From: Sulfurimonas sediminis
Lineage (GTDB): Bacteria > Campylobacterota > Campylobacteria > Campylobacterales > Sulfurimonadaceae
Length of the DNA stretch: 64,000 bases
NCBI RefSeq assembly: GCF_014905115.1
Contig: NZ_CP041235.1
Coordinates: forward strand, 248,001 to 312,000
Direction of reading: 5' to 3'
This document shows positions 1-64,000 of the stretch, in pieces (within the stretch, counting starts at the first letter, position 1; each line of letters begins with the position of its first letter). The notes under the pieces are model-generated. The model was not told where the DNA came from and made no database searches. It saw only the letters and a program-made list of their open reading frames with translations. Both the position numbers and the translations under genes were made by a program.

Positions 1-553
1 TTGCTTTTTTGTTTGTCAGTTGTTCAATAATCTCAACAATTTCAGCAATAGAGTATCTGTAACTATTGGCAATATCAAGAGTAGTACCTCCTTTATGATG
101 TTCTATAAGCTGTATTACTATTGTATGCACGTCATCTAGAGCTATCACATATCGAAAAGCATCTTTGTATATTTTTATCTCCTTTTCTTCTTTGATGGCA
201 TAAAAAAGATAATTAATGAGTGTAGAGTGCCTTTTAATATCTGCAAAAAGTTGTGGAATTCTAAATATGTAGTAAGAGGCAGAATGTTCCTTTATAATTT
301 TTTCCATATTTTGTTTGTGGATATAATAGTCATTTAATTGATACTCTTTGGCGGACAAAGCACAACTGCTAAAGTAGACAAACTTTTTCTTTTTGTTGTT
401 TATAAGTGTTTTTATTAAGAGATCTTTTTCTTTTTCAAATTCACTTTTATCAGTACAGTTTGAGTTTGCTACGCCACTTGCAAAAATGATGACATCATCC
501 CTTTTATCCAACTCTTTAAAAGCCTGTGCCAATTGACCATTACCTATTATCAT
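1..553 (-). CDS. NAD-dependent epimerase/dehydratase, partial (C-terminus outside window)
   Basis: The frame is open from an ATG at 553 to the window edge, so 184 residues are visible and the C-terminus is missing. The protein starts MIIGNGQLAQAF, a compact Rossmann nucleotide-binding motif. A strand ending FVYFSSCALSA follows, then YYIHK, which fits the Tyr-x3-Lys catalytic pair of extended short-chain dehydrogenases. A nucleotide-sugar epimerase, dehydratase or reductase role is inferred from fold and setting. The ATG overlaps the stop of the upstream sulfotransferase gene (ATGA), so the two are probably translated as a unit. Substrate cannot be told. Confidence 0.8.
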   Translation of the reverse strand, partial: MIIGNGQLAQAFKELDKRDDVIIFASGVANSNCTDKSEFEKEKDLLIKTLINNKKKKFVYFSSCALSAKEYQLNDYYIHKQNMEKIIKEHSASYYIFRIPQLFADIKRHSTLINYLFYAIKEEKEIKIYKDAFRYVIALDDVHTIVIQLIEHHKGGTTLDIANSYRYSIAEIVEIIEQLTNKKA

Positions 554-1581
554 AAGTGCTCTTTTATATTCTTAATTTCTTGTTTCAAAAAACTAATTTC
601 TTGATTAAAATAAATTTTTTGTTTTGCTAATAAATGAGTTAGTGCCCGAATTAAATATTCACTTGATGGCTGTTTTATCTCTTCCCAATTTTCATTTGAA
701 TTTATAGGTAATTCATTGATAAATAGCTGTCCATTCTGTCTATCTAGGTATTCTTTTGCAACTTTTTCATTGGATTTATTGAATTTTAAAACTAGCTTTG
801 TCCTTTCTTCTGGAGAAAGAAATTTATTTGAATGAGATAACTTGAAGGAAAAAGGTTTTTTAATGACATCATCCATAAGATGTTCTAATCCAGCATTGTA
901 GAATGCTTTAATCAATAAGGCTTGATCTCGAGTTAAACTTGGGTTAGGATCACTTTTTAATATACTAAATTCACTAATATCTTCAGCATTAAAGATACTC
1001 ATAAAATCATTAAAAATATTGCCTTTATAAAACTGATTTTTTTCATATATTTTTACATGTATGTTCTTTTTATCAATATAGTTATTCCATTTTTTAATCA
1101 TATTATAATAGTCAAAAAGGCCAGCATGTTCTAAAGAACTCATAGTATTATATATATTTGCTGAATATCGTTCAGTTTTTATGAGCTGTGCAAACCAAGA
1201 CTCTAAATATTCATCTTGTCTCCGTAAATATACTATAATGTGTATTTCAAAATATTTGTTTAAAGTCTTGATATAAATATTTTTAATTTCTTCTTCTGTA
1301 ACGCCAGGAAAATATTCAGAACTTATTATAAATATATCAGACTCTGAATCTTTTGCTTCTTGTATTAATTTTTCTAATCTCTTAGGAACAATTTTAGTAA
1401 TATCAATCTCTTTTTTATTAAAATTAGTGCATAATTGATGATGAGCATTATCTTGAATACATGTTTGAGCATAAGTAATACCATATTTTTTCTGCAAAAG
1501 TTTATTGTTGTTATTTAAAAAATTTTGTAATGCAGTTGTTCCTGTTTTTCCGGTCCCAATATGAATAAATAATTTTTTCAT
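550..1581 (-). CDS. Sulfotransferase-like protein of the polysaccharide locus
   Basis: 343 residues. The N-terminus HIGTGKTGTTALQNFL (about residues 7-22) matches the 5'-phosphosulfate-binding loop of PAPS-dependent sulfotransferases, which resembles a P-loop. A later segment, FEIHIIVYLRRQDEYLESWF, fits the 3'-phosphate-binding Arg/Ser region of the family. Such enzymes move a sulfuryl group from PAPS to a sugar hydroxyl. Placement among glycosyltransferase and capsule export genes suggests the acceptor is a surface glycan (inference). The C-terminal 30 residues are Lys/Glu-rich and probably helical. It overlaps the downstream epimerase by 4 nt (ATGA) and starts 22 nt after the large glycosyltransferase gene. 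No cofactor genes (cysDNC) are in the window. Confidence 0.72.
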   Translation of the reverse strand: MKKLFIHIGTGKTGTTALQNFLNNNNKLLQKKYGITYAQTCIQDNAHHQLCTNFNKKEIDITKIVPKRLEKLIQEAKDSESDIFIISSEYFPGVTEEEIKNIYIKTLNKYFEIHIIVYLRRQDEYLESWFAQLIKTERYSANIYNTMSSLEHAGLFDYYNMIKKWNNYIDKKNIHVKIYEKNQFYKGNIFNDFMSIFNAEDISEFSILKSDPNPSLTRDQALLIKAFYNAGLEHLMDDVIKKPFSFKLSHSNKFLSPEERTKLVLKFNKSNEKVAKEYLDRQNGQLFINELPINSNENWEEIKQPSSEYLIRALTHLLAKQKIYFNQEISFLKQEIKNIKEHL

Positions 1582-1603
1582 CCTTTTTCATCCTTTTCGT
1601 ATT

Positions 1604-4600
1604 TTAAAATTTACTTTTCTCTTTGCTTTCTTTTGAAAACATTGATACATCTTTATTATAGCCATCTAGATAACCTTGAAATTTCGCTTTAATAGATGCT
1701 ATTCTGTCATTTATTTCTTTTTTTGGAAGTGCATTTTCTAAAGCAAATATAATATCATTTTTTATTAATTCTTTTACGATATGATCTTTTTTATCTGAAT
1801 CTATTAATTGATACCCCCAATAGTATTTAAAAAAATCTGCATCAGTTTTTGCTCTTTCATAGGTGGTTTTTGGAGCATATTCATGCGAATGTTTTACTAC
1901 TGCAGTAGGTACATAGAGTTTTTCATAACCCTTTTTTATAATATCATCTGCCCACAGTTGGTCTTCGCCATATTGTACATTACGATAAGGTATCTTTTTC
2001 CAAATGCTTTTTCGAAAACAAGAGTTGTTATCACTGTAAAAATGTAGGATACCCATCCAACTTTTTTCATCATATCCATCAGGTATTTTACTTTTAAGTG
2101 AAACAGATAAAGGAAAGTTCAAAAAATTATTGAAATGTTCTCTTAATTCTCTTTTAGTAAATGTTGATGCATCATCATGAGCAATATGCTTTCCAAATGC
2201 TCCAGCTGCATTTGGATAATGTTCTAGCATTGTTACAAAATTATAAAGCCAATGATTATGTGTTGGAATAGCATCTTGTGTAATAAATGCAATATATTCT
2301 CCTTGTGAAATCTCTACACCATAATTTCTCGTAGCACCATGATTAAAATCTTCTTTTTTAATGGTTTTATAGATTATATTATCAATAGATTTTAAATATT
2401 CCGCTGTTCCATCTGTCGATTCACTGTCTAAAACAATTATTTCATATTTCCAAGGGGTAATCTGGTTTTGCAAAGCCACTAAAACAGTTTTAAATAACTC
2501 ACCTCCATTATATGTTGGAATTATTATACTTGCTTTTATTTTTTCTTTTTTATAAGTTTCAATAGCCTCAAAGTTATGTTCTGCTAGTCTATCTAAAATA
2601 GCCTTTTCAATTTCTCTAGCAGACTTTATCCAAGAGAATTGTTTAAGCCATTTTTTAGCATTCATTACTTGTTTTTTTCTTGCGTTAGGATTTAACAATA
2701 AATATTTTATTTTTTCTTTAATGTCTATTGGGCTTGGCCCAGAAAAGGTCACTATATTATCAGGGTAAATTGCTCTTGTACTTTCTGTATCAAACTCTAC
2801 AATTGCTAAATCACATGCCATCATTTCCTGTGGAACTAAGGAGTAATTTGTAAGAGAAAATACTAACCCAATGTCAGATTTATTATATAAATCTGCTAAT
2901 TCTTCTGGAGTTCTTTTGTAAAAGACACTACACGAAAAAGGAGCCGAATCTATATTGTGAAAATCTGCTCCGAACATATCCACATGAAACTTAACCCCTT
3001 CTTTTGCTAATAGTTCTAACGCAATCAATGCAAGTTCAACACCTCTACGTTCTGTAAAAATTCTTGAGTAAAGAACAATTCTTGGAATTTTATTAGCTTC
3101 TCTTAACCTAGGATTGTAAATATCTTTATCTGCTGCTAAATTAAAAGATCTAGCCCAACGATTAAACTTTTTTTCCATAAGTGATTGAAGCCATGTACTT
3201 GCACATATGCAGTCTAAATCTTGAGTATATGTATATTCCGCCAATTCACTTCTCGAACCTTTTGCATTAAATAAAGTTTCATAATCTTGAATAAAATAAA
3301 ATCTTCTTTTGAAATATTTAGCACTTTGAACGGGCCAAACCGTATTCCAGGATGATGCAAAAATTACATCACCTTTAGCCGTTTTTTGAAAGTCTTTATA
3401 AATAAACTTTACATTTGCTTTGATAGTGCTATAATATTTGATGATGTCTTCATATGCAGTCTTTTCATCTTTGTGAATAGATGGATCAAATATCCATATA
3501 GTTAAATTATGTCCGAACATTTCTAAGAGACGAATCATACGAAAAATATTCATATGCCCACCACCACCAATACCAAAGTCAGGTATAACAAAATGAATAT
3601 TTAAACATTTTTTATTAAACTTCATGGACAAAGGTGCTAATTTTTTAATATTATAGTCAAATAGTATTCCCAAATCTGGGAATAGTTTTTTGCTAAAAGA
3701 ACTCTTAGAATTTATTGACAAAATAGTATCTGAATTAACGGGATAAACCTTGTAGCCTTTATCTTTCCCCTCCGTTAAAAAATGTTTTAGTGGTTCGATA
3801 TTGTCTTTTTTTACTTCTGGGTAGTTTTCTAGATATTTATTTACATCAAACTTATATGAAGGATTATTGCCTTCTTTCCAGCCCTTTGTGATGTAATGAA
3901 CTAATGGGTTTTCATTCTCAACCTCTGGATATTGGCTTTTATACCAATTCGTGTCAAAAAACGGATTTGGGTTTCTTCCTTCTTTATGGCCAAATATACA
4001 ATAATGCAGTAAAGAATCTTGCTGGATGAGATCTTGATATATGGTCTCTACCCAGTCAAACATAAAACAGCCACTGTCTAAAATAGTTTGACAATCTTGG
4101 TTTTGATAATCGACTCTAAAACTTACATATCCTTTATCTTTCCCCTCCGTTAAAAAATGTTTTAGTGGTTCGATATTGTCTTTTTTTACTTCTGGGTAGT
4201 TTTCTAGATATTTATTTACATCAAACTTATATGAAGGATTATTGCCTTCTTTCCAGCCCTTTGTGATGTAATGAACTAATGGGTTTTCATTCTCAACCTC
4301 TGGATATTGGCTTTTATACCAATTCGTGTCAAAAAACGGATTTGGGTTTCTTCCTTCTTTATGGCCAAATATACAATAATGCAGTAAAGAATCTTGCTGG
4401 ATGAGATCTTGATATATGGTCTCTACCCAGTCAAACATAAACAGCCCACTGTCTAAAATAGTTTGACAATCTTGGTTTTGATAATCGACTCTAAAACTTA
4501 CATATCCTTTATCTTTCCCCTCCGTTAAAAAATGTTTTAGTGGTTCGATATTGTCTTTTTTTACTTCTGGGTAGTTTTCTAGATATTTATTTACATCAAA

Positions 4601-5278
4601 CTTATATGAAGGATTATTGCCTTCTTTCCAGCCCTTTGTGATGTAATGAACTAATGGGTTTTCATTCTCAACCTCTGGATATTGGCTTTTATACCAATTC
4701 GTGTCAAAAAACGGATTTGGGTTTCTTCCTTCTTTGTAGCCCCGCATTTTATAATGTTCTATAGGAGTTAGATTTGTAGTTTTTACATCAGGGGTGTTTT
4801 TTATATAATAATTTATGTCGAAAAGATTTTCAAATTTTACTTTTTTAATTTCTCGACCTTCATGCTGCCCATTCCTAATATAGTGAAGTAGAAAATCAAA
4901 TTTTTCTCCGAATATTTTTATATCATCATAATTATTTTTATAAAATTCAACATCAAAACCATCTTCTTTGAGGTTTTCATACTCTTTTTTTTCGTTTTCA
5001 TTTGCGAAGCGAAATTCTTTGAGTCCATATATTACATAATGTATAAAAGGATACAAACCTGCTTCTTTTACATCTGTGTAATGTTCCCTGTACCAAACAG
5101 GATCAAACCCGGCATTGGGCTTTCTATCTTCATCAAGACCAAATTTCACAAAATGTTCAAGAGGCAGTTCTTTTGCTTGTCTGACATCTTTATATTCTCG
5201 TACATAATACTTACTGTCAAAAAGACCACTCTCTTCTATGGTCTTTTTGTACTCTTCTAGCTCCTGTGCATTAGCCAT
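1604..5278 (-). CDS. Large multidomain glycosyltransferase with N-terminal FD-x-Y tandem modules
   Basis: 1224 residues in three parts. Residues about 20-525 are some twelve modules of 35-50 residues with the pattern FD-x3-Y-x3-Y-x-[DE]-[VI]...P-x2-H[YF]-x3-G-x2-[EK]-[GD]-R. Modules 5 onward are copied almost exactly at DNA level in 375-bp units. Residues about 555-905 start IHFVIPDFGIGGGGHMN and resemble WsaF-like GT4 rhamnosyltransferases, with a late E-[MF]-[MA]-ACD stretch typical of GT-B nucleotide-sugar binding. Residues about 910-1130 are a GT2 domain (ASIIIPTYNGG, LDSESTDGT, then a QDA stretch where a metal-binding DXD would be expected). The product is a probable bifunctional assembler of the surface polysaccharide. 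The ATG overlaps the stop of the coiled-coil gene upstream by 8 nt. Sugar specificities are unknown. Confidence 0.85.
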   Translation of the reverse strand: MANAQELEEYKKTIEESGLFDSKYYVREYKDVRQAKELPLEHFVKFGLDEDRKPNAGFDPVWYREHYTDVKEAGLYPFIHYVIYGLKEFRFANENEKKEYENLKEDGFDVEFYKNNYDDIKIFGEKFDFLLHYIRNGQHEGREIKKVKFENLFDINYYIKNTPDVKTTNLTPIEHYKMRGYKEGRNPNPFFDTNWYKSQYPEVENENPLVHYITKGWKEGNNPSYKFDVNKYLENYPEVKKDNIEPLKHFLTEGKDKGYVSFRVDYQNQDCQTILDSGLFMFDWVETIYQDLIQQDSLLHYCIFGHKEGRNPNPFFDTNWYKSQYPEVENENPLVHYITKGWKEGNNPSYKFDVNKYLENYPEVKKDNIEPLKHFLTEGKDKGYVSFRVDYQNQDCQTILDSGCFMFDWVETIYQDLIQQDSLLHYCIFGHKEGRNPNPFFDTNWYKSQYPEVENENPLVHYITKGWKEGNNPSYKFDVNKYLENYPEVKKDNIEPLKHFLTEGKDKGYKVYPVNSDTILSINSKSSFSKKLFPDLGILFDYNIKKLAPLSMKFNKKCLNIHFVIPDFGIGGGGHMNIFRMIRLLEMFGHNLTIWIFDPSIHKDEKTAYEDIIKYYSTIKANVKFIYKDFQKTAKGDVIFASSWNTVWPVQSAKYFKRRFYFIQDYETLFNAKGSRSELAEYTYTQDLDCICASTWLQSLMEKKFNRWARSFNLAADKDIYNPRLREANKIPRIVLYSRIFTERRGVELALIALELLAKEGVKFHVDMFGADFHNIDSAPFSCSVFYKRTPEELADLYNKSDIGLVFSLTNYSLVPQEMMACDLAIVEFDTESTRAIYPDNIVTFSGPSPIDIKEKIKYLLLNPNARKKQVMNAKKWLKQFSWIKSAREIEKAILDRLAEHNFEAIETYKKEKIKASIIIPTYNGGELFKTVLVALQNQITPWKYEIIVLDSESTDGTAEYLKSIDNIIYKTIKKEDFNHGATRNYGVEISQGEYIAFITQDAIPTHNHWLYNFVTMLEHYPNAAGAFGKHIAHDDASTFTKRELREHFNNFLNFPLSVSLKSKIPDGYDEKSWMGILHFYSDNNSCFRKSIWKKIPYRNVQYGEDQLWADDIIKKGYEKLYVPTAVVKHSHEYAPKTTYERAKTDADFFKYYWGYQLIDSDKKDHIVKELIKNDIIFALENALPKKEINDRIASIKAKFQGYLDGYNKDVSMFSKESKEKSKF
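3756..4736. repeat. 375-bp in-frame tandem repeat (about 2.6 copies) inside the glycosyltransferase gene
   Basis: The string CCTTTATCTTTCCCCTCCG begins at 3756, 4131 and 4506, exactly 375 bp (125 codons) apart. The copies read as identical except near 4063-4080 versus 4438-4455. There one copy has an extra A and the other an extra C four bases on, which swaps one codon (Cys versus Leu) and keeps the frame. Identity ends near 4736, where the sequence diverges into an older module. The units encode three FD-x-Y modules each. Confidence 0.95.
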
Positions 5279-5963
5279 TGTTTTTCTTTCCTATAACTTT
5301 TTGTAAATCTCTTATGGGTTTTGTGTATATCCAGCATTTACTCTCTTTTATGCTTGCCAGATCTTCCACTATGGTGTTTATCTCATTGTTGAGTGCGGTG
5401 ACGGTTGCCTCTTTCTCCTCTTTTTCTGCCTGAAGTCTCTGCAGAGCGTTTTGGAGTTCTTCGAGTTGTCTGTTTTGGAGTGCTGTTGTCTCCTGCAGGC
5501 TCTGGTTGGTCTCTTGGAGTGTCTGAAGTGTCTCTTCTTTGTCTTGGAGGAGTGTGCCCAGCATACCGTTTTGTTCTTTTGTTGTTGCCAGATCTTCCAC
5601 TATGGTGTTTATCTCATTGTTGAGTGCGGTGACGGTTGCCTCTTTCTCCTCTTTTTCTGCCTGGAGTCTCTGCAGAGCGTTTTGGAGTTCTTCGAGTTGT
5701 CTGTTTTGGAGTGCTGTTGTCTCCTGCAGGCTCTGGTTGGCTGTCTCTTTTTCTGCCATAAGAGTTTCAAGAAGGACATTCTTTTCTTTTAGGGCTATCA
5801 AATCTTCTACAAGGCTGTCGATTTCATTATTGAGTGCTGTCGTCTCTGCCTCTTTTTTCTCTTGCAGTTTCCGGTTGGCTTCTTTTACGGCTGTTAATTC
5901 TTCTTGCAAATTATTTGTTTCCTTTTCGAGAAATATCTTCTTGTGCTTACTGCTCTTTTTCAT
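5271..5963 (-). CDS. Coiled-coil protein with 77-residue internal repeat
   Basis: 230 residues, almost entirely Glu/Lys/Gln/Leu heptad-like sequence, for example LEELQNALQRLQAEKEEKEA repeated. A 77-residue unit recurs, so the protein is built from one coiled-coil module used two to three times. Only the last about 20 residues (WIYTKPIRDLQKVIGKKN) look different. Similar Trp/Pro/Arg tails are found on glycosyltransferase-associated proteins, but I cannot assign a family. No signal peptide or membrane segment is seen. It ends 8 nt inside the large glycosyltransferase gene, suggesting coupled translation and possibly a scaffold or length-ruler role in polysaccharide assembly (inference only). 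Confidence 0.75.
   Translation of the reverse strand: MKKSSKHKKIFLEKETNNLQEELTAVKEANRKLQEKKEAETTALNNEIDSLVEDLIALKEKNVLLETLMAEKETANQSLQETTALQNRQLEELQNALQRLQAEKEEKEATVTALNNEINTIVEDLATTKEQNGMLGTLLQDKEETLQTLQETNQSLQETTALQNRQLEELQNALQRLQAEKEEKEATVTALNNEINTIVEDLASIKESKCWIYTKPIRDLQKVIGKKNNG
5356..5740. repeat. 231-bp-period direct repeat in the coiled-coil gene
   Basis: A block of about 154 bp at 5356-5509 recurs at 5587-5740, offset 231 bp (77 codons). It begins GCCAGATCTTCCACTATGG in both copies and ends at GCTCTGGTTGG. Differences are very few (for example GAAGTC versus GGAGTC near 5432/5663). The near identity implies recent duplication or gene-internal recombination. Confidence 0.9.
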
Positions 5964-6016
5964 ATATGTTCCTAAACTGATCTTTGATAATCAAAAAAAA
6001 CTTTTTTACTATTTCA

Positions 6017-7861
6017 TTAGATGTTGATTCCAAAATTTTCATGCTTTTTTGTTAAGTTTTTGTTGTAGTATCTGTCGTTCATCAATGTTTTATTCCACTT
6101 TTTTTTCATATATAAAACTTCCTGTTCAAATCTTCTCTTTTTTTCGTCTGTATCTTCAGACCCACGACTTTTAGACTCATAATGATTCAGTTGGGCATAA
6201 GGTGTCCAGAGGTTTCTATACCCTTTTTTTTGCAGTTTGAGGCAAAAATCCACATCATTAAAAGCAACCGTCAGTTTCTCTGCATTCAAACCACCCACTT
6301 CAACAAACAACTCCTTTCTTACTACAAGACATGCAGCAGTTGCTGCTGAGTAGTTCTGAACTATCTGAAGTCTCGAAAAGTAGCCATAGGCATTGTGCTC
6401 AAAATGTTTATGTGCGTGACCGGCAACTCCGCCTATGCCAAGGACAACTCCCCCATGCTGAACAGTGCCTTCATCATAGTAGAGTTTGGCACCCACGGCA
6501 CCTATCTCTTTTCTGCATGCATGCGATACCATTTCATCAAGCCAATGTTCTGTCACAACTTCTATGTCATTATTAACAAATGCAATTATATCTCCGCGAG
6601 ACTTAAAAACACCATAGTTGTTAATTTCCGAATAATTAAATGCTTTGTGATATGCAAGTACTGTTACATTTTGATACATTTGTATCTTTTTCAGGTATGA
6701 CAAGGTTTGCTTACATGTAGTCTCGTTATTGAGGATTATTATTTCATAGTTTGGGTATGTTGTTTTGTCTATGATGCTCTCTACGCATTTGCGCAGTATA
6801 TCATAGCCGTCTCGTGTCGGGATGAGAATGCTCACCAGAGGCCTGTTCTTTACAGGGTAGTTCACTTTGTATGTATTTGGCAACTTTCCGTCTTCAACAG
6901 TTATCTCTTTGTCTTTGGTATGAAAATAATCCTGCAGTGCCTTTAAACCTGCTTGATGGGCATACGCTTTTTCTCCGCTTCCGTAAGCAGTCGAACCTTC
7001 TATGGCTCTCCAGTGGTACAAAATCTTCTCCACTCGGTCTATCTCATCATACTTTATTACATGTAAAGATCTTAAAAGCAGGTCATAATCCTGGCTCCCT
7101 TCATAGCCTTTGCGAAAACCGCCTATGGTATCTACTACCTCTTTTTGTAAAAAGACCAAATGGCAGATGTAGTTCTGGGAAAAAAACATATCGGGATTCC
7201 ATCCGGACTTAAAGTGGGGGTTAAATCTGTTTGACTTTTCATCTATTTTGTCTTCATCAGAGTAGATGAGTTTGAGTTTTGGGTTTTCGTTGAGTTTTTT
7301 GACCATTTCATAAAGAGCATTCGGTGCCAGAGTGTCGTCATGGTCCAAAAATGCTACATACTCTCCGGAGGCCAGGGACAGTGCCGAGTTTGAAGCTTCA
7401 GATATATGGCCGTTTGTTTTGCGGTAAACTACCTGTATGTTTGCGTATTTGTTCTCATATTCCTGGAGCACTTCCAAGGTTTCACTTTTTGTTGAAGCAT
7501 CATCAGCGATGCAAAGTTCCCAGTTTGTATATGTCTGTGCCAAAACAGACTCCAGCATCTCCTGCAGATAACGCTTTGGTGTGTTGTATGTTGGTGTAAC
7601 TATAGAGACAAGCGGCCTCTTTTGCAGAGGGGATGTTTGCAAAATGTCGTTTTCGTTTCGTGCTATCCATTTTGCATAATCGCTTGTTTGATTGCTGTGA
7701 TTTACTGCAGAGAGGTTCACTCTTTGAAGTTCTTTCTCTAAACGCAAAAGCATACCACTCCACCCATGTTTTCTATAACGGGCATAAGATTTTACCACTA
7801 TACGAAAGGGATTTTCCCCCCGTTCATTCCACATTATCAATGCTATCTTTTTTATGATCAT
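6017..7861 (-). CDS. Glycosyltransferase with two GT2 domains
   Basis: 614 residues. Two GT-A (family 2) catalytic domains are visible. The first starts LVSIVTPTYNTP near residue 84 and carries the metal-binding acidic cluster DHDDTLAP near residue 172. The second starts LVSILIPTRDGY near residue 342 with VNNDIEVV near residue 430, followed by GxxG-x-AGHAHKH. This architecture is typical of O-antigen/capsule glycosyltransferases that add two sugars or alternate linkages. No transmembrane segment is evident, so it is probably cytoplasmic or membrane-associated. It is the first gene of the minus-strand glycan cluster. A 53-nt gap separates it from the coiled-coil gene downstream. Confidence 0.88.
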   Translation of the reverse strand: MIIKKIALIMWNERGENPFRIVVKSYARYRKHGWSGMLLRLEKELQRVNLSAVNHSNQTSDYAKWIARNENDILQTSPLQKRPLVSIVTPTYNTPKRYLQEMLESVLAQTYTNWELCIADDASTKSETLEVLQEYENKYANIQVVYRKTNGHISEASNSALSLASGEYVAFLDHDDTLAPNALYEMVKKLNENPKLKLIYSDEDKIDEKSNRFNPHFKSGWNPDMFFSQNYICHLVFLQKEVVDTIGGFRKGYEGSQDYDLLLRSLHVIKYDEIDRVEKILYHWRAIEGSTAYGSGEKAYAHQAGLKALQDYFHTKDKEITVEDGKLPNTYKVNYPVKNRPLVSILIPTRDGYDILRKCVESIIDKTTYPNYEIIILNNETTCKQTLSYLKKIQMYQNVTVLAYHKAFNYSEINNYGVFKSRGDIIAFVNNDIEVVTEHWLDEMVSHACRKEIGAVGAKLYYDEGTVQHGGVVLGIGGVAGHAHKHFEHNAYGYFSRLQIVQNYSAATAACLVVRKELFVEVGGLNAEKLTVAFNDVDFCLKLQKKGYRNLWTPYAQLNHYESKSRGSEDTDEKKRRFEQEVLYMKKKWNKTLMNDRYYNKNLTKKHENFGINI

Positions 7862-7977
7862 TTATACTTCTTGTTTAAGTTAAGGAATTTTTTTAATTAA
7901 AAAAGATGGAATTATATCATAGAAAATTATCAGTTTTTTTCGGAATATGGGTTTTTGCCCGGGTATTAGGTTTTTAA

Positions 7978-8070
7978 GACACACAGCCCGCACTGAAGTA
8001 CGGGTTCCGACGATGCCATCTAAGTTAAGCATCTTTTTTGGAACCCGTACTTCAGTGCGGGCTGTGTGTC
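7978..8070. repeat. REP-like element 1: perfect 31-bp inverted repeat between divergent operons
   Basis: Arms 7978-8008 and 8040-8070 are perfect reverse complements over 31 bp, separated by a 31-nt loop that itself holds GATGC...GCATC. Each arm contains the 18-nt core CCCGCACTGAAGTACGGG, which can fold alone (4 bp, a C-A mismatch, 2 bp, TGAA loop). The element lies between a minus-strand glycosyltransferase start and kpsM. The same core recurs at six other intergenic sites in the window. Confidence 0.93.
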
Positions 8071-8131
8071 ATGAGAGTTTACAAAGGCAGTGCCAATTCT
8101 GAGGAGTGTTGCAACCAAATTAATTCTTTTG

Positions 8132-8140
8132 TGCTATAAT
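8132..8140 (+). promoter_or_regulatory. Extended -10 promoter element upstream of kpsM
   Basis: TGCTATAAT at 8132-8140 fits an extended -10 (TGnTATAAT). The kpsM ATG at 8148 lies 7 nt after it, so the predicted transcript would begin at or within a base of the start codon. No Shine-Dalgarno sequence is visible. Confidence 0.6.
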
Positions 8141-8147
8141 CCATGTC

Positions 8148-8924
8148 ATGATTAAAAGAACCTCTTTCACTGTTTTTACCTCTGTTATCGCTGCACTTTT
8201 TCTCAGAGAAATTCAAACAAGATTTGGCACCAAAAAGCTTGGCTATCTGTGGGCAGTTATAGACCCCATGGTCAAAGTCATTATGTTTTCTGCGATGCGT
8301 CTTGCTACAGGGACAAACATGCAGGGAATAGACTTGCCTGTATTTTTGGCAACAGGTATTTTAACCTATAATTTCTTTTCTGCACTTATGACCACCTCTA
8401 TGACCGCTTTTGAAGGAAACAGAGCACTCTTTGTATACAGACAGGTAAAACCTGTCGATACGATATTTTCCCGTTTTTTTGTTGAGTTTTTGGTGATGTG
8501 CGCTACGATCATACTTTTTATCTCTTTTGGACTCTACTTTGGAATGGATTTAAGTGTAAAAAATTTCAACATGGTCATTGTGGCAATCCTCTGGCTTGGC
8601 ATCTTTGGCTTTGCTTTGGGTCTGCTCTTTGCCGTCATAAACACTTTTTATGAGACATTCGGCAAAATCATCAGCTTTATTTCCATGCCGCTTTTTCTAC
8701 TTTCGGGTATGTTTTATACGGTCGATTCCCTGCCTCCTCTCGCACAGGAGCTCATTTTATACAATCCTGTCGTCCATTTTATAGAGATGATACACGGAAA
8801 TTATTTCAGGGTTTTAAATACAGACTATGTTGACTATACCTATATGATGTGGTGGACAGTGATTCCGCTTTTCCTGGGGCTCTTCTTTTACGCTAAAGCC
8901 GAAAAGAAGATTATTTCTACATGA
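8148..8924 (+). CDS. kpsM: Capsular polysaccharide ABC transporter permease
   Basis: 258 residues with about six hydrophobic membrane segments and an ABC-2 permease layout. The N-terminal block ALFLREIQTRFGTKKLGYLW is the hallmark of the KpsM/Wzm/TagG group (LREIxTRFGxxxLGYLW). With KpsT it forms the inner-membrane pump that exports undecaprenyl- or lipid-linked capsule chains. The start at 8148 places the hallmark at the usual distance from the N-terminus, although a second ATG lies 5 nt upstream out of frame. The partner ATPase gene is not adjacent: two toxin-antitoxin genes intervene. Base composition here is ordinary for the window, unlike those two genes. Confidence 0.93.
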   Translation: MIKRTSFTVFTSVIAALFLREIQTRFGTKKLGYLWAVIDPMVKVIMFSAMRLATGTNMQGIDLPVFLATGILTYNFFSALMTTSMTAFEGNRALFVYRQVKPVDTIFSRFFVEFLVMCATIILFISFGLYFGMDLSVKNFNMVIVAILWLGIFGFALGLLFAVINTFYETFGKIISFISMPLFLLSGMFYTVDSLPPLAQELILYNPVVHFIEMIHGNYFRVLNTDYVDYTYMMWWTVIPLFLGLFFYAKAEKKIIST

Positions 8925-8957
8925 TTAAGATATAATAATGATAAAAAGGATTTCCCA

Positions 8958-9320
8958 ATGACTTTGCATACAATAATTATGAATAAATTGGTAGCGATGG
9001 ATGATATCTTATTTGCTTATTTGTTTGGTTCTTATGCAAAAAACCGGCAAACACAAGGGAGCGATATAGATATAGCCATTTATCTTAATAGCTATAGTTT
9101 AGATAAAGAGTTGCAGGTTAATTACGAATTATCTAAACTATTAAAGAAAGATGTAGATTTAGTTATTTTAAATCATACAAGAAATCTTTTTCTGCTTGAA
9201 AGTATTTTGAAGGATGGTATTGTTTTAAAAGATAATGGACTACGAATAGATTTTGAATTGAAAAAACAACATGAATTACTAGATTATAAATCTTTTAGAG
9301 CTTATATTGATGCAGCATAA
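8958..9320 (+). CDS. mntA: MntA-like minimal nucleotidyltransferase, antitoxin of a HEPN/MNT pair
   Basis: 120 residues. The motif GS-x10-D-x-D is complete (GSYAKNRQTQGSDID), defining the MNT nucleotidyltransferase fold. In characterised HepT/MntA systems this protein AMPylates the conserved tyrosine of the HEPN toxin and neutralises it. It overlaps the downstream HEPN gene, starts 33 nt after kpsM and has an AAAAGGA ribosome-binding site. The DNA is clearly more AT-rich than the flanking kps genes, a sign of separate acquisition. A possible TATAAT at 8931-8936 could give it its own promoter. Confidence 0.88.
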   Translation: MTLHTIIMNKLVAMDDILFAYLFGSYAKNRQTQGSDIDIAIYLNSYSLDKELQVNYELSKLLKKDVDLVILNHTRNLFLLESILKDGIVLKDNGLRIDFELKKQHELLDYKSFRAYIDAA

Positions 9321-9717
9321 AATAGATAAAAAAATAGCAAGATTGCATTATTATTTAAAGTTACTGGATGAATATAAAATAGATTGTAAAAAAAGATTTC
9401 TTGCAGATCCAATGTATGAAGGTGCTATACTCCATTATTTGTATTTAATAAGCGATGGTTCAATTGCATTGGCAGAAATGATGATAAAATACAAATCTTT
9501 AAGTTCTCCTCAAAGTTATTATGAAGCTATTGATATTTTAGGAGAAAATAATATTATACCACGTGAATTTGCTTATCAATTTGCAAAAATTGCATCATTT
9601 AGGAACTTTTTAGCTCATGATTATGAAAAAATTGATTATGTAATCATATGCGAAGAGGTTTTAAATAAGTTAGATGATATAAAACAATTTATAAAATATA
9701 TAGAGGAAGCACTTTAA
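9310..9717 (+). CDS. hepT: HepT-like HEPN RNase toxin (DUF86 family)
   Basis: 135 residues, all-helical composition. The C-terminal half has RNFLAHDY, the RX4HXY signature of HEPN RNases (Arg98, His103, Tyr105 from the ATG). In known systems this toxin cuts RNA and is silenced by AMPylation of the tyrosine. A TTG at 9307 immediately precedes the ATG at 9310; the ATG was preferred. It overlaps mntA by 11 nt and ends 7 nt before kpsT, so the pair sits as a cassette inside the export operon. AT-rich like its partner. Confidence 0.88.
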   Translation: MQHKIDKKIARLHYYLKLLDEYKIDCKKRFLADPMYEGAILHYLYLISDGSIALAEMMIKYKSLSSPQSYYEAIDILGENNIIPREFAYQFAKIASFRNFLAHDYEKIDYVIICEEVLNKLDDIKQFIKYIEEAL

Positions 9718-9724
9718 AGCTATT

Positions 9725-10792
9725 ATGATAGAACTCAAAAATGTAACCAAATATTTTAAAACAGATGGTCAGAAAAAGTATATTTTAAAAAATGTGACAC
9801 TTACGATTCCCTCCGGCGTCAACCTTGGAATAGTCGGAAGAAACGGAGCAGGGAAGTCTACACTGCTTCGTATGCTTGGCGGCATTGACTTTCCCACTGT
9901 CGGTACCATTACTTCCCCAAACAGCTTCTCCTGGCCTATGGGCCTGGCGGGTGGCTTTCAAGGCTCTATGACAGGGCGGCAAAATGTAAAGTTTGTCTGC
10001 CGAATATACGGAAAAAGAGAAGAGGAACTTCAAGAAGTTATAGAACATGTACGGGAGTTCGCCGAAATAGGAGACTACTTTGACATGCCTATAAAACTTT
10101 ACTCAAGCGGGATGAAGTCCCGACTGAGTTTTGGTTTGAGTTTGGCTTTTGATTTTGATTATCTGATTATAGATGAAACACTCTCCGTTGGGGATGAAAA
10201 CTTTAAGAAAAAAGCCAAAGATGCGCTGATGAAAAAAATCGAGCGATCAAATGTACTTCTTGTCAGTCACTCTATGGCAGATTTAAGAAAGATTTGTGAT
10301 GCGGGAATATTGATCGATGATGGAAAAATATTTTACTATGAAGAGATAGACGATGCCATAAATGCCTACCATAATATAAACATTGCCAAAACCAAAAAAA
10401 ACGGTGTGGCATCATCTGCCATATACTGCAGTGACGGGAAATGTTTTGACAACATCAATGATGCTGCGAGTTTTTACAAAATACGCCCTATGAGCATTAT
10501 TCAGGCACTCAACGAGAACAATGGTTCGAATGTCTATCTGAAAAAAGTATTTTGGAGAGACGGGCAGAACAAACTGCCTTTTCAAAACTGGGAAAATGTT
10601 GTTGCCATGGAGACTCTCATCTCTTCAGACGGCGTTATCTTTGAGAATGCTCTTGAGGCCGCATTTTTTTATATGGAGAGATTCCCTAAGAAAAATATCG
10701 GTAAAATGCATGTTGCAGAAGTAATGCAACATGAAAACGGCTTTTCAAAAACATTAAATGTGAAATTTTATTATTTAAGTGAGTATCAATGA
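9725..10792 (+). CDS. kpsT: Capsular polysaccharide ABC transporter ATPase with C-terminal extension
   Basis: 355 residues, about 130 longer than typical KpsT (about 220). Walker A GRNGAGKST (about residue 38), signature LYSSGMKSRL, and Walker B FDYLIIDETLSVGD are intact, followed by the H-loop VSHS. It powers export through KpsM. Residues about 225-355 contain two similar units: each has SDG-x2-F-x-N-x3-AA-x-FY and ends in an aromatic-rich strand. These resemble NUMOD-type DNA-associated modules or a novel glycan-sensing tail; neither is established. The stop overlaps the kpsE start by 4 nt (ATGA). Confidence 0.92.
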   Translation: MIELKNVTKYFKTDGQKKYILKNVTLTIPSGVNLGIVGRNGAGKSTLLRMLGGIDFPTVGTITSPNSFSWPMGLAGGFQGSMTGRQNVKFVCRIYGKREEELQEVIEHVREFAEIGDYFDMPIKLYSSGMKSRLSFGLSLAFDFDYLIIDETLSVGDENFKKKAKDALMKKIERSNVLLVSHSMADLRKICDAGILIDDGKIFYYEEIDDAINAYHNINIAKTKKNGVASSAIYCSDGKCFDNINDAASFYKIRPMSIIQALNENNGSNVYLKKVFWRDGQNKLPFQNWENVVAMETLISSDGVIFENALEAAFFYMERFPKKNIGKMHVAEVMQHENGFSKTLNVKFYYLSEYQ

Positions 10793-11880
10793 AAAAAACT
10801 TTCCGTCGTATAAACAGTAAAATTGTTTTTCTTGCAGCCTTTGTAATGCTGAGTATATACTTTTTGCTGATAAAAGCAGAACTGTATGAGTCGCAGAGTG
10901 CTCTCATCGTCCGTGATCTGAGCTCTGCTTCGCCTGCATCAAGTCTTGGTCTGCAACTTTTGGGAGTTGGCTCTTCCTCCCAGCTGCAGGACTCTATGGT
11001 AGTGAAAGAGTTTCTGGAATCACTTGATATGTTTTTGATTTTAGATAAAGAGTTTGGACTGATAAAGCACTATAAAAGTGACAAGATAGACTTTATAGAA
11101 CGACTGGGAGCTGACGCAACGATGGAAGAGGCTTTGAAGTTTTACCAAAAACGTCTCAAAGTGCATTATGACGAGACCTCTGGTATTTTACATATTGCCT
11201 ATGCATATACGGATGCAAAAACCACACAAAAGATTTTGCAATATATGATCAACAAGGTAGAACATGAGATCAATGAATTTAACCGTAAAAAAGCAAAAAA
11301 ACAACTCTCTTTCATAGAACTTGAATACAAAAAGAGCAAAGAGAAAATGCTGGAATCTGCTGCTGCTCTCCAAAGATATCAAAATGAACACCTGTTGCTG
11401 GACCCCGAAACACAGGCCACCTCTTCAACCGCACTCATAGCAAATCTTGAGGCAACCCTTTCTCAGAAAAAGATAGAGTATCAGACAAAAAGCACTTATC
11501 TCAACAGTGACAATTATGAACTTTTAAGACTGAAAAGTGAAATAAAAGAGATCAAAAATTCTCTTGAAAACATAAAAAAAGGTTTAACCGGCAAGAGCAA
11601 AAACAGACTCAATAAAATACTGTTTGAGTATGACAGGCTGAAAATGCAACTTGAATTTAACACAGAAGTTTATAAAAATACTCTTCTTCAGTTGGAAACG
11701 ACGAAACTGGATATTCTCAAAAAAGCAAAAACACTGAGTATCATCAGTAAACCGAATCTTCCTGACGGGTATACCTACCCGGATAAACCGAGAGTCTTTG
11801 TCACTATAGTGATAGCGATGCTGTTGCTGTATGGTATATTTGCAATGTTACTTGCTATAATCAAAGATCACAAGGAATAA
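10789..11880 (+). CDS. kpsE: Capsule export inner-membrane protein, KpsE-like (polysaccharide co-polymerase)
   Basis: 363 residues. One membrane helix at about residues 12-32 and one near the C-terminus (about 335-358) flank a long periplasmic region rich in coiled coil (about 150-300), the layout of PCP-3/Wzz-like KpsE proteins. A Pro-rich block P-D-G-Y-T-Y-P-D-K-P-R precedes the second helix, as is usual in the family. It links the inner-membrane ABC transporter with the outer-membrane KpsD channel. It begins inside the kpsT stop codon (ATGA) and ends 2 nt before the kpsD-like gene. Confidence 0.88.
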   Translation: MKKTFRRINSKIVFLAAFVMLSIYFLLIKAELYESQSALIVRDLSSASPASSLGLQLLGVGSSSQLQDSMVVKEFLESLDMFLILDKEFGLIKHYKSDKIDFIERLGADATMEEALKFYQKRLKVHYDETSGILHIAYAYTDAKTTQKILQYMINKVEHEINEFNRKKAKKQLSFIELEYKKSKEKMLESAAALQRYQNEHLLLDPETQATSSTALIANLEATLSQKKIEYQTKSTYLNSDNYELLRLKSEIKEIKNSLENIKKGLTGKSKNRLNKILFEYDRLKMQLEFNTEVYKNTLLQLETTKLDILKKAKTLSIISKPNLPDGYTYPDKPRVFVTIVIAMLLLYGIFAMLLAIIKDHKE

Positions 11881-11882
11881 AA

Positions 11883-13505
11883 ATGATAAAAACAATACTT
11901 TTGGCTTTTATGCTCAGCACTGCTCTTTTTGGAGTAGAGTTTTCAAATCTCAACAGTGAGGAAATGGCAAAAGATATGAACAGCTCTTTTGTGGATGCCT
12001 CAACGCGTGTTTTCGGATACAACCTTTTTAACGGTAGTTTTTCCAAAAACAGGCAGTATAGATATAACCCTGACTATCTTATCAGCATAGGCGATACTAT
12101 CAATCTGAAATTGTGGGGTTCGTTTGATTTTGAAACAAAAGTGACGGTTGATTCGCAGGGAAATATTTTTATTCCCAAAGTTGGGACTGTCAAAGTTGTC
12201 GGCATACGCAACGACCGCTTGAGCCAAACACTGCAAAATGCTGTCAAAAAGGTTTTTAAAAAAAGTGTTTATGTTTATGCGGATCTGGAATCCTACCAGC
12301 CTGTGAGCATCTTTGTGACGGGTGCTGTAAACAAGCCTGGTCTATATGAAGGGCTCTCTTCTGACTCTGTCATTCAGTTTATAGACAAGGCCAGAGGTAT
12401 CGATGCAAAAAGCGGAAGCTACAGAAACATAAAAGTCTTGCGACAAAACAAAGAGATATATCATGTTGATCTGTACACTTTTTTACTGAGCGGTTCTTTG
12501 AAATTGTTTCAGTTTCATATGGGAGATGTTATAGTTGTTGAGACGATAAAAAACTACATAGAGATCACCGGAGATGTGAAACGACCGTACAGGTTTGAAA
12601 TGTTGAGTAATTCGGTGACTCTGAGAGATATACTCAAAGTAGTTTTGCCAAATCCTACTCTGACTAACTTTACGGTAACAAAATACAATCAGGACAACGA
12701 ACAGAGTATAAATATATATGCGATAAAAGATAATTTGGATATGAAAATCTACAGTGGTGAGAGTGTGAATTTTATTCCTGATCATAACTCAAAAGATATC
12801 AAAGTTGAAATCAGCGGAGAACACTCAAATATTCATAATCTTGTTGTAAAAAAGGGGACAACACTTCAGGAGGTGTTTGAAAAAATCAAGATTACAGACC
12901 TGTCAGATCCAAACTCTTTTCAACTGTATAGAAAAAGCATAGCACAAAAGCAGAAAAATCTGCTCAATGCACAGCTTGATGATTTGGCGGCAAAAACACT
13001 CACGGCAGGTTCTTTGACAACTGAAGAGGCTATGATACGAAAACAGGAATCTCAACTTGTGATAAACTTTATAGACAGAGCACGAAAAGTAGAATTTAAG
13101 GGGCAGGTTATCATTAACAAAGACAGCAACCTGTCTCAAATATACCTGGAAGAAGGCGATACAATCTTCATACCGAAAAAGAACCGTATGGTTATAGTGC
13201 AGGGAGAGGTTATGCTCCCCGGTGCACAGACATATGTGGAAAATATGACATTTGAAGACTACATCAATGCCTGTGGCGGTTTTAACTTCAGAGCCAATAC
13301 TGACCAGATACTCATCATACAAAAAAACGGAAAAGTCATTACCTATGATGACAATACATTTTTTGGCAAAAGCTACCATGTAAAACCAGGCGACTCTATC
13401 CTGGTTTTAAGCAAAGTAGATACAAAATATCTCCAGGTTGTAAAAGACATTACACAGATAGTCTATCAAATTGCAGTCGGTGCAGCTGTCGTACTGCGAT
13501 TTTAG
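11883..13505 (+). CDS. kpsD: Polysaccharide export outer-membrane protein, KpsD/Wza-like with SLBB domains
   Basis: 540 residues with a Sec signal peptide (about residues 1-17, MIKTILLAFMLSTALFG). The mature N-terminus has the polysaccharide-export domain: YRYNPDYLISIGDTINLKLW, then GNIFIPKVGTVKVVG. SLBB-type units follow (VFVTGAVNKPGLYE-like near residue 140; VIVQGEVMLPGAQTY near 440). There is no lipobox Cys, matching KpsD rather than Wza. It forms the outer-membrane/periplasmic conduit for capsule. Last gene of the plus-strand export operon, facing kpsS. Confidence 0.9.
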   Translation: MIKTILLAFMLSTALFGVEFSNLNSEEMAKDMNSSFVDASTRVFGYNLFNGSFSKNRQYRYNPDYLISIGDTINLKLWGSFDFETKVTVDSQGNIFIPKVGTVKVVGIRNDRLSQTLQNAVKKVFKKSVYVYADLESYQPVSIFVTGAVNKPGLYEGLSSDSVIQFIDKARGIDAKSGSYRNIKVLRQNKEIYHVDLYTFLLSGSLKLFQFHMGDVIVVETIKNYIEITGDVKRPYRFEMLSNSVTLRDILKVVLPNPTLTNFTVTKYNQDNEQSINIYAIKDNLDMKIYSGESVNFIPDHNSKDIKVEISGEHSNIHNLVVKKGTTLQEVFEKIKITDLSDPNSFQLYRKSIAQKQKNLLNAQLDDLAAKTLTAGSLTTEEAMIRKQESQLVINFIDRARKVEFKGQVIINKDSNLSQIYLEEGDTIFIPKKNRMVIVQGEVMLPGAQTYVENMTFEDYINACGGFNFRANTDQILIIQKNGKVITYDDNTFFGKSYHVKPGDSILVLSKVDTKYLQVVKDITQIVYQIAVGAAVVLRF

Positions 13506-13518
13506 GTATAAACAAGTT

Positions 13519-13539
13519 ACCCGTACTTCAGTGCGGGCT
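13519..13539. repeat. REP-like element 2: single arm between convergent kpsD and kpsS
   Basis: ACCCGTACTTCAGTGCGGGCT, reverse orientation of the 18-nt hairpin core, lies between two gene ends facing each other (13505 and 13555). The short hairpin followed by CTTTG could help end transcription from the plus strand, though the T-run is poor. Confidence 0.85.
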
Positions 13540-13554
13540 TTGCGACTTGAAAGA

Positions 13555-14754
13555 TTATTGTGGTTTTAACACTTGAAACTCTTTTGGAAGTTTTCCGTAA
13601 AAACTGCCGTTGAGTTGTGTGTTTTCAATCAAAAATTTTTTGTATTTCTGCAGTAGTTCCGTATCGGGGGAGTCCTGCTTGTGCCAAAAATCATCCAAAC
13701 GCATACCTTTACATGTAAGCCCCTCTATGTCATAAATAGCATTGCCAAGTGTGATGGTCGGTGTGTTGTGATAAAGTGATGAGAGTCCGACGGTACTGTT
13801 TATGGTGACGGTTCCGATGGCATTTTTCAAAAGTGTCGGCAGATGGGTGTCATAAAGCACTAAAACTCTTTTTTCAATGTTTAAAAGTTTTGCTTGCTCT
13901 TTGATAAATTTTGTATAGTTTTTTCGTCCTCTGTCAACAGGATGATGCTTAAAAACAAGCCATGCAGATGTCCTGGCATGCGCAAAAGACTCAAGTATCT
14001 CTATGATAAACTTCTCAACAGATTTGTACTCGGAGTGCTCTAAAACTTGAAAATCATTGTGTGTCTGCAAGGGGACAAAAAAGTATTTTTTTGAAAGTTC
14101 TGTAGCAACAATCTTTTTATATTGATGTTCAAATAAAGGATATATAAGCTTTCTTATAAAACTGCGTACACCGAAAAAAGCCTCTTTCATCGCAGAAAAA
14201 TCTCTGTGATGAATATAGTGAGGGTATCTTTTTTGAAAGATATTAGAAACAAGATAGTATAAAACAGCGCTTGAAACCATCTGAAACTGAGAATAATGTA
14301 CATTTTGAGCTTCAGGTACTTCCTCCAAATCAAGCTTCTCGTAAAATGCTCTTTCTCTGCTTATTTTACTAAAGTCATTGACCCCATAGCGTTCCATTGT
14401 AATATAGTTTGGGCGAATATAGCCTTCTTCAAAGACAAAAATATCTACATTCAACTCTATGGCAGTTTTTATAGCCGTTCTTTGATAAAATCTACAGTCA
14501 CCAAAAAGAAAGATTTTGTCAATTCTTTGCTTAATCAAAAAGTTTTTTATAAATTGGGAAAAATTTTCCGGTTTGTCTCTGTATGGAATATAATTTGTAT
14601 GGTTTGAAAAAAAACTGTCACCCATATTAAAACCCATTTTATAGGTTGTTGCGCCTTGTTTTGCAAACAAATCATCCACTTTCTTAAAAAAGTTACCCAT
14701 TGGACCCTGTAAAAAAAGTATGTTTTTGTGCTTAATTGTACCAATATCGTTCAT
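13555..14754 (-). CDS. kpsS: Capsular polysaccharide export protein KpsS-like (beta-Kdo transferase)
   Basis: 399 residues. The N-terminus KNILFLQGPMGNFFKKVDDLF followed by GATTYKMGFNMGDSFF is the KpsS family opening. Later KHHPVDRGRKNY (near residue 275) and TINSTVGLSSLYHNTPTITL match the conserved Kdo-transferase C-terminal lobe. KpsS adds the first beta-Kdo to the phosphatidylglycerol acceptor of group 2 capsules, and KpsC then extends the Kdo linker (established for E. coli). It starts 1 nt after kpsC and ends facing kpsD. Confidence 0.9.
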   Translation of the reverse strand: MNDIGTIKHKNILFLQGPMGNFFKKVDDLFAKQGATTYKMGFNMGDSFFSNHTNYIPYRDKPENFSQFIKNFLIKQRIDKIFLFGDCRFYQRTAIKTAIELNVDIFVFEEGYIRPNYITMERYGVNDFSKISRERAFYEKLDLEEVPEAQNVHYSQFQMVSSAVLYYLVSNIFQKRYPHYIHHRDFSAMKEAFFGVRSFIRKLIYPLFEHQYKKIVATELSKKYFFVPLQTHNDFQVLEHSEYKSVEKFIIEILESFAHARTSAWLVFKHHPVDRGRKNYTKFIKEQAKLLNIEKRVLVLYDTHLPTLLKNAIGTVTINSTVGLSSLYHNTPTITLGNAIYDIEGLTCKGMRLDDFWHKQDSPDTELLQKYKKFLIENTQLNGSFYGKLPKEFQVLKPQ

Positions 14755-14755
14755 A

Positions 14756-15847
14756 TTAACCTTTCATTGCAATTATACGCAAAATAAGTTGTAATTTTCT
14801 ACTGATGTAGTTGCGAATTTTGTTTTGCAGTTTTTTACAGGGGGCATTTTGGTAAAGCTCTTTTTCGTTTTTCAATAAATACAGCACATTTTCTATTTGA
14901 CACAGCTCTTTTTTGTTCGGGTCAAGATACCTTGGGTAAATAATGAGTGTGGCTGCAATAAGTTCGAGCACAGAGAGTTTTCTGTTTCTGTATTTTATCT
15001 TTGCCGTATCTTTGGTGAGTCCCCATCCTGCATAAAAAGGCATGCCGTAGGTAAAAACTTTTTTACCCCGCATCAGTGCTTCAAAACCGACAAGAGAGGT
15101 CATAGTGTGAATCTCGTCAGCAACCTCCAAAACACTCTCAAGCCCAACTTCTGTGACAACTTCATCCGCAAATTCAAGAGCTGTTTTTTCTTCTATATGC
15201 CCAACTCTGTTACCCACAAGCACATCCGGATGCGGCTTGTAAATGATGTAGGCATCTTTGGCATTTTGGCGTGCCAGGCGTAGGAGCATGAGGTTTGTCA
15301 TACCATTGGCACCATATCGTATGGAGGCATCATCTTCTACCTGCCCGGGTACCAGGACTATCTTTTGATCTTTGGGAACATTGAGCTTGATGTTTTCATA
15401 GAGATTATACTTGGAGAGCTTCTCTTGCAAAAGGAAGTTTTGAACATTTTTGGCTCTTTGCAAAAGAGCTGTATCGAAAGTATATGTTTGTAAAATATGC
15501 TCCAAATCACTTCTGTTTGTTGGATCAAAATATATCCCCTTTGAATCAACAACAAGAGAGTAGGGCTGAGTCAGATCGGACCCAAGCCCGACAGAACGGA
15601 TGAAACCGTCTTCTACTCTGTAAAGTTTGAGTTTATGCTCTTTTGCATACTCTTCAACCAGAGGAAAAGATTTTTTCCCCCAGATATAGACAGTTGCTTT
15701 TTCATTCAAACCTTTTTTCATGGCAAGCTTAAAATAGTTTTTTTTCAAAAAAGGGTTGATAAAACAGATCTCTTTTTTGTTAAGCTCCGGAAAAAAAGGT
15801 TCTGTAAACTGATGTTTCCAATATGAAAATCCGAAAAAATAATGCAC
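14756..15847 (-). CDS. kpsC: KpsC-like capsule Kdo transferase, single-module form
   Basis: About 363 residues, roughly half of typical KpsC (about 675, two modules). Motifs VEDGFIRSVGLGSDLT, SKYNLYE, VPGQVEDDASI, IYKPHPDVLVGNR and EIHTMTSLVGFEALMRGK match the C-terminal module of KpsC best. No second module or remnant is seen in either direction. In two-module KpsC the modules alternate linkage types in the poly-Kdo linker, so this form may make a shorter or uniform linker (inference). A TTG at 15856 abuts the AAAGG ribosome site. The GTG at 15847 is 9 nt from it and was preferred. Confidence 0.85.
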   Translation of the reverse strand: MHYFFGFSYWKHQFTEPFFPELNKKEICFINPFLKKNYFKLAMKKGLNEKATVYIWGKKSFPLVEEYAKEHKLKLYRVEDGFIRSVGLGSDLTQPYSLVVDSKGIYFDPTNRSDLEHILQTYTFDTALLQRAKNVQNFLLQEKLSKYNLYENIKLNVPKDQKIVLVPGQVEDDASIRYGANGMTNLMLLRLARQNAKDAYIIYKPHPDVLVGNRVGHIEEKTALEFADEVVTEVGLESVLEVADEIHTMTSLVGFEALMRGKKVFTYGMPFYAGWGLTKDTAKIKYRNRKLSVLELIAATLIIYPRYLDPNKKELCQIENVLYLLKNEKELYQNAPCKKLQNKIRNYISRKLQLILRIIAMKG

Positions 15848-15859
15848 TGAGAGCAACCT

Positions 15860-16831
15860 TTAAAAGTGATAAGTAAGACCAAATGTAACATCGGCTTCAT
15901 TGTTTCTTGGTATGGTGTTTTGGTTAAAAAAGAGTTCCAGATAACGTTCTTTATCCAGATAGTTTCTTAAGGCAAACTGTAAAAAATGGGAATAGCTGCT
16001 GAATTTCTTGTCTTGACTTTCATAGGGAGCAGATAAATACTGGTAGGCAAACAGAAATTTCCATCTATCAAAAAATGTTAAAGGCAACAGGGACTTTAGA
16101 GAAAACTGGTTTGCCAGAAAGAAAAAATAGCGTACCCTTTTGGAGACAATTTCCTGAGAAAGTCTTCTCTCTCCGTTGTAGGTAAGCACAGCATTGGCCA
16201 CCCATGCAACAGAGTGGTACTCTTTTTGCAGGGCGATTCCGTACATGTAATCGACTTTTCCGTTGGTAAAACCGTCACTCGGTTTTCCCAAAGGTATTTT
16301 TATGCCGGCATTCATGGCAAAGGAAAGTTTTTTCTTGTTGTAGAGGAGGTATTTTATCTCTATTTGTGTATTGCCCGAAGCAAAGTAGGGGTTTTTCTTT
16401 GCTATTTTGTTTGTAACTCTGTATGTAAGCTGATTGTCTATATGTCCCTGATTTTCTCTAGTTGTCGTGATGCCAAGCGTCGTATGCACAAAATCAAGAG
16501 GTTTGTCGAGAAAGCCTCTTGAAACATAATAAAAAGGATACTCAAAAGAAAATTCGCAGTTTTTTGTGAGCGGGACAGTGTATATGAAATCCAAGGTAGT
16601 CAGTCCGAAATCAGCAAGTAGGTTGGTACTTTTTTGAAATATATTGGACTGTGAAATACTCATGGTGATATGTTGATCTTCCTGGATTACAGCAGTATTT
16701 GTATAGGGACGATACATCAAAACCTGATTTGTATACTGGTTGGTAGAGTGAATCGGTGTTGTAAAGTTCTCTGCCAAGCCTTCTGTTGCTGCAATAAGCA
16801 GGAAAATTGATATGCGAATAAAATTAGACAA
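15860..16831 (-). CDS. Predicted outer-membrane protein, DUF3187-like
   Basis: About 323 residues with a signal peptide (IRISIFLLIAATEGLA) and alternating aromatic beta-strand sequence ending in YHF, a terminal Phe as in beta-barrel outer-membrane proteins. It looks like a DUF3187 protein; function unknown. A longer frame begins at an ATG at 16888 inside the upstream gene, but the TTG at 16831 follows GGAG by 7 nt and gives a clean signal peptide, so it was chosen. The gene is 3 nt upstream of the kpsC reading frame, in the same direction as kpsC-kpsS, suggesting a link to capsule display. Confidence 0.72.
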   Translation of the reverse strand: MSNFIRISIFLLIAATEGLAENFTTPIHSTNQYTNQVLMYRPYTNTAVIQEDQHITMSISQSNIFQKSTNLLADFGLTTLDFIYTVPLTKNCEFSFEYPFYYVSRGFLDKPLDFVHTTLGITTTRENQGHIDNQLTYRVTNKIAKKNPYFASGNTQIEIKYLLYNKKKLSFAMNAGIKIPLGKPSDGFTNGKVDYMYGIALQKEYHSVAWVANAVLTYNGERRLSQEIVSKRVRYFFFLANQFSLKSLLPLTFFDRWKFLFAYQYLSAPYESQDKKFSSYSHFLQFALRNYLDKERYLELFFNQNTIPRNNEADVTFGLTYHF

Positions 16832-16832
16832 T

Positions 16833-17681
16833 TTAACGACTCCATAAATCTTGTTCAATATAAGTGTGCCCCGGTTGGTAAAATTCAAACAGGTTTTTGA
16901 GTATATTGATATTTGTTCTTTTTGCCAAGTTCGCCAAACTAATGCCTACGCCTGCATAAATATGTTGGCTCTGTGGCTGTGTATCGAAAGAACGGTAGCC
17001 TCTTGCGTAATAGCCTACCTGAAATTCGAGCAGACTCCAGTAACTGTTTTTGAGTGAATCAAAACCGGACATTTTAAATGCGACAAGGTGTTTCATGCCT
17101 GAATAGTCGGTAGTGTTGTCCCCGCCCTTTAAATAGTCACTTGTCGGCAGATACTCCAGTCGTATATCTATAAAATCATCAGCTCTAGGATAGGCACGAA
17201 TGAGGTAGGCTAAACCCGCACCAAGAGCATCAGCAGCCAGGTCTTCTTTTGAAAAACCATAGTTACTGGTTCCGTCTCCAACTTCTAGCAGTGTCATGGA
17301 GAGCATACCGGACAAGGCACCAAAAAGTGAAGATTTCTGTAGGCTCCATCCGCGATCTTGCATACGGGAGGCTAAAACACGTGAAAGAAGATAAGTCATA
17401 TAAAGATGGCCTGTTTTGTCAGATCCGCCGGTTTTTGAATCTTTTTCAAACCATGGTTCTGTTTGAAAATGAAAAGATTTTTTTCCCCATTTCCAGTATT
17501 TGTATCCCCAGGCTGCTATCATCACATCCACTGCAAGGTTGTCAATCACCGCCCCTGTTACCTGATCTTTTGTCAAAAGTGTATAGTCATTCACTGTTTT
17601 TGCAGCTGAATTGACAGCCCAGTCAGCATTCGATGTTTGAAGCATTACAAACAGAAATAAAAACATTGATTTGAATAACAA
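16833..17681 (-). CDS. Predicted periplasmic/outer-membrane protein, DUF2279-like
   Basis: 282 residues with a signal peptide (MLFKSMFLFLFVMLQTSNA, cleavage before DW). The central region has SDKTGHLYMTYLLSR and GFSKEDLAADALGAGLAYLI, conserved patterns of the DUF2279/YfiM-like family. The C-terminal part is beta-rich (YWSLLEFQVGYYARGY). Biochemical role unknown. It heads the run DUF2279-DUF3187-kpsC-kpsS, and its stop codon is 1 nt from the TTG start of the next gene, so the two are probably translationally coupled. Confidence 0.75.
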   Translation of the reverse strand: MLFKSMFLFLFVMLQTSNADWAVNSAAKTVNDYTLLTKDQVTGAVIDNLAVDVMIAAWGYKYWKWGKKSFHFQTEPWFEKDSKTGGSDKTGHLYMTYLLSRVLASRMQDRGWSLQKSSLFGALSGMLSMTLLEVGDGTSNYGFSKEDLAADALGAGLAYLIRAYPRADDFIDIRLEYLPTSDYLKGGDNTTDYSGMKHLVAFKMSGFDSLKNSYWSLLEFQVGYYARGYRSFDTQPQSQHIYAGVGISLANLAKRTNINILKNLFEFYQPGHTYIEQDLWSR

Positions 17682-17769
17682 AACTTTTTTCCTTCTTTAT
17701 ATTTGAAAGTACGTTTTAATGAAAGTATTATATCAAATACTAACCTGTAGCCACACTTCAGCCATTCTC

Positions 17770-17833
17770 AGCTTACCCTAAAGGATGGGTTCCGAAAAGA
17801 CAGTCTCTCCGGAACCCGTACTTCAGTGCGGGC
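17770..17833. repeat. REP-like element 3: diverged inverted pair upstream of the DUF2279 gene
   Basis: Forward arm 17770-17793 has core CTTACCCTAAAGGATGGG, and reverse arm 17811-17833 has CCCGTACTTCAGTGCGGG. The forward core keeps the hairpin through A-T at the fourth pair, C-G at the sixth pair and G-T wobbles, although its sequence differs from the reverse arm. The spacer is 17 nt. Lies between the rnhB 3' end and the DUF2279 5' end. Confidence 0.82.
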
Positions 17834-17849
17834 CTTGTGTCTTGACAAA

Positions 17850-18398
17850 CTAACCTGTAGATTCCAGCGCTTTGATTTTATAACTTCTGCGATGAATATC
17901 ACAGTATCCATACTTTTTTATCATGGCTACATGTAATTTCGTTCCATAACCTTTGTGCTTTTCAAACTGATACTGGGGATATTTCTTGGCCTGTTCTAAA
18001 ATATCTCTGTCGTGTGTGACTTTTGCAAGGATGGATGCGGCACTTACTTCGGGGACTTTACCGTCAGCCTTTATCATAGTTGTCAGGTTTTGTACTCCAT
18101 AGCTTTGGTTGCCGTCAAACAGATACTCATCCGCTTCCAGATTTTTCATAATTTCAAGAAGCCCTTTTTTTAAACATGCGGATATCCCGTTGTTGTCTAT
18201 TTCCTGTGCAGAAAATTTGACGATATGGTAACTTGCATTTTTGATTATCAAGGTATAAAGAGCTTCACGCTTTTTGGCTGTCAGCTTTTTGGAATCATGT
18301 AATCCGTCAATGGTATTATGCAAAATACATCCGGACATGACCAAATCTCCCGCAAGAGGTCCGCGTCCGGCCTCATCTATACCGCACAGTATCTGCAT
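17850..18398 (-). CDS. rnhB: Ribonuclease HII
   Basis: 182 residues. The opening LCGIDEAGRGPLAG is the RNase HII DEAGRG active-site motif. LHDSKKLTAKKR, the DGN segment and the late SAASILAKVTHDRD carry the remaining conserved acidic and basic residues. The enzyme nicks RNA-DNA hybrids, including single ribonucleotides in DNA. The frame extends to 18485, but the ATG at 18398 overlaps the upstream stop as TGATG and puts the motif at the usual N-terminal distance. Confidence 0.95.
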   Translation of the reverse strand: MQILCGIDEAGRGPLAGDLVMSGCILHNTIDGLHDSKKLTAKKREALYTLIIKNASYHIVKFSAQEIDNNGISACLKKGLLEIMKNLEADEYLFDGNQSYGVQNLTTMIKADGKVPEVSAASILAKVTHDRDILEQAKKYPQYQFEKHKGYGTKLHVAMIKKYGYCDIHRRSYKIKALESTG

Positions 18399-18877
18399 CA
18401 GTTCATACTTGCCACGGCGAGCATTGTGGAAACCATATATAAAAAGAGGAGTGTGACGAAAAGTACATATACCCAGACAACCCATTGGTTGTAGCCACCG
18501 ACCTCTCTCATCGTTTCAATACGTTTTTGCGGATCTGAAATAGCATTTTCTATCTCGGCTTTTTTCTGTTTATACCCTTTGTATATAAAGTAGGTGGAAA
18601 AACAGCCTGCAAGTATGGCAACCAGAAGTCCGCCAAACGGTACGGCGCTAGCCAGGAGAGAGAGTATAAACAGAACCAGTGCGGGCAGATACTGTTTTCT
18701 GTAGAGTAAAAAGGCCCATCCGCCAAAAAAAGCCCACCAGCTCCAAACCCATTTCATTGTGTCAATACCGTTTATATTGAATTTTGAAAATGCCTGCTGA
18801 TACCAGAGTGTTTTTTCCGGTTTGTTGACAAAAGCTTCAATCATCGCTTTTTCATATTCGTCCTGAGTTGGCTGCAT
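18398..18877 (-). CDS. DUF2628-like small membrane protein
   Basis: 159 residues. Three or four hydrophobic segments (WSWWAFFGGWAFLLYRK, YLPALVLFILSLLASAV, LVAILAGCFSTYFIYKGY, VVWVYVLFVTLLFLYMVSTM) with the W-S-W-W-A-F-F-G-G-W-AF...YRK pattern of DUF2628 proteins. After the third segment comes YKQKKAEIENAISDPQKR. Function unknown. It overlaps rnhB by 1 nt (TGATG), so the two probably share an mRNA. Confidence 0.8.
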   Translation of the reverse strand: MQPTQDEYEKAMIEAFVNKPEKTLWYQQAFSKFNINGIDTMKWVWSWWAFFGGWAFLLYRKQYLPALVLFILSLLASAVPFGGLLVAILAGCFSTYFIYKGYKQKKAEIENAISDPQKRIETMREVGGYNQWVVWVYVLFVTLLFLYMVSTMLAVASMN

Positions 18878-18956
18878 AAACTTCCCTTCAATTTGCTTAA
18901 CGTATTATAATTAAATAAATCAATAATGTATAGGTTTGACGGGAGGATTTTTTTTA

Positions 18957-19011
18957 GTGCCGGCTGTTGGAACACTCTGCCACTCTCAGCCCACCCTGAA
19001 GGATGGGTTCC
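18957..19011. repeat. REP-like element 4: forward arm with conserved spacer and truncated partner
   Basis: AGTGCCGGCTGTTG (tail of a reverse arm) is followed by CTGCCACTCTCAG (the family spacer) and then the forward core CCCACCCTGAAGGATGGG at 18990-19007. The core keeps the hairpin with A-T at pair 4 and C-G at pair 6 and preserves the C-A mismatch at pair 5. Degenerate related sequence continues to about 19070. The remainder of the 237-bp gap shows no gene. Confidence 0.82.
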
Positions 19012-19114
19012 GGACAACAGTATTTCTTTGCTTCACCGGAATCGGTACTTTCTATGCTAAAGCATGACTTAGAAAAAAACTAAATTTTTTTCTGCAGTGC
19101 CGACTTTGTCCTTT

Positions 19115-20215
19115 TTAATCTCCGAGTGCCCAAATGTCAAATGGGATGATATCCACACTTGAGAGCGGATGCGCGATATTTCCTTCTTTGTTCATTGTTA
19201 TAACAGTGATTTTTCTGATTCCGTAGCTGAATATAAAGGCTTCAATACTTTCGAGTTTTTTAAACAAACGTCTTTCATCCACAAAAGGCTTGCAAAGAAT
19301 AATTTCATCATTTGCAGGGAGATAAAAATCGATGCCTTCTTCATAATAACACTCTCTAAAAGATTTCAAAAGCTCAAGATAGACCATGTTTTCAAAAAGT
19401 TTGGCAAAGTTTTTTTCAATACTTAAGGCACTTTTTAAAGAAGTGTCACACAGATAGACTTTTTTAGTAGCACGTGCATGATTATATTTTGGCAAAAGGT
19501 GAATATAGTTTTTTTCTACCAGAAGTGCAAAAGATTTGTAAAGTTTGTCTTTGGAAATTTTACGACTGTTTTTGAGTCTTTCATATAATGTATAGGCAGA
19601 AAGCTTTTGGGACATAAATTTTGCACATAAAATGAGAATATCAAATTCAATGTCGCTAAGAGCAAACTGTAAAATATTTTGCAGATAAACAATCCGCTCA
19701 TCGGGTGCTATTGTGTGCATGGAAGCAAAGCCTCCGAGTTGAAAAAAGTGGTTGAGCGCACTTGAGTCATATTTGTGCTCATACGCCAAAAACTCTTCAT
19801 AATCAAGCGGGTACAGCGTCAAAGGCTCTAAAAAATCAAAATCACAGGGAATTTCACTTGTAATAATCAACTGCGAAACATTCACAAATTTGATGCTTGG
19901 ATTGTAGTTATCCAAAACAAGCGTGTCAATTTTGTTGATATTGCAAAAAGAGGGGAGTGCAGCATTGAGTTTTTCGCTCTCTATGCGCACATCATTGCAG
20001 TTGATGTAAAGATAGGAGCTCTTTTTTAAAGACAAAAGATAGTTTTTGACCAAACGGGTTTTTCCGCTTTTGGTGATACCGCTGATTTGGTATGATCTGT
20101 CATCTATAAAAACTTTTCTTTGGATGTAACGCTCTACATGTAAGTCGGTTTTGTAAAGTTCTTCAAGTAGTATTTCCATAAATTTTCCAATTTTTAAACT
20201 CTCCAATTGTATCAT
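19115..20215 (-). CDS. AAA-type ATPase of unknown role
   Basis: 366 residues. Walker A-like GITKSGKTRLVKNYLL (near residue 46), Walker B-like KIDTLVLDNYN, and a sensor-like SQLIITSEIP fit the small ATPases paired with DUF4143-type C-terminal regions. The middle has a helical region suggestive of a winged helix (LYERLKNSRKISKDKLYKSF) and the C-terminus a mixed alpha/beta nuclease-like domain with no clear catalytic set. Single gene, divergent from the ribosomal operon. Substrate and partner unknown. Confidence 0.6.
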   Translation of the reverse strand: MIQLESLKIGKFMEILLEELYKTDLHVERYIQRKVFIDDRSYQISGITKSGKTRLVKNYLLSLKKSSYLYINCNDVRIESEKLNAALPSFCNINKIDTLVLDNYNPSIKFVNVSQLIITSEIPCDFDFLEPLTLYPLDYEEFLAYEHKYDSSALNHFFQLGGFASMHTIAPDERIVYLQNILQFALSDIEFDILILCAKFMSQKLSAYTLYERLKNSRKISKDKLYKSFALLVEKNYIHLLPKYNHARATKKVYLCDTSLKSALSIEKNFAKLFENMVYLELLKSFRECYYEEGIDFYLPANDEIILCKPFVDERRLFKKLESIEAFIFSYGIRKITVITMNKEGNIAHPLSSVDIIPFDIWALGD

Positions 20216-20271
20216 TTCCTTATTAAAAGGAAATAAATTATAAAGAAAAACGATTTTTGCCCCCTAAATCC

Positions 20272-20300
20272 TTGAATATTCAGAGCTCTTTGAGTATAAT
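20272..20300 (+). promoter_or_regulatory. Promoter of the S10 ribosomal operon
   Basis: TTGAAT at 20272-20277 and TATAAT at 20295-20300, spacer 17 nt, match a sigma-70 promoter. About 50 nt of leader follow before rpsJ, with an AGAAGGA ribosome site at 20344-20350. Confidence 0.75.
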
Positions 20301-20356
20301 TCCGTTCCCTTAAAATAGTTGGGCTAGGATCCAACGAGTTCTTTAGAAGGAAAAAC

Positions 20357-20668
20357 ATGGAAAAAATTCGTTTAAAATTGAAAGCTTACGATCATCGTGT
20401 ATTAGATAGATCAGTAGCGTCAATCGTAGAGGCTGTAAAGCGTACAGGTGCCGTAATTCGTGGTCCAATACCTTTGCCAACAAAAATTCGTAAATATACA
20501 GTATTGAAATCAGTTCACGTTAACAAAAAAGCGCGTGAGCAGTTTGAAATTCGTATGCACGCAAGAATGATCGACATCGTTTCTGCAACACCGGAAACAG
20601 TGGATTCATTAATGAAACTAGATCTTGCACCGGAAGTGGACGTTGAAGTTCGCTCTATGGACAAATAG
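20357..20668 (+). CDS. rpsJ: 30S ribosomal protein S10
   Basis: 103 residues, full length. [17 protein letters not shown] at the start and the [20 protein letters not shown] block are diagnostic. S10 joins the 30S head and, as NusE, takes part in antitermination. First gene of the S10 operon, preceded by a good ribosome-binding site and the promoter at 20272-20300. Confidence 0.99.
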
Positions 20669-20676
20669 GAGTAATC

Positions 20677-21252
20677 GTGGAATATATTGTTGAAAAAATC
20701 GGTATGAGCCGTACTATCACAGTTCCGTCTAAACCAGTTACTCTTTTAAGAGTTTTAGATGCGAAAGTATGTGAAGTGAATGAAGGTACTGCTATTGTAG
20801 CTTACAACAGCGGTAAAAAAATGAATAAAGCAATAGAAGGTCAACAGAAGAAATACAACCTTCCGACTGAATTTAACCGTTTTGTTACATTAGAAGTAGC
20901 AAACACTGAAGCTGGTGATTTAGATTTAGCTCCATTAGCAGAAGCTAATACGCTAAAAACTACTTTCAACACAAAAGGTCGTGGTTTTTCAGGTGCAATG
21001 AAGCGTTGGAATTTCGGTGGTGGTCCTGCATCTCACGGTCACAGATTTGGTCGTAGAACAGGTTCTATCGGTAATGCTGAATGGCCAGGTCGTGTAATGA
21101 AGGGTAAAAAAATGCCTGGACAATACGGAAATACACAAAACAGTGTAAAAAATGAAATCGTTTCTTTCGATGCTGAAAACAAAATCATTGCGGTTTTAGG
21201 TTCAGTTTCAGGTGCTAACGGTTCTTTAGGTCGTGTAAAGGTAGCTAAATAA
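20677..21252 (+). CDS. rplC: 50S ribosomal protein L3
   Basis: 191 residues. The conserved loop [20 protein letters not shown] and the following [20 protein letters not shown] mark L3, which binds 23S rRNA near its 3' end and starts 50S assembly. It has a GTG start at 20677 in the ribosomal order, and its stop overlaps rplD by 1 nt (TAATG). Confidence 0.99.
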
Positions 21253-21866
21253 TGAGCGCAATCGTTTTAAATGAAAAAATGGAAAAAGCATCTGAGTTAG
21301 CATTGCCAGAGTCTTTCTCTGGAATTAACCCTCATAACCTTTACCTTTATGTAAAGTCTGCTCAGGCTGCACAACGTGCAAACACAGCGACGACTAAAGG
21401 TAGAAGTGAAGTACGCGGTGGTGGTAAAAAACCATGGGCTCAAAAAGGTGGCGGTCGTGCCCGTGCGGGTTCTCGTCGTTCTCCTATATTCGTAGGCGGT
21501 GGTAAAGCTTTTGGTTCTCAAAACAACCGTAACTACGATTTAAAAGTAAATAAAAAGCAGAAAAAACTTGCTTTAAATTTTGCTTTGAATGAGCATGCAC
21601 AAAATGGTACTCTTTTTATCGTTGACAGCATCTCTGTTGAGTCTGGTAAAACTAAAGATGCGGCAGCAATGTTCAAAGCTTTAGGTCAAAGAGATACACT
21701 TTTTGTTAAATCTTTATTAGATGAAAAAACATATTTGGCGTTTGAAAATCTACACCAGACATATGTTATTGAATCTAATGAGTTAAACGCATACTTAGCT
21801 GCCAACTATCGCTCAATCGTGATAGAAAAAGCTGTATGGGAAACTTTGACAAGTGAGGCTAAGTAA
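21252..21866 (+). CDS. rplD: 50S ribosomal protein L4
   Basis: 204 residues. The extended exit-tunnel loop [20 protein letters not shown] is diagnostic. L4 lines the peptide exit tunnel; in E. coli it also represses its own operon, which is not demonstrated here. Start and stop codons overlap both neighbours (TAATG at each end). Confidence 0.99.
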
Positions 21867-22147
21867 TGGCTGATATTACAGATATTAAATCTATTTTATA
21901 TACAGAAAAGACTTTGGGTTTACAAGAAGATGGTGTTATTGTTGTTCAAACATCACCACGTATGACTAAAACAGGTCTTAAAGAGGTGTTCAGAGAGTAT
22001 TTCGGAATCATTCCGACAAAAATCAACTCTCTGAATCAAAGCGGAAAAGTAAAACGTTTCCGTGGTGTACAGGGGAAACAGAATGACTTTAAAAAGTTTT
22101 ATGTTACCTTACCTGAAGGTGCACAAATAGAAAGTTTGGCGGTATAA
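21866..22147 (+). CDS. rplW: 50S ribosomal protein L23
   Basis: 93 residues. The [10 protein letters not shown] opening and the [19 protein letters not shown] block are typical of L23, which sits at the tunnel exit and docks trigger factor and SRP. One nt separates its stop from rplB. Confidence 0.98.
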
Positions 22148-22148
22148 G

Positions 22149-22994
22149 ATGGCAATTAAAACTTATAGACCGATAACTCCGTCTCGTCGTTTTTATACGA
22201 ATGTAGACAGTTCAGATATCACTGCTAAAGCGAGTGTTCGTTCATTGCTTGTAAAACTTCCGACAACTGCCGGTCGTAACAACAATGGTCGTATCACTTC
22301 TCGTCACAAACAAGCTGGGGCGAAAAAGCTTTACCGTATTATTGATTTTAAAAGAAACAAGTTTGGTGTACCGGGTACAGTCTCTACTATTGAGTACGAT
22401 CCGTACCGTAACTGTCGTATCGCATTAATCACATATGCAGACGGTGAAAAAAGATACATCTTGCAACCAAAAGGTTTAAATGTTGGCGATACAGTTGAAG
22501 CTGCAGAGTCTGGTTTGGATGTCAAACCGGGTAATACAATGAAACTGCAAAACATTCCTGTCGGTACACTTGTTCACAATGTTGAGTTAAAAGTGGGCAA
22601 AGGCGGACAAATGGTTCGTTCAGCCGGAACTTCAGCTCAGATTATGGGTCGTGACGGAAAATATGTATCTTTGCGTATGCCTTCGTCAGAAATGCGTTTA
22701 GTGCTTGGTGAGTGTCTGGCTACTGTAGGAATCGTTGGAAATGAAGAATTTGCCAACATTGTTATAGCAAAAGCCGGTCGTCAACGTCACCTTGGTATTC
22801 GTCCACAGACTCGTGGTTCTGCTATGAACCCGATTGATCACCCGCATGGTGGTGGTGAAGGTAAAACGAACTCAGGTCGTCATCCGGTTACTCCTTGGGG
22901 TAAACCAACGAAGGGTGCTAAAACTCGTCGTAAGAAAGCTAGTGATAAGTTAATTATTACTCGCCGTAAACCAAATGCTAAAAGGGTAGGTTAA
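22149..22994 (+). CDS. rplB: 50S ribosomal protein L2
   Basis: 281 residues, full length. The peptidyl-transferase-proximal region [20 protein letters not shown] contains the conserved His of L2. The [19 protein letters not shown] tail is basic, as usual. L2 binds 23S rRNA and supports subunit joining. Confidence 0.99.
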
Positions 22995-22996
22995 TA

Positions 22997-23272
22997 ATGG
23001 CTCGTTCAGTAAAAAAAGGTCCATTCGTAGATGATCATTTAATGAAAAAAGTGGAGGCTATGAAAGCCGAAGCAAAGAAAAAACCTATTAAGACCTGGTC
23101 AAGAAGATCTATGATTCTTCCTGACATGGTTGGTTTGACAATAAATGTTCACAATGGTCGCCAGTTCGTTCCTGTGTATGTTACAGAGAACCATATTGGT
23201 TATAAACTTGGTGAATTTGCACCAACTCGTACATTCAAGGGCCACAAGGGCTCTGTTCAGAAGAAGGGGTAG
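22997..23272 (+). CDS. rpsS: 30S ribosomal protein S19
   Basis: 91 residues. [33 protein letters not shown] and [20 protein letters not shown] are signature blocks. S19 is in the 30S head with S13. Two nt separate it from both neighbours. Confidence 0.99.
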
Positions 23273-23274
23273 TC

Positions 23275-23592
23275 ATGGCTAGAGCATTACTAAAATTTAT
23301 CCGTGTATCACCTATCAAATCTCGTCTTATTGCACGTGAAGTGCAGGGTATGAATGCTGAAGAGGCATTGGCAGCTTTAGAATTCACTCCAAACAAGGCG
23401 GCAAAAATTATCTCTAAAGTAATTGCGTCTGCAGTTGCAAACAGCGGTAGTGAAGCTGAAGATTGTGTAATTACATCATGTCGTGTTGACAATGGTCCAG
23501 TACTTAAACGTTTCCGTCCACGTGCTCGTGGTATGGCGTCTGGTATTCGTAAACCAACAGCACATATCTTAGTAGAAGTAGAGGGTAAATAG
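23275..23592 (+). CDS. rplV: 50S ribosomal protein L22
   Basis: 105 residues. [20 protein letters not shown] and [20 protein letters not shown] are diagnostic; the second is the beta-hairpin reaching into the exit tunnel, the usual macrolide-resistance site. One nt before rpsC. Confidence 0.99.
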
Positions 23593-23593
23593 T

Positions 23594-24310
23594 ATGGGTC
23601 AAAAAGTTAATCCTATTGGTTTACGTCTTGGAATCAACCGTAACTGGGAATCAAGATGGTTTCCTAACTTTAAAACAGCTCCTGCTGCTTTAGGTGAAGA
23701 TCACAAGATAAGAACATATTTGAAAAAAGAGCTTTACTATGCTGGTGTTTCCAACATCATCATTGAAAGAACAGTAAAAAGACTTCGTGTAACTATTGTT
23801 GCAGCGCGTCCTGGTATTATCATCGGGAAAAAAGGTGCGGATATAGAGAAGCTGAAAACTGCTGTACAAAAACTTGTCGGTAAAGCAATATCAATCAATA
23901 TCAAAGAAGAGAAAAAAGCACAGACTTCGGCACAACTTGTCGCTGAGAATGTTGCTACTCAGTTAGAGCGTCGTGTTGCATTCCGTAGAGCTATGAAAAA
24001 AGTTATGCAGGGTGCGCAGCGTTCTGGTGCAAAAGGTATCAAAGTTGCAGTTGCAGGTCGTTTGGGCGGTGCTGAAATGGCAAGAACTGAATGGTATTTG
24101 GAAGGACGTGTTCCTCTTCATACTCTTCGTGCAAAAATTGATTACGGTTTTGCCGAGGCACATACTACATACGGTATTATCGGTGTTAAAGTATGGATCT
24201 TCAAAGGTGAGGTACTGACTAAAGGTATTCCTGCAGAAGCCAAAGAAGAGAAAAAAGAGCGTCGTGGTAGAAAACCAGCCAGACGTGAAAATAGTGAAAA
24301 GGCTGAATAA
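23594..24310 (+). CDS. rpsC: 30S ribosomal protein S3
   Basis: 238 residues. [20 protein letters not shown] at the start, a KH type II loop [14 protein letters not shown] near residue 76 and a C-terminal domain with [10 protein letters not shown] and [15 protein letters not shown]. The last 25 residues are a Lys/Glu/Arg-rich tail ([15 protein letters not shown]). S3 forms the mRNA entry site with S4 and S5. Confidence 0.99.
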
Positions 24311-24312
24311 TC

Positions 24313-24738
24313 ATGTTAATGCCAAAAAGAACAAAATATCGTAAAGTAATGAAAGGACGTAACCGCGGTTACGCTCGTTCCGGTTATAAATTATCTTTTG
24401 GTGACATCGCATTTAAAGCGGTAGAAGCCGGTCGTATCAACTCTCGTCAGATTGAGTCGGCTCGTATTTCTGCAACACGTCACATTAAAAGACAAGGTAA
24501 GATTTGGATTCGTGTGTTCCCTGCCAAGCCGTTAACTGCAAAACCTCTTGAAACTCGTATGGGTAAAGGTAAGGGTGCAGTGGATCAGTGGGTAATGAAC
24601 ATTAAACCAGGTCGTATAATCTTTGAAATGGGTGGTGTACCTGAAGAGATTGCTCGTGAAGCATTAACTCTTGCTATGCACAAACTTCCATTCAAATGTA
24701 AAATTGTTACTGCGGAGATGAACAATGAAATATTCTGA
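24313..24738 (+). CDS. rplP: 50S ribosomal protein L16
   Basis: 141 residues starting [20 protein letters not shown], the common L16 N-terminus; an ATG two codons later is the alternative. [20 protein letters not shown] is a conserved block. L16 organises the tRNA acceptor-arm region of the 50S. The 3' end overlaps rpmC by 14 nt. Confidence 0.98.
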
Positions 24739-24913
24739 TTTAGCAGATAAAAATGCAGCAGAGCTTCAGGCGATGCTCAAAGAGAAAAAAACAGAACTGT
24801 TTACTTTAAAAATTAAACAAAAAATGATGCAATTACAAAATACTAGCGAACTTCGTGTTGCTAAAAAAGATATTGCTAGAATCAATACTGCACTTGCTGC
24901 AGTAGCAAAGTAG
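24725..24913 (+). CDS. rpmC: 50S ribosomal protein L29
   Basis: 62 residues, two long helices. Middle [20 protein letters not shown] and the final [14 protein letters not shown] are typical of L29. Begins within the rplP 3' end, which implies coupled translation. Confidence 0.97.
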
Positions 24914-24922
24914 GGGCGGGCG

Positions 24923-25168
24923 ATGGCTAATAAGCGTGAAATTCAAGGTAACGTAATTAAAATTGCAGGCGATAAAACAGTAACTGTACTGGTTGAGCGT
25001 CGTGTAATGCATCCTCGTTACCATAAAGTTGTAAAACGTTTCAAAAAGTACCTGGTACATGATGAGCGTAATGAAGTAAAAGTAGGAGACGAGATTATTG
25101 CAATCGAGTGTCGTCCGCTTTCTAAGACTAAATCTTTTAGACTTAAATCAGTTGTAAAAGGAGCGTAG
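24923..25168 (+). CDS. rpsQ: 30S ribosomal protein S17
   Basis: 81 residues. [20 protein letters not shown] and [19 protein letters not shown] are the OB-fold signatures of S17, a primary 16S rRNA binder. Confidence 0.98.
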
Positions 25169-25172
25169 TAGT

Positions 25173-25541
25173 ATGATACAAGGTTTTACTCGTTTAAATG
25201 TAGCTGATAATACAGGTGCTAAAGAGATTATGTGTATTAAGGTACTTGGCGGTTCCAAGCGTCGTTATGCATCAGTGGGTGACGTTATCGTTGCTTCTGT
25301 AAAAAAAGCGATTCCGACTGCCAAAGTTAAAAAAGGTAAAGTTGTAAAAGCTGTTGTTGTAAGAACTCATAAAGAAGTCCAACGTGAAAACGGTTCTTTA
25401 ATCCGTTTTGATGACAATGCGGCAGTTATACTTGATGACAAGAGAGAACCTATCGGTACTCGTATTTTCGGACCAATCGGTCGTGAAGTACGTTACGCAG
25501 GATTCATGAAAATTGTATCTCTTGCTCCGGAGGTTGTGTAA
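25173..25541 (+). CDS. rplN: 50S ribosomal protein L14
   Basis: 122 residues. [20 protein letters not shown] and [20 protein letters not shown] are diagnostic. L14 lies at the subunit interface and binds L19 and RsfS. Its stop overlaps rplX (TAATG). Confidence 0.99.
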
Positions 25542-25771
25542 TGGCAAAATTTAACTTTAAAAAAGGCGATATGGTAGAAATTATCGCGGGCGATGACAAA
25601 GGTACAAAAGCAGCTGTACTTGCGGTATTTCCTAAGAAAAACAAGGTAATCGTTGAGGGTTGTAAAATAGCGAAAAAAGCTATCAAACCAACTGAAGAGA
25701 ATACAAAAGGCGGGCATATCAAAAAAGAGATGCCAATCGATGTTTCAAACGTACGCAAAGTGGAGGCATAA
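25541..25771 (+). CDS. rplX: 50S ribosomal protein L24
   Basis: 76 residues, shorter than the approximately 105 of E. coli. The KOW motif [20 protein letters not shown] is present; the usual C-terminal extension is reduced, as in many Campylobacterota. L24 starts 50S assembly at the 5' end of 23S rRNA. Confidence 0.97.
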
Positions 25772-25774
25772 CAG

Positions 25775-26320
25775 ATGGCTCGTTTAAAAGAAAAATATTT
25801 AGCGCTTAAGCCGGAAATTCAAGCAGCTTTAGATATCAAAAATGTAATGCAGATTCCTGAATTTGACAAAATTGTTATCTCTGTCGGTGCTGGTTTTGCT
25901 ATGAAAGATAACAAACTCATTAAAAACATTGAAGATACTATCACTACTATAGCCGGTCAAAAAGCTTCTACTGTAATTGCTAAGAAATCTGTTGCAGGTT
26001 TTAAAGTACGTGAAGGTATGCCTGTAGGTGTGCGTGTAACACTTCGTGGTGAAAATATGTATAACTTCTTCGATCGCCTTGTTTCTATCGCACTTCCTCG
26101 TGTGAAAGATTTCCGTGGTGTTCCGAGAAATGGTTTTGACGGTCGTGGTAACTATAACTTCGGTCTTCAGGAACAACTTATTTTCCCTGAAATCAGCTAT
26201 GATTCAATCATGCAGATTCACGGTATGAATATTACTATAGTAACATCTGCAGATTCAGACAAGGCGGCATTTACTCTTTTAGAGAAAATGGGAATGCCTT
26301 TTAGTAAAGGGAGCAACTAA
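25775..26320 (+). CDS. rplE: 50S ribosomal protein L5
   Basis: 181 residues. [35 protein letters not shown] and [19 protein letters not shown] are family blocks. L5 binds 5S rRNA and contacts P-site tRNA. Overlaps the S14 gene by 1 nt (TAATG). Confidence 0.99.
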
Positions 26321-26505
26321 TGGCTAAGAAGTCAATGATAGCTAAAGCAAAACGTACTCCAAAGTTTAAGGTACGTGGTTATACACGTTGTCAGATTTGT
26401 GGTCGTCCACACTCTGTACTGAGAGATTTTGGAATTTGTCGTATCTGTTTTAGAAAAATGGCAAATGAAGGTTTAATACCAGGTGTTAGAAAGTCTAGTT
26501 GGTAA
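26320..26505 (+). CDS. rpsZ: 30S ribosomal protein S14, zinc-binding type
   Basis: 61 residues, the short S14 form. Two pairs, CQIC and CRIC, in [20 protein letters not shown] form a zinc ribbon, unlike the long non-zinc S14. The [10 protein letters not shown] start and [10 protein letters not shown] end are typical. Followed by a 78-nt gap, the longest in the operon. Confidence 0.98.
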
Positions 26506-26512
26506 ACATTTA

Positions 26513-26537
26513 CTGACTGGAAACTGCTAGCAGTCAG
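26513..26537 (+). other. Hairpin in the rpsZ-rpsH gap
   Basis: CTGACTG at 26513-26519 pairs with CAGTCAG at 26531-26537. An alternative is the perfect 12-bp palindrome ACTGCTAGCAGT at 26523-26534. There is no T-run, so it is more likely a processing or regulatory hairpin than a terminator. Low confidence in function. Confidence 0.4.
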
Positions 26538-26583
26538 CAGTTATTTTGTGTCAATGAAATAACTACAAACAAGGAAAATATAA

Positions 26584-26982
26584 ATGGCAATTAATGATTT
26601 AGTATCAGATGCGTTGACGCGTATTCGTAATGCCGGTATGAGAAGATTACCGGTTACTACTTTGGTACACTCTAAAAGTGTAGAAGCAGTAGCAAATATC
26701 TTAGTAGATAAAGGTTACATAGAGTCTTGTAATGTAATCGAAGACGGTGTGAAAAAAACTATCAAAGTTGTACTGAAGTACGGTGAAGATGGAAAATCTG
26801 TAATCAATGAAATGAAAAGAGTTTCAAAGCCTGGTAGACGTGTCTACAAAGGTAAAGAAGATATTAAACGTTTTAAAAACGGTTACGGAACTATTATTGT
26901 AAGTACATCACATGGCGTACTACCAAATGACAAAGCGTATGAGCTTGGCATTGGTGGTGAAGTTATGTGTACGGTATGGTAG
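26584..26982 (+). CDS. rpsH: 30S ribosomal protein S8
   Basis: 132 residues. [20 protein letters not shown] at the start and [29 protein letters not shown] near the end are diagnostic. S8 organises the central domain of 16S rRNA; in E. coli it also regulates the spc operon. Confidence 0.99.
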
Positions 26983-26991
26983 GAGTATAGC

Positions 26992-27528
26992 ATGTCAAGA
27001 ATTGGAAAAAATCCTGTAGAGTTTCCTAGTGACATCACTGTTACTGCAAATGGAAATGTTATAACTTTTGCCAAAGGCAAAAACAGTGTTGATTTAGATA
27101 CAAAAGGATATGTTACTTTCACAATCGAAGGTAATGTTTTAACTTTTAAAAATCTTTCAGACTCTCGTGAGCATAGAGCTTTCTGGGGAACTTTTAGAGC
27201 ATTGGCTCAAAATATCGTGACAGGTTTAACTACCGGTTATGAGAAAAAACTTGAAATTAACGGTGTTGGTTACAGAGCGGCTGTTAAAGGAAAAGTTTTA
27301 AATCTTCAACTTGGTTTTTCTCATGATATCAATTATGAGTTACCTGAAGGTTTGGAAGCAAGTGTTGAAAAGAATGTGATTACTCTTAAAAGCCATGATA
27401 AACAAATGTTGGGTCAGGCAGCTGCAGAGATTAGATCATTCCGTCCACCAGAGCCTTACAAAGGTAAAGGTGTTAAATACATAGATGAGCATATCGTGCG
27501 TAAAGCCGGTAAAACTGCTAAGAAATAA
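26992..27528 (+). CDS. rplF: 50S ribosomal protein L6
   Basis: 178 residues. [17 protein letters not shown] start and the C-terminal [20 protein letters not shown] are diagnostic. L6 lies near the sarcin-ricin loop and the factor-binding site. Confidence 0.99.
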
Positions 27529-27541
27529 GGGAGGAAGATAG

Positions 27542-27898
27542 ATGAATGCTAAAGTATTAAAAAGCAAAATTGCGAATCGTTTAAAACGTAAGCGTCGTAT
27601 CCGTGCAAAAATATCTGGTAGTGCTGAACTTCCTCGTGTTTCTGTATTTAAATCAAACCGTTACTTAAGTGTACAGGCGATTGATGATGCAACTGCAACA
27701 ACAATTTGTTCACTACACTCAAAGGCTACTGGTCACAAAGCTAATAAAGAAGGTGCTGCTGCACTGGGTGAGGCATTCGCACGCAAACTCAAAGAAGCAA
27801 ACATCTCTGAGATTGTATTTGACCGTAATGGTTACCAATATCACGGCGTAATTGCTGCATTTGGTGACGCAATTCGTGCAAACGAAATCAAGTTCTAG
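27542..27898 (+). CDS. rplR: 50S ribosomal protein L18
   Basis: 118 residues. [37 protein letters not shown] and [20 protein letters not shown] are family blocks. L18 binds 5S rRNA with L5 and L25. Confidence 0.99.
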
Positions 27899-27906
27899 GA
27901 GCACAG

Positions 27907-28347
27907 ATGGAAATCAATAGAGATGATTTTGAAGAATCAATAGTAAATATTGGTCGTGTAACAAAAGTTGTTAAAGGTGGTAGACGTTTTCGTTTTACTG
28001 CACTTATCGTTGTTGGTGACAAAAACGGTACTGTAGGTTATGGTGTTGGTAAAGCAAAAGAGGTTCCTGATGCTATTCGTAAAGCAGTAGACAATGCTTT
28101 TAAAAATTTAACAACTGTTAAGATAAAAGGTTCTACAATAGCACATGACATTGAGCATAAGTACAATGCCAGTCGTGTTTTACTAAAGCCGGCATCAGAA
28201 GGTACCGGTGTTATTGCCGGTGGAGCAGCGAGACCTGTTCTTGAACTTGCAGGGATTAAAGACATCCTTACAAAGTCAATCGGTTCAAACAATCCAAACA
28301 CACTGGTACGTGCTACAATTGAAGCACTTTCTCGTATAAAAGGATAG
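27907..28347 (+). CDS. rpsE: 30S ribosomal protein S5
   Basis: 146 residues, with a short N-terminus. [20 protein letters not shown] and [19 protein letters not shown] are diagnostic. S5 forms the mRNA entry helicase site with S3 and S4. Only 4 nt separate it from rplO, so rpmD (L30), which lies here in E. coli, is absent. Confidence 0.99.
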
Positions 28348-28351
28348 GAAA

Positions 28352-28750
28352 ATGGGTATTGAAAATTTACAACCTGCTCCGGGTTCAACAGCAAATCGTA
28401 AGCGTGTTGGACGTGGTCAAGGTTCTGGTACTGGTAAGACTGCCGCTCGTGGTCAAAAAGGTCAGAAATCTCGTTCAGGTTACAAAAGAAAAAGAAACTT
28501 TGAAGGTGGACAACAGCCACTTGCAAAACGTTTGCCAAAAATCGGTTTTCACTCGAAAGTGATCAAACCGTATGTGATAAACGTTGAAAAAATCAAAGCT
28601 GTAGCAGAACTTGGTGAAATTACAATGGAATCAATCCGTTCGGTTCACAAAGTTGCTTCTTCAGTGACTAAAATTAAACTAGTAGGTGCCAAAGCAAAAG
28701 ATTTGGCATCGAAAATTAAAGACGAAAACGTTACAACAACAGGTAACTAG
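28352..28750 (+). CDS. rplO: 50S ribosomal protein L15
   Basis: 132 residues. [40 protein letters not shown] and [17 protein letters not shown] are family signatures. L15 bridges several 23S domains late in assembly. Two nt before secY. Confidence 0.99.
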
Positions 28751-28752
28751 TT

Positions 28753-30015
28753 GTGAATAAAAATCTAGTAAATAAGATACTTATTACTATCGGTTTTTTA
28801 TTTATCTACCGCCTACTGGCTTATGTGCCGGTTCCCGGCGTAGATACAGCTGTTATTGCTTCTTTCTTCGACTCACATCAATCAGACGCATTGGGATTGT
28901 TTAACATGTTCAGCGGAAATGCTGTGCAGAGACTCTCTATTATTTCACTCGGCATTATGCCTTATATCACCGCCTCAATTATTATGGAGCTTTTAGCTGC
29001 AACATTTCCGACACTCGGTCAAATGAAAAAAGAGCGTGACGGCATGGTGAAATATATGCAGATTATTCGTTATGCAACTATTGTTATTACGATAATTCAG
29101 GCTATTGGTGTGAGTGTCGGACTGCAAAGCTTAACCGGACCTACCGGCAACTCTGCTATTTTGGCTGACCATACTACATTTATCATGCTTTCTGCAGTTT
29201 CTATGCTTGCAGGAACAATGCTTTTGATGTGGATAGGTGAGCAGATTACGCAAAGCGGAATCGGTAACGGTATCTCTCTTATTATTTTTGCAGGTATTGT
29301 TTCCGCAATTCCAAGAGCAATTGGTCAAACAATCGAAATGGTAAATACCGGTGCAATGAGCTTTATTACAGTCATAGCAATTCTTGCTTTGATTCTGACA
29401 ACAGTAGGAATTATCATTTATGTTGAACTTGGTGAGCGTCGTGTGCCTATAACCTATGCGAAAAAGACGATGATGCAAAACCAAAACAAACGTGTGATGA
29501 ATTATATTCCTATTAAAGTGAATCTGGCGGGTGTTATTCCGGTTATTTTTGCCTCGGCAATTTTAATGTTTCCGATGACCGTACTCTCAAGCAGTACAAA
29601 TCCGGCCATTCAGGCTATAGCGGATTATCTGAATCCAAACAGTTACTTTTTTAACTTTTTGACTTTTGTGTTTGTTGTGTTTTTCGCATTCTTTTATGCT
29701 TCAATCACTTTCAACGCAAAAGATATTGCAGATAATTTAAAACGTCAAGGCGGATTTATTCCCGGTATTCGTACCGGTGATGCTACGAGAGAGTTCTTAA
29801 ATGAAACTGCAAGTAGATTGACATTTACCGGAGCACTTTATCTTGGGTTGGTTGCGACACTGCCTTTTATGATTATTAAAGGGATGGGTGTACCGTTCTT
29901 CTTTGGTGGTACAGCCGTGTTGATCGTTGTTCAGGTTGCGCTTGATACAATGAGAAAAATAGAAGCTCAGATATATATGAGTAAATATGAAACCCTTAGT
30001 GCAGTTGGTCTGTAG
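28753..30015 (+). CDS. secY: Preprotein translocase subunit SecY
   Basis: 420 residues with ten hydrophobic helices. YRLLAYVPVPGVD after helix 1, LGIMPYITASIIMELLAA, TYAKKTMMQNQNKRVMNYIP and IPGIRTGDATREFLN are SecY signatures. It forms the protein-conducting channel. GTG start, 2 nt after rplO. The C-terminus is short and usual. Confidence 0.99.
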   Translation: MNKNLVNKILITIGFLFIYRLLAYVPVPGVDTAVIASFFDSHQSDALGLFNMFSGNAVQRLSIISLGIMPYITASIIMELLAATFPTLGQMKKERDGMVKYMQIIRYATIVITIIQAIGVSVGLQSLTGPTGNSAILADHTTFIMLSAVSMLAGTMLLMWIGEQITQSGIGNGISLIIFAGIVSAIPRAIGQTIEMVNTGAMSFITVIAILALILTTVGIIIYVELGERRVPITYAKKTMMQNQNKRVMNYIPIKVNLAGVIPVIFASAILMFPMTVLSSSTNPAIQAIADYLNPNSYFFNFLTFVFVVFFAFFYASITFNAKDIADNLKRQGGFIPGIRTGDATREFLNETASRLTFTGALYLGLVATLPFMIIKGMGVPFFFGGTAVLIVVQVALDTMRKIEAQIYMSKYETLSAVGL

Positions 30016-30017
30016 CA

Positions 30018-30776
30018 ATGGCTATTGCGCTTAGAAAACCTCAAGAAATTGAAAAACTTCGAGCTGCCAACAAAATTGTTGGCGCTACATTAGACCTTCT
30101 TCGTAAAAATACCAAAGTCGGTATGAGTTTAAAAGAGATGGATGCCATGGCAGAGGATTATATCCGCTCTCAGGGTGCCAAGCCCTCTTTTAAAGGATTG
30201 TACGGCTTTCCAAATACAGTATGTACATCACTCAATGAAGTCATTATTCATGGCATTCCAAGTGACTATAAACTCCAGGAAGGAGATGTTATAGGGTATG
30301 ACATCGGAACAGAACTTGATGGCTGGTTTGGTGATGCTGCTATCAGTATGGGTGTCGGAGAGATTACAAAAGAAGATGAAGATTTAATAGCCTGTGCAAA
30401 AGATACTTTGTATTATGCTATTGAAAATATCAAAGTTGGAATGCGTTTTAAAGAACTCTCTTATCTTATGGAGCAGTTTATATTGGAACGCGGTTATATT
30501 CCTTTGCGAAACTTTTGTGGACACGGAATAGGAAGAAAACCTCATGAAGAACCGGAAATCCCCAATTATTTGGCGGGCGGAAATGCAAAATCCGGACCGA
30601 AAATAAAAAACGGAATGGTTTTTTGTTTGGAACCTATGATATGTCAAAAAGAGTCAAAACCTGTTATCCTGGATAACGGGTGGGATGTTGTCAGTACCGA
30701 CGGTTTACGCGGTTCTCACTATGAGCACACTGTCGCAGTTGTTGACGGTAAAGCTGAAATTTTATCTCTTGCGTGA
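30018..30776 (+). CDS. map: Methionine aminopeptidase, type I
   Basis: 252 residues. VCTSLNEVIIHGIPSD, GYDIGTELDGWFGDAAISM, FCGHGIGRKPHEEP, FCLEPMI and GSHYEHTVAV supply the five metal ligands and the catalytic His of type Ia enzymes. It removes initiator Met from nascent proteins. It follows secY by 2 nt, as in many bacteria. Confidence 0.98.
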   Translation: MAIALRKPQEIEKLRAANKIVGATLDLLRKNTKVGMSLKEMDAMAEDYIRSQGAKPSFKGLYGFPNTVCTSLNEVIIHGIPSDYKLQEGDVIGYDIGTELDGWFGDAAISMGVGEITKEDEDLIACAKDTLYYAIENIKVGMRFKELSYLMEQFILERGYIPLRNFCGHGIGRKPHEEPEIPNYLAGGNAKSGPKIKNGMVFCLEPMICQKESKPVILDNGWDVVSTDGLRGSHYEHTVAVVDGKAEILSLA

Positions 30777-30812
30777 GAGTTAAAGTAAGAAATTTCTTTA
30801 TAAAGGACTAAA

Positions 30813-31031
30813 ATGGCTAAAGCAGATGTTATTGAAGTTGACGGCAAGATTATAGAGGCTTTGCCGAACGCAACTTTTCGTGTTGAATTAGAAAACGGAC
30901 ATGTTATACTGTGTCATATTGCAGGGAAAATGCGTATGCACTATATTAAAATACTTCCAGGCGACAAGGTGAAACTTGAGTTGACACCATACTCTTTGGA
31001 CAAAGGGCGTATCACCTACCGATACAAATAG
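30813..31031 (+). CDS. infA: Translation initiation factor IF-1
   Basis: 72 residues, full S1/OB fold. [20 protein letters not shown]-like opening, [20 protein letters not shown] and [16 protein letters not shown] ending are diagnostic. It ends the S10-spc unit here. The alpha operon starts 16 kb further on. Confidence 0.98.
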
Positions 31032-31033
31032 GC

Positions 31034-31056
31034 AAAAGAGGTCTCGGCCTCTTTTT
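31034..31056 (+). terminator. Rho-independent terminator after infA
   Basis: AAAAGAGG at 31034-31041 pairs with CCTCTTTT at 31048-31055 around TCTCGG. The symmetric A/T flanks let it act in both directions, serving infA and the facing chorismate mutase gene. Confidence 0.85.
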
Positions 31057-31060
31057 AATT

Positions 31061-31354
31061 TTAAAAATTTCCGGCGTTTCTTAACTCACTTATTTCCGTT
31101 TCAACCATTTCATCAATCATTATCTTAAAGAGTTCAGAGATCATATTCGGATTGACATTGAGTTCAATCGCCTTTTTTCTTACTTTTTGCATAATATCAT
31201 CAATTCGCTCCTGTGCCTTGACTTCTGCCACACTCTCTTTAAAACCGGCTGCCTGACGAATCAAATGGCTTCGTTCAGAAATCAGCTCAACAAGCTGTGT
31301 GTCAATTTTATCTACTTCGTCTCTGACTTCCTGCAGTGTATTACATTTTTTCAT
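31061..31354 (-). CDS. Chorismate mutase, AroQ type
   Basis: 97 residues, all helical. RDEVDKIDTQLVELISERSH, then IRQAAGFK, and the C-terminal MISELFKIMIDEMVETEI match the AroQ fold (Arg, Lys and Glu/Gln active-site residues present). It converts chorismate to prephenate for Phe/Tyr synthesis. It stands alone here and is not fused to prephenate dehydratase. Faces infA across a shared terminator. Confidence 0.88.
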   Translation of the reverse strand: MKKCNTLQEVRDEVDKIDTQLVELISERSHLIRQAAGFKESVAEVKAQERIDDIMQKVRKKAIELNVNPNMISELFKIMIDEMVETEISELRNAGNF

Positions 31355-31479
31355 TTTTTACTCCTTTTTCAAGTTTTGTTAACACTATTGTAACAATTTA
31401 AATATATAATCTTACTTGCGATTCTCCTTGTATATCTTTAACATGATTCATTATGGATATACCTCCATAGAGCCCATGA

Positions 31480-31683
31480 CTAGTTGGGCTTTATTATCTT
31501 TTTTACTGCTTTTGGCAAATGTGCAAAAGGCATTTCAATATTTGTTTTTTCATTCTTTTCGAATTTTACAACATCAACTGTCATATATTCCTGATTAAAA
31601 CGCAAAACTCTGTATTGTATATTATCCTGTATGTATTGTATATTTTCTTTACTGAAATCATAAGTTCTTTTCTTTTTTGCCAT
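31480..31683 (-). CDS. Small conserved-looking basic protein, function unknown
   Basis: 67 residues: MAKKKRTYDFSKENIQYIQD start, then YRVLRFNQEYMTVDVVKFEK and a basic end. I do not recognise the family. Its ATG overlaps the stop of the CvfB-like gene as TAATG, which supports it as a real coupled gene. A hairpin AGCCC...GGGCT spans the stop codon. Confidence 0.7.
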   Translation of the reverse strand: MAKKKRTYDFSKENIQYIQDNIQYRVLRFNQEYMTVDVVKFEKNEKTNIEMPFAHLPKAVKKIIKPN

Positions 31684-32540
31684 TACTTTGCCTTGCTGTA
31701 AATACCGGTATCTTTGACTTCTATTTTGCCGTCATTTTGAAGTGCTGTCAAAGAACGCTTGAACTCTTTTTTACTCAGACCAAATACATCTTTTATCAGT
31801 CCTGCATCACTTTTGTAATTGTAGGGCATAATGCCTTTGTTGTGTTGCAAAATATCAAAAACTTTCTGCGCAGAGTTTCCGTCTTTTTTACTGCCGGGAC
31901 GTCTGAGTGTAAGGTCGATATTTCCGTCTTTTCGTACTGTTTTTACATAGGCGGTTTTTGTATCTCCCAGTTTTATTGTTTCAAAAATTTCATTGTGATA
32001 AATCAATCCTTCATATTTACCGTTGACTATGCATTTAAAACCTAGCGGTGTTTTTGCGATGATGAGAATCTCAGCCTCTTTGTTCTGTGCAAGGTCTTTG
32101 ACTCTGCGATCAAAAAAATCACCGAGTTTTTCTGTGCCGACGAGTCTGTGTGTCCGTTCGTCATATATGATACGAATAAATCTTTTTTCGCCGATTTCAA
32201 AAGGTGTTTTTTGAAACATTTTAGGAACAAGCAAATCTTTTGGCAGTCCCCAGTCCATAAAAGCACCGAAAGGAGCCACATCCACAACTTCCAGGAGTGC
32301 AAAATCATCCAGCATTGCAAGAGGTCTGTCGGTAGTGGCTACGAGTCTGTCTTCTGAATCTGTATATAAAAAAACATCTACAAGTGCATTTTCGCGCATA
32401 TCATCTGTGACATATTGCCCGGGAAGAAGGACATCATTGCCGTCCTCGGCCATAAGGTACAGGCCGGGTGTTGTGTCTCTGTCGACACGCAGGGTATTCA
32501 TTTTGCCCAGTTCAAGGTAAGGGCTGATCTCTTTTTTCAT
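31683..32540 (-). CDS. S1-domain RNA-binding protein, CvfB/YitL-like
   Basis: 285 residues. An S1-like repeat near GAFMDWGLPKDLLVPKMFQK (residues about 92-115), a second beta-rich unit near GFKCIVNGKYEGLIYHNEI and a third near VRKDGNIDLTLR. The C-terminal 65 residues form a winged-helix-like domain (IMPYNYKSDAGLIKDVFGLS). This is the CvfB arrangement. These proteins bind RNA and modulate expression; target here unknown. It begins a two-gene unit with the 67-residue protein. Confidence 0.85.
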   Translation of the reverse strand: MKKEISPYLELGKMNTLRVDRDTTPGLYLMAEDGNDVLLPGQYVTDDMRENALVDVFLYTDSEDRLVATTDRPLAMLDDFALLEVVDVAPFGAFMDWGLPKDLLVPKMFQKTPFEIGEKRFIRIIYDERTHRLVGTEKLGDFFDRRVKDLAQNKEAEILIIAKTPLGFKCIVNGKYEGLIYHNEIFETIKLGDTKTAYVKTVRKDGNIDLTLRRPGSKKDGNSAQKVFDILQHNKGIMPYNYKSDAGLIKDVFGLSKKEFKRSLTALQNDGKIEVKDTGIYSKAK

Positions 32541-32928
32541 GGTAATTCCGTTGTGTTAATATGGTGACATTATAGCATTAATTCTTCCCTCTGATTTAAA
32601 TCAGGTACTTAAATAATCCGGTATGAGAAATCAACAAATGCAGTACCGGTTGCTGCAACAGTCTTGCCACTCTCAGCCCGGACTGAAGTCCGCGTTCCAA
32701 AAAAATGCTTAACTCAATGGCAATGCCGGAACCCGTACTTGAGTCTAAATGTCCTTAACTAAGCAAGTCTTATCGGAACCCGTACTTCAGTGCGGGCTTG
32801 TATGTCTTGGAAATCAAAACGCAGGCACTTAACTTAGATGAAAATGTAAAATTCTCATAGTATTTATGAATAAGAGTAGAACAAGTTAACCGTGATATTA
32901 TTGCATAAAAACTTAACAAGGATATAAT
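32541..32928. other. 388-bp intergenic region, no gene, holding REP-like element 5
   Basis: Between two divergent genes. It contains the three-arm repeat cluster 32641-32798 and otherwise AT-rich sequence with no open reading frame I can support. Confidence 0.7.
32641..32798. repeat. REP-like element 5: one forward and two reverse arms
   Basis: Forward arm 32675-32698 has core CCCGGACTGAAGTCCGCG, where the usual C-A mismatch is replaced by a G-C pair. It is preceded by the spacer motif GTCTTGCCACTCTCAG. Reverse arm 32728-32746 is decayed (ACCCGTACTTGAGT), and reverse arm 32775-32798 is intact. GCTTAACT-type linker motifs lie between them. Confidence 0.82.
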
Positions 32929-33126
32929 ATGTTTAAAATAATAGTAGATAGAGAATGTGGCTGTTTTAAAAGAAGCAATCTTCAAAGCAGTACGGAAGTG
33001 GAATCAAAAGACGAGGCGTTGATGAAGTCATTGGAGATGGTCAACCATATGAATGACGAATTCTGCGGCAAACACAAGTTTAAAGTTGAAGAGGCTGACA
33101 ATACTTTTATAATCAAAATGCAGTAA
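32929..33126 (+). CDS. Small Cys-containing protein, function unknown
   Basis: 65 residues: FKIIVDRECGCFKRS at the start, then SKDEALMKSLEMVNHMND and a Cys at FCGKHKF. Three cysteines could bind a metal or form a disulfide. No signal peptide. AAGGAT lies just upstream. It is flanked on both sides by REP-like elements. I do not recognise the family. Confidence 0.65.
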   Translation: MFKIIVDRECGCFKRSNLQSSTEVESKDEALMKSLEMVNHMNDEFCGKHKFKVEEADNTFIIKMQ

Positions 33127-33144
33127 AAAGTTAAGCATTTATTT

Positions 33145-33215
33145 GGAACCGGTACTTCAGTGCCGGCTGAGAGTGGCAAGACTATTGCAACAGCCGGCAC
33201 TGAAGTACCGGTTCC
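33145..33215. repeat. REP-like element 6: 25-bp perfect inverted repeat with conserved spacer
   Basis: Arms 33145-33169 and 33191-33215 are perfect complements. The core CCGGCACTGAAGTACCGG differs from the majority core by a compensatory C-G to G-C swap at pair 3. The 21-nt spacer starts AGAGTGGCAAGACTATTG and is the same as in element 7. Lies between converging gene ends. Confidence 0.93.
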
Positions 33216-33319
33216 GAGAAAGCATTTATTTTCTGAACTTAATGGCATTAAGATTAACGCCAGTCATGCTTGTACATTAGAAAGTGCAGGTTTCAAATCT
33301 CTCTTTTTTTAAAGCAATG

Positions 33320-34486
33320 CTACAATTTTTTTCCAAAAACCAATACTTGAAAATATCTCCCTCCCCAAATCAAAAAGAGCAAGAGCCAGGTAGTAAAAGA
33401 GATGTCAAACAAAAACCCAAGCCCCCATCCAAAAGCTATGTTCATGCTGTATAAAGCACGGAGCAGCACAACCAACTGAATTGACAGAAATATTTTAGTT
33501 GCCAGTTTGTCTGCCTGTGGCGGTTGTCCCGAATGACCGAGTGTTACACGTGTTCCAAAACCTATAAGCAGTGTTGTTAAAAAACCTATGGCCAACAGGT
33601 GTACATTTAAAAAGAAAAAAGAGGTGTCTAAAAATATTTCTGCACTCAGGCTGAGGGCTGAGAGAAAAAAGGATACTGGTAACCAAAAGAGTGCAAGATG
33701 CAGCACCCATAGAATAGGAGGGGATTGCAAAGGGTGAAGATCCCAGCGTTTAAACTCAAAAAACATATACACTGCGAGCAGCAGATCGACAATTATTTGT
33801 ACACTTTTGATATCTGCAGAAGCAAAGATACTCTTTAAAACAAACAAAACAAAAACAATTTTGACAAAATTTTCATTTTTACTTGCAAAAGAGTGGGAGA
33901 AAAAAGGAATCATTCTCTGTCCTACACTAAAAGCAAGAAAAATCAGATACATGTAAAAAGAGAGAGTGATAGCAACCGGTAAAATTTCCGGTATGAATAA
34001 AGAGAGTATAAAAAGAAAATTACCAAAGAGTCCAAAGTAGTTTGCATTGAGTATCCAAAATGAGTCTGACTTATCTGCTGCCATTCCTGTTTCATAGATG
34101 TTTTTTAGTTTCAATACTATAAAAATCTGCGCTGTCAGACTGATAATCATCGCGCCGAGTACAAGGGCTTCAGAGCTGAAAACACCGACAAGAAAAAGCA
34201 GTGATGCAAGGGTATTTGCATGAAAAATATTGGCATAGTATTTTTTTGCTATCACCTGTGTCTGGTTAAAACGCGGGAAAGTTGTAAATAAGAACCCTGT
34301 GAAAAAGTTTGTAAAAACCAAAAATATCAAAGAGTAGCTGTGAAAAAGCAAAAGCGTTACATGTAAGGAGAGTATGCCTTTGTATTGTAATGCAAAAACG
34401 AGCATCATAATGATTGCATTGAGTATTCCAAGTAAGAAAAATGGCTGATGCGGTTGTGATAAAAAATAGTTTTCTTTTGTCTGCAT
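33320..34486 (-). CDS. nnrS: NnrS family membrane protein
   Basis: 388 residues, about twelve hydrophobic segments. HQPFFLLGILNAIIMM at the start, HSYSLIFLVFTNFFTGFLFT and FPRFNQTQ are NnrS features. NnrS is a heme/copper membrane protein linked to nitric-oxide stress tolerance in denitrifiers. It follows the radical SAM gene by 12 nt in the same direction. No nitrite or NO reductase gene lies in the window. Confidence 0.88.
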   Translation of the reverse strand: MQTKENYFLSQPHQPFFLLGILNAIIMMLVFALQYKGILSLHVTLLLFHSYSLIFLVFTNFFTGFLFTTFPRFNQTQVIAKKYYANIFHANTLASLLFLVGVFSSEALVLGAMIISLTAQIFIVLKLKNIYETGMAADKSDSFWILNANYFGLFGNFLFILSLFIPEILPVAITLSFYMYLIFLAFSVGQRMIPFFSHSFASKNENFVKIVFVLFVLKSIFASADIKSVQIIVDLLLAVYMFFEFKRWDLHPLQSPPILWVLHLALFWLPVSFFLSALSLSAEIFLDTSFFFLNVHLLAIGFLTTLLIGFGTRVTLGHSGQPPQADKLATKIFLSIQLVVLLRALYSMNIAFGWGLGFLFDISFTTWLLLFLIWGGRYFQVLVFGKKL

Positions 34487-34498
34487 AACGCTACCGTC

Positions 34499-35758
34499 CT
34501 ATAATAAAAATTCCTGACCAAGTTTTTTGCAGTATGCTCCGAGCATAGCACGTTCAAAGTCATTGTTTGTAGAGTATTGATATCCAAATGTTTTGGCCCA
34601 CATGTGATGTTCTTCCATACAAAGGTAGAAAAAGACTTTGTCTTCACCCTGTTGCCATGGCGCAAAACTTTCATAGGCATGTTTGAACATTTCAACTTTT
34701 GTCGCATCAGGATACGATGTCTTTCCGCTTGCATCTTCATGCGGGATTTGCGTAATCTTACTTCTAAATTCACGCTCACGCAACTGTTTTATGACAGGCT
34801 TTATAAAGGTAAGCGTCCCGAAACTGACAAGGGCGACTTCTTGTGGAGAGAATTTTAGTATAAGTTCTTCATATACTTCTTGATATTCGTCAAGATACCC
34901 TTCATATTCGACTATAGGATGAAAATGAAAGCCGACTTTAACTCCTTTGTTTGCCATTTTTCGGGCGGCTGCTATACGTTTTGCAAGTGAAGCGGTTAAA
35001 TGCTCTTCGTTGTCTATAATGGTTTGGGTATTGAGACTCCAGGTGCAGAGTATGTTTTTGGGCACTTCATTTTCAAGCAGATATTTTATATTGTCCGATT
35101 TTGTTTTAAATTCTAAAATGACATTGGGATTTTTCTTCGCAAAGGTAAAAAGAGCATCCAAAACACCCTCACGGTTGCCAAACATCAGCGAATCTGATGC
35201 CTGACCGGTTCCGATATGGTAGGTTTTGTTTGGATCAAGTTGCAGATTTAAGAGTTTGTCCGCAAAACTGCTGTCAAAGGTAATAGTATTTTGATTGTAA
35301 AAGCTTTGAATAGAACAATAAGAACAGTCAAAACCGCAGCTCTCCACCGCATCAAGTGTCAACAGATTACAGCAACGTGTCTTTTCACTTGCTACCGGAC
35401 ACAGACCAAGTCCAAAACCCTCTTTTGACGCTGTTTTAAAGGTATATTTTTGTTCTTGGGGGATATTCTTGAGGGTAAAGTTTTTATAGGAATTTGGTTT
35501 GTTGCGTATGTCTTCATAGGCTTTTTTAAGCCTGGAAAAAACAACTTTTCTTTGGGGATGCTCGGGAAATATTGCAGTGATTCTTTTTTCATCCCACATC
35601 CCCAAATCTCTCGCGAAATTGATTATCTGTTTGATTTCCTGATAGGAAAATCTGTACTCAAAGGATTTCTCTTTGATAAACTCCTGTTCATGTTTGGGGA
35701 GTTTGTTAAAAAAACTGTTTTCTATAGCGTTTGTAAATTTTTCTGCGTATGAATTCAT
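34499..35758 (-). CDS. Spore photoproduct lyase-like radical SAM protein
   Basis: 419 residues. The [4Fe-4S] motif CGFDCSYC (Cys139, 143, 146) lies in ESCGFDCSYCSIQSFYNQ, typical of the SPL family. HIGTGQASDSL and LEFKTKSDNI are further SPL-like blocks. In sporeformers the enzyme repairs a thymine dimer; this organism is unlikely to sporulate, so a different substrate or general DNA repair is possible. C-terminal ERAMLGAYCKKLGQEFLL has an extra Cys. Confidence 0.82.
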   Translation of the reverse strand: MNSYAEKFTNAIENSFFNKLPKHEQEFIKEKSFEYRFSYQEIKQIINFARDLGMWDEKRITAIFPEHPQRKVVFSRLKKAYEDIRNKPNSYKNFTLKNIPQEQKYTFKTASKEGFGLGLCPVASEKTRCCNLLTLDAVESCGFDCSYCSIQSFYNQNTITFDSSFADKLLNLQLDPNKTYHIGTGQASDSLMFGNREGVLDALFTFAKKNPNVILEFKTKSDNIKYLLENEVPKNILCTWSLNTQTIIDNEEHLTASLAKRIAAARKMANKGVKVGFHFHPIVEYEGYLDEYQEVYEELILKFSPQEVALVSFGTLTFIKPVIKQLREREFRSKITQIPHEDASGKTSYPDATKVEMFKHAYESFAPWQQGEDKVFFYLCMEEHHMWAKTFGYQYSTNNDFERAMLGAYCKKLGQEFLL

Positions 35759-35784
35759 AAAAGAATTCTAGCAGAAAAAATTGA

Positions 35785-36279
35785 TTATTTTATAGGGATA
35801 AGTCTTGCTTTTGGTTTTTTAACTTCTGTTTTAGGAATTGTAACGGTTAATATACCGTTTTCAAATTTTGTTGCGAGTTTGCTTTCGTCAATATTTTTAG
35901 GCAATTGAATAGATTTTTGAAACTCACCGTAAAAAATCTCTTTTTTGACAAAATCTTTTGATTTTTCTTCTTTTGACTCTTTTTTTTCACCTTTTACAGT
36001 CAGAATCTTATTCTCATCAATAGAAAGTTTAATATTTTTTTTGTCAACACCCGCGAGATCAAATTTTAAGACTATTTTGTCTTTAGCATCCTGAATGTCC
36101 GTTCTTGGATAACTGAAATTATTTAATGCCGAACTGCTTAAGTGAGACTCTATCAAAGAGTTGAAATACTGGTTCATTCTTGCAAAATCAGCATCATAGG
36201 GATTCATTGTATCCATACTCGCGAATGCAGATCCGGCCAGCAAAGTTGAAAGCAACAGACTGCTTAGTAGTTTTTTCAT
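35785..36279 (-). CDS. Hsp20 family chaperone with predicted signal peptide
   Basis: 164 residues. Residues 1-20 (MKKLLSSLLLSTLLAGSAFA) are a clear Sec signal with an AFA cleavage site. The alpha-crystallin domain follows at about 60-155: VLKFDLAGVDKKNIKLSI, FQKSIQLPKNIDESK and FENGILTVTIPK. Hsp20 proteins are normally cytoplasmic holdases; this one should be periplasmic. It is the third of a tandem of three hsp20 genes, 28 nt after the second. Confidence 0.9.
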   Translation of the reverse strand: MKKLLSSLLLSTLLAGSAFASMDTMNPYDADFARMNQYFNSLIESHLSSSALNNFSYPRTDIQDAKDKIVLKFDLAGVDKKNIKLSIDENKILTVKGEKKESKEEKSKDFVKKEIFYGEFQKSIQLPKNIDESKLATKFENGILTVTIPKTEVKKPKARLIPIK

Positions 36280-36307
36280 AGCTAACTCCTTGTGTCAGCA
36301 CCCATTG

Positions 36308-36733
36308 TTATTGGATGCTGATGTTTTTTGTCTTTTTGGATTCGAGTTTTTCAAGAGTCAGATAGAGTCTTCCGTCTTCAAATTTTGCCTGAATTTTATC
36401 TCTGTCTATATTGTCAGGCAGGATAAAACTTCTTGAGATGACGCCAAAATTTGATTCGCAAAGATAGTAATCATCCTCTTTGACCTCATTTTTAAATTTT
36501 CTGACCGCTGTCACAGTCAGATAGTCATCTTCGACTTTTAATTCTATATCTTCTTTTTTAACACCCGGTAAATCAACCTCGATTGTGAAGGTGTCATTAC
36601 GATGTTTTGCAAGGTTTGCCAGAGGAAGGTGTGATGCTACATTGTGAAATGTATCTTTGACAACTTCCAAACCTTTTTCAACTTTCTCTTCCGCTTTTTC
36701 CACTAACTCTTTTGATGTTTGTATGATATCCAT
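36308..36733 (-). CDS. Hsp20 family small heat-shock protein
   Basis: 141 residues. An amphipathic N-terminal helix (ELVEKAEEKVEKGLEVVKDT) precedes the alpha-crystallin domain with VDLPGVKKEDIELKVEDDY, SRSFILPDNIDRDK and FEDGRLYLTLEK. An ATP-independent holdase, probably cytoplasmic. Middle gene of the hsp20 trio, 11 nt after the first. Confidence 0.93.
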   Translation of the reverse strand: MDIIQTSKELVEKAEEKVEKGLEVVKDTFHNVASHLPLANLAKHRNDTFTIEVDLPGVKKEDIELKVEDDYLTVTAVRKFKNEVKEDDYYLCESNFGVISRSFILPDNIDRDKIQAKFEDGRLYLTLEKLESKKTKNISIQ

Positions 36734-36744
36734 GATAATCCTCC

Positions 36745-37188
36745 TTACTCGATTTCAATTTTTTTCGTTGTGTCTTTTTCAACTTTTAATTTTGGTATAG
36801 TGATTTCAACCACGCCGTTTTCACCTGTAGCACGGATATTTTCACTGTCTACTTTTTCAGGGAGTGTAAAACTTCTTGAAAAAGTACCGTAGGCACTCTC
36901 TATTCTGTAGTAGTCCTCTTTTTCCTCTTCTTTTTTGACTTCTCTTTTGCCTTTGATGGTTAAAATGTTTTTATCTACACTGATTTCCACATCTTCTTTT
37001 TTTATACCAGGCAGGTCTAGCTCAATGTAATAGGCATCAGCTCCCTCTCTGGTATTGACAGCCGGTACAAAGTCAAAAACTTCTCTTGGCTCTTCGCTGT
37101 TTTGTGTTTCGAGTGCGTTAAAAAATTCATTAATTAAATCAAATTTTCTTGTATTTTGTATTGGGTTTCTATGTCTTGTCACTAACAT
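36745..37188 (-). CDS. Hsp20 family small heat-shock protein
   Basis: 147 residues with an alpha-crystallin domain: IELDLPGIKKEDVEISVDKN, YGTFSRSFTLPEKVDSENIR and ENGVVEITIPK. The C-terminus lacks a clear I-x-I motif apart from KKIEIE. Leading gene of the hsp20 trio, 59 nt after the Crp/Fnr gene. A TTGACT on the minus strand near 37230 may be a -35 element. Confidence 0.93.
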   Translation of the reverse strand: MLVTRHRNPIQNTRKFDLINEFFNALETQNSEEPREVFDFVPAVNTREGADAYYIELDLPGIKKEDVEISVDKNILTIKGKREVKKEEEKEDYYRIESAYGTFSRSFTLPEKVDSENIRATGENGVVEITIPKLKVEKDTTKKIEIE

Positions 37189-37247
37189 GGTTCACTCCTT
37201 AAAATTTTTATTTAAGAAATGATAGTCAATTTTGAAAAAGTATTTTG

Positions 37248-37931
37248 CTACTTAAGTAGCATTTGGGAGGTTTTGTCCAAAAGTTTTTGAAGATTCTTTA
37301 CTTTTATGTTGCGTCTGCTGCTTTCTATAATGTCGTCGGCTTTGAGCTGTTTGATGCTTCTCTCTATCACATGTCGGACCGTTCCGAGCAGTTTTGCTAT
37401 TTCGCTGTTGGAGAGATTTTGCAGGAGTTGGTAGCGAAATCTGTGATTTGGGTTTAAATTTTCTACCAAGAGGTTCAAAAAGCGCTCTTTTGTATCATAC
37501 AGGGCAAGTTCGGTTGCCAGTTCCTCTGTATATCGCATATGTGCAGCGAGATAGGGAAAGAATTTTTTGTTAAAAGTGGCATCATGTTCGAGCCAGTAGC
37601 GGACTCTCTCAATGGGAAGACGTAAAATATTGGAATCTTCGATAACCTCATAAATAACCTCATGAGGTTTGCCGTCAAGCAGGGAAATGACATCAAACAT
37701 ATCTCCGCGCTTATAGATAAAGAGGGTTTGCTCTTTGTTTGTCTGAAAGTTTATCTGATATGTTTTGACCCTGCCGTTAACGACTATATAGAAATATTTG
37801 AGCAGATCATCGGGATAAAAAGGGGAGGACCCTTTTTCATACTCAAAAGGTTTGGCATATCGGAAAAACTCTTCTTCAAAAGTTTTGTTTGTATTGTCCA
37901 AAAGTTCTAATTGTGTTGAATTGTTTTGCAT
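37248..37931 (-). CDS. Crp/Fnr family transcriptional regulator
   Basis: 227 residues. A cyclic-nucleotide-binding beta-roll at about 25-135 (VNGRVKTYQINFQTNKEQTL, KRGDMFDVISLLDG) and a winged helix at about 165-215 (LSNSEIAKLLGTVRHVIERS). No N-terminal Cys cluster, so not an oxygen-sensing FNR. Ligand unknown. It precedes the hsp20 trio in the same direction and may control it (inference). The palindrome GCTACTTAAGTAGC at 37247-37260 overlaps its stop codon. Confidence 0.9.
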   Translation of the reverse strand: MQNNSTQLELLDNTNKTFEEEFFRYAKPFEYEKGSSPFYPDDLLKYFYIVVNGRVKTYQINFQTNKEQTLFIYKRGDMFDVISLLDGKPHEVIYEVIEDSNILRLPIERVRYWLEHDATFNKKFFPYLAAHMRYTEELATELALYDTKERFLNLLVENLNPNHRFRYQLLQNLSNSEIAKLLGTVRHVIERSIKQLKADDIIESSRRNIKVKNLQKLLDKTSQMLLK

Positions 37932-37951
37932 GAGGAAATTGTATCATATTT

Positions 37952-39052
37952 TCATGACTGATGTTGTAAAAAGTGCAACACATCAATGGTATTTCCCTCA
38001 AAAACAACAGGCAAGGGACTTTTTTTGATTTGGTAGTCATACATCGGATCATAATATCTTTCAAGGAGCAGGGCAATCCACTCCAAATAGAATGTTTTTG
38101 CCTCTGCCTGGGTATCTTGGGAATAAGCTTTGTCAAAAAGTTGTGCAAGTTGTCTGTAAAGCTGGTTACCCAGACGTTTTTGGATTCTTTTGAGCCCTGA
38201 TTGCACATTTTGTGCCCATTTTTTGGGACCTTCTTCTCCGTATTGTAATGCATACTCTTTGAGTGCGCCAAGAACATACTCCTCATAGGTTATGAGTGCG
38301 CGAACCTCAATCGGAGTCTGTAACAATACAAGCTCTCCCTGCATAAAATTGTCATATACGGGTTTTGGGATAAATGTTCTGCCGATATTATGGCTTTCAT
38401 GCTCCAAAACAAGATGGGTAAAATTTTTATGATGAAACTGTATGAGTCTGTAGGCAAGATTGTTCTCAAAATCAATCTGTGAAGGCTGTGCATTGACAAA
38501 ACTGCCAAAGGAAGAACCCCGATGATGCGCAACACCTTCAAGATCAATGGCATTTTGCAGTTTATTCAAAAGAATGGTTTTTCCCGAGCCTGTTCTGCCT
38601 CCCAAAATGAGGGTAGGTGTTATCGCACTGATGTCTTCACTCTGTTGCATCAAAAAATTGCGAAAAGCCTTGTACCCGCCTTTGAGCCGGGTAATATCAA
38701 TATTGCTCTCTTTGAGCCACTCCTGTGCAATCCCTGAGCGTTGACCTCCCCTGAAACAGTAAAGCTTTGCCTCGGGATTTTTCTTGAGGTAGTCTTGCCA
38801 GAGGTGGACTCTTTTCTCTTTTCCCTCATTTTGAATAAGAGACTCGGCCAGCTTTATGGCTGCGCTATTTCCGGCCTCTTTGTACCGTATACCGACAAGT
38901 CTGCGTTCTTCATCATTAAGTATAGGCAGATTTGTGGCATTGATAAACTTCCCTTTTTCAAACTCAACAGGGGCGCGGACATCAAGAAGAGGTGTTTCAT
39001 TGAGAACAATAGACAAAAAATCATCTGTTACATTTGTAATATTACCGGACAA
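37952..39052 (-). CDS. mnmH: tRNA 2-selenouridine synthase
   Basis: 366 residues. An N-terminal rhodanese domain (PLLDVRAPVEFEKGKF) with the catalytic Cys in KLYCFRGGQRSG, then a P-loop domain with LGGRTGSGKTILLNKL. This is the MnmH/SelU/YbbB fusion, which swaps sulfur for selenium at the tRNA wobble position using selenophosphate. TTG start, 2 nt after the selD stop, so donor and user of selenophosphate are coupled. GAGGT lies 12 nt upstream. Confidence 0.94.
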   Translation of the reverse strand: MSGNITNVTDDFLSIVLNETPLLDVRAPVEFEKGKFINATNLPILNDEERRLVGIRYKEAGNSAAIKLAESLIQNEGKEKRVHLWQDYLKKNPEAKLYCFRGGQRSGIAQEWLKESNIDITRLKGGYKAFRNFLMQQSEDISAITPTLILGGRTGSGKTILLNKLQNAIDLEGVAHHRGSSFGSFVNAQPSQIDFENNLAYRLIQFHHKNFTHLVLEHESHNIGRTFIPKPVYDNFMQGELVLLQTPIEVRALITYEEYVLGALKEYALQYGEEGPKKWAQNVQSGLKRIQKRLGNQLYRQLAQLFDKAYSQDTQAEAKTFYLEWIALLLERYYDPMYDYQIKKSPLPVVFEGNTIDVLHFLQHQS

Positions 39053-39054
39053 AG

Positions 39055-40086
39055 TCAGACTACCTCTACAAGATGTTTGCTTGCTTTACATGTGAATCCG
39101 ATTGGTTCGAGGCAAAGCCCTGCATTTTTTGTAAGTGCCAAAAAGGCTTCTTTGGTATCTTTTCTTACCACACACAGCAGTCCGCCGGAGGTTTGTGCGT
39201 CGCACAAAATGTTCTGCTGTTCTTGTGTCATCGGAGAGATTTTATTTCCGTAACTCTCAAAGTTTCTGCGTGTGCCTCCAGGAATACAGCCCATCTTTAA
39301 GTATTTTTTGACATTTTTGAGTGTCGGTACTTTGTCAAACTTTATAACGGCGCTGATATTGCTTCCCTCGCATATTTCGCTCAAGTGCCCAAGCAGACCG
39401 AAACCTGTGACATCGGTAAGCGCGGTTACGCCTTCTAATGCCGAAATTTCTGCGCCGATTTTGTTCAGGGTACACATGGCTTCTACGGCAATATCTATAT
39501 CACCCTCGGCAATTTTTCCCTGTTTTTGTGCCGTTGTCAGTATGCCTATACCCAGCGGTTTTGTAAGGTAGAGTTCGCAATCAATTTCGGCAGTATCGTT
39601 ACGTTTGAGATGTTCGTTTTTTGCTATTCCGGTGACCGCAAGTCCAAATATAGGCTCGGGAGAATCGATGCTGTGTCCGCCGGCAAGCGGAATACCCGCT
39701 TCTTCACAAACAGAGCGACCGCCGTCAATGACTTCGCGTGCCACATCCGCCTCAAGTTTGTCAATCGGCCAGCCGAAGATGGAAATTGCCATCAACGGTT
39801 TGCCGCCCATGGCATAAATATCACTGATGGCATTGGTGGCTGCTATGCGTCCGAAGGTAAAAGGATCATCAACGATAGGCATAAAAAAATCAGTCGTGCT
39901 TAAAACAGAAGTCCCGTTGCCCAAATCAAAGGCCGCTGCATCATCTTTTGAGGAATTGCCGACAAGCAAATTAGGGTAAGCAACAGTCTTTCTGGCAGTC
40001 GTTAAAATAGTGTCAAGCAGTTTTGGTGAAATTTTACAGCCGCAACCCGCCCCGTGACTGTATTGTGTAAGTTTTATATCTTTCAT
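39055..40086 (-). CDS. selD: Selenide, water dikinase (selenophosphate synthetase)
   Basis: 343 residues. [20 protein letters not shown] carries the catalytic site with Cys (not selenocysteine) at the active position. Further blocks are [33 protein letters not shown] and [12 protein letters not shown]. It makes selenophosphate from selenide and ATP. First gene of the selD-mnmH pair. The user seen here is tRNA modification; no selA or selB is in the window. Confidence 0.97.
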
Positions 40087-40205
40087 AATGTATAATATCC
40101 TAAATAAATTTTCATATACTAGTCCCCTTTGGCTAAAAGAGAGGTTAAGTAATTTTGACTTTAGTCTTTAAAGTCACAAAGCCCATAAAGTTAAGTATTT
40201 TATTT

Positions 40206-40276
40206 GGAACCGGTACTTTAGTGCCGGCTGAGAGTGGCAAGACTATTGCAACAGCCGGCACTAAAGTACCGGTTCC
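40206..40276. repeat. REP-like element 7: 25-bp perfect inverted repeat with conserved spacer
   Basis: Arms 40206-40230 and 40252-40276 are perfect complements with core CCGGCACTAAAGTACCGG. Both arms carry the loop change TGAA to TAAA relative to element 6, so the arms change together. The 21-nt spacer equals that of element 6. Lies between divergent selD and the HAD gene; the rest of this 220-bp gap shows no gene. Confidence 0.93.
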
Positions 40277-40306
40277 GAAAAAATAATACAAAAAATAAGG
40301 AAGCAA

Positions 40307-40750
40307 ATGCAAAAGAACATAAAACATATTGTCCTGGATTATAACGGAACAATCGCAAAAGACGGTGTTTTAAAAGATGAGGTAAAAAAACTCCTGCCGC
40401 TTTTAGCACAGACATATACTCTACATGTAATCACCGCAGATACATTCGGCAGCGTACAAAATGAGCTCAAAGATTTTGACTTACATGTAAAGGTATTGCA
40501 AAGTGATAATCATACTGTGGAAAAAGAAGCCTATGTTTCAGCCTTACATGTAAAGGAATGTGCGGCTGTTGGTAACGGCAACAACGATATGAAAATGCTA
40601 CAAAAAGCGCACATAGGAATCTGTGTGCTTGGTGATGAGGGCTGCAGTACAAAAAGTTTGCTCGCTTCAGATATAGTCTGTAAGTCTATCTCCGAAGCAC
40701 TTGAACTGTTTTTGTATCCTAAAAGATTAGTAGCGACGCTTAGAGTATAA
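40307..40750 (+). CDS. HAD-superfamily hydrolase (soluble, P-type ATPase-like)
   Basis: 147 residues. Motif I is DYNGT near the start, motif II Thr in VITADTF, and motif IV GNGNNDMKML, the pattern of small soluble HADs that resemble the P-domain of P-type ATPases. It lacks a cap domain. Substrate unknown. It contains two perfect TTACATGTAA palindromes and one near match within 444 bp, the densest cluster in the window. Its 3' end overlaps the facing nitroreductase gene by 11 nt. Confidence 0.8.
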   Translation: MQKNIKHIVLDYNGTIAKDGVLKDEVKKLLPLLAQTYTLHVITADTFGSVQNELKDFDLHVKVLQSDNHTVEKEAYVSALHVKECAAVGNGNNDMKMLQKAHIGICVLGDEGCSTKSLLASDIVCKSISEALELFLYPKRLVATLRV

Positions 40751-41369
40751 ATTCTACCACTTCATCAAACGGCAGTCTGATTTTTTCGGGCTGAGGGTTG
40801 AGTCTGTAGCCAAAAGGAAGTACCATCGCGAGTTGAAACTTTTTTGTGTCCAGTTCAAGTATTTCTTCAACTTTTTCTTTTTCAAAACCTTCTATCGGGC
40901 AGGAGTCTATGCCTATATATGCAGCGCCAGTCATCATATTGGCAGCAGCTATATAGGTCTGTCTTGCACTCCAGCAGTAAATATTTTCATCGCTGCTGAG
41001 TGTTTTTTTCAAATGTTTTGCATAGAGGTCCATATACATATCAAGTGATTCCTGTGGCATATCACGTCTTGAAAATCTTTTTTTGACTTCACCTGATTCC
41101 GGTTTGAGACTCTCAATGCCGGCAAGAATAACAACGAGATGGGAACAGGACGTGATTTGCACCTGGTTCCAGCATGCCGGTCTGAGCTTGGCTTTTAACT
41201 CTTCATTGGTAATGACCAGAAACTTCCAGGCCTCCATACCGAAAGAGGAGGGTGATTTGCGTCCGCATTCGAGAATAAAGAGCATATCTTCCTCGCTTAT
41301 TTTTTTTGTTTCATCAAAAATCTTACATGCGTGGCGAAAGTTCATCGCATCCATAAATTTGTTTTGCAT
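40740..41369 (-). CDS. Nitroreductase family oxidoreductase
   Basis: 209 residues. FRHACKIFDETKKISEEDML at the start, GRKSPSSFGMEAWKFLVI and a C-terminal MVLPFGYRLN match FMN-dependent nitroreductases of the NfnB/YdgI group. Physiological substrate unknown. Single gene. Confidence 0.85.
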   Translation of the reverse strand: MQNKFMDAMNFRHACKIFDETKKISEEDMLFILECGRKSPSSFGMEAWKFLVITNEELKAKLRPACWNQVQITSCSHLVVILAGIESLKPESGEVKKRFSRRDMPQESLDMYMDLYAKHLKKTLSSDENIYCWSARQTYIAAANMMTGAAYIGIDSCPIEGFEKEKVEEILELDTKKFQLAMVLPFGYRLNPQPEKIRLPFDEVVEFIL

Positions 41370-41428
41370 TTTTTATCCTTATAATATGTCAATTTGCCAT
41401 AAATTACGAGGCAATTTGGTTAAAGTTC

Positions 41429-41434
41429 TATAAT
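41429..41434 (+). promoter_or_regulatory. Probable -10 element (TATAAT) before the zinc-ribbon/two-component run
   Basis: TATAAT at 41429-41434, 28 nt before the ATG at 41462 with a GGAG ribosome site between. No good -35 is seen. Confidence 0.45.
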
Positions 41435-41461
41435 AATAGCACAAAATTTTGGAGTAAAGTG

Positions 41462-41806
41462 ATGATTTTAGGAAAATGTCCATATTGTGATGACGGAGAG
41501 ATTGAGGTTCGTGACAAAGAGGTCCGTGGGAAAAAAGTAAAGCTCTATGCCTGCTCAAACGCCCACTGGCAGACAGAAGACGGAGAGATGTTTGAAGTGA
41601 CGCCGGAGTCTACATGCAGCTTCAGAATCTGGCAGAATTCTTTGGCAAAATACGGCAAATGGCTGGGTTACAAGGAGGTCAGAGAACTTTTGAGTGAGGG
41701 TGAACTCGAAGTGGAACTGCTCAGTAAAAAATACGGCAAAAAGATTTACTATACAAAAAACATAATTTTGAATGAAGAGTATGGTGTAAGTGTACTTTGG
41801 GATTAG
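41462..41806 (+). CDS. Small zinc-ribbon protein, function unknown
   Basis: 114 residues. CPYCDDGEIEVRDKEVRGKK with Cys at YACSN forms a topoisomerase-type zinc-ribbon half. The rest (WQNSLAKYGKWLGYKEVREL) is unfamiliar. GGAG at 41451-41454 favours the ATG at 41462 over the GTG at 41459. It sits 18 nt before the histidine kinase gene and may be co-transcribed. Confidence 0.65.
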   Translation: MILGKCPYCDDGEIEVRDKEVRGKKVKLYACSNAHWQTEDGEMFEVTPESTCSFRIWQNSLAKYGKWLGYKEVRELLSEGELEVELLSKKYGKKIYYTKNIILNEEYGVSVLWD

Positions 41807-41824
41807 TTTGGCTAGAATTAAACT

Positions 41825-43042
41825 ATGTTAGAACAGTATAAAGAAGCGATTGAAAAAAGCAATATTATCTCTAAAACCGATGTAGAGGGCATCATTACTT
41901 TTGTCAATGAGGAGTTTTGCAAAATTTCCGGCTATTCAAAAGAGGAGCTTATAGGAAAAAACCACAATATTGTCAGACATCCTGATGTTGCAACCTCTGT
42001 GTTTAAGAAACTGTGGGAGACAATCAAGGCAAAAAAAACATACAAGGCTACGGTCAAAAACAGAGCAAAAGACGGGACAACTTTTTATGTCAATACCACT
42101 GTCATTCCCATCCTTGACAAAGACAATAATATTGAAGAGTTTGTGGCGATTCGTTATGATGTTACAAAAGAGGTGTTTTACAAAAAGAGTCTCGAGCAAA
42201 AAGAAAAAGAGCTGCAGGAACTCAATGAAAACCTTGAAAAAAGGGTGCAGGAGAAGACACAGGAACTCAAAGAACTCAATGAAACACTTGAGCTTCGGGT
42301 GCAAGAAGAGATAGCCAAAAACGAACAAAAGCAAAAAGTGATGTTTTGGCAGTCACGGCTTGCAAGTCTGGGCGAAATGCTTGCAAACATAGCCCATCAA
42401 TGGAGACAACCGCTCACAGAACTCAGTCTGACACTCTTTAGTCTAAAAAAAGCAGCGCTGAACAACGAGGAAGAGGAGGTGCAGAATCTGTATGATGAGA
42501 GCAAGGCGATTATACAGAATATGTCGACAACGATTGATGATTTTACCAACTTTTTCAAACCGACAAAGCAGAAACACTATTTCAAAATAGCAGACAGCAT
42601 CAATGAATCATTAAATATTTTAGAAAAAATTATAATCAAAGAGATGATCAGTGTGCATACCGAGTTTGAAGATGTGGAAATTTTAGGCATTTCAAATGAA
42701 CTGACACAGGTGATTATCAATCTTATCCAAAATTCAAAAGATGCTTTTTTACAGTCGTCTGTTTTGATCAAAGAGATATATATACGTGTAAAAAAAGAAA
42801 AAGATTTTGCACTTATAGAGTTTAGTGACAATGCCGGCGGTATCAAAGAAAAAGAGATATATAAAATTTTTGAACCCTATTTTACAACCAAGCACTCCTC
42901 CTCGGGTACAGGACTTGGGCTGTTTATGTCAAGAATGATTTGTGAACAGGGCTTAAACGGTTCCATAGATGTAAAATCCAAAAACGGTTCTACAACCTTC
43001 AGTATAAAAATCCCACTGCAAAACAAAGAGAAGAGAGCATGA
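41825..43042 (+). CDS. PAS-domain sensor histidine kinase
   Basis: 405 residues. PAS at about 10-120 (GIITFVNEEFCKISGYSKEE, VAIRYDVT), a coiled-coil linker at about 120-175 with repeated LQELNENLE-type heptads, HisKA with LANIAHQWRQPLTELSL (phosphorylated His191) and HATPase_c with DNAGGIKEKEIYKIFEPYFT and GTGLGLFMS. No membrane segment, so it is a soluble sensor. The resembling PAS in aerotaxis receptors suggests a redox or oxygen signal (inference). Overlaps the response-regulator gene by 4 nt. Confidence 0.93.
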   Translation: MLEQYKEAIEKSNIISKTDVEGIITFVNEEFCKISGYSKEELIGKNHNIVRHPDVATSVFKKLWETIKAKKTYKATVKNRAKDGTTFYVNTTVIPILDKDNNIEEFVAIRYDVTKEVFYKKSLEQKEKELQELNENLEKRVQEKTQELKELNETLELRVQEEIAKNEQKQKVMFWQSRLASLGEMLANIAHQWRQPLTELSLTLFSLKKAALNNEEEEVQNLYDESKAIIQNMSTTIDDFTNFFKPTKQKHYFKIADSINESLNILEKIIIKEMISVHTEFEDVEILGISNELTQVIINLIQNSKDAFLQSSVLIKEIYIRVKKEKDFALIEFSDNAGGIKEKEIYKIFEPYFTTKHSSSGTGLGLFMSRMICEQGLNGSIDVKSKNGSTTFSIKIPLQNKEKRA

Positions 43043-43722
43043 GAAATAAATTTTTAAAAAGTCTGAAAGTTTTATTTGTTGAAGATGAAGAAAAGCTTTC
43101 ACTGTTGCTGAAAAATGCTATCGGAGATCATTTTCACAGTTTTTTACTGGCAAAAGACGGCGATGAGGGCTTACATATATACAAGAAAGTTTTTCCAGAT
43201 ATTGTGATCACCGATATTATGATGCCAAACAAAAGCGGACTAGAAATGGCACAGGAGATCAAACGCATAAATCCACAGAGCAAAATTATAATACTGAGCG
43301 CTTTTAGTGATGTGGAAAAATTGTTGGGTGCGATAGATACCGGGGTAGTCAAGTACTTTATCAAACCTTTTGATCCGGATGAGGTTTTAGAGTATATTCT
43401 CTCGCTGGAAACAAGCATCGGTAAAAAGCTTTTAAATTTTTTGGACGGATTTGTATTTAATAAAACTACCAACAGTCTCTACAAAAACAACAGATATATC
43501 GCACTTTCAAAAAAGGAACTTCTGTTTTTACAGGCCTTAGTCAAAAACTATGAGGAGAACCGAGGTGTTTTGGAGTATGCAGCAATCAAAAGTATGATTT
43601 GGAAAGAAGAGGTCAGTGATGAAAGATTAAGAACATTTATAAGGCGCTTTAGAGAAAAAACCTCCAAAGAGTTCCTTATAAATGTAAAAGGACTGGGCTA
43701 TCAGATAGCGTCTAGTCAATAG
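43039..43722 (+). CDS. OmpR-type response regulator
   Basis: 227 residues. Receiver domain with VLFVEDEEKL, phospho-acceptor Asp59 in DIVITDIMMP, and KYFIKPF. C-terminal winged helix at about 150-227 with LSKKELLFLQALVKNYEENR and RLRTFIRRFREK. DNA-binding partner of the preceding kinase. Begins in the kinase stop region (ATGA). Target genes unknown. Confidence 0.93.
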   Translation: MRNKFLKSLKVLFVEDEEKLSLLLKNAIGDHFHSFLLAKDGDEGLHIYKKVFPDIVITDIMMPNKSGLEMAQEIKRINPQSKIIILSAFSDVEKLLGAIDTGVVKYFIKPFDPDEVLEYILSLETSIGKKLLNFLDGFVFNKTTNSLYKNNRYIALSKKELLFLQALVKNYEENRGVLEYAAIKSMIWKEEVSDERLRTFIRRFREKTSKEFLINVKGLGYQIASSQ

Positions 43723-43729
43723 CCTCGGA

Positions 43730-43858
43730 TTAATTCTGACCCGGATGGTATGGTCTTGCTATAGCCGGTTTTTTTACTTCTTTTTTGTCGTAGTGTACTG
43801 TGTCCTGTGCCTGTAGTGCAACCATTGCCAATGTAAATGTAAGTATAACTTTTGTCAT
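43730..43858 (-). CDS. 42-residue exported peptide, function unknown
   Basis: A short frame, 42 residues, not annotated by length-based calling. MTKVILTFTLAMVALQAQ is a signal-peptide-like start. The mature part DTVHYDKKEVKKPAIARPYH ends in PGQN. AAGGAA lies 6 nt before the ATG. The sequence is too short for a family call. It faces the response regulator and begins just after the end of that operon. Confidence 0.55.
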   Translation of the reverse strand: MTKVILTFTLAMVALQAQDTVHYDKKEVKKPAIARPYHPGQN

Positions 43859-43989
43859 GATATTTCCTTGTTAAGAGTATACAAATACTCAGTTTTTTTA
43901 AATAAGACAATTTTTGTCTGATTTAAATTTCACAGAATGATAACTTATAAACGGCAGTAAAAAATTGATTTACGTCAAGAAAAAGGAAT

Positions 43990-44691
43990 TTATCTCCAAA
44001 TTACAGGAAAATTGCTTTTTAAGAGAGATTTGTTGAAAGGTTTTGAAGGTTTTTGCACTCCGCCTACAGTGCTTTTTGCCTCGACAAACTCCTGAATATA
44101 ATAGGCATTCGTGTAGCCCCTTGTCTTTAAATCTGACAGAATGCAGTTGATGTCATCTTCAGTGAGTAAATCGGTATGGAGTGTGGTTCTGACTTCAAAA
44201 TCAATACCACTGCGGATAAGCAGGTCAAGTGTTTGGCTGAATTCATGAAATTTGCCGGAGTGTGTCACAGGTGTAAATTTATATTTCGGGGCTTTATAGT
44301 CCAGTGCGACATAATCAAGCAGATTTAGATCGAGGAGTTCCTTTACATGTAAAGGGTTTGTACCGTTGGTGTCAAGTTTGATTAAAAATCCGAGTTTTTT
44401 GATTGCTTTGCAAAAATCAGTGAGGGCATAGGAAGAGGCTTCTCCGCCTGAGAGGACGACAGCATCAAGCAAAGAGACTCTTGTCTGTAAAAACTTCAGC
44501 ACATCTTCCATACTGTAGCTGCCTTCTTTTGCAAAGACTATCTCTTTGTTGTAGCAAAAATCACAGCGCATATTGCACCCGCCAAACCATACGATGCAGG
44601 CTAGATGATCAGGGTAGTCCAGATGGGTAAACTTTGTGATGTCATAAATGCATTTTTTACTCTTTAAACTGTTTGCGTTGTCTGTGTTCAC
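43990..44691 (-). CDS. nrdG: Anaerobic ribonucleotide reductase activase
   Basis: 233 residues. Radical SAM motif CNMRCDFC in VWFGGCNMRCDFCYNKEIVF and DAVVLSGGEAS. It generates the glycyl radical on NrdD with SAM. GTG start at 44691 with AGGAAAA about 8 nt upstream; no nearby ATG. It overlaps the stand-alone glycyl-radical gene by 35 nt, so all three nrd reading frames are one translated unit. Confidence 0.9.
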   Translation of the reverse strand: MNTDNANSLKSKKCIYDITKFTHLDYPDHLACIVWFGGCNMRCDFCYNKEIVFAKEGSYSMEDVLKFLQTRVSLLDAVVLSGGEASSYALTDFCKAIKKLGFLIKLDTNGTNPLHVKELLDLNLLDYVALDYKAPKYKFTPVTHSGKFHEFSQTLDLLIRSGIDFEVRTTLHTDLLTEDDINCILSDLKTRGYTNAYYIQEFVEAKSTVGGVQKPSKPFNKSLLKSNFPVIWR

Positions 44692-44806
44692 CGGTTTTTC
44701 CTATGTTAAAACTTTCAACAGGTCGATGATAACCCATAACGCGTGTATATACTATACATTTTTGTCTCTGTTCTTTGACTAATTCTAAAATTTCATTTTT
44801 TTTCAT
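44657..44806 (-). CDS. Stand-alone glycyl-radical domain of class III ribonucleotide reductase
   Basis: 49 residues, too short for most gene callers. MKKNEILELVKEQRQKC is followed by VYTRVMGYHRPVESFNIG, the glycyl-radical loop of NrdD (Arg-x2-Gly-Tyr, radical Gly25), and GKTGEHRQRKQF, the usual end of the family. In most NrdD proteins this lies at the C-terminus of the same chain. Here the large NrdD ORF stops just before it, overlapping by ATGA, and AAGGAAG provides a ribosome site. The peptide could act in trans, as YfiD does for pyruvate formate-lyase. Confidence 0.85.
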   Translation of the reverse strand: MKKNEILELVKEQRQKCIVYTRVMGYHRPVESFNIGKTGEHRQRKQFKE

Positions 44807-46911
44807 GATGCTTCCTTTTGTTTATTTTCATATTCTTGTATCAGTGCTTCGTCACATTTTGGACAGTATTCGTGTTCTCCGGAGAGATAGCCGTGTTTTG
44901 GACAAATGGAAAACAGCGGTGTTACCGTAATATAGGGCAGTCTGAAATTTGTAATGACATTTCTGACCAGCCTGCGGCAGGCTTCGGTTGAGCTCAGACG
45001 CTCCTGCATGTAAAGGTGCAACACCGTTCCGCCCGTGTATTTCGTCTGCAGTTCATCCTGCAGGGTCAGTGCCTCAAAAGGGTCATCGGTAAGTCCTACA
45101 GGAATCTGTGAAGAGTTGGTATAGTAGATGTTTTCATCCATACCGGCCTGTATGATTTTGTCACCGTATCTTTTTTTGTCTTCTTTGGCAAAGCGGTAGG
45201 TTGTTCCCTCCGCCGGTGTGGCTTCAAGGTTGTAAAGATTGCCTGTTTCCTCCTGAAACTCGACCATTCTTTTTCTTATGTGGTCTAATATCTCAGTGGC
45301 AAAGTCAATGCCCTGTGTGGAACTGATGTCATAGGCACCTCCGGTAAAATTCAAAATCATTTCATTCATTCCGTTGACTCCGATGGTAGAAAAGTGGTTT
45401 CTAAACCCTGGCAGATATCTTTTAGTGTAGGGAAAAAGTCCCCTGTCATACATCTCCTGAATAAAAACACGCTTTTTCTCCAAAGTAGACTTTGCATACT
45501 CCATGAGTTCATCAAGACGCTGCAGGAGTGACTCCATATTGCCTTTGTGCAAAAAGCCCAGCCTTGCCATATTTATAGTGACAACCCCTATACTGCCTGT
45601 CATTTCCGCACTGCCAAAAAGACCACCGCCTCGTTTAAGCAATTCTCTTAAATCAAGCTGTAGTCTGCAGCACATACTTCTGACATGTCCCGGTTTGTAG
45701 GCTGCCTCATTGGCTATGAGTTCTCCGTTTTTGTCACGTTTGTATTGGCTCCCTATGAAATTTTGAAAGTAGGAGGAGCCAATTTTTGCCGTGTTTTCAA
45801 ACAGCAAATCTGTATTTTCACCGTACCAGTCAAAATCTTCTGTAATATTGACGGTAGGTATAGGAAATGTAAAAGGCTGACCGGTTTTGTCTCCCTCTGT
45901 CATAACCTCATAGTAAGCTTTGTTGATGATGTGCATCTCTTTTTGAAAATGTTTATAGGTCATCTCTGTGAGGGATGAAACTCCCCTCTGCAGTGCTTTG
46001 AATCTTAACCCGGTATCTGAAATATTTTTAAAAAGATGCTCCTGCTTACATGTTGGAATCTGATCCTTCAAATCATCAGGAACATTCCAGTCTATAGTGA
46101 TATTTGTAAAAGGTGATTGTCCCCATCGAGCGGGTACGTTTAGGTTATATATGAAACTGCGAATATTTTTTTTTACCTCCTTGTATGAAAGTTGATCTTT
46201 GAAAAGATAAGGCGCCAGATAGGTGTCAAAAGACGAAAAGGCCTGTGCGCCGGCCCATTCACTCTGCAAAATGCCTAAAAAGTTCGCCATCTGCCCAAGC
46301 GCTTCTCTGAAATGCTTTGGTGCATCACTCTCTACTCTTCCCCTTACTCCGTTAAATCCTTCATCCAGAAGAACCCTCAGACTCCAGCCGGCACAATAAC
46401 CCGTCAAACAGTCCAAATCGTGTATGTGATAGTCCCCGTTTCTATGCGCATACCCCTCTTCTTTTGAGTAAATTTTGTCAAGCCAGTAGTTGGCAATCAC
46501 TTTGCCTGCTGTATTGTTTACAAGACCGGCACTGGAGTAGCCTGTATTTGAGTTTGCTTTTATTCTCCAGTCACTTCCGCTGATATACTCTTCTATAGTC
46601 TGTGTCGAATGAATATAGGTAGTATCGTCTTCAATGGCTTTTTCTCTTTGAAGTTTATGAAGATGTCTGTAGAGTATAAAAGAGCGCATAACATCGAAAT
46701 ATTTTGCTTTGTACAGCTCTTTTTCTATAATGTCCTGTATATCTTCAACAGCAACAATCCGTTTTGCCTCAAGTCTTTGAATGACTTTGATATATACCGC
46801 TTCGTCAAAATCTACATTTTCACTTAAAAAAGCTTTTTTGATGGCATCTTCTATCTTGTAAGAGAAAAATTGTTTGTAGGAACCGTCTCGCTTTAAAATA
46901 TATTCTACCAT
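44803..46911 (-). CDS. nrdD: Anaerobic ribonucleoside-triphosphate reductase, large part without glycyl-radical loop
   Basis: 702 residues. ATP-cone at about 1-95 (EYILKRDGSYKQFFSYKIED), ten-stranded barrel region with HDLDCLTGYCAGWSLR, and a C-terminal zinc-site segment CPKHGYLSGEHEYCPKC (Cys670, 683, 686 and His673). The chain then ends at residue 702 without the Arg-x2-Gly-Tyr loop, which is encoded by the next frame. It reduces ribonucleotides in anaerobic growth. TGA stop and following ATG overlap by 4 nt. Confidence 0.93.
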   Translation of the reverse strand: MVEYILKRDGSYKQFFSYKIEDAIKKAFLSENVDFDEAVYIKVIQRLEAKRIVAVEDIQDIIEKELYKAKYFDVMRSFILYRHLHKLQREKAIEDDTTYIHSTQTIEEYISGSDWRIKANSNTGYSSAGLVNNTAGKVIANYWLDKIYSKEEGYAHRNGDYHIHDLDCLTGYCAGWSLRVLLDEGFNGVRGRVESDAPKHFREALGQMANFLGILQSEWAGAQAFSSFDTYLAPYLFKDQLSYKEVKKNIRSFIYNLNVPARWGQSPFTNITIDWNVPDDLKDQIPTCKQEHLFKNISDTGLRFKALQRGVSSLTEMTYKHFQKEMHIINKAYYEVMTEGDKTGQPFTFPIPTVNITEDFDWYGENTDLLFENTAKIGSSYFQNFIGSQYKRDKNGELIANEAAYKPGHVRSMCCRLQLDLRELLKRGGGLFGSAEMTGSIGVVTINMARLGFLHKGNMESLLQRLDELMEYAKSTLEKKRVFIQEMYDRGLFPYTKRYLPGFRNHFSTIGVNGMNEMILNFTGGAYDISSTQGIDFATEILDHIRKRMVEFQEETGNLYNLEATPAEGTTYRFAKEDKKRYGDKIIQAGMDENIYYTNSSQIPVGLTDDPFEALTLQDELQTKYTGGTVLHLYMQERLSSTEACRRLVRNVITNFRLPYITVTPLFSICPKHGYLSGEHEYCPKCDEALIQEYENKQKEAS

Positions 46912-47035
46912 CTGTTGTTTTCCTTCTTAAGTGATATCGACAGTTTATAAAAACCGGCGTTAAAAATCACTAATAAAATTTGTCACTTTTGTGTCACCTC
47001 CTGTGCTCTTAATAATACTTTTACATTGTTTTGGA

Positions 47036-47041
47036 TATAAT
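47036..47041 (+). promoter_or_regulatory. -10 element of the alpha operon promoter
   Basis: GGATATAAT at 47033-47041 is a good -10. No matching -35 is evident. The long leader to rpmJ at 47187 suggests post-transcriptional control. Confidence 0.5.
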
Positions 47042-47114
47042 TCCCATCCACTTTACTGTTTTAACAAAGCAAAGAGTATTTCTACCTATATGATTACATG
47101 TAGATAAAAGTATT

Positions 47115-47150
47115 GGCAAGCAACGTTATTACAAGTGTTATGCGCTTGCC
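47115..47150 (+). promoter_or_regulatory. Leader hairpin upstream of rpmJ
   Basis: GGCAAGC (47115-47121) and GCTTGCC (47144-47150) form a 7-bp stem with a 22-nt loop that can pair inside itself (AAC/GTT). It is followed by GCCTAAAGGC. A ribosomal-protein autoregulatory site is possible; no known family can be named. Confidence 0.4.
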
Positions 47151-47186
47151 TAAAGGCAGTAAAGATGTTACCACAGGAGACTTTCA

Positions 47187-47300
47187 ATGAAAGTACGTGC
47201 TTCAGTAAAGAAGATGTGTGATGACTGTAAAGTTATCAAAAGAAGAGGTATTGTAAGAGTAATCTGCAAGAACCCTAAACATAAACAGAGACAAGGATAA
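47187..47300 (+). CDS. rpmJ: 50S ribosomal protein L36, zinc type
   Basis: 37 residues, below usual length cut-offs: [20 protein letters not shown], then [17 protein letters not shown]. Cys pair CDDC plus Cys and His form the zinc site. GGAG precedes the ATG. First gene of the alpha operon, 2 nt before rpsM. Confidence 0.97.
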
Positions 47301-47302
47301 TC

Positions 47303-47665
47303 ATGGCTCGTATTGCTGGTGTTGATTTACCTAAGAAAAAAAGAATAGAGTATGCATTAACATACGTCTATGGAATTGGTCTTCATACTGCCCGTCAAAT
47401 ATTGGACGCGACAGGAATTGACTACAACAAAAGAGTTTTCGAATTAAACGAAGAAGATGTAGCAGCTATAACAAAAGAGATCCGTGAAAACCATATGGTT
47501 GAGGGTGATTTGCGTAAAAAAGTTGCTATGGATATTAAAGCACTTATGGATTTAGGTTCATACAGAGGGCTTCGTCACCGTCGTGGTCTTCCATGCCGTG
47601 GTCAAAAAACTAAGACAAATGCGCGTACTCGTAAGGGTAAACGTAAAACTGTCGGCGCAGCGTAA
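47303..47665 (+). CDS. rpsM: 30S ribosomal protein S13
   Basis: 120 residues. [20 protein letters not shown], the helix-hairpin-helix [12 protein letters not shown] and the tail [17 protein letters not shown] are diagnostic. It contacts tRNA and S19 at the head. Confidence 0.99.
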
Positions 47666-47676
47666 GGAATTATAGT

Positions 47677-48069
47677 ATGGCAAAAAGAAAAGCTGTTAGA
47701 AAAAAAGTAATAAAAAAGAATATATCACGTGGTATCATTCATATTGCGGCATCATTTAATAATACTCTTGTGACTATTACTGATGAAATGGGTAATATGA
47801 TTGCTTGGAGTTCTGCTGGTTCTTTAGGATTTAAAGGTTCTAAAAAATCAACTCCGTTTGCTGCACAGGCTGCTGTTGAAGATGCAGTTGCAAAAGCACA
47901 GGTACATGGTATAAAAGAGCTTGGTATTAAAGTTCAAGGTCCTGGTTCTGGTCGTGAAACTGCAGTAAAAGCTGTTGGAGCTATCGAAGGAATCCGTGTT
48001 ACATTTATGAAAGATGTTACACCATTACCACACAACGGTTGTCGCGCGCCTAAGCGTCGTAGAGTTTAA
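47677..48069 (+). CDS. rpsK: 30S ribosomal protein S11
   Basis: 130 residues. [20 protein letters not shown] and [20 protein letters not shown] with [10 protein letters not shown] at the end are diagnostic. It forms the 30S platform. Confidence 0.99.
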
Positions 48070-48080
48070 GGAGATTACTG

Positions 48081-48707
48081 ATGGCAAGATATAGAGGTCC
48101 AGTAGAAAAAATCGAGAGAAGATTCGGAGTAAGCCTTAACCTAAAAGGTGAGCGTCGTTTGGCAGGAAAATCTGCTTTAGAGAAGCGTCCTTACGGTCCA
48201 GGTCAACATGGTCAGCGTCGTAAAAAAGTTTCTGAGTATGGTTTACAGCTTAATGAAAAGCAAAAAGCGAAATTTATGTATGGTATTTCTGAAAAGCAAT
48301 TCCGTGCTTTATTCGTTGAAGCTAAGCGTCGTGATGGAAATACAGGTACAAACCTTATTACATTAATCGAGCAGAGATTAGACAATGTTGTGTACAGAAT
48401 GGGATTTGCATCTACTCGTAGATTTGCACGTCAACTCGTAACACACGGTCATATTTTGGTAGATGGCAAAAAACTTGATATTCCTTCTTACCGTGTGAAA
48501 CCGGGACAGAAGATTGAAGTAAAAGAAGCAAGTAAAAAGAACAATCAGATTGTTCGTGCTATTGAGCTTACAAACCAAACTGGTCTTGCTCCTTGGGTAG
48601 ACATTGATGCTGAAAAAGTGTATGGTATCTTTACTCGTCTTCCAGAGCGTGAAGAAGTTGTTATTCCAGTTGAAGAACGTTTAATCGTTGAACTTTACTC
48701 GAAATAA
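48081..48707 (+). CDS. rpsD: 30S ribosomal protein S4
   Basis: 208 residues. [39 protein letters not shown] and the S4 RNA-binding block [20 protein letters not shown] are typical. No zinc Cys cluster at the N-terminus. S4 nucleates 30S assembly. Confidence 0.99.
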
Positions 48708-48734
48708 TAATTTAATATAAAAGGCGTAAAAGAT

Positions 48735-49739
48735 ATGAAAAAAATTAAAACTACTCCACTTGCTCCACAAGAGTTTGAGGTAGAACAAATAAGTGACAAT
48801 GAAGCAAACATTATGGCATACCCTTTTGAAGTAGGGTACGCTATATCGTTGGCTCATCCACTTCGCCGTTTTTTATTAAGCAGTTCGGTTGGTTATGCGC
48901 CAATCGCAATTAAAATCGAAGGTGCCAAACATGAGTTTGACTCAGTTCGCGGTATGCTTGAAGATATTTCAGATTTTATTTTAAATTTGAAAGAGATACG
49001 CTTTAAACTGAACAATGATGCGACAGAAGCCGAGATTAATTACAGCTTTGCGGGACCGTGTACCATTAAAGGCGGCGATCTTAGCAATGATGAAGTAGAG
49101 GTGGTAACACCGGATGCTCCGCTTGCAACTTTAAATGAAGATTCTACATTGAATTTCACGCTTAAAATTGCGCAGGGTATCGGCTATGTTGCGAGTGAAG
49201 ATACTGCTGTGGAAGTTGATGATGATGAATATATCGCATTGGATGCATATTTTACTCCGGTAAGAAGTGCTACGTATAAAATTGACAATGTACTGGTAGA
49301 AGATAACCCTAACTTTGAAAGAGTTATTATGAATATCAGAACTGACGGACAAATTTCACCAATCGATGCATTTAGAAACTCTTTGGAGGTAATGTATGCA
49401 CAGTTGGCTGTATTTAATTCAGAAATCAGCATTAAAGCTCCTGCTACCATAGAAAGAGTTGAAGAGTCACCTGATTTGAAAAAACTGACAACAAACATCG
49501 ACAGTTTAGGATTAAGTGCGCGTAGCTTTAATTGTCTTGATCGCTCAAACATTAAACTTATTGGCGAGATTGTACTGATGAGTACAAACGATTTGAAAAA
49601 TGTAAAAAATCTTGGAAAAAAATCTTACGATGAAATCGTAGAAAAAGTTCAAGAGTTTGGTTTTGAAGTTGGTGCTGATTTAGCTGATGATGTAGTTACT
49701 GCACTAAAAAAGAAAATAGAAGCCGTACAGGCACAATAG
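48735..49739 (+). CDS. rpoA: RNA polymerase alpha subunit
   Basis: 334 residues. N-terminal domain with [39 protein letters not shown], and C-terminal domain with [20 protein letters not shown] and [16 protein letters not shown]. Alpha dimerises to assemble RNA polymerase; its C-terminal domain contacts UP elements and activators. Confidence 0.99.
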
Positions 49740-49750
49740 AGGAATGAGAT

Positions 49751-50101
49751 ATGAGACACCGTCATGGATATCGTAAGCTAGGTCGTACAAGTGCACACCG
49801 TAAAGCACTTTTAGCGAACCTTAGTATTTCGTTAATAGAACATGGTAAAATTGAAACAACTGCTGTAAAAGCAAAAGAGCTTCGCTCTTATATTGAGAAA
49901 CTTATCACAACTGCTGGTAAAAATGACTCAAATGCACACAGAGCGGTATTTGCTGCGCTTCAAAACAAAGAAGCAACGAAAACTTTAGTAAATGAACTCG
50001 CACCGAAGTATGTTGATCGTACAGGTGGATATACTAGAATAGTGAGAACTCGTATTCGTCGTGGTGATGCTACACCAATGGCATTTATCGAATTAGTATA
50101 G
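49751..50101 (+). CDS. rplQ: 50S ribosomal protein L17
   Basis: 116 residues. [38 protein letters not shown] and [19 protein letters not shown] are family blocks. Last gene of the alpha operon, followed by a strong terminator. Confidence 0.99.
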
Positions 50102-50110
50102 TTACTATAT

Positions 50111-50152
50111 TTGCAATACCAGACCCTGTGTCTGTTATTGCAACTTCTTTTT
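50111..50152 (+). terminator. Rho-independent terminator after rplQ
   Basis: TTGCAATA (50111-50118) pairs with TATTGCAA (50136-50143), continued inside by CAGAC/GTCTG around CCTGT with one C-T mismatch. CTTCTTTTT follows. Confidence 0.85.
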
Positions 50153-50211
50153 AAACTTTCCCCATAAGAGAATTTACGAATTCTAAAATACTTTACAATA
50201 CAGGACGCATT

Positions 50212-51456
50212 ATGAGTACTTTCGCATTCGGAACTTACAGAGTCACAGATGAAAATCCTTTGCATATCGAAGCATTGAAAGAGGCTGTTTACGCCGGGGT
50301 AGAGCTGATTGACACATCTACAAACTATACAGACGGCGGTGCTGAAAGAGCAATAGGCAAAGTGCTGCGCAGTGTTCCTGATGCAATCAGAGATAAAATT
50401 AAAATCGTAAGCAAATACGGATATATCCAGGGTTCAAATTTGCTTGCACACAAGGAAATGCCTTTTGAGGATGTTGTAGAGTTCAGCGAACACTGTTACC
50501 ATTCAATTGCAAAATCGTTTCTAAAAAAACAGCTTGGTGCTTCACTCGAGAGACTGCAAATGAGGAGAATTGATTGTTATCTAATTCACAATCCTGAGTA
50601 TTTTTTGCTTGATGCTCTCAATAAAGGCAAAAACAGAGATGAAGTTTTGGATGAAATGTATCAAAGAATCTATGAAGCATTTGTCGGCCTGGAAGAAGAG
50701 GTCAAAGAGGGGCGCATCAACTCCTACGGTATCAGTTCCAACAGCTTTGCAAAGCCAGAGGAGGATTTGGAGTTTCTGCCCTATGAAAGTTTACTGACAC
50801 TTGCCCAAAATGCCGCAGATGAAGCAGGAAACAAACAACACAGTTTTACCACAGTGCAACTGCCAATAAACAAAGTTGAAAGAGAAGGTCTCAAATGTGC
50901 GGCATGGGCGAAAAAAAATGGGTTGAGAGTTCTTGCCAACCGTCCGTTAAATGTACAAAAAAACAAACTGATGCACAGACTTGCTGATTATGATGAAAGC
51001 AGAGAGTACTATACCTATCTAAATGAGTTGCTTCAGGCCTGTGACAATGATTTACTCAAACCATTGTATAATTTGATTGAACAAATGGATGAAAACAAGC
51101 ACAAGTTCGGATGGGTTGGTGAGTATGATACTTTTTTACATTCACAGATTATTCCTCACATAAGAGAAGCATTAAAGAAGTTGGAACCGGACTCTTTGGA
51201 TGAATTACTCAGATTTGTAGATCTTTTTTTACAAGAGTACAGAACAATGGTCGCATATGAGTGTTCAAAACGTGTGAGAAGTGAACTCAAAGAAGAATTT
51301 CAGGAGTGTCATAAAAAAGCCCAGGTGTGTGCTTTGGAATTTTTATATAAACAGGATGTAATTGATTATATACTTGTCGGAATGCGAAAGCCTTCTTACG
51401 TACAAGAGGTTATGGCTTTAAAAGATGAGTTAAATAATAATTTTATGACTTGTTAA
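50212..51456 (+). CDS. Aldo/keto reductase family protein
   Basis: 414 residues, longer than the usual about 320. FGTYRVTDENPLHIEALKEA, IDTSTNYTDGGAERAIGKVL (catalytic Asp and Tyr), SKYGYI (catalytic Lys) and DCYLIHNPE (His) are AKR motifs. GISSNSFAKP follows. The C-terminal about 110 residues are an extra helical region. Substrate unknown. Single gene between the alpha operon and nfu. Confidence 0.82.
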   Translation: MSTFAFGTYRVTDENPLHIEALKEAVYAGVELIDTSTNYTDGGAERAIGKVLRSVPDAIRDKIKIVSKYGYIQGSNLLAHKEMPFEDVVEFSEHCYHSIAKSFLKKQLGASLERLQMRRIDCYLIHNPEYFLLDALNKGKNRDEVLDEMYQRIYEAFVGLEEEVKEGRINSYGISSNSFAKPEEDLEFLPYESLLTLAQNAADEAGNKQHSFTTVQLPINKVEREGLKCAAWAKKNGLRVLANRPLNVQKNKLMHRLADYDESREYYTYLNELLQACDNDLLKPLYNLIEQMDENKHKFGWVGEYDTFLHSQIIPHIREALKKLEPDSLDELLRFVDLFLQEYRTMVAYECSKRVRSELKEEFQECHKKAQVCALEFLYKQDVIDYILVGMRKPSYVQEVMALKDELNNNFMTC

Positions 51457-51490
51457 GCGATTTTGTCATATTTTATGATAATAGAAGAGT

Positions 51491-51496
51491 TATAAT
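51491..51496 (+). promoter_or_regulatory. -10 element (TATAAT) before the nfu gene
   Basis: TATAAT at 51491-51496 with AAAAGGA and an ATG at 51512 close behind. Leader would be about 10 nt. Confidence 0.5.
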
Positions 51497-51511
51497 ATAA
51501 AAAGGATAAGT

Positions 51512-51787
51512 ATGATTCCATTTACAGATGAAGAATTGTTGGAACCGGTTCGGCGTGTTATAGACAAGGTGCGCCCCTCTTTGGCGCTTGACGGCGGAGA
51601 CATAGATTTTATTACCGTAAAAAACGGAAGTGTCTATGTGCAGTTAAAAGGTGCATGCATAGGGTGTGCGAGCAGTGGAAGTACATTAAAGTACGGTGTC
51701 GAGAGACAGTTGCGAATGGATATTCATCCTGAAATAACTGTTGTCAATGTCCCAATGGGCATGGAAAACGATATAGATAATTTATAA
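51512..51787 (+). CDS. NifU C-terminal domain-like Fe-S protein
   Basis: 91 residues. RPSLALDGGDIDFITVKNGS and the cluster-binding CIGC (Cys49, Cys52) in KGACIGCASSGSTLK identify the Nfu domain. It carries an Fe-S cluster to apoproteins. It is a single-domain form. It leads the run nfu - TPR-like - murE. Confidence 0.93.
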   Translation: MIPFTDEELLEPVRRVIDKVRPSLALDGGDIDFITVKNGSVYVQLKGACIGCASSGSTLKYGVERQLRMDIHPEITVVNVPMGMENDIDNL

Positions 51788-51796
51788 AAGAAGCAT

Positions 51797-52390
51797 ATGG
51801 GAACAATAAGTAAATATAAAATATTATCACAGGCAAAAGAGAATTTTTCACGGGCGGAATATAAGAATGCCTTAGACAAATTTGCACAGGTTTTGCAAAA
51901 TGATCCGGATTCAAAAGAGGCTTTTAACGGGGTTATACTTTCGGAAATGGCTATGAACGGAGAAGAAGGTGCCGAAGCCCTGTTTGATTATTATGAAATA
52001 TTAAGAGTAGAAGACAAAGAAGAAGCTGATGCCATTATGAGTGAAATACTTGAAAGCATGGACGGTACCTTGGAAAAACTCAGTGAAGTGTTTGCCGAAC
52101 CTTTGCGTAACAGATTGGAGTTTGAAGAGGGGATTCTCTACAGTGATTTTCAAAAAATTCTGGATGAAGGCGGAGATTTTGTAGAAACTTTTGAAAATAT
52201 CATGTTCTCTACCCGGGTAATTATAACAAACAAAGAAGATTTTTTAGATTTTTTAGACAAACTGATAGAACATGATTTTGCACAAATGGCATTAACCTAC
52301 CTTGAAAATGCTCTGAGTGTATACCCTGGTGACAAACTCTTGCGAAAACTGTTAAAAAAACTGGCACAGGGCAAAAATATTGAAAATTGA
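51797..52390 (+). CDS. TPR-like protein, function unknown
   Basis: 197 residues, helical. AKENFSRAEYKNALDKFAQVL is a TPR-like motif, with another possible one near AQMALTYLENALSVYPGDKL. The middle is acidic. No membrane segment. Its 3' end overlaps murE by 11 nt. Role unknown; possibly linked to cell-wall synthesis by position only. Confidence 0.72.
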   Translation: MGTISKYKILSQAKENFSRAEYKNALDKFAQVLQNDPDSKEAFNGVILSEMAMNGEEGAEALFDYYEILRVEDKEEADAIMSEILESMDGTLEKLSEVFAEPLRNRLEFEEGILYSDFQKILDEGGDFVETFENIMFSTRVIITNKEDFLDFLDKLIEHDFAQMALTYLENALSVYPGDKLLRKLLKKLAQGKNIEN

Positions 52391-53681
52391 ACTGCCAAAT
52401 CAAGCCTATAAATATATCACTGAAAATTCAAAAGAGTGTGATGCCGAGACGGCTTTTGTCCTGACGCACCAAAACAGTGACTATGTAGAAGACGCAAAGA
52501 AGAATAATGCCCACTCTATTGTCAAAATCGAAGATATTGCAGAGTTCTTTGGTATTGACCAGATTAAAATAATCGGTATAACCGGTACAAACGGGAAAAC
52601 GACAACAGCAAGTGCAATATATTCATTTTTGCTTGATCTGGGATATAAAACTGCAATGCAGGGAACCCGAGGCTTGTTTATGAATGATGAGAGATGTGAG
52701 GGAAAAACGCTTACCACCCCATCTGTGCTTAATACCTATAAGCATATTTATCAGGCAGTGAGTACGGGATGCGAGTATTTTGTCATGGAAGTAAGCTCCC
52801 ATGCTATAGCACAAAAACGCATAGAAGGCCTCAGTTTTGCGCTGAAAATTTTGACAAATATCACTCAGGATCATCTGGATTACCATAAAACACTTGAAGA
52901 GTATATATATGTCAAAAACAGTTTTTTTCAGGATGAGAGCAAAAAACTTATAAACAAAGATGAACCCAAAGCCTCATTTAATTTTAAAAATGCCTATACA
53001 TATGGCATTGAAAACCCTGCAACATACAGACTTATGGCATATTCTCTCAATGACGGTTCAAGTGGTATTATCCAGCATTTTCAAGAAATTGTCCCTTTTA
53101 CCGCTTCACTGCACGGTTTTTTCAATCTGTATAATCTCATGGCTGCCATATCGGCAACGCATCTCATAACAGACAAAAGCCTTGAAGAGATTGCAGATGT
53201 GGTGGATAATTTTGCAGGGGTAAGCGGAAGAATGGAACAGGTCTGTGCTGCTCCGAATGTCATAGTGGATTTTGCACACACTCCTGATGGTATGGCACAG
53301 GTGCTTAATGCTTTAAAAGAGAAAGAGCTGATTGTTGTTTTTGGAGCAGGCGGAGACAGAGACAGAAAAAAACGACCGCTTATGGGCAGGGTAGCTGCAA
53401 GTCTTGCCAAAAAGGTCATTGTTACGAGTGACAACCCGCGTCATGAAGATCCGCAGACAATTGTAGAGGATATTTTAGAGGGTATACAGGAAAAATCAAA
53501 TATTATGGTTGAGCTTAACAGAAAAAAAGCAATACAGATGGCACTCGATATGCAAGAAGAAGATGATGTTGTTGTTATTCTTGGAAAAGGCGATGAAACA
53601 GACCAAATTATTTATGATGAAAAATTTCCTTTTGATGACAGAGAAGTCGTCAAAGAACTTTTAAATTTAGAGCAAAAATAG
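52380..53681 (+). CDS. murE: UDP-MurNAc-tripeptide synthetase (meso-DAP-adding)
   Basis: 433 residues, slightly short for MurE. GITGTNGKTTTAS is the ATP-binding loop (about residue 65). MEVSSHAIAQKRIEGL and the meso-DAP-recognition motif DNPRHEDP are present. It adds diaminopimelate to UDP-MurNAc-Ala-Glu. TTG start inside the preceding gene, with an unremarkable ribosome site. Usual N-terminal residues appear reduced. Confidence 0.93.
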   Translation: MKIELPNQAYKYITENSKECDAETAFVLTHQNSDYVEDAKKNNAHSIVKIEDIAEFFGIDQIKIIGITGTNGKTTTASAIYSFLLDLGYKTAMQGTRGLFMNDERCEGKTLTTPSVLNTYKHIYQAVSTGCEYFVMEVSSHAIAQKRIEGLSFALKILTNITQDHLDYHKTLEEYIYVKNSFFQDESKKLINKDEPKASFNFKNAYTYGIENPATYRLMAYSLNDGSSGIIQHFQEIVPFTASLHGFFNLYNLMAAISATHLITDKSLEEIADVVDNFAGVSGRMEQVCAAPNVIVDFAHTPDGMAQVLNALKEKELIVVFGAGGDRDRKKRPLMGRVAASLAKKVIVTSDNPRHEDPQTIVEDILEGIQEKSNIMVELNRKKAIQMALDMQEEDDVVVILGKGDETDQIIYDEKFPFDDREVVKELLNLEQK

Positions 53682-53744
53682 TAGAAAACAGCTTAAAAAT
53701 CTAAACTTATTTCACTTTATTAGAAAACAGATGCATATTTTCGA

Positions 53745-53750
53745 TATAAT
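53745..53750 (+). promoter_or_regulatory. -10 element (TATAAT) before the 2Fe-2S protein gene
   Basis: TATAAT at 53745-53750, 25 nt before the ATG at 53776. Its location inside the longer open frame argues that the upstream ATG at 53731 is not used. Confidence 0.5.
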
Positions 53751-53775
53751 TGCGAAAAAATTAAGGATTATTTCA

Positions 53776-54150
53776 ATGGGAATTCCACAACCGGCATTTT
53801 ATATCTTCAAGTGTGAGCAGTCTGCTCCTCCGGGTATGCCAAAACCATCATGTGTTACACCAGAGACACAGGACCTGTTCCAGTACACAGCGCAAAAGCT
53901 GATGAAAGAAGGGATTATGATGACTGCACCGATTGTGCGTACTTCATGTCTTAACCGTTGTTCGGCAGGTCCTGTAATGTTAGTAGAGCCGGGGCATACT
54001 ATGTATGTAGGCTTAAACAAAGAAAAAATTGACCGCATTATAGAAGAACATATAATTGGCGGAAAAGTTGTGCAAGAGTATGTAATTGATTCTGAAATGT
54101 GGGATGATCCTATATCTCCTGCTGATGCAAAAAAACAGATGGGAATGTAG
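53776..54150 (+). CDS. Thioredoxin-like [2Fe-2S] ferredoxin
   Basis: 124 residues. The N-terminus MGIPQPAFYIFKCEQSAPPG and later CLNRCSAGPVMLVEPG have cysteines at 13, 26, 58 and 62, the C-x12-C...C-x3-C ligand pattern of thioredoxin-like 2Fe-2S ferredoxins. An ATG at 53731 in the same frame is upstream, but AAGGAT and the -10 element favour 53776. Electron-transfer role inferred. Confidence 0.88.
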   Translation: MGIPQPAFYIFKCEQSAPPGMPKPSCVTPETQDLFQYTAQKLMKEGIMMTAPIVRTSCLNRCSAGPVMLVEPGHTMYVGLNKEKIDRIIEEHIIGGKVVQEYVIDSEMWDDPISPADAKKQMGM

Positions 54151-54159
54151 GAAACAGTC

Positions 54160-54525
54160 ATGTTGATGGAAATGTTGTACAGTAAGATACACCGTGCTAC
54201 CGTAACAGATGCTAACTTGAACTATGTTGGTTCGATCACCATAGACGAAGAACTTTTAGAAGCTGCCAAGATGAGAGTCGGACAAAAAGTAGAAATACTC
54301 AACATCAATAACGGTGAACGATTTTCGACTTACATCATTCTGGGTGAAAGAGGAAAACGCGACATCTGTCTGAATGGTGCTGCAGCGAGAAAAGTACACA
54401 AAGGTGATAAAGTTATCATTGTAGCTTATGGCACTTACGATGAAAAAGAACTTGAAAGCTACAAACCCAAAGTTGTTATTTTGGATGATGACAACAACAT
54501 AGACGCTGTTCACGATGAGATCTAA
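54160..54525 (+). CDS. panD: Aspartate 1-decarboxylase proenzyme
   Basis: 121 residues. The self-cleavage site Gly24-Ser25 lies in [16 protein letters not shown]; it yields the pyruvoyl cofactor. [20 protein letters not shown] is the second conserved block. It makes beta-alanine for CoA. The 6-residue lead MLMEML matches Helicobacter PanD in length, supporting the start. Confidence 0.96.
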
Positions 54526-54546
54526 GAATGAATGTGAGATGTCATA

Positions 54547-54840
54547 GTGTTTGGTAATTTGGGTGATATGGGTAAACTTCTTGAGGGAATGCAGGAGAAT
54601 GCTGCAAAACTTCAAGAAGAGTTGGCATCGAAAACTTTTAGTGTCAAAAGCGGCGGCGGATTGATTGAACTTACACTCAACGGCAACGGCGAAGTCATTG
54701 ACCTCAATATTGACGATGAGCTCCTGAGCGACAAAGATTCTCTGCAGATTTTACTCATAGGTGCCATCAACGATGCAAACAAAATGGTACAACAAAATCA
54801 ACAAAACAGTGCTCTGAGCATGTTTGGCGGACTCAAATAG
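54547..54840 (+). CDS. YbaB/EbfC-family nucleoid-associated protein
   Basis: 97 residues. MGKLLEGMQENAAKLQEELA, SGGGLIELTLNGNGEVIDL and a Gln/Asn-rich C-terminus are typical of the family. It is a DNA-binding dimer, often co-encoded with recR/dnaX, which are not here. GTG start. Confidence 0.88.
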   Translation: MFGNLGDMGKLLEGMQENAAKLQEELASKTFSVKSGGGLIELTLNGNGEVIDLNIDDELLSDKDSLQILLIGAINDANKMVQQNQQNSALSMFGGLK

Positions 54841-55821
54841 GTGCTTCGCCTGTTTATCATACTTCATCTCTTTTTTTTAAATGTTTATGCCTGTAAAGGC
54901 GGTTATGATTTTTGCATACAAAAAGCAAAAGATGCAAAAATCATGCGGCAAAGTTTTCTTTCTATCCCTGTCCAAAATAATCAGCGTATTGTTTTTTCAC
55001 ACAAGAAGCCAAAATCAAAAATTTTAAAATATGATCCTTTTCTTTCTCTTTATCTTGTTGCAGACAAGGAACATTTTGTATATCCTTATGATCTCAATAT
55101 GCGTTTACAGCTTGGAACTGCCGTACTCAATAATAAAACGGCAAAAGAGGGCAAGATGCTGCAACATCAGATCGGACTGAATTTTTTTGGAAAATACAGC
55201 CAAAAATTTCCTGCCCCGGCAATTATCAGCAGCAGTTGCTGTTCTTTGGAAGCGATACTAAGCGACAAGGGTGTCATAGAAAAAGAGTATCTGCACTATT
55301 TTTTGACAACAAAAAAAGCCCGATATGCCGACATTGGCATACGCGTCCATGAGAAAAACAAACAGGTTTTTGTAGATGCGAGTGATCCCTTTATGCCAGA
55401 CAACCCTTTTAAAGTGGGTGACTGCATAATAGAATACGATACAAAAAGAGTCGAGAATGCCGCATCATTGATGCGAAAAATTCTTTTTGCGCCTGTGGGC
55501 TCAAAACATACTGTGAAAATAAAACGGGGTGCAGCGTTTTTGACCTTTGCGTTGCAGAGCCGAAAAAGATACGGCGGCGGATTTGTCAGTGATACATTTT
55601 TGGAACAAAAAGGGATTTATTTTGATGAAGCCTTACATGTAAGCAAGACAGAGAAAGATTTTCAAAATTACGGACTGAAAATCGGAGACAGACTCATACA
55701 GGTCAACGGAGTTCCTGTGTCAAACCAGAATGAACTGCGAAAATATATAGAAAATTTTAAAGACTACTCTTCTTTGTTATTTGAACGCAATAACTTTCAG
55801 TTTTTTGTAAAGATTAAGTAG
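54841..55821 (+). CDS. Exported PDZ-domain protein
   Basis: 326 residues, GTG start directly after the ebfC stop. A signal peptide (MLRLFIILHLFFLNVYA) precedes a Cys pair. C-terminal GDRLIQVNGVPVSNQNELRK and a middle GDCIIEYDTKRVENAASLMR are PDZ-like. The protease domain that PDZ often accompanies is missing. Contains one perfect TTACATGTAA. Role unknown. Confidence 0.72.
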   Translation: MLRLFIILHLFFLNVYACKGGYDFCIQKAKDAKIMRQSFLSIPVQNNQRIVFSHKKPKSKILKYDPFLSLYLVADKEHFVYPYDLNMRLQLGTAVLNNKTAKEGKMLQHQIGLNFFGKYSQKFPAPAIISSSCCSLEAILSDKGVIEKEYLHYFLTTKKARYADIGIRVHEKNKQVFVDASDPFMPDNPFKVGDCIIEYDTKRVENAASLMRKILFAPVGSKHTVKIKRGAAFLTFALQSRKRYGGGFVSDTFLEQKGIYFDEALHVSKTEKDFQNYGLKIGDRLIQVNGVPVSNQNELRKYIENFKDYSSLLFERNNFQFFVKIK

Positions 55822-55840
55822 AAAAACAATACAATTTCAC

Positions 55841-56689
55841 ATGCAAAACTTCGAACAATTTTTATTGGACAACTTACCGACAGCACAAAGTATTCATCCT
55901 ACATATGAGCGTGCCTTGCAAGATATGCTTAAAGCAGGCGGCAAAAGATTTCGTCCTGCATTGCTGCTCGGCGTGGTCAAAGCGTACAACCCTCTCATGC
56001 TTGAATCTGCAAACCATGCGGCTCTGGCTATAGAATTTTTGCATACCTATTCGCTTATTCATGATGATTTGCCGGCTATGGATGATTCTCCTCTGCGGCG
56101 CGGTCATCCGACCTTACATGTAAGCTTTGATGAAGTAACGGCAATTTTGGCAGGGGATGCTCTCAATACCTATGCCTTCGAATTTTTGTCCAATGCTCCT
56201 TTTTCTGATGAAATACGGGTAAAACTGATTCGTGAGCTTGCAAGCAACGGCGGACTGGGCGGCATGGTGCTGGGACAGGCTATAGACTGTTATTTTGAAA
56301 ACAAGCCTTTGAAGATAGAAGAGATTAAGATTTTGCATACCAACAAAACAGCAAAACTCATTGCCGCCTCTTTGAAAATGGGCGCTCTTATTGTAGGGCG
56401 TGAAGATATGGCAGAACAGCTGTATGATTTTGGGATTAAACTCGGATTGCTGTTTCAAATTCAGGATGATATTCTGGATGTCACACAGAGTTCAGACGAA
56501 GCAGGGAAACTGACAAACAATGATGAAGAGAAGAACAGTTTTGTAACGATACTTGGACTGAAAACGGCAATGCAGGAGGCAAATCTTTTAGCAGATGAGC
56601 TCAACAGTGAAATGTGTAATTTTGATGAGAGCTTGTCAGGCGAGTTGTCACCTCTGTTAACGAAGTATATCAACAGACATAAGGAATAA
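55841..56689 (+). CDS. ispA: Polyprenyl synthetase (farnesyl/geranyl diphosphate synthase type)
   Basis: 282 residues. First aspartate-rich motif in HDDLPAMDDSPLRRGHPT and second in FQIQDDILDVT. GGKRFRPALLLGV is the substrate-binding lysine/arginine block. Short-chain prenyl product inferred from the layout around the first motif. Two nt before tkt; one perfect TTACATGTAA at 56114. Confidence 0.92.
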   Translation: MQNFEQFLLDNLPTAQSIHPTYERALQDMLKAGGKRFRPALLLGVVKAYNPLMLESANHAALAIEFLHTYSLIHDDLPAMDDSPLRRGHPTLHVSFDEVTAILAGDALNTYAFEFLSNAPFSDEIRVKLIRELASNGGLGGMVLGQAIDCYFENKPLKIEEIKILHTNKTAKLIAASLKMGALIVGREDMAEQLYDFGIKLGLLFQIQDDILDVTQSSDEAGKLTNNDEEKNSFVTILGLKTAMQEANLLADELNSEMCNFDESLSGELSPLLTKYINRHKE

Positions 56690-56691
56690 GA

Positions 56692-58614
56692 ATGAACGAG
56701 AATACAATGCGTCAAAAAATGGCAAATACAATAAGGTTTTTAGCAGCAGATATGGTACAGAAGGCAAACTCTGGCCATCCGGGTGCACCTATGGGGCTTG
56801 CAGACATTGCAGTAGTTTTGAGTGAGCATTTGAAGCATAACCCTAAAAACCCGTCATGGCTCAATCGTGACAGACTTGTTTTTTCAGGCGGGCATGCAAC
56901 AGGACTTATCTATTCCCTCTATTATCTTTGGGGATACGGTCTGGAGCTTGAAGATTTGAAACAGTTCCGTCAGCTTGATTCTAAAACACCGGGACATCCT
57001 GAATATGGACATACACAAGGGGTTGAGATTACTACAGGTCCTTTGGGACAGGGAATCGCCAATGCGGTAGGTTTCTCTATGGCTTCAAAGTATGTCGGTG
57101 CACAGGTCAATTCGGATACTGCAAAGCTGATTGATCACACTGTCTACTGTTTATGTGGAGACGGTGACCTGGAAGAGGGCATCTCTTATGAAGCATGTTC
57201 TCTCGCAGGACACAACAAACTGGACAATCTTATTCTCATTTATGATTCTAACCGCATTACCATTGAAGGCAATACGGATTTGAGTATTTCAGAAGACATC
57301 CGTGCACGTTTTGAATCACAGTGCTGGGAAGTGCTTGAGTGTAACGGGCATGATTATGACGAGATAGATGCAACAATTACTCAGGCAAAAAAAGCAGACA
57401 GACCGGTACTTATCATTGCAAATACTATTATAGCCAAGGGAGCGGGTCCGCTTGAAGGTTCTCATCATGCCCATGGTGCACCGCTTGGTGAGGATGTGAT
57501 TGCCGATGCCAAAAGAGGGGCAGGGTTTGATCCGGAGAAAAAATTCTTTGTGCCTGAGGATGTAATGGTGCGTTTTCGATGTGCCATTGAAGCGGGAGAC
57601 CTGGCAGAGAGAGAGTGGATTCATTCGCTTAAAACTGCACCGCTGATGGAGCAAAACGAAGCACTTGAAGCACTGCTTAATGCAGATTATTCAAGGATTC
57701 AGTGGCCGACTTTTGAAAAAGCGGATGCAACAAGAAATACAAACGGAAAAATTCTCAATGCCATAGCCAAAGCGATTCCTGGCTTTATCGGTGGTTCAGC
57801 GGATTTAAGTCCTTCAAACAAGACATACCTGAATGATATGGGTGTATTTCCAAAAGGCAAAAACATCTATTTTGGTATTCGCGAGCATGCTATGGCGGCC
57901 ATTGCCAATGCAATGGCGCTGTATGGTCCTTTGATGCCGTTTACTTCAACATTTTTTGTATTTTCGGACTACCTCAAGCCTGCTGCAAGGATTGCGGCAC
58001 TGACAGGTATTCAGCAGTTTTTTGTATGGACGCATGACAGTATCGGTGTCGGAGAAGACGGGCCTACGCATGAGCCGATTGAACACCTTTCACAGTTTCG
58101 TGCCCTGCCGAACTTTTATGTATGGCGTCCGGCAGACGGTGCTGAAAATGTAGCAGCATGGAAAACAGCACTCACTATGAAAAAATCACCTTCAGCCTTT
58201 GTATGTTCCCGTCAGGGGCTTGCAGTTGTTCCCGCTCCTGTAAAAGGGGAAATCAGTCGTGGCGGATATCTTTTGGCAAGTGATGAGAATGCAACAATTA
58301 CGCTTATTGCTTCAGGAAGTGAAGTGGAACTCGCACTCAAAACAAAAGAGGCACTGAATGAAAAAGGTCTTTTTGCCAATGTTGTTTCTGTTCCGTGTTA
58401 TGACTTGTTTATAGAACAGGATCAGAACTATATCAATGAAATCATTCTTCAGGATACAAAAAAAGTAGCTATCGAAGCAGCGCGCGGACTGGAGTGGTAC
58501 CGTTTAGCCGATGTTGTCATAGGCATGGATACTTTCGGAGCATCGGCACCTGCAAAAGAACTGTTTGAGAAGTTTGGATATACTGTAGAAGCAATTTTGG
58601 AAAAACTGAACTGA
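56692..58614 (+). CDS. tkt: Transketolase
   Basis: 640 residues, full length. ANSGHPGAPMGLADIAVVL, the thiamine-binding GDGDLEEGISYEA, and in the C-terminal half DSIGVGEDGPTHEP. Moves two-carbon units in the pentose phosphate pathway. The 3' end (from 58361) lies in the left copy of the 820-bp repeat, and the same 3' part is repeated at 60956-61209. Confidence 0.98.
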   Translation: MNENTMRQKMANTIRFLAADMVQKANSGHPGAPMGLADIAVVLSEHLKHNPKNPSWLNRDRLVFSGGHATGLIYSLYYLWGYGLELEDLKQFRQLDSKTPGHPEYGHTQGVEITTGPLGQGIANAVGFSMASKYVGAQVNSDTAKLIDHTVYCLCGDGDLEEGISYEACSLAGHNKLDNLILIYDSNRITIEGNTDLSISEDIRARFESQCWEVLECNGHDYDEIDATITQAKKADRPVLIIANTIIAKGAGPLEGSHHAHGAPLGEDVIADAKRGAGFDPEKKFFVPEDVMVRFRCAIEAGDLAEREWIHSLKTAPLMEQNEALEALLNADYSRIQWPTFEKADATRNTNGKILNAIAKAIPGFIGGSADLSPSNKTYLNDMGVFPKGKNIYFGIREHAMAAIANAMALYGPLMPFTSTFFVFSDYLKPAARIAALTGIQQFFVWTHDSIGVGEDGPTHEPIEHLSQFRALPNFYVWRPADGAENVAAWKTALTMKKSPSAFVCSRQGLAVVPAPVKGEISRGGYLLASDENATITLIASGSEVELALKTKEALNEKGLFANVVSVPCYDLFIEQDQNYINEIILQDTKKVAIEAARGLEWYRLADVVIGMDTFGASAPAKELFEKFGYTVEAILEKLN

Positions 58615-59180
58615 TTTTTAGCTCTCCTGAGCAATCCGGCTCTGATTTCTCCCGCCATATTTGGCGGCATACAGAGCCTTGTCCGCATATTTATACAGCA
58701 AATCAATATTTTTTTCACCATCAAGATGCTCAAGGGTAGCAATGCCTATACTTACAGTCAGAAAATCTGATATTTTCGAGGCTTTGTGCTCTATTTTCAG
58801 GTTTTCTATGATTGTGGTAAGTTGGGATATCCACTGATGTGTTTTTTCTTTTTCGTTTGAAAGAATGATACCCGCAAACTCTTCTCCTCCGAGTCTGAAA
58901 ACAAAATCATCACCTCTTTGTATGTGTTCCTGGAGTACATTTGCTACCTGTATGAGCGTTTCATCCCCTTTTATATGCCCGTAATAATCATTATAGTATT
59001 TAAAATAGTCAATATCCAAAATAAAAAAAGTGATACAAAGCTCCTGGCGTTTTGCCAAAAAAGAGAGTTTGTCGATCATATTGTCATAATATCTTCTGTT
59101 GTACAAACCGGTGAGCTGATCTGTAACAGACTGCTGATGCAACTCTTCGCTTCTTTGGCGTTCTTTGGCTCTTGCAAGCT
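58361..59180. repeat. 820-bp direct repeat flanking the insertion sequence, left copy
   Basis: Begins AAAAAGGTCTTTTTGCC and ends CTCTTGCAAGCT. It reads as identical, base for base, to 60956-61775 (offset 2595). It spans the tkt 3' end and the 3' half of the GGDEF gene. The preceding and following bases differ between the copies. Confidence 0.97.
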
Positions 59181-59202
59181 CCTGTTTTCCACGATTTGCC
59201 AC
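58618..59202 (-). pseudogene. Truncated diguanylate cyclase, fused to the end of the insertion sequence
   Basis: 194 residues. The last about 187 equal the C-terminal part of the intact protein (61213-62322), including a complete GGDEF domain with RLGGEEFAGI. The first 7 come from the insertion sequence, starting at a GTG at 59202. The membrane domain is lost. It could still be a soluble cyclase if transcribed and translated, but no ribosome site is visible. Confidence 0.85.
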
Positions 59203-60955
59203 CCACTTTTGAGTAACCTTAAAATATTTTAAAATTTAGCTATGTAAAGCATCATAAAACTTTTGCTGGACTTCTGATAGCTTAATGGGAAATATCTCAC
59301 CATCATCGAACTTTATAGCAAATACATGTTTAATTAAATCTCGTAAAATTTTATATGATATTTGATACTCTTTTTTAATCTCTCTTGTTTTTATTTCAAA
59401 CTCTTTATATATGGCATAAGCTACAAAGCTAATGAGGATATGAGCCTTTATACGGTGTTCTAACCTATGATGTATTGGTCGTATTTGCAAATCTGTTTTT
59501 GAGATTCTAAAAGCTTTTTCAATATGCCAGAGATTTTGGTAATGTTCTATTATATCTTTATGGGAAAGTGTAGTATCGTTTGTTAAATACCCTTTTAGTC
59601 CATCAAGCTTACTATCTTGTAAAACTTTATTATGATTGAGTCTAAACTCCACCTTACAGTCATCTACAATATCCAAATATTTTGCATAATGGGAGAGTTT
59701 TAAATCGTTTTTGGTCAGGTTTGTTGAATACTCTATTTTTGCTTTGAGTTTATCTAAAGCTTTTTCTCTTAGGTATTTGTCTTTTTTCGCTCTTTGTGAT
59801 GAATATGTCAGGATGAGCCTTTGGGATATATCAAGAGAATGTTTTTGTTTATCTTGTTTATATGTTATGGTTTTGTGGATATTTATTTCATGGGTTACGT
59901 TATCATCAATAAACGTCAGATTTATAATTTTATCTTTGATACCACTTGGTAACATTTTAATTTTTGCACCGAGTATATATTTGTATCCATTATTTTCTAA
60001 AAAAGCAATATTTGCATCATTGAGCATTCCTCTGTCTGCTACTACAATAGGTTTGTTTTTAAGTTTAAATTTCTTTTGAAAGTTTAGTAGTGCTTCAAGA
60101 AGTGTGTGCCCTTCATATTTTTTACCGTGATACACCTCATAGGAGAGTGGATAGCCTTGTAAGGTTGTAAATAGTCCAAGTTGTATTTGAGGACGAGCCA
60201 ATTTGCCCTCTTTGGAAAAGCCTATGCGTCTTAAATCATCTTCACTTTCACTTTCAAAAAACAGAGTTGTTACATCATAAAAGCATACTGCTATTTTACC
60301 ACCTACTTTTGCAAGTGTATCTTTATATACAGCTTCTTCAATTCTTTGTTTTACTTCATCTTTATAGAGACTATCTACCAATCGGTATATCGCTTCATCA
60401 CTAATCTCTTTCTTTTTAAAATAAAAAAGATAATCACTCAGATAAAGTTTACTGCCTGGGTAGAGTATTCTTGAGATAACAAGTGCTTTAAAAAGCTCAT
60501 GTTTATCATTTGCTTTATAAACTGATTGAAAAATAGTTTTTTTATTGAAAATCCTGTCAAATATCGCACCAAAAAATAACTCATCACCTATGGGTATTAC
60601 TTGTTCATTTGATATTGGCAAAAATTTTAGTTTTTGTTCCTCTTGCTTTACACTATCAAATAGTGTAGGCTCTAACTCTTTTATTCGTTTATGAGCTTTT
60701 TTTAAAAGTCTTTCTATTTTATCTGGATCTTTTGAGCATCCTATACTCTCAATTACTTTAGATTTACCCTTTATCTTTTTTATAATCTGGATACTTATTG
60801 AACCACTTGTATTTTTCTTTTTTCTGATATACATAAAGGTATTATAAAAAAATATCTCTTAAAGTTTGTGCCACCCACTTTTACAACACAGCCTCCCTGT
60901 TTTAGGGATGTATAGGTGGTCTTCTTTTAATTTTTTTGAATTCGTGGAATTCAGG
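59181..60955. mobile_element. IS1634/IS1549-like insertion sequence, 1775 bp
   Basis: Ends carry imperfect inverted repeats: left CCTGTTTTCCACGATTT, right (reverse complement) CCTGAATTCCACGAATT, 14 of 17 matching. A second 14-bp direct motif, TGCCACCCACTTTT, lies just inside both ends (59197-59210 and 60869-60882). One transposase gene. The element is flanked by the 820-bp direct repeat. The family is known for long, variable target duplications. Confidence 0.92.
59236..60834 (-). CDS. IS1634-like DDE transposase
   Basis: 532 residues. DVTTLFFESESEDDLRRIGF (first Asp), EVYHGKKYEGHTLLEALLN, VVADRGMLNDANIAF (second Asp) and the Y-2-R-3-E-6-K-like NLWHIEKAFRISKTDLQIRP (Glu) form an IS4-superfamily DDE set. 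N-terminus IRKKKNTSGSISIQ is typical of the IS1549/IS1634 group. Full length, so the element may be active. Confidence 0.94.
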   Translation of the reverse strand: MYIRKKKNTSGSISIQIIKKIKGKSKVIESIGCSKDPDKIERLLKKAHKRIKELEPTLFDSVKQEEQKLKFLPISNEQVIPIGDELFFGAIFDRIFNKKTIFQSVYKANDKHELFKALVISRILYPGSKLYLSDYLFYFKKKEISDEAIYRLVDSLYKDEVKQRIEEAVYKDTLAKVGGKIAVCFYDVTTLFFESESEDDLRRIGFSKEGKLARPQIQLGLFTTLQGYPLSYEVYHGKKYEGHTLLEALLNFQKKFKLKNKPIVVADRGMLNDANIAFLENNGYKYILGAKIKMLPSGIKDKIINLTFIDDNVTHEINIHKTITYKQDKQKHSLDISQRLILTYSSQRAKKDKYLREKALDKLKAKIEYSTNLTKNDLKLSHYAKYLDIVDDCKVEFRLNHNKVLQDSKLDGLKGYLTNDTTLSHKDIIEHYQNLWHIEKAFRISKTDLQIRPIHHRLEHRIKAHILISFVAYAIYKEFEIKTREIKKEYQISYKILRDLIKHVFAIKFDDGEIFPIKLSEVQQKFYDALHS

Positions 60956-61209
60956 AAAAAGGTCTTTTTGCCAATGTTGTTTCTGTTCCGTGTTATGACT
61001 TGTTTATAGAACAGGATCAGAACTATATCAATGAAATCATTCTTCAGGATACAAAAAAAGTAGCTATCGAAGCAGCGCGCGGACTGGAGTGGTACCGTTT
61101 AGCCGATGTTGTCATAGGCATGGATACTTTCGGAGCATCGGCACCTGCAAAAGAACTGTTTGAGAAGTTTGGATATACTGTAGAAGCAATTTTGGAAAAA
61201 CTGAACTGA
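60956..61209 (+). pseudogene. tkt: 3' fragment of transketolase
   Basis: About 84 codons, identical to the tkt C-terminus. Within it an ATG-like start at 61000 gives a 69-residue frame ending in EAILEKLN. The catalytic domains are missing, so it is non-functional debris of the duplication. Confidence 0.93.
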
Positions 61210-61775
61210 TTTTTAGCTCTCCTGAGCAATCCGGCTCTGATTTCTCCCGCCATATTTGGCGGCATACAGAGCCTTGTCCGCATATTTATACAGCAAATCA
61301 ATATTTTTTTCACCATCAAGATGCTCAAGGGTAGCAATGCCTATACTTACAGTCAGAAAATCTGATATTTTCGAGGCTTTGTGCTCTATTTTCAGGTTTT
61401 CTATGATTGTGGTAAGTTGGGATATCCACTGATGTGTTTTTTCTTTTTCGTTTGAAAGAATGATACCCGCAAACTCTTCTCCTCCGAGTCTGAAAACAAA
61501 ATCATCACCTCTTTGTATGTGTTCCTGGAGTACATTTGCTACCTGTATGAGCGTTTCATCCCCTTTTATATGCCCGTAATAATCATTATAGTATTTAAAA
61601 TAGTCAATATCCAAAATAAAAAAAGTGATACAAAGCTCCTGGCGTTTTGCCAAAAAAGAGAGTTTGTCGATCATATTGTCATAATATCTTCTGTTGTACA
61701 AACCGGTGAGCTGATCTGTAACAGACTGCTGATGCAACTCTTCGCTTCTTTGGCGTTCTTTGGCTCTTGCAAGCT
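60956..61775. repeat. 820-bp direct repeat flanking the insertion sequence, right copy
   Basis: Identical to 58361-59180. Its first 254 bp are the 3' end of tkt and the rest is the 3' half of the intact diguanylate cyclase gene. Confidence 0.97.
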
Positions 61776-62322
61776 GTAAATCCTGTTGAGCCGCATCCAA
61801 AAGGGCTTCATAAATATACATGCAGAGCGTAAGAATTGTAGAAGCAAGTACCAGCCGTACCCAGTCTACAAAGTGCCACTCACCTGCATTCCATACATTG
61901 ATATAATGGTAGGAAAGAGCAAAAAGAAGGGTGTAAAACAGGAGTGAAAAATACAACCCGACTTTTTTACCGTTACTGATAATGGCAAAAATGGGAACAA
62001 AAATAGTCCAGATTAAAGAGAAATGAGTCGCCTGTGAAATATATGCAAAAACAAGAAAAAAGACAACAATATTGAAAGTCACTATACGGATGGACAGAAG
62101 AATATTGCCCGTTTTTTGCATATAAATATAAGAAAGTATACTGACTACGGCAGAGATGGAGTCTATAATCGCTGCCCAGTACTGCTGAATCAGAAGGTTG
62201 ATACAGGCAAAAAGCGAAAAGAGAACAATAGTGGCAATCAAGGCAAATTTTATGACAATAGAACGTCTGTTACAAAAATCACTCTCTTTTTCCAGGATAA
62301 AAAAATCTAATATATTCTTCAT
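61213..62322 (-). CDS. Membrane-bound diguanylate cyclase
   Basis: 369 residues. Five or six hydrophobic segments at about 25-175 (a MASE-like sensing region) are followed by a short coiled linker (LARAKERQRSEELHQQ) and GGDEF at about 205-365 with TDQLTGLYNRRYYDNM and the active loop RLGGEEFAGI. An RxxD inhibitory site is not evident. It makes cyclic di-GMP. This is the complete copy; the part from 61775 downstream is the right repeat. Confidence 0.92.
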   Translation of the reverse strand: MKNILDFFILEKESDFCNRRSIVIKFALIATIVLFSLFACINLLIQQYWAAIIDSISAVVSILSYIYMQKTGNILLSIRIVTFNIVVFFLVFAYISQATHFSLIWTIFVPIFAIISNGKKVGLYFSLLFYTLLFALSYHYINVWNAGEWHFVDWVRLVLASTILTLCMYIYEALLDAAQQDLQLARAKERQRSEELHQQSVTDQLTGLYNRRYYDNMIDKLSFLAKRQELCITFFILDIDYFKYYNDYYGHIKGDETLIQVANVLQEHIQRGDDFVFRLGGEEFAGIILSNEKEKTHQWISQLTTIIENLKIEHKASKISDFLTVSIGIATLEHLDGEKNIDLLYKYADKALYAAKYGGRNQSRIAQES

Positions 62323-62339
62323 GTGATAATTATATCACA
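62322..62339 (-). promoter_or_regulatory. Inverted repeat overlapping the diguanylate cyclase -10 and start
   Basis: TGTGATAATTATATCACA is an inverted repeat TGTGA-N8-TCACA. Its minus-strand TATAAT (62334-62329) ends 6 nt before the ATG, so the transcript may lack a leader. A Crp/Fnr-type operator usually has a 6-nt spacer, so the match is inexact. Confidence 0.5.
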
Positions 62340-62359
62340 AGTATCACATCTTTCTTCAA

Positions 62360-63999
62360 TTATTCGAAGGAACTGATAGTCGCTTCAGGTTTGCCAAGAT
62401 AATACCCCTGCGCATAATCAACATCCATATCTTCAAGGGTTTTTAAAACACTTTGCGAGTGAACAAATTCAGCCACAGTTTCTATGCTGAGTGCATTTGT
62501 CAGCGTGAGAATAGACTTTGTGATTGATTTGGAGATGTTTGATTTGTCTATATTTTTAATGATAGAGGCATCTATTTTGACTATGTCTATCGGCAGTGAC
62601 TGAAACAGTGTATAGTTTGCAAATCCGCTTCCAAAATCATCTATAGCTATTTTTACACCGCAGGCTTTCATCATTCGCAGATTTTTTACAAATATTTCAC
62701 TTGAATTGTCGAGTGGTTCATACTCCAGCAACTCTATAATCAGCCAGTGGGCATATTCTTTGTTCTGTTCCAATTCATTGAGAATCAGAGAGAATATATT
62801 TTTATCAATAATATCCGAAAAGTTTAGATTGATGCTTATGGAGACTCTGTTTTCTTTGATTTTTTCAAAAACAATACCCAAGATGGTCTTTGTCAGTAAA
62901 TTGTATATATTTGTATGCATGACAACCGGTAAAAACTCCATCGGGGGAGTAATGCTGCCGTCTCTGTTTTGAATTCTCACAAGTGCTTCGTATTTATGAA
63001 TTTTTCTGCTTTTTATATGGAATATGGGTTGATAGTAACAAACAACTCTTCCCTCTTCTATCGCTTCTTGTACCTCATACACCGGAATGAGTTTCTGTTT
63101 TCCTGTTTCTTTTTGTGTGTCTGTGACATCCAGTACAACCTGGTTGCGCCCGTCTCTTTTGGCAACATAGAGCATTTCGTCTGCGTGTTTAATGGCATCA
63201 CTTACCGTTTTAAATGTTTGCGGTCTGCATGTAACGCCTATGGAAGCAGTGATGCGAAGATCCTGGTTGTTATAATGAAAATTTGTCGCAGCGATATTTT
63301 CTCTGATTCGTTGTGCAACTTTGCATTCAGAAGCTAGACCGCTGCTTTTTTTGATAAATATGATAAATTCTTCACCGCCAAAACGGATGAGCCTGTCTTC
63401 ATCACGGATTGTATTTTTTATAATTTTTGCAACTTCCTGCAGTATTTTGTCTCCTGTCTGGTGTCCGTAGGTATCATTGACCTGCTTAAAATGATCTATG
63501 TCCACCATCAGTATTTTGTAGTTTTCTATCTGTACATTGTTTAAAAATTCCCGTAAATAGTTCCTGTTGTATGCTCCGGTAAGCGGATCTGTAAGATTTT
63601 CTCTTTTTGTTTTGTATGTAAAATAGAGTTGCAGCAGTATGACAATAAACATGAAAAAAATTGCGGCAAAAATTGAAAAGAGAATGGTCTTGAGCGGTAA
63701 GAGTGCTGCATGTATCTGTTTTTCTATATTGTTTGAAAAATCTATGGCAATTATTGCCTGCGTTTTTCCGTGTATTACAACAGGATAAAGATAGGTAACC
63801 CAAAGAGTCTCGAGTTGTTTGTGGTAAAAAACATGACTGCAGGCATTTTTCCAGACCTGATCCCATATCTTTTTGTTTACATGCAGTTTTTCTCCAAATT
63901 CACCCTTCTCCTTTTTACTGCCATCAAGAAGATATCTGTAGGTTCCTGTTTCATCTCTGTAGAGCACAAAAACATATTTGTATGTGCCTGTTGCAATCA
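62360..63999 (-). CDS. GGDEF-EAL protein, partial (N-terminus outside window)
   Basis: About 546 visible residues; the frame stays open to the window edge upstream of the GTG at 63967. The N-terminal sensing part (YPVVIHGKTQAIIAIDFS) ends in a membrane helix (TILFSIFAAIFFMFIVILL). GGDEF follows with TDPLTGAYNRNYLREF and RFGGEEFIIF, then an EAL domain with YYQPIFHI, KYEALVRIQNRDG, and IDDFGSGFANYTLF. The EAL motif reads EALVR. Both c-di-GMP synthesis and breakdown are possible. It precedes the cyclase gene on the same strand. Confidence 0.9.
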   Translation of the reverse strand, partial: IATGTYKYVFVLYRDETGTYRYLLDGSKKEKGEFGEKLHVNKKIWDQVWKNACSHVFYHKQLETLWVTYLYPVVIHGKTQAIIAIDFSNNIEKQIHAALLPLKTILFSIFAAIFFMFIVILLQLYFTYKTKRENLTDPLTGAYNRNYLREFLNNVQIENYKILMVDIDHFKQVNDTYGHQTGDKILQEVAKIIKNTIRDEDRLIRFGGEEFIIFIKKSSGLASECKVAQRIRENIAATNFHYNNQDLRITASIGVTCRPQTFKTVSDAIKHADEMLYVAKRDGRNQVVLDVTDTQKETGKQKLIPVYEVQEAIEEGRVVCYYQPIFHIKSRKIHKYEALVRIQNRDGSITPPMEFLPVVMHTNIYNLLTKTILGIVFEKIKENRVSISINLNFSDIIDKNIFSLILNELEQNKEYAHWLIIELLEYEPLDNSSEIFVKNLRMMKACGVKIAIDDFGSGFANYTLFQSLPIDIVKIDASIIKNIDKSNISKSITKSILTLTNALSIETVAEFVHSQSVLKTLEDMDVDYAQGYYLGKPEATISSFE

Positions 64000-64000
64000 G

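Follow-up and report, generated by a model that had tools for sequence, protein, structure and literature searches.

SP1, a predicted exported small heat-shock protein (sHsp) of a Sulfurimonas-type bacterium, is probably a periplasmic ATP-independent holdase, whose operon would be activated by a CRP/FNR-family protein at a conserved palindrome as part of a proteostasis regulon that would reach cytoplasm, inner membrane and periplasm (we put the probability of this reading at about 0.7). Read directly from sequence are the export signal and its conservation, the domain, the IxI tail, the gene order, the palindrome and its spacing, the co-occurrence of the regulator and the sites before other genes; from these we infer the cleavage, location and chaperone activity of SP1, the co-transcription of its operon, binding and activation by the CRP/FNR protein and the inducing signal. 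The window (the whole stretch of DNA that was analysed, 64,000 nucleotides) is C1:248001-312000 of a complete 2.32-Mb genome, and the locus comprises the following features.

37248..37931, minus strand: CRP/FNR-family regulator (cNMP_binding and HTH_Crp_2 domains, PF00027 and PF13545 above cut-off)
37246..37261, minus strand: perfect 16-bp palindrome TGCTACTTAAGTAGCA, putative operator, overlapping the stop codon of the CRP gene
37219..37224, minus strand: TATCAT, putative -10 box, 21 nt after the palindrome
36745..37188, minus strand: cytoplasmic hsp20 A (hsp20A), first gene of the probable operon, no signal
36308..36733, minus strand: cytoplasmic hsp20 B (hsp20B), no signal
35785..36279, minus strand: SP1, predicted exported Hsp20/alpha-crystallin small heat-shock protein, ORF of 164 aa
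36220..36279, minus strand: Sec/SPase I signal peptide of SP1, residues 1-20, predicted cleavage AFA^S (20/21)
35788..36099, minus strand: alpha-crystallin domain of SP1, residues 61-164 (PF00011 and AF2/Foldseek)
35791..35799, minus strand: C-terminal I-P-I oligomerisation-type motif of SP1, residues 161-163
34499..35758, minus strand: SPL-like (spore-photoproduct-lyase-like) radical SAM protein, 26 nt downstream of SP1
33320..34486, minus strand: NnrS-family membrane protein, 12 nt beyond the SPL-like gene

A plus-strand reading of 35785-36279 is ruled out by stops throughout, and the SP1 gene lies on the minus strand. Genes on this strand follow one another in the order CRP/FNR regulator, hsp20A, hsp20B, SP1, SPL-like and NnrS, with successive gaps of 59, 11, 28, 26 and 12 nt, and the position of SP1 directly after two signal-less hsp20 genes agrees with what an earlier note on this DNA had described. 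The stretch from hsp20A to SP1 yielded no terminator-like site. These three genes, possibly together with the SPL-like and NnrS genes, probably form a co-transcribed operon, and they are the only Hsp20 genes of the genome, which has exactly three. The SPL-like protein has 419 aa and scores far under the curated cut-off for spore photoproduct lyase; organisms of the Sulfurimonas type that carry it presumably form no spores. Its gene was considered as a functional partner of SP1 and rejected, being present in 72 of 100 genomes of the genus and far commoner than SP1.

The alpha-crystallin domain of SP1 is complete, as the earlier note had described: the HSP20 profile PF00011 aligns with residues 61-164 over its whole length (1-102 of 102) with E = 1.8e-22 and 79.8 bits against a cut-off of 20.8. 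The best sequence match in the PDB is 1gme, a wheat-type Hsp16.9 (E = 8.5e-18), and the best fold matches returned by Foldseek for an AlphaFold2 model of SP1 are sHsps, again with 1gme on top. This model, built from 13 sequences, has a mean pLDDT of 74.6, with means for blocks of 10 residues of about 90 across most of the domain and of 47-51 at residues 1-30; it places a helix at residues 30-47. A conserved arm, YDADFARMNQYFNSLIESHL and variants, precedes the domain. The I/V/L-x-I/V motif near the C-terminus is present in 26/26 SP1, 27/27 A and 11/11 B proteins and in 0/8 exported Hsp20s of a second signal-peptide type (SP2) and 0/13 membrane-anchored (TM-anchored) Hsp20s. Because this tail is kept in all SP1 proteins, SP1 should oligomerise as a normal sHsp; SP2 and the anchored exported forms, judging by the missing tail, perhaps do not. 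Ratios of dN to dS for the whole SP1 gene are well below 1 where dS is measurable (e.g., 0.082/1.157), and the substitution pattern indicates that the gene is under purifying selection.

Export of SP1 to the periplasm is strongly indicated by its N-terminus, MKKLLSSLLLSTLLAGSAFA^S, which has two Lys, an uncharged hydrophobic core (mean Kyte-Doolittle value of 2.41 over 8 residues) and AFA at positions -3 to -1. Signals were called with a simple Sec rule devised in the course of this analysis (n-, h- and c-regions, and small residues at -3 and -1), not with SignalP, and SP1 conforms to this Sec/SPase I pattern. The protein contains no Cys, which excludes a lipoprotein with Cys at +1, and no twin Arg (no RR in MKKLLSSLLLSTLLAGSAFAS), which excludes Tat. 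The signal with AFA cleavage that the earlier note had seen at residues 1-20 is supported by comparison with relatives (L and G numbers denote loci and genomes of this analysis): 25/26 SP1 orthologues pass the rule, against 0/52 cytoplasmic Hsp20 rows, and the single SP1 failure, L014, has a Glu ahead of the core. The rule is also passed by 8/8 SP2 proteins, by 6 of the 66 window genes, SP1 among them, and by 72 of 5000 shuffles of SP1 residues 2-40. Two frame-broken SP1 genes (L020 and L094) were excluded from trees and signal counts, and the A genes of L021, L107, L114, L165, L170 and L189, whose automatic starts lie too early, were not counted as exported. Among the 26 SP1 proteins, mean pairwise identity is higher in the domain (0.51) and the tail (0.53) than in the signal (0.40) and the arm (0.36); Ala at position 20 is nearly invariant in 13 aligned orthologues. 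In the closest SP1 pair, the signal alone has a dN of 0.072 and a dS of 0, values from a very short stretch, next to 0.018/0.265 for the whole gene. As these alignments indicate, the residues of the signal vary and its pattern is retained.

The regulator is a protein of 227 aa, and its best matches of known structure are NtcA, CRP-family and FixK2 proteins; it has no cysteines and is therefore not an Fe-S FNR. Matches to it at E<=1e-20 occur in 50 of 100 genus genomes. In 42 of them an hsp20 gene is no more than 3 kb away from the regulator gene; hsp20 is elsewhere in three genomes, in one of which (G009) the regulator stands beside a degenerate exported Hsp20-like gene, and none was detected in five. 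Regulator and hsp20 thus co-occur with counts of 45/5/18/32 (Fisher p = 2.4e-8, without correction for relatedness).

If the transcription start is placed 6-7 nt past the -10 box, the centre of the palindrome falls at about -41.5, which we take to be the class II position of CRP/FNR activators. A palindrome followed by a -10 box precedes hsp20A in 33 of 38 regulator-bearing congeners when automatic gene starts are used and in 35 of 38 with tblastn starts, which add G022 and G064; three upstream regions were too short and were excluded from the count. In the three congeners G031, G048 and G083 the regulator is present and no palindrome was found before hsp20A, which there stands by itself, at a great distance from the regulator. 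Among congeners without the regulator, 1 of 11 has the palindrome (G057, an assembly that is 67% complete and in which no regulator was detected), and none of 4450 shuffles has it. Across 57 sites the spacer from palindrome to -10 box is 21 nt in 50 and 22 nt in 7, and positions G2, A5, C6 and C15 of the palindrome are invariant. At least 18 sites lie in genomes without a CRP gene directly upstream (19 were scored away from the regulator gene, and the lack of a detected regulator in G057 makes 18 the safe number); coding constraint is consequently no explanation for the palindrome there. The element and its spacing before the SP1 operon are conserved across congeners, and the action of the CRP protein on it is putative. 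As side observations, inverted repeats of varying sequence stand just before the hsp20A ribosome-binding site in L194 and L196-L199, where a hairpin in the 5' leader is possible; no repeat of this kind was seen in the window, and Rfam returned nothing useful at the locus.

Since the consensus was derived from the same hsp20A loci that were later counted, independent support comes from sites before clpB, dnaK, htpX and a DUF1931 gene. In the genome of the window, TGCYAC-N4-GTRGCA occurs once without mismatches (hsp20A) and in 24 places with up to one mismatch, compared with 11 for the reversed control. When a TAnnnT box 20-22 nt further along is also required, seven places remain in the loci examined, three of which directly precede genes with the exact 21-nt spacing and a good -10 box (hsp20A, clpB and htpX); the remaining four look like chance, two of them having no gene within 300 nt. 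The identities of ClpB (E = 6.1e-142, 372 residues covered) and HtpX (E = 8.4e-104, above the curated cut-off) were confirmed. In the same genome dnaK is preceded by TGCAACCTAGGTTGCA-21-TACAAT, and the DUF1931 gene (PF09123, E = 4.8e-47; presumably of a histone-like family) by TGCTACATAAGTCGCA, 21 nt and CATAAT; the latter gene lies in G000:C1:2165800-2168300 (L256). A second genome, G149, whose SP1 is about 82% identical, has TGCAACTAAAGTAGCA-21-TATACT upstream of clpB and TGCAACTTAGGTTGCA-21-TATAAT upstream of dnaK. A scan of 800 kb of the two genomes with the strict form (0 mismatches, spacer of 21) returned three matches, which are the two dnaK sites and the clpB site of G149, plus two one-mismatch places that resemble chance. 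The htpX and DUF1931 sites were each seen in one genome and with one mismatch.

In the mechanism that we propose, the functional steps of which are drawn from family knowledge, the CRP/FNR protein encoded just upstream would act under proteotoxic stress at the palindrome in the class II position and would activate hsp20A-hsp20B-SP1, dnaK, clpB and htpX. Hsp20 A and B would then hold cytoplasmic clients for DnaK and ClpB, and HtpX would clear inner-membrane proteins. SP1, made as a Sec precursor and cut after AFA, would form oligomers in the periplasm that bind envelope proteins unfolded by stress and hold them until they refold spontaneously or are degraded. Given that sHsps work without ATP, the periplasm, which has none, would suit them naturally. 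We lean slightly towards a broader view, in which a CRP/FNR-family activator is the main heat-shock-type proteostasis switch of these Sulfurimonas (TGCNAC-N4-GTNGCA in class II position before hsp20A-hsp20B, dnaK, clpB and htpX) and an exported sHsp was recruited in some lineages, so that cytoplasm, inner membrane and periplasm would come under one switch.

The strongest rival for the inducing signal is nitric oxide. The module may answer nitric oxide instead of heat, with an NnrR/DNR-like sensor, SP1 guarding periplasmic denitrification enzymes and NnrS handling NO; we consider this possible and would not bet on it. Counting the window, 10 of the 14 loci with the order CRP-A-B-SP1 have NnrS immediately after the operon; in L160 it immediately precedes hsp20A. 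The genome of the window has a gene of the cytochrome cd1 family. In the accessible part of PMC6710368, the NnrR regulon of Bradyrhizobium includes an Hsp20 gene and nnrS is divergent from nnrR. The NnrR-NnrS systems of denitrifiers share with the SP1 locus a CRP/FNR regulator, an NnrS neighbour and an Hsp20 gene in the regulon (PMC6710368). The operators differ, however, being TGCTAC-N4-GTAGCA at the SP1 locus and TTG-N8-CAA in NnrR-NnrS, and the targets here include clpB, dnaK and htpX, a heat-shock-like set behind one palindrome. No NnrR-type box (TTGA-N6-TCAA) was found near the operon promoter, and the window as a whole has two where 3.9 are expected; NnrS is also missing in L118-L120. 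That the palindrome is read by a different regulator, the CRP/FNR gene being a mere neighbour, appears doubtful. Pair-less loci examined, in which SP1 follows the CRP gene, retain that gene and have no palindrome upstream of SP1; yet the palindrome follows the regulator among congeners (35/38 with it, 1/11 without), and its 5-bp half-sites spaced by 6, in a 16-bp palindrome centred at -41.5, have CRP-like geometry. CIRCE is absent from the 64-kb window at up to 3 mismatches, and the locus is not assigned to an HrcA regulon; the window's one HAIR-like match has 3 mismatches, fewer matches than expected by chance.

Two other alternatives concern SP1 itself. It could be exported without being a general holdase, either as a chaperone for one envelope client or as a structural envelope protein that reuses the fold. 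Its patchy distribution, the conserved arm ahead of the domain and the unrelated genes beside some orthologues would suit such a role, which we nevertheless judge improbable given that the domain is complete, the IxI tail is kept in 26/26 as in ordinary oligomeric sHsps, and SP1 is grouped with cytoplasmic sHsps behind a proteostasis-type promoter. Much less credible still is that the hydrophobic N-terminus stays uncleaved or is no signal, leaving the protein cytoplasmic or membrane-bound. The call comes from our simple rule; against this stand the short core, the positive start and the A-x-A end, whose Ala at -1 nearly all orthologues retain, and the TM-anchored paralogues are clearly distinct, 2/13 passing the same rule.

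The holdase reading has to accommodate a restricted distribution. SP1 was found in 18 of 100 sampled genus genomes, a broken copy in G013 counted, and G053 adds a contig-edge fragment; being present in a minority of the genus, its function is accessory. A named, cultivable relative that carries an orthologue is Sulfurimonas indica NW8N (L080); the genus assignment of the window follows from named relatives such as this one that share the protein family. Among 32 SP1 loci at which gene order was examined, 14 have regulator-A-B-SP1 (including L088, whose assembly has gaps and whose pair is fused), one has A-B-SP1-regulator (G042), nine have regulator-SP1-SPL without an intact hsp20 pair, one has a broken SP1 behind the regulator, and seven are elsewhere, away from this arrangement and in some cases beside unrelated genes. 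The constant neighbour of SP1, as gene order indicates, is the CRP/FNR regulator gene and not the cytoplasmic hsp20 pair. In one of the nine loci without an intact pair, a fragment of hsp20B lies between regulator and SP1 (L078:4866-5000, 96% over 26 residues); this probable deletion scar points to loss of the pair and retention of SP1 at that locus. The earlier note had inferred a periplasmic holdase made with its cytoplasmic relatives, giving two-compartment protection. What stands is an exported sHsp behind a cytoplasmic pair in a probable operon, with other exported types in the same slot; manufacture with the pair is not constant, given the nine loci without an intact pair and the seven elsewhere. 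The stress link of the locus derives from the regulator gene and the palindrome, neither of which the note contained, and the two-compartment view is plausible but depends on that regulatory link.

Other features of these loci deserve mention. In L082, L083 and L118-L120, which have no hsp20 pair, SP1 is preceded by a shared, conventional-looking promoter (TTTACT-18-TATAAA-like). The frame-broken SP1 of L020/L094, from a symbiont assembly, is joined straight to the end of the regulator gene. At L122:6315-7992 an SP1 orthologue is followed by an AhpC-type peroxiredoxin and then a Fur-family regulator; L123 has the same downstream arrangement, and both loci come from another family (protein families were named for L122 only). 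A plasmid search returned ordinary Hsp20s below 60% identity.

Exported Hsp20s of several types recur behind the A-B pair. The next gene is such a protein in 25 of 53 loci (SP1 in 14, SP2 in 1, a degenerate signal-peptide form in 3 and a membrane-anchored form in 7), a proportion that is not a random-sample rate since the loci were partly chosen for exported forms. This recurrence in the third slot supports the usefulness of pairing cytoplasmic with envelope sHsps. Membrane-anchored Hsp20s without the IxI tail (L101-L105, L108, L109, L106, L110, L112 and L117) are often third in the A-B operon or immediately behind hsp20A. A degenerate exported Hsp20-like family with a LEAF-type signal end (L164, L170, L172 and L211:859-1341) adjoins A-B and/or a second CRP/FNR type. 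In a tree of 99 rows and 96 columns, a branch with SH-aLRT 90 separates SP1 from the remaining rows, and SP1 clusters with the other exported types. A topology that joins SP1 with A/B was not rejected (AU 0.27), and a single clade of all exported forms is compatible (AU 0.75); the tree does not decide whether SP1 arose by tandem duplication of hsp20A/B.

SP1 shares the alpha-crystallin domain, the N-terminal arm and the C-terminal IxI tail with Hsp16.9, HspA and IbpA/B. The folds of HdeA/B and SurA are unrelated to alpha-crystallin. With these proteins, and with Spy and Skp, SP1 would share its proposed role of ATP-free periplasmic holding (PMC8144458, PMC4516975, in the parts accessible), and the folds of Spy and Skp are likewise unrelated to that of SP1 (PMC4516975, same part). 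The accessible parts of these two papers name periplasmic ATP-independent chaperones of other folds only, none of them alpha-crystallin. IbpA/B, by comparison, are cytoplasmic (PMC8144458, accessible part), whereas SP1 has a predicted cleavable Sec signal. A further sHsp outside the cytoplasm is Mycobacterium leprae sHsp18, which in E. coli was found in the outer membrane and periplasm without a signal sequence, its transport unexplained in the accessible part of PMC2629775; of the two, only SP1 has a signal. In the genome of the window, profile searches gave no match for Skp/OmpH, one sub-cut-off match for Spy/LTXXQ and several sub-cut-off matches for HtrA. Searches of open-access literature found no description of a periplasmic, exported or secreted alpha-crystallin Hsp20, a weak absence since subscription papers lie mostly outside it. 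As a protein, SP1 is of a known type, the alpha-crystallin sHsp, and its predicted Sec-exported form appears to be new. With an sHsp that is conserved, full-length and exported, one can ask whether an alpha-crystallin holdase works without the hand-over to DnaK/ClpB on which it relies in the cytoplasm.

The set of regulator, palindrome and chaperone genes is more surprising than the SP1 protein. HrcA/CIRCE and HspR/HAIR repressors control dnaK, clpB and sHsp genes; the SP1 locus differs from both in having a CRP/FNR-type palindrome in activator position. To our knowledge, the known controls of chaperone genes in the phylum are repressors, to which the CRP/FNR reading, if true, would add an activator, and it would explain a possible coupling of cytoplasmic and envelope protection. 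In the open-access literature searched, FNR, clpB, htpX and hsp20 appear together only in unrelated Lactiplantibacillus genome papers. Elsewhere in the window (37952-40086), a Rhodanese-domain protein adjoins an AIR-synthase-like protein, neighbours that we take to resemble the selenium pair SelU/SelD.
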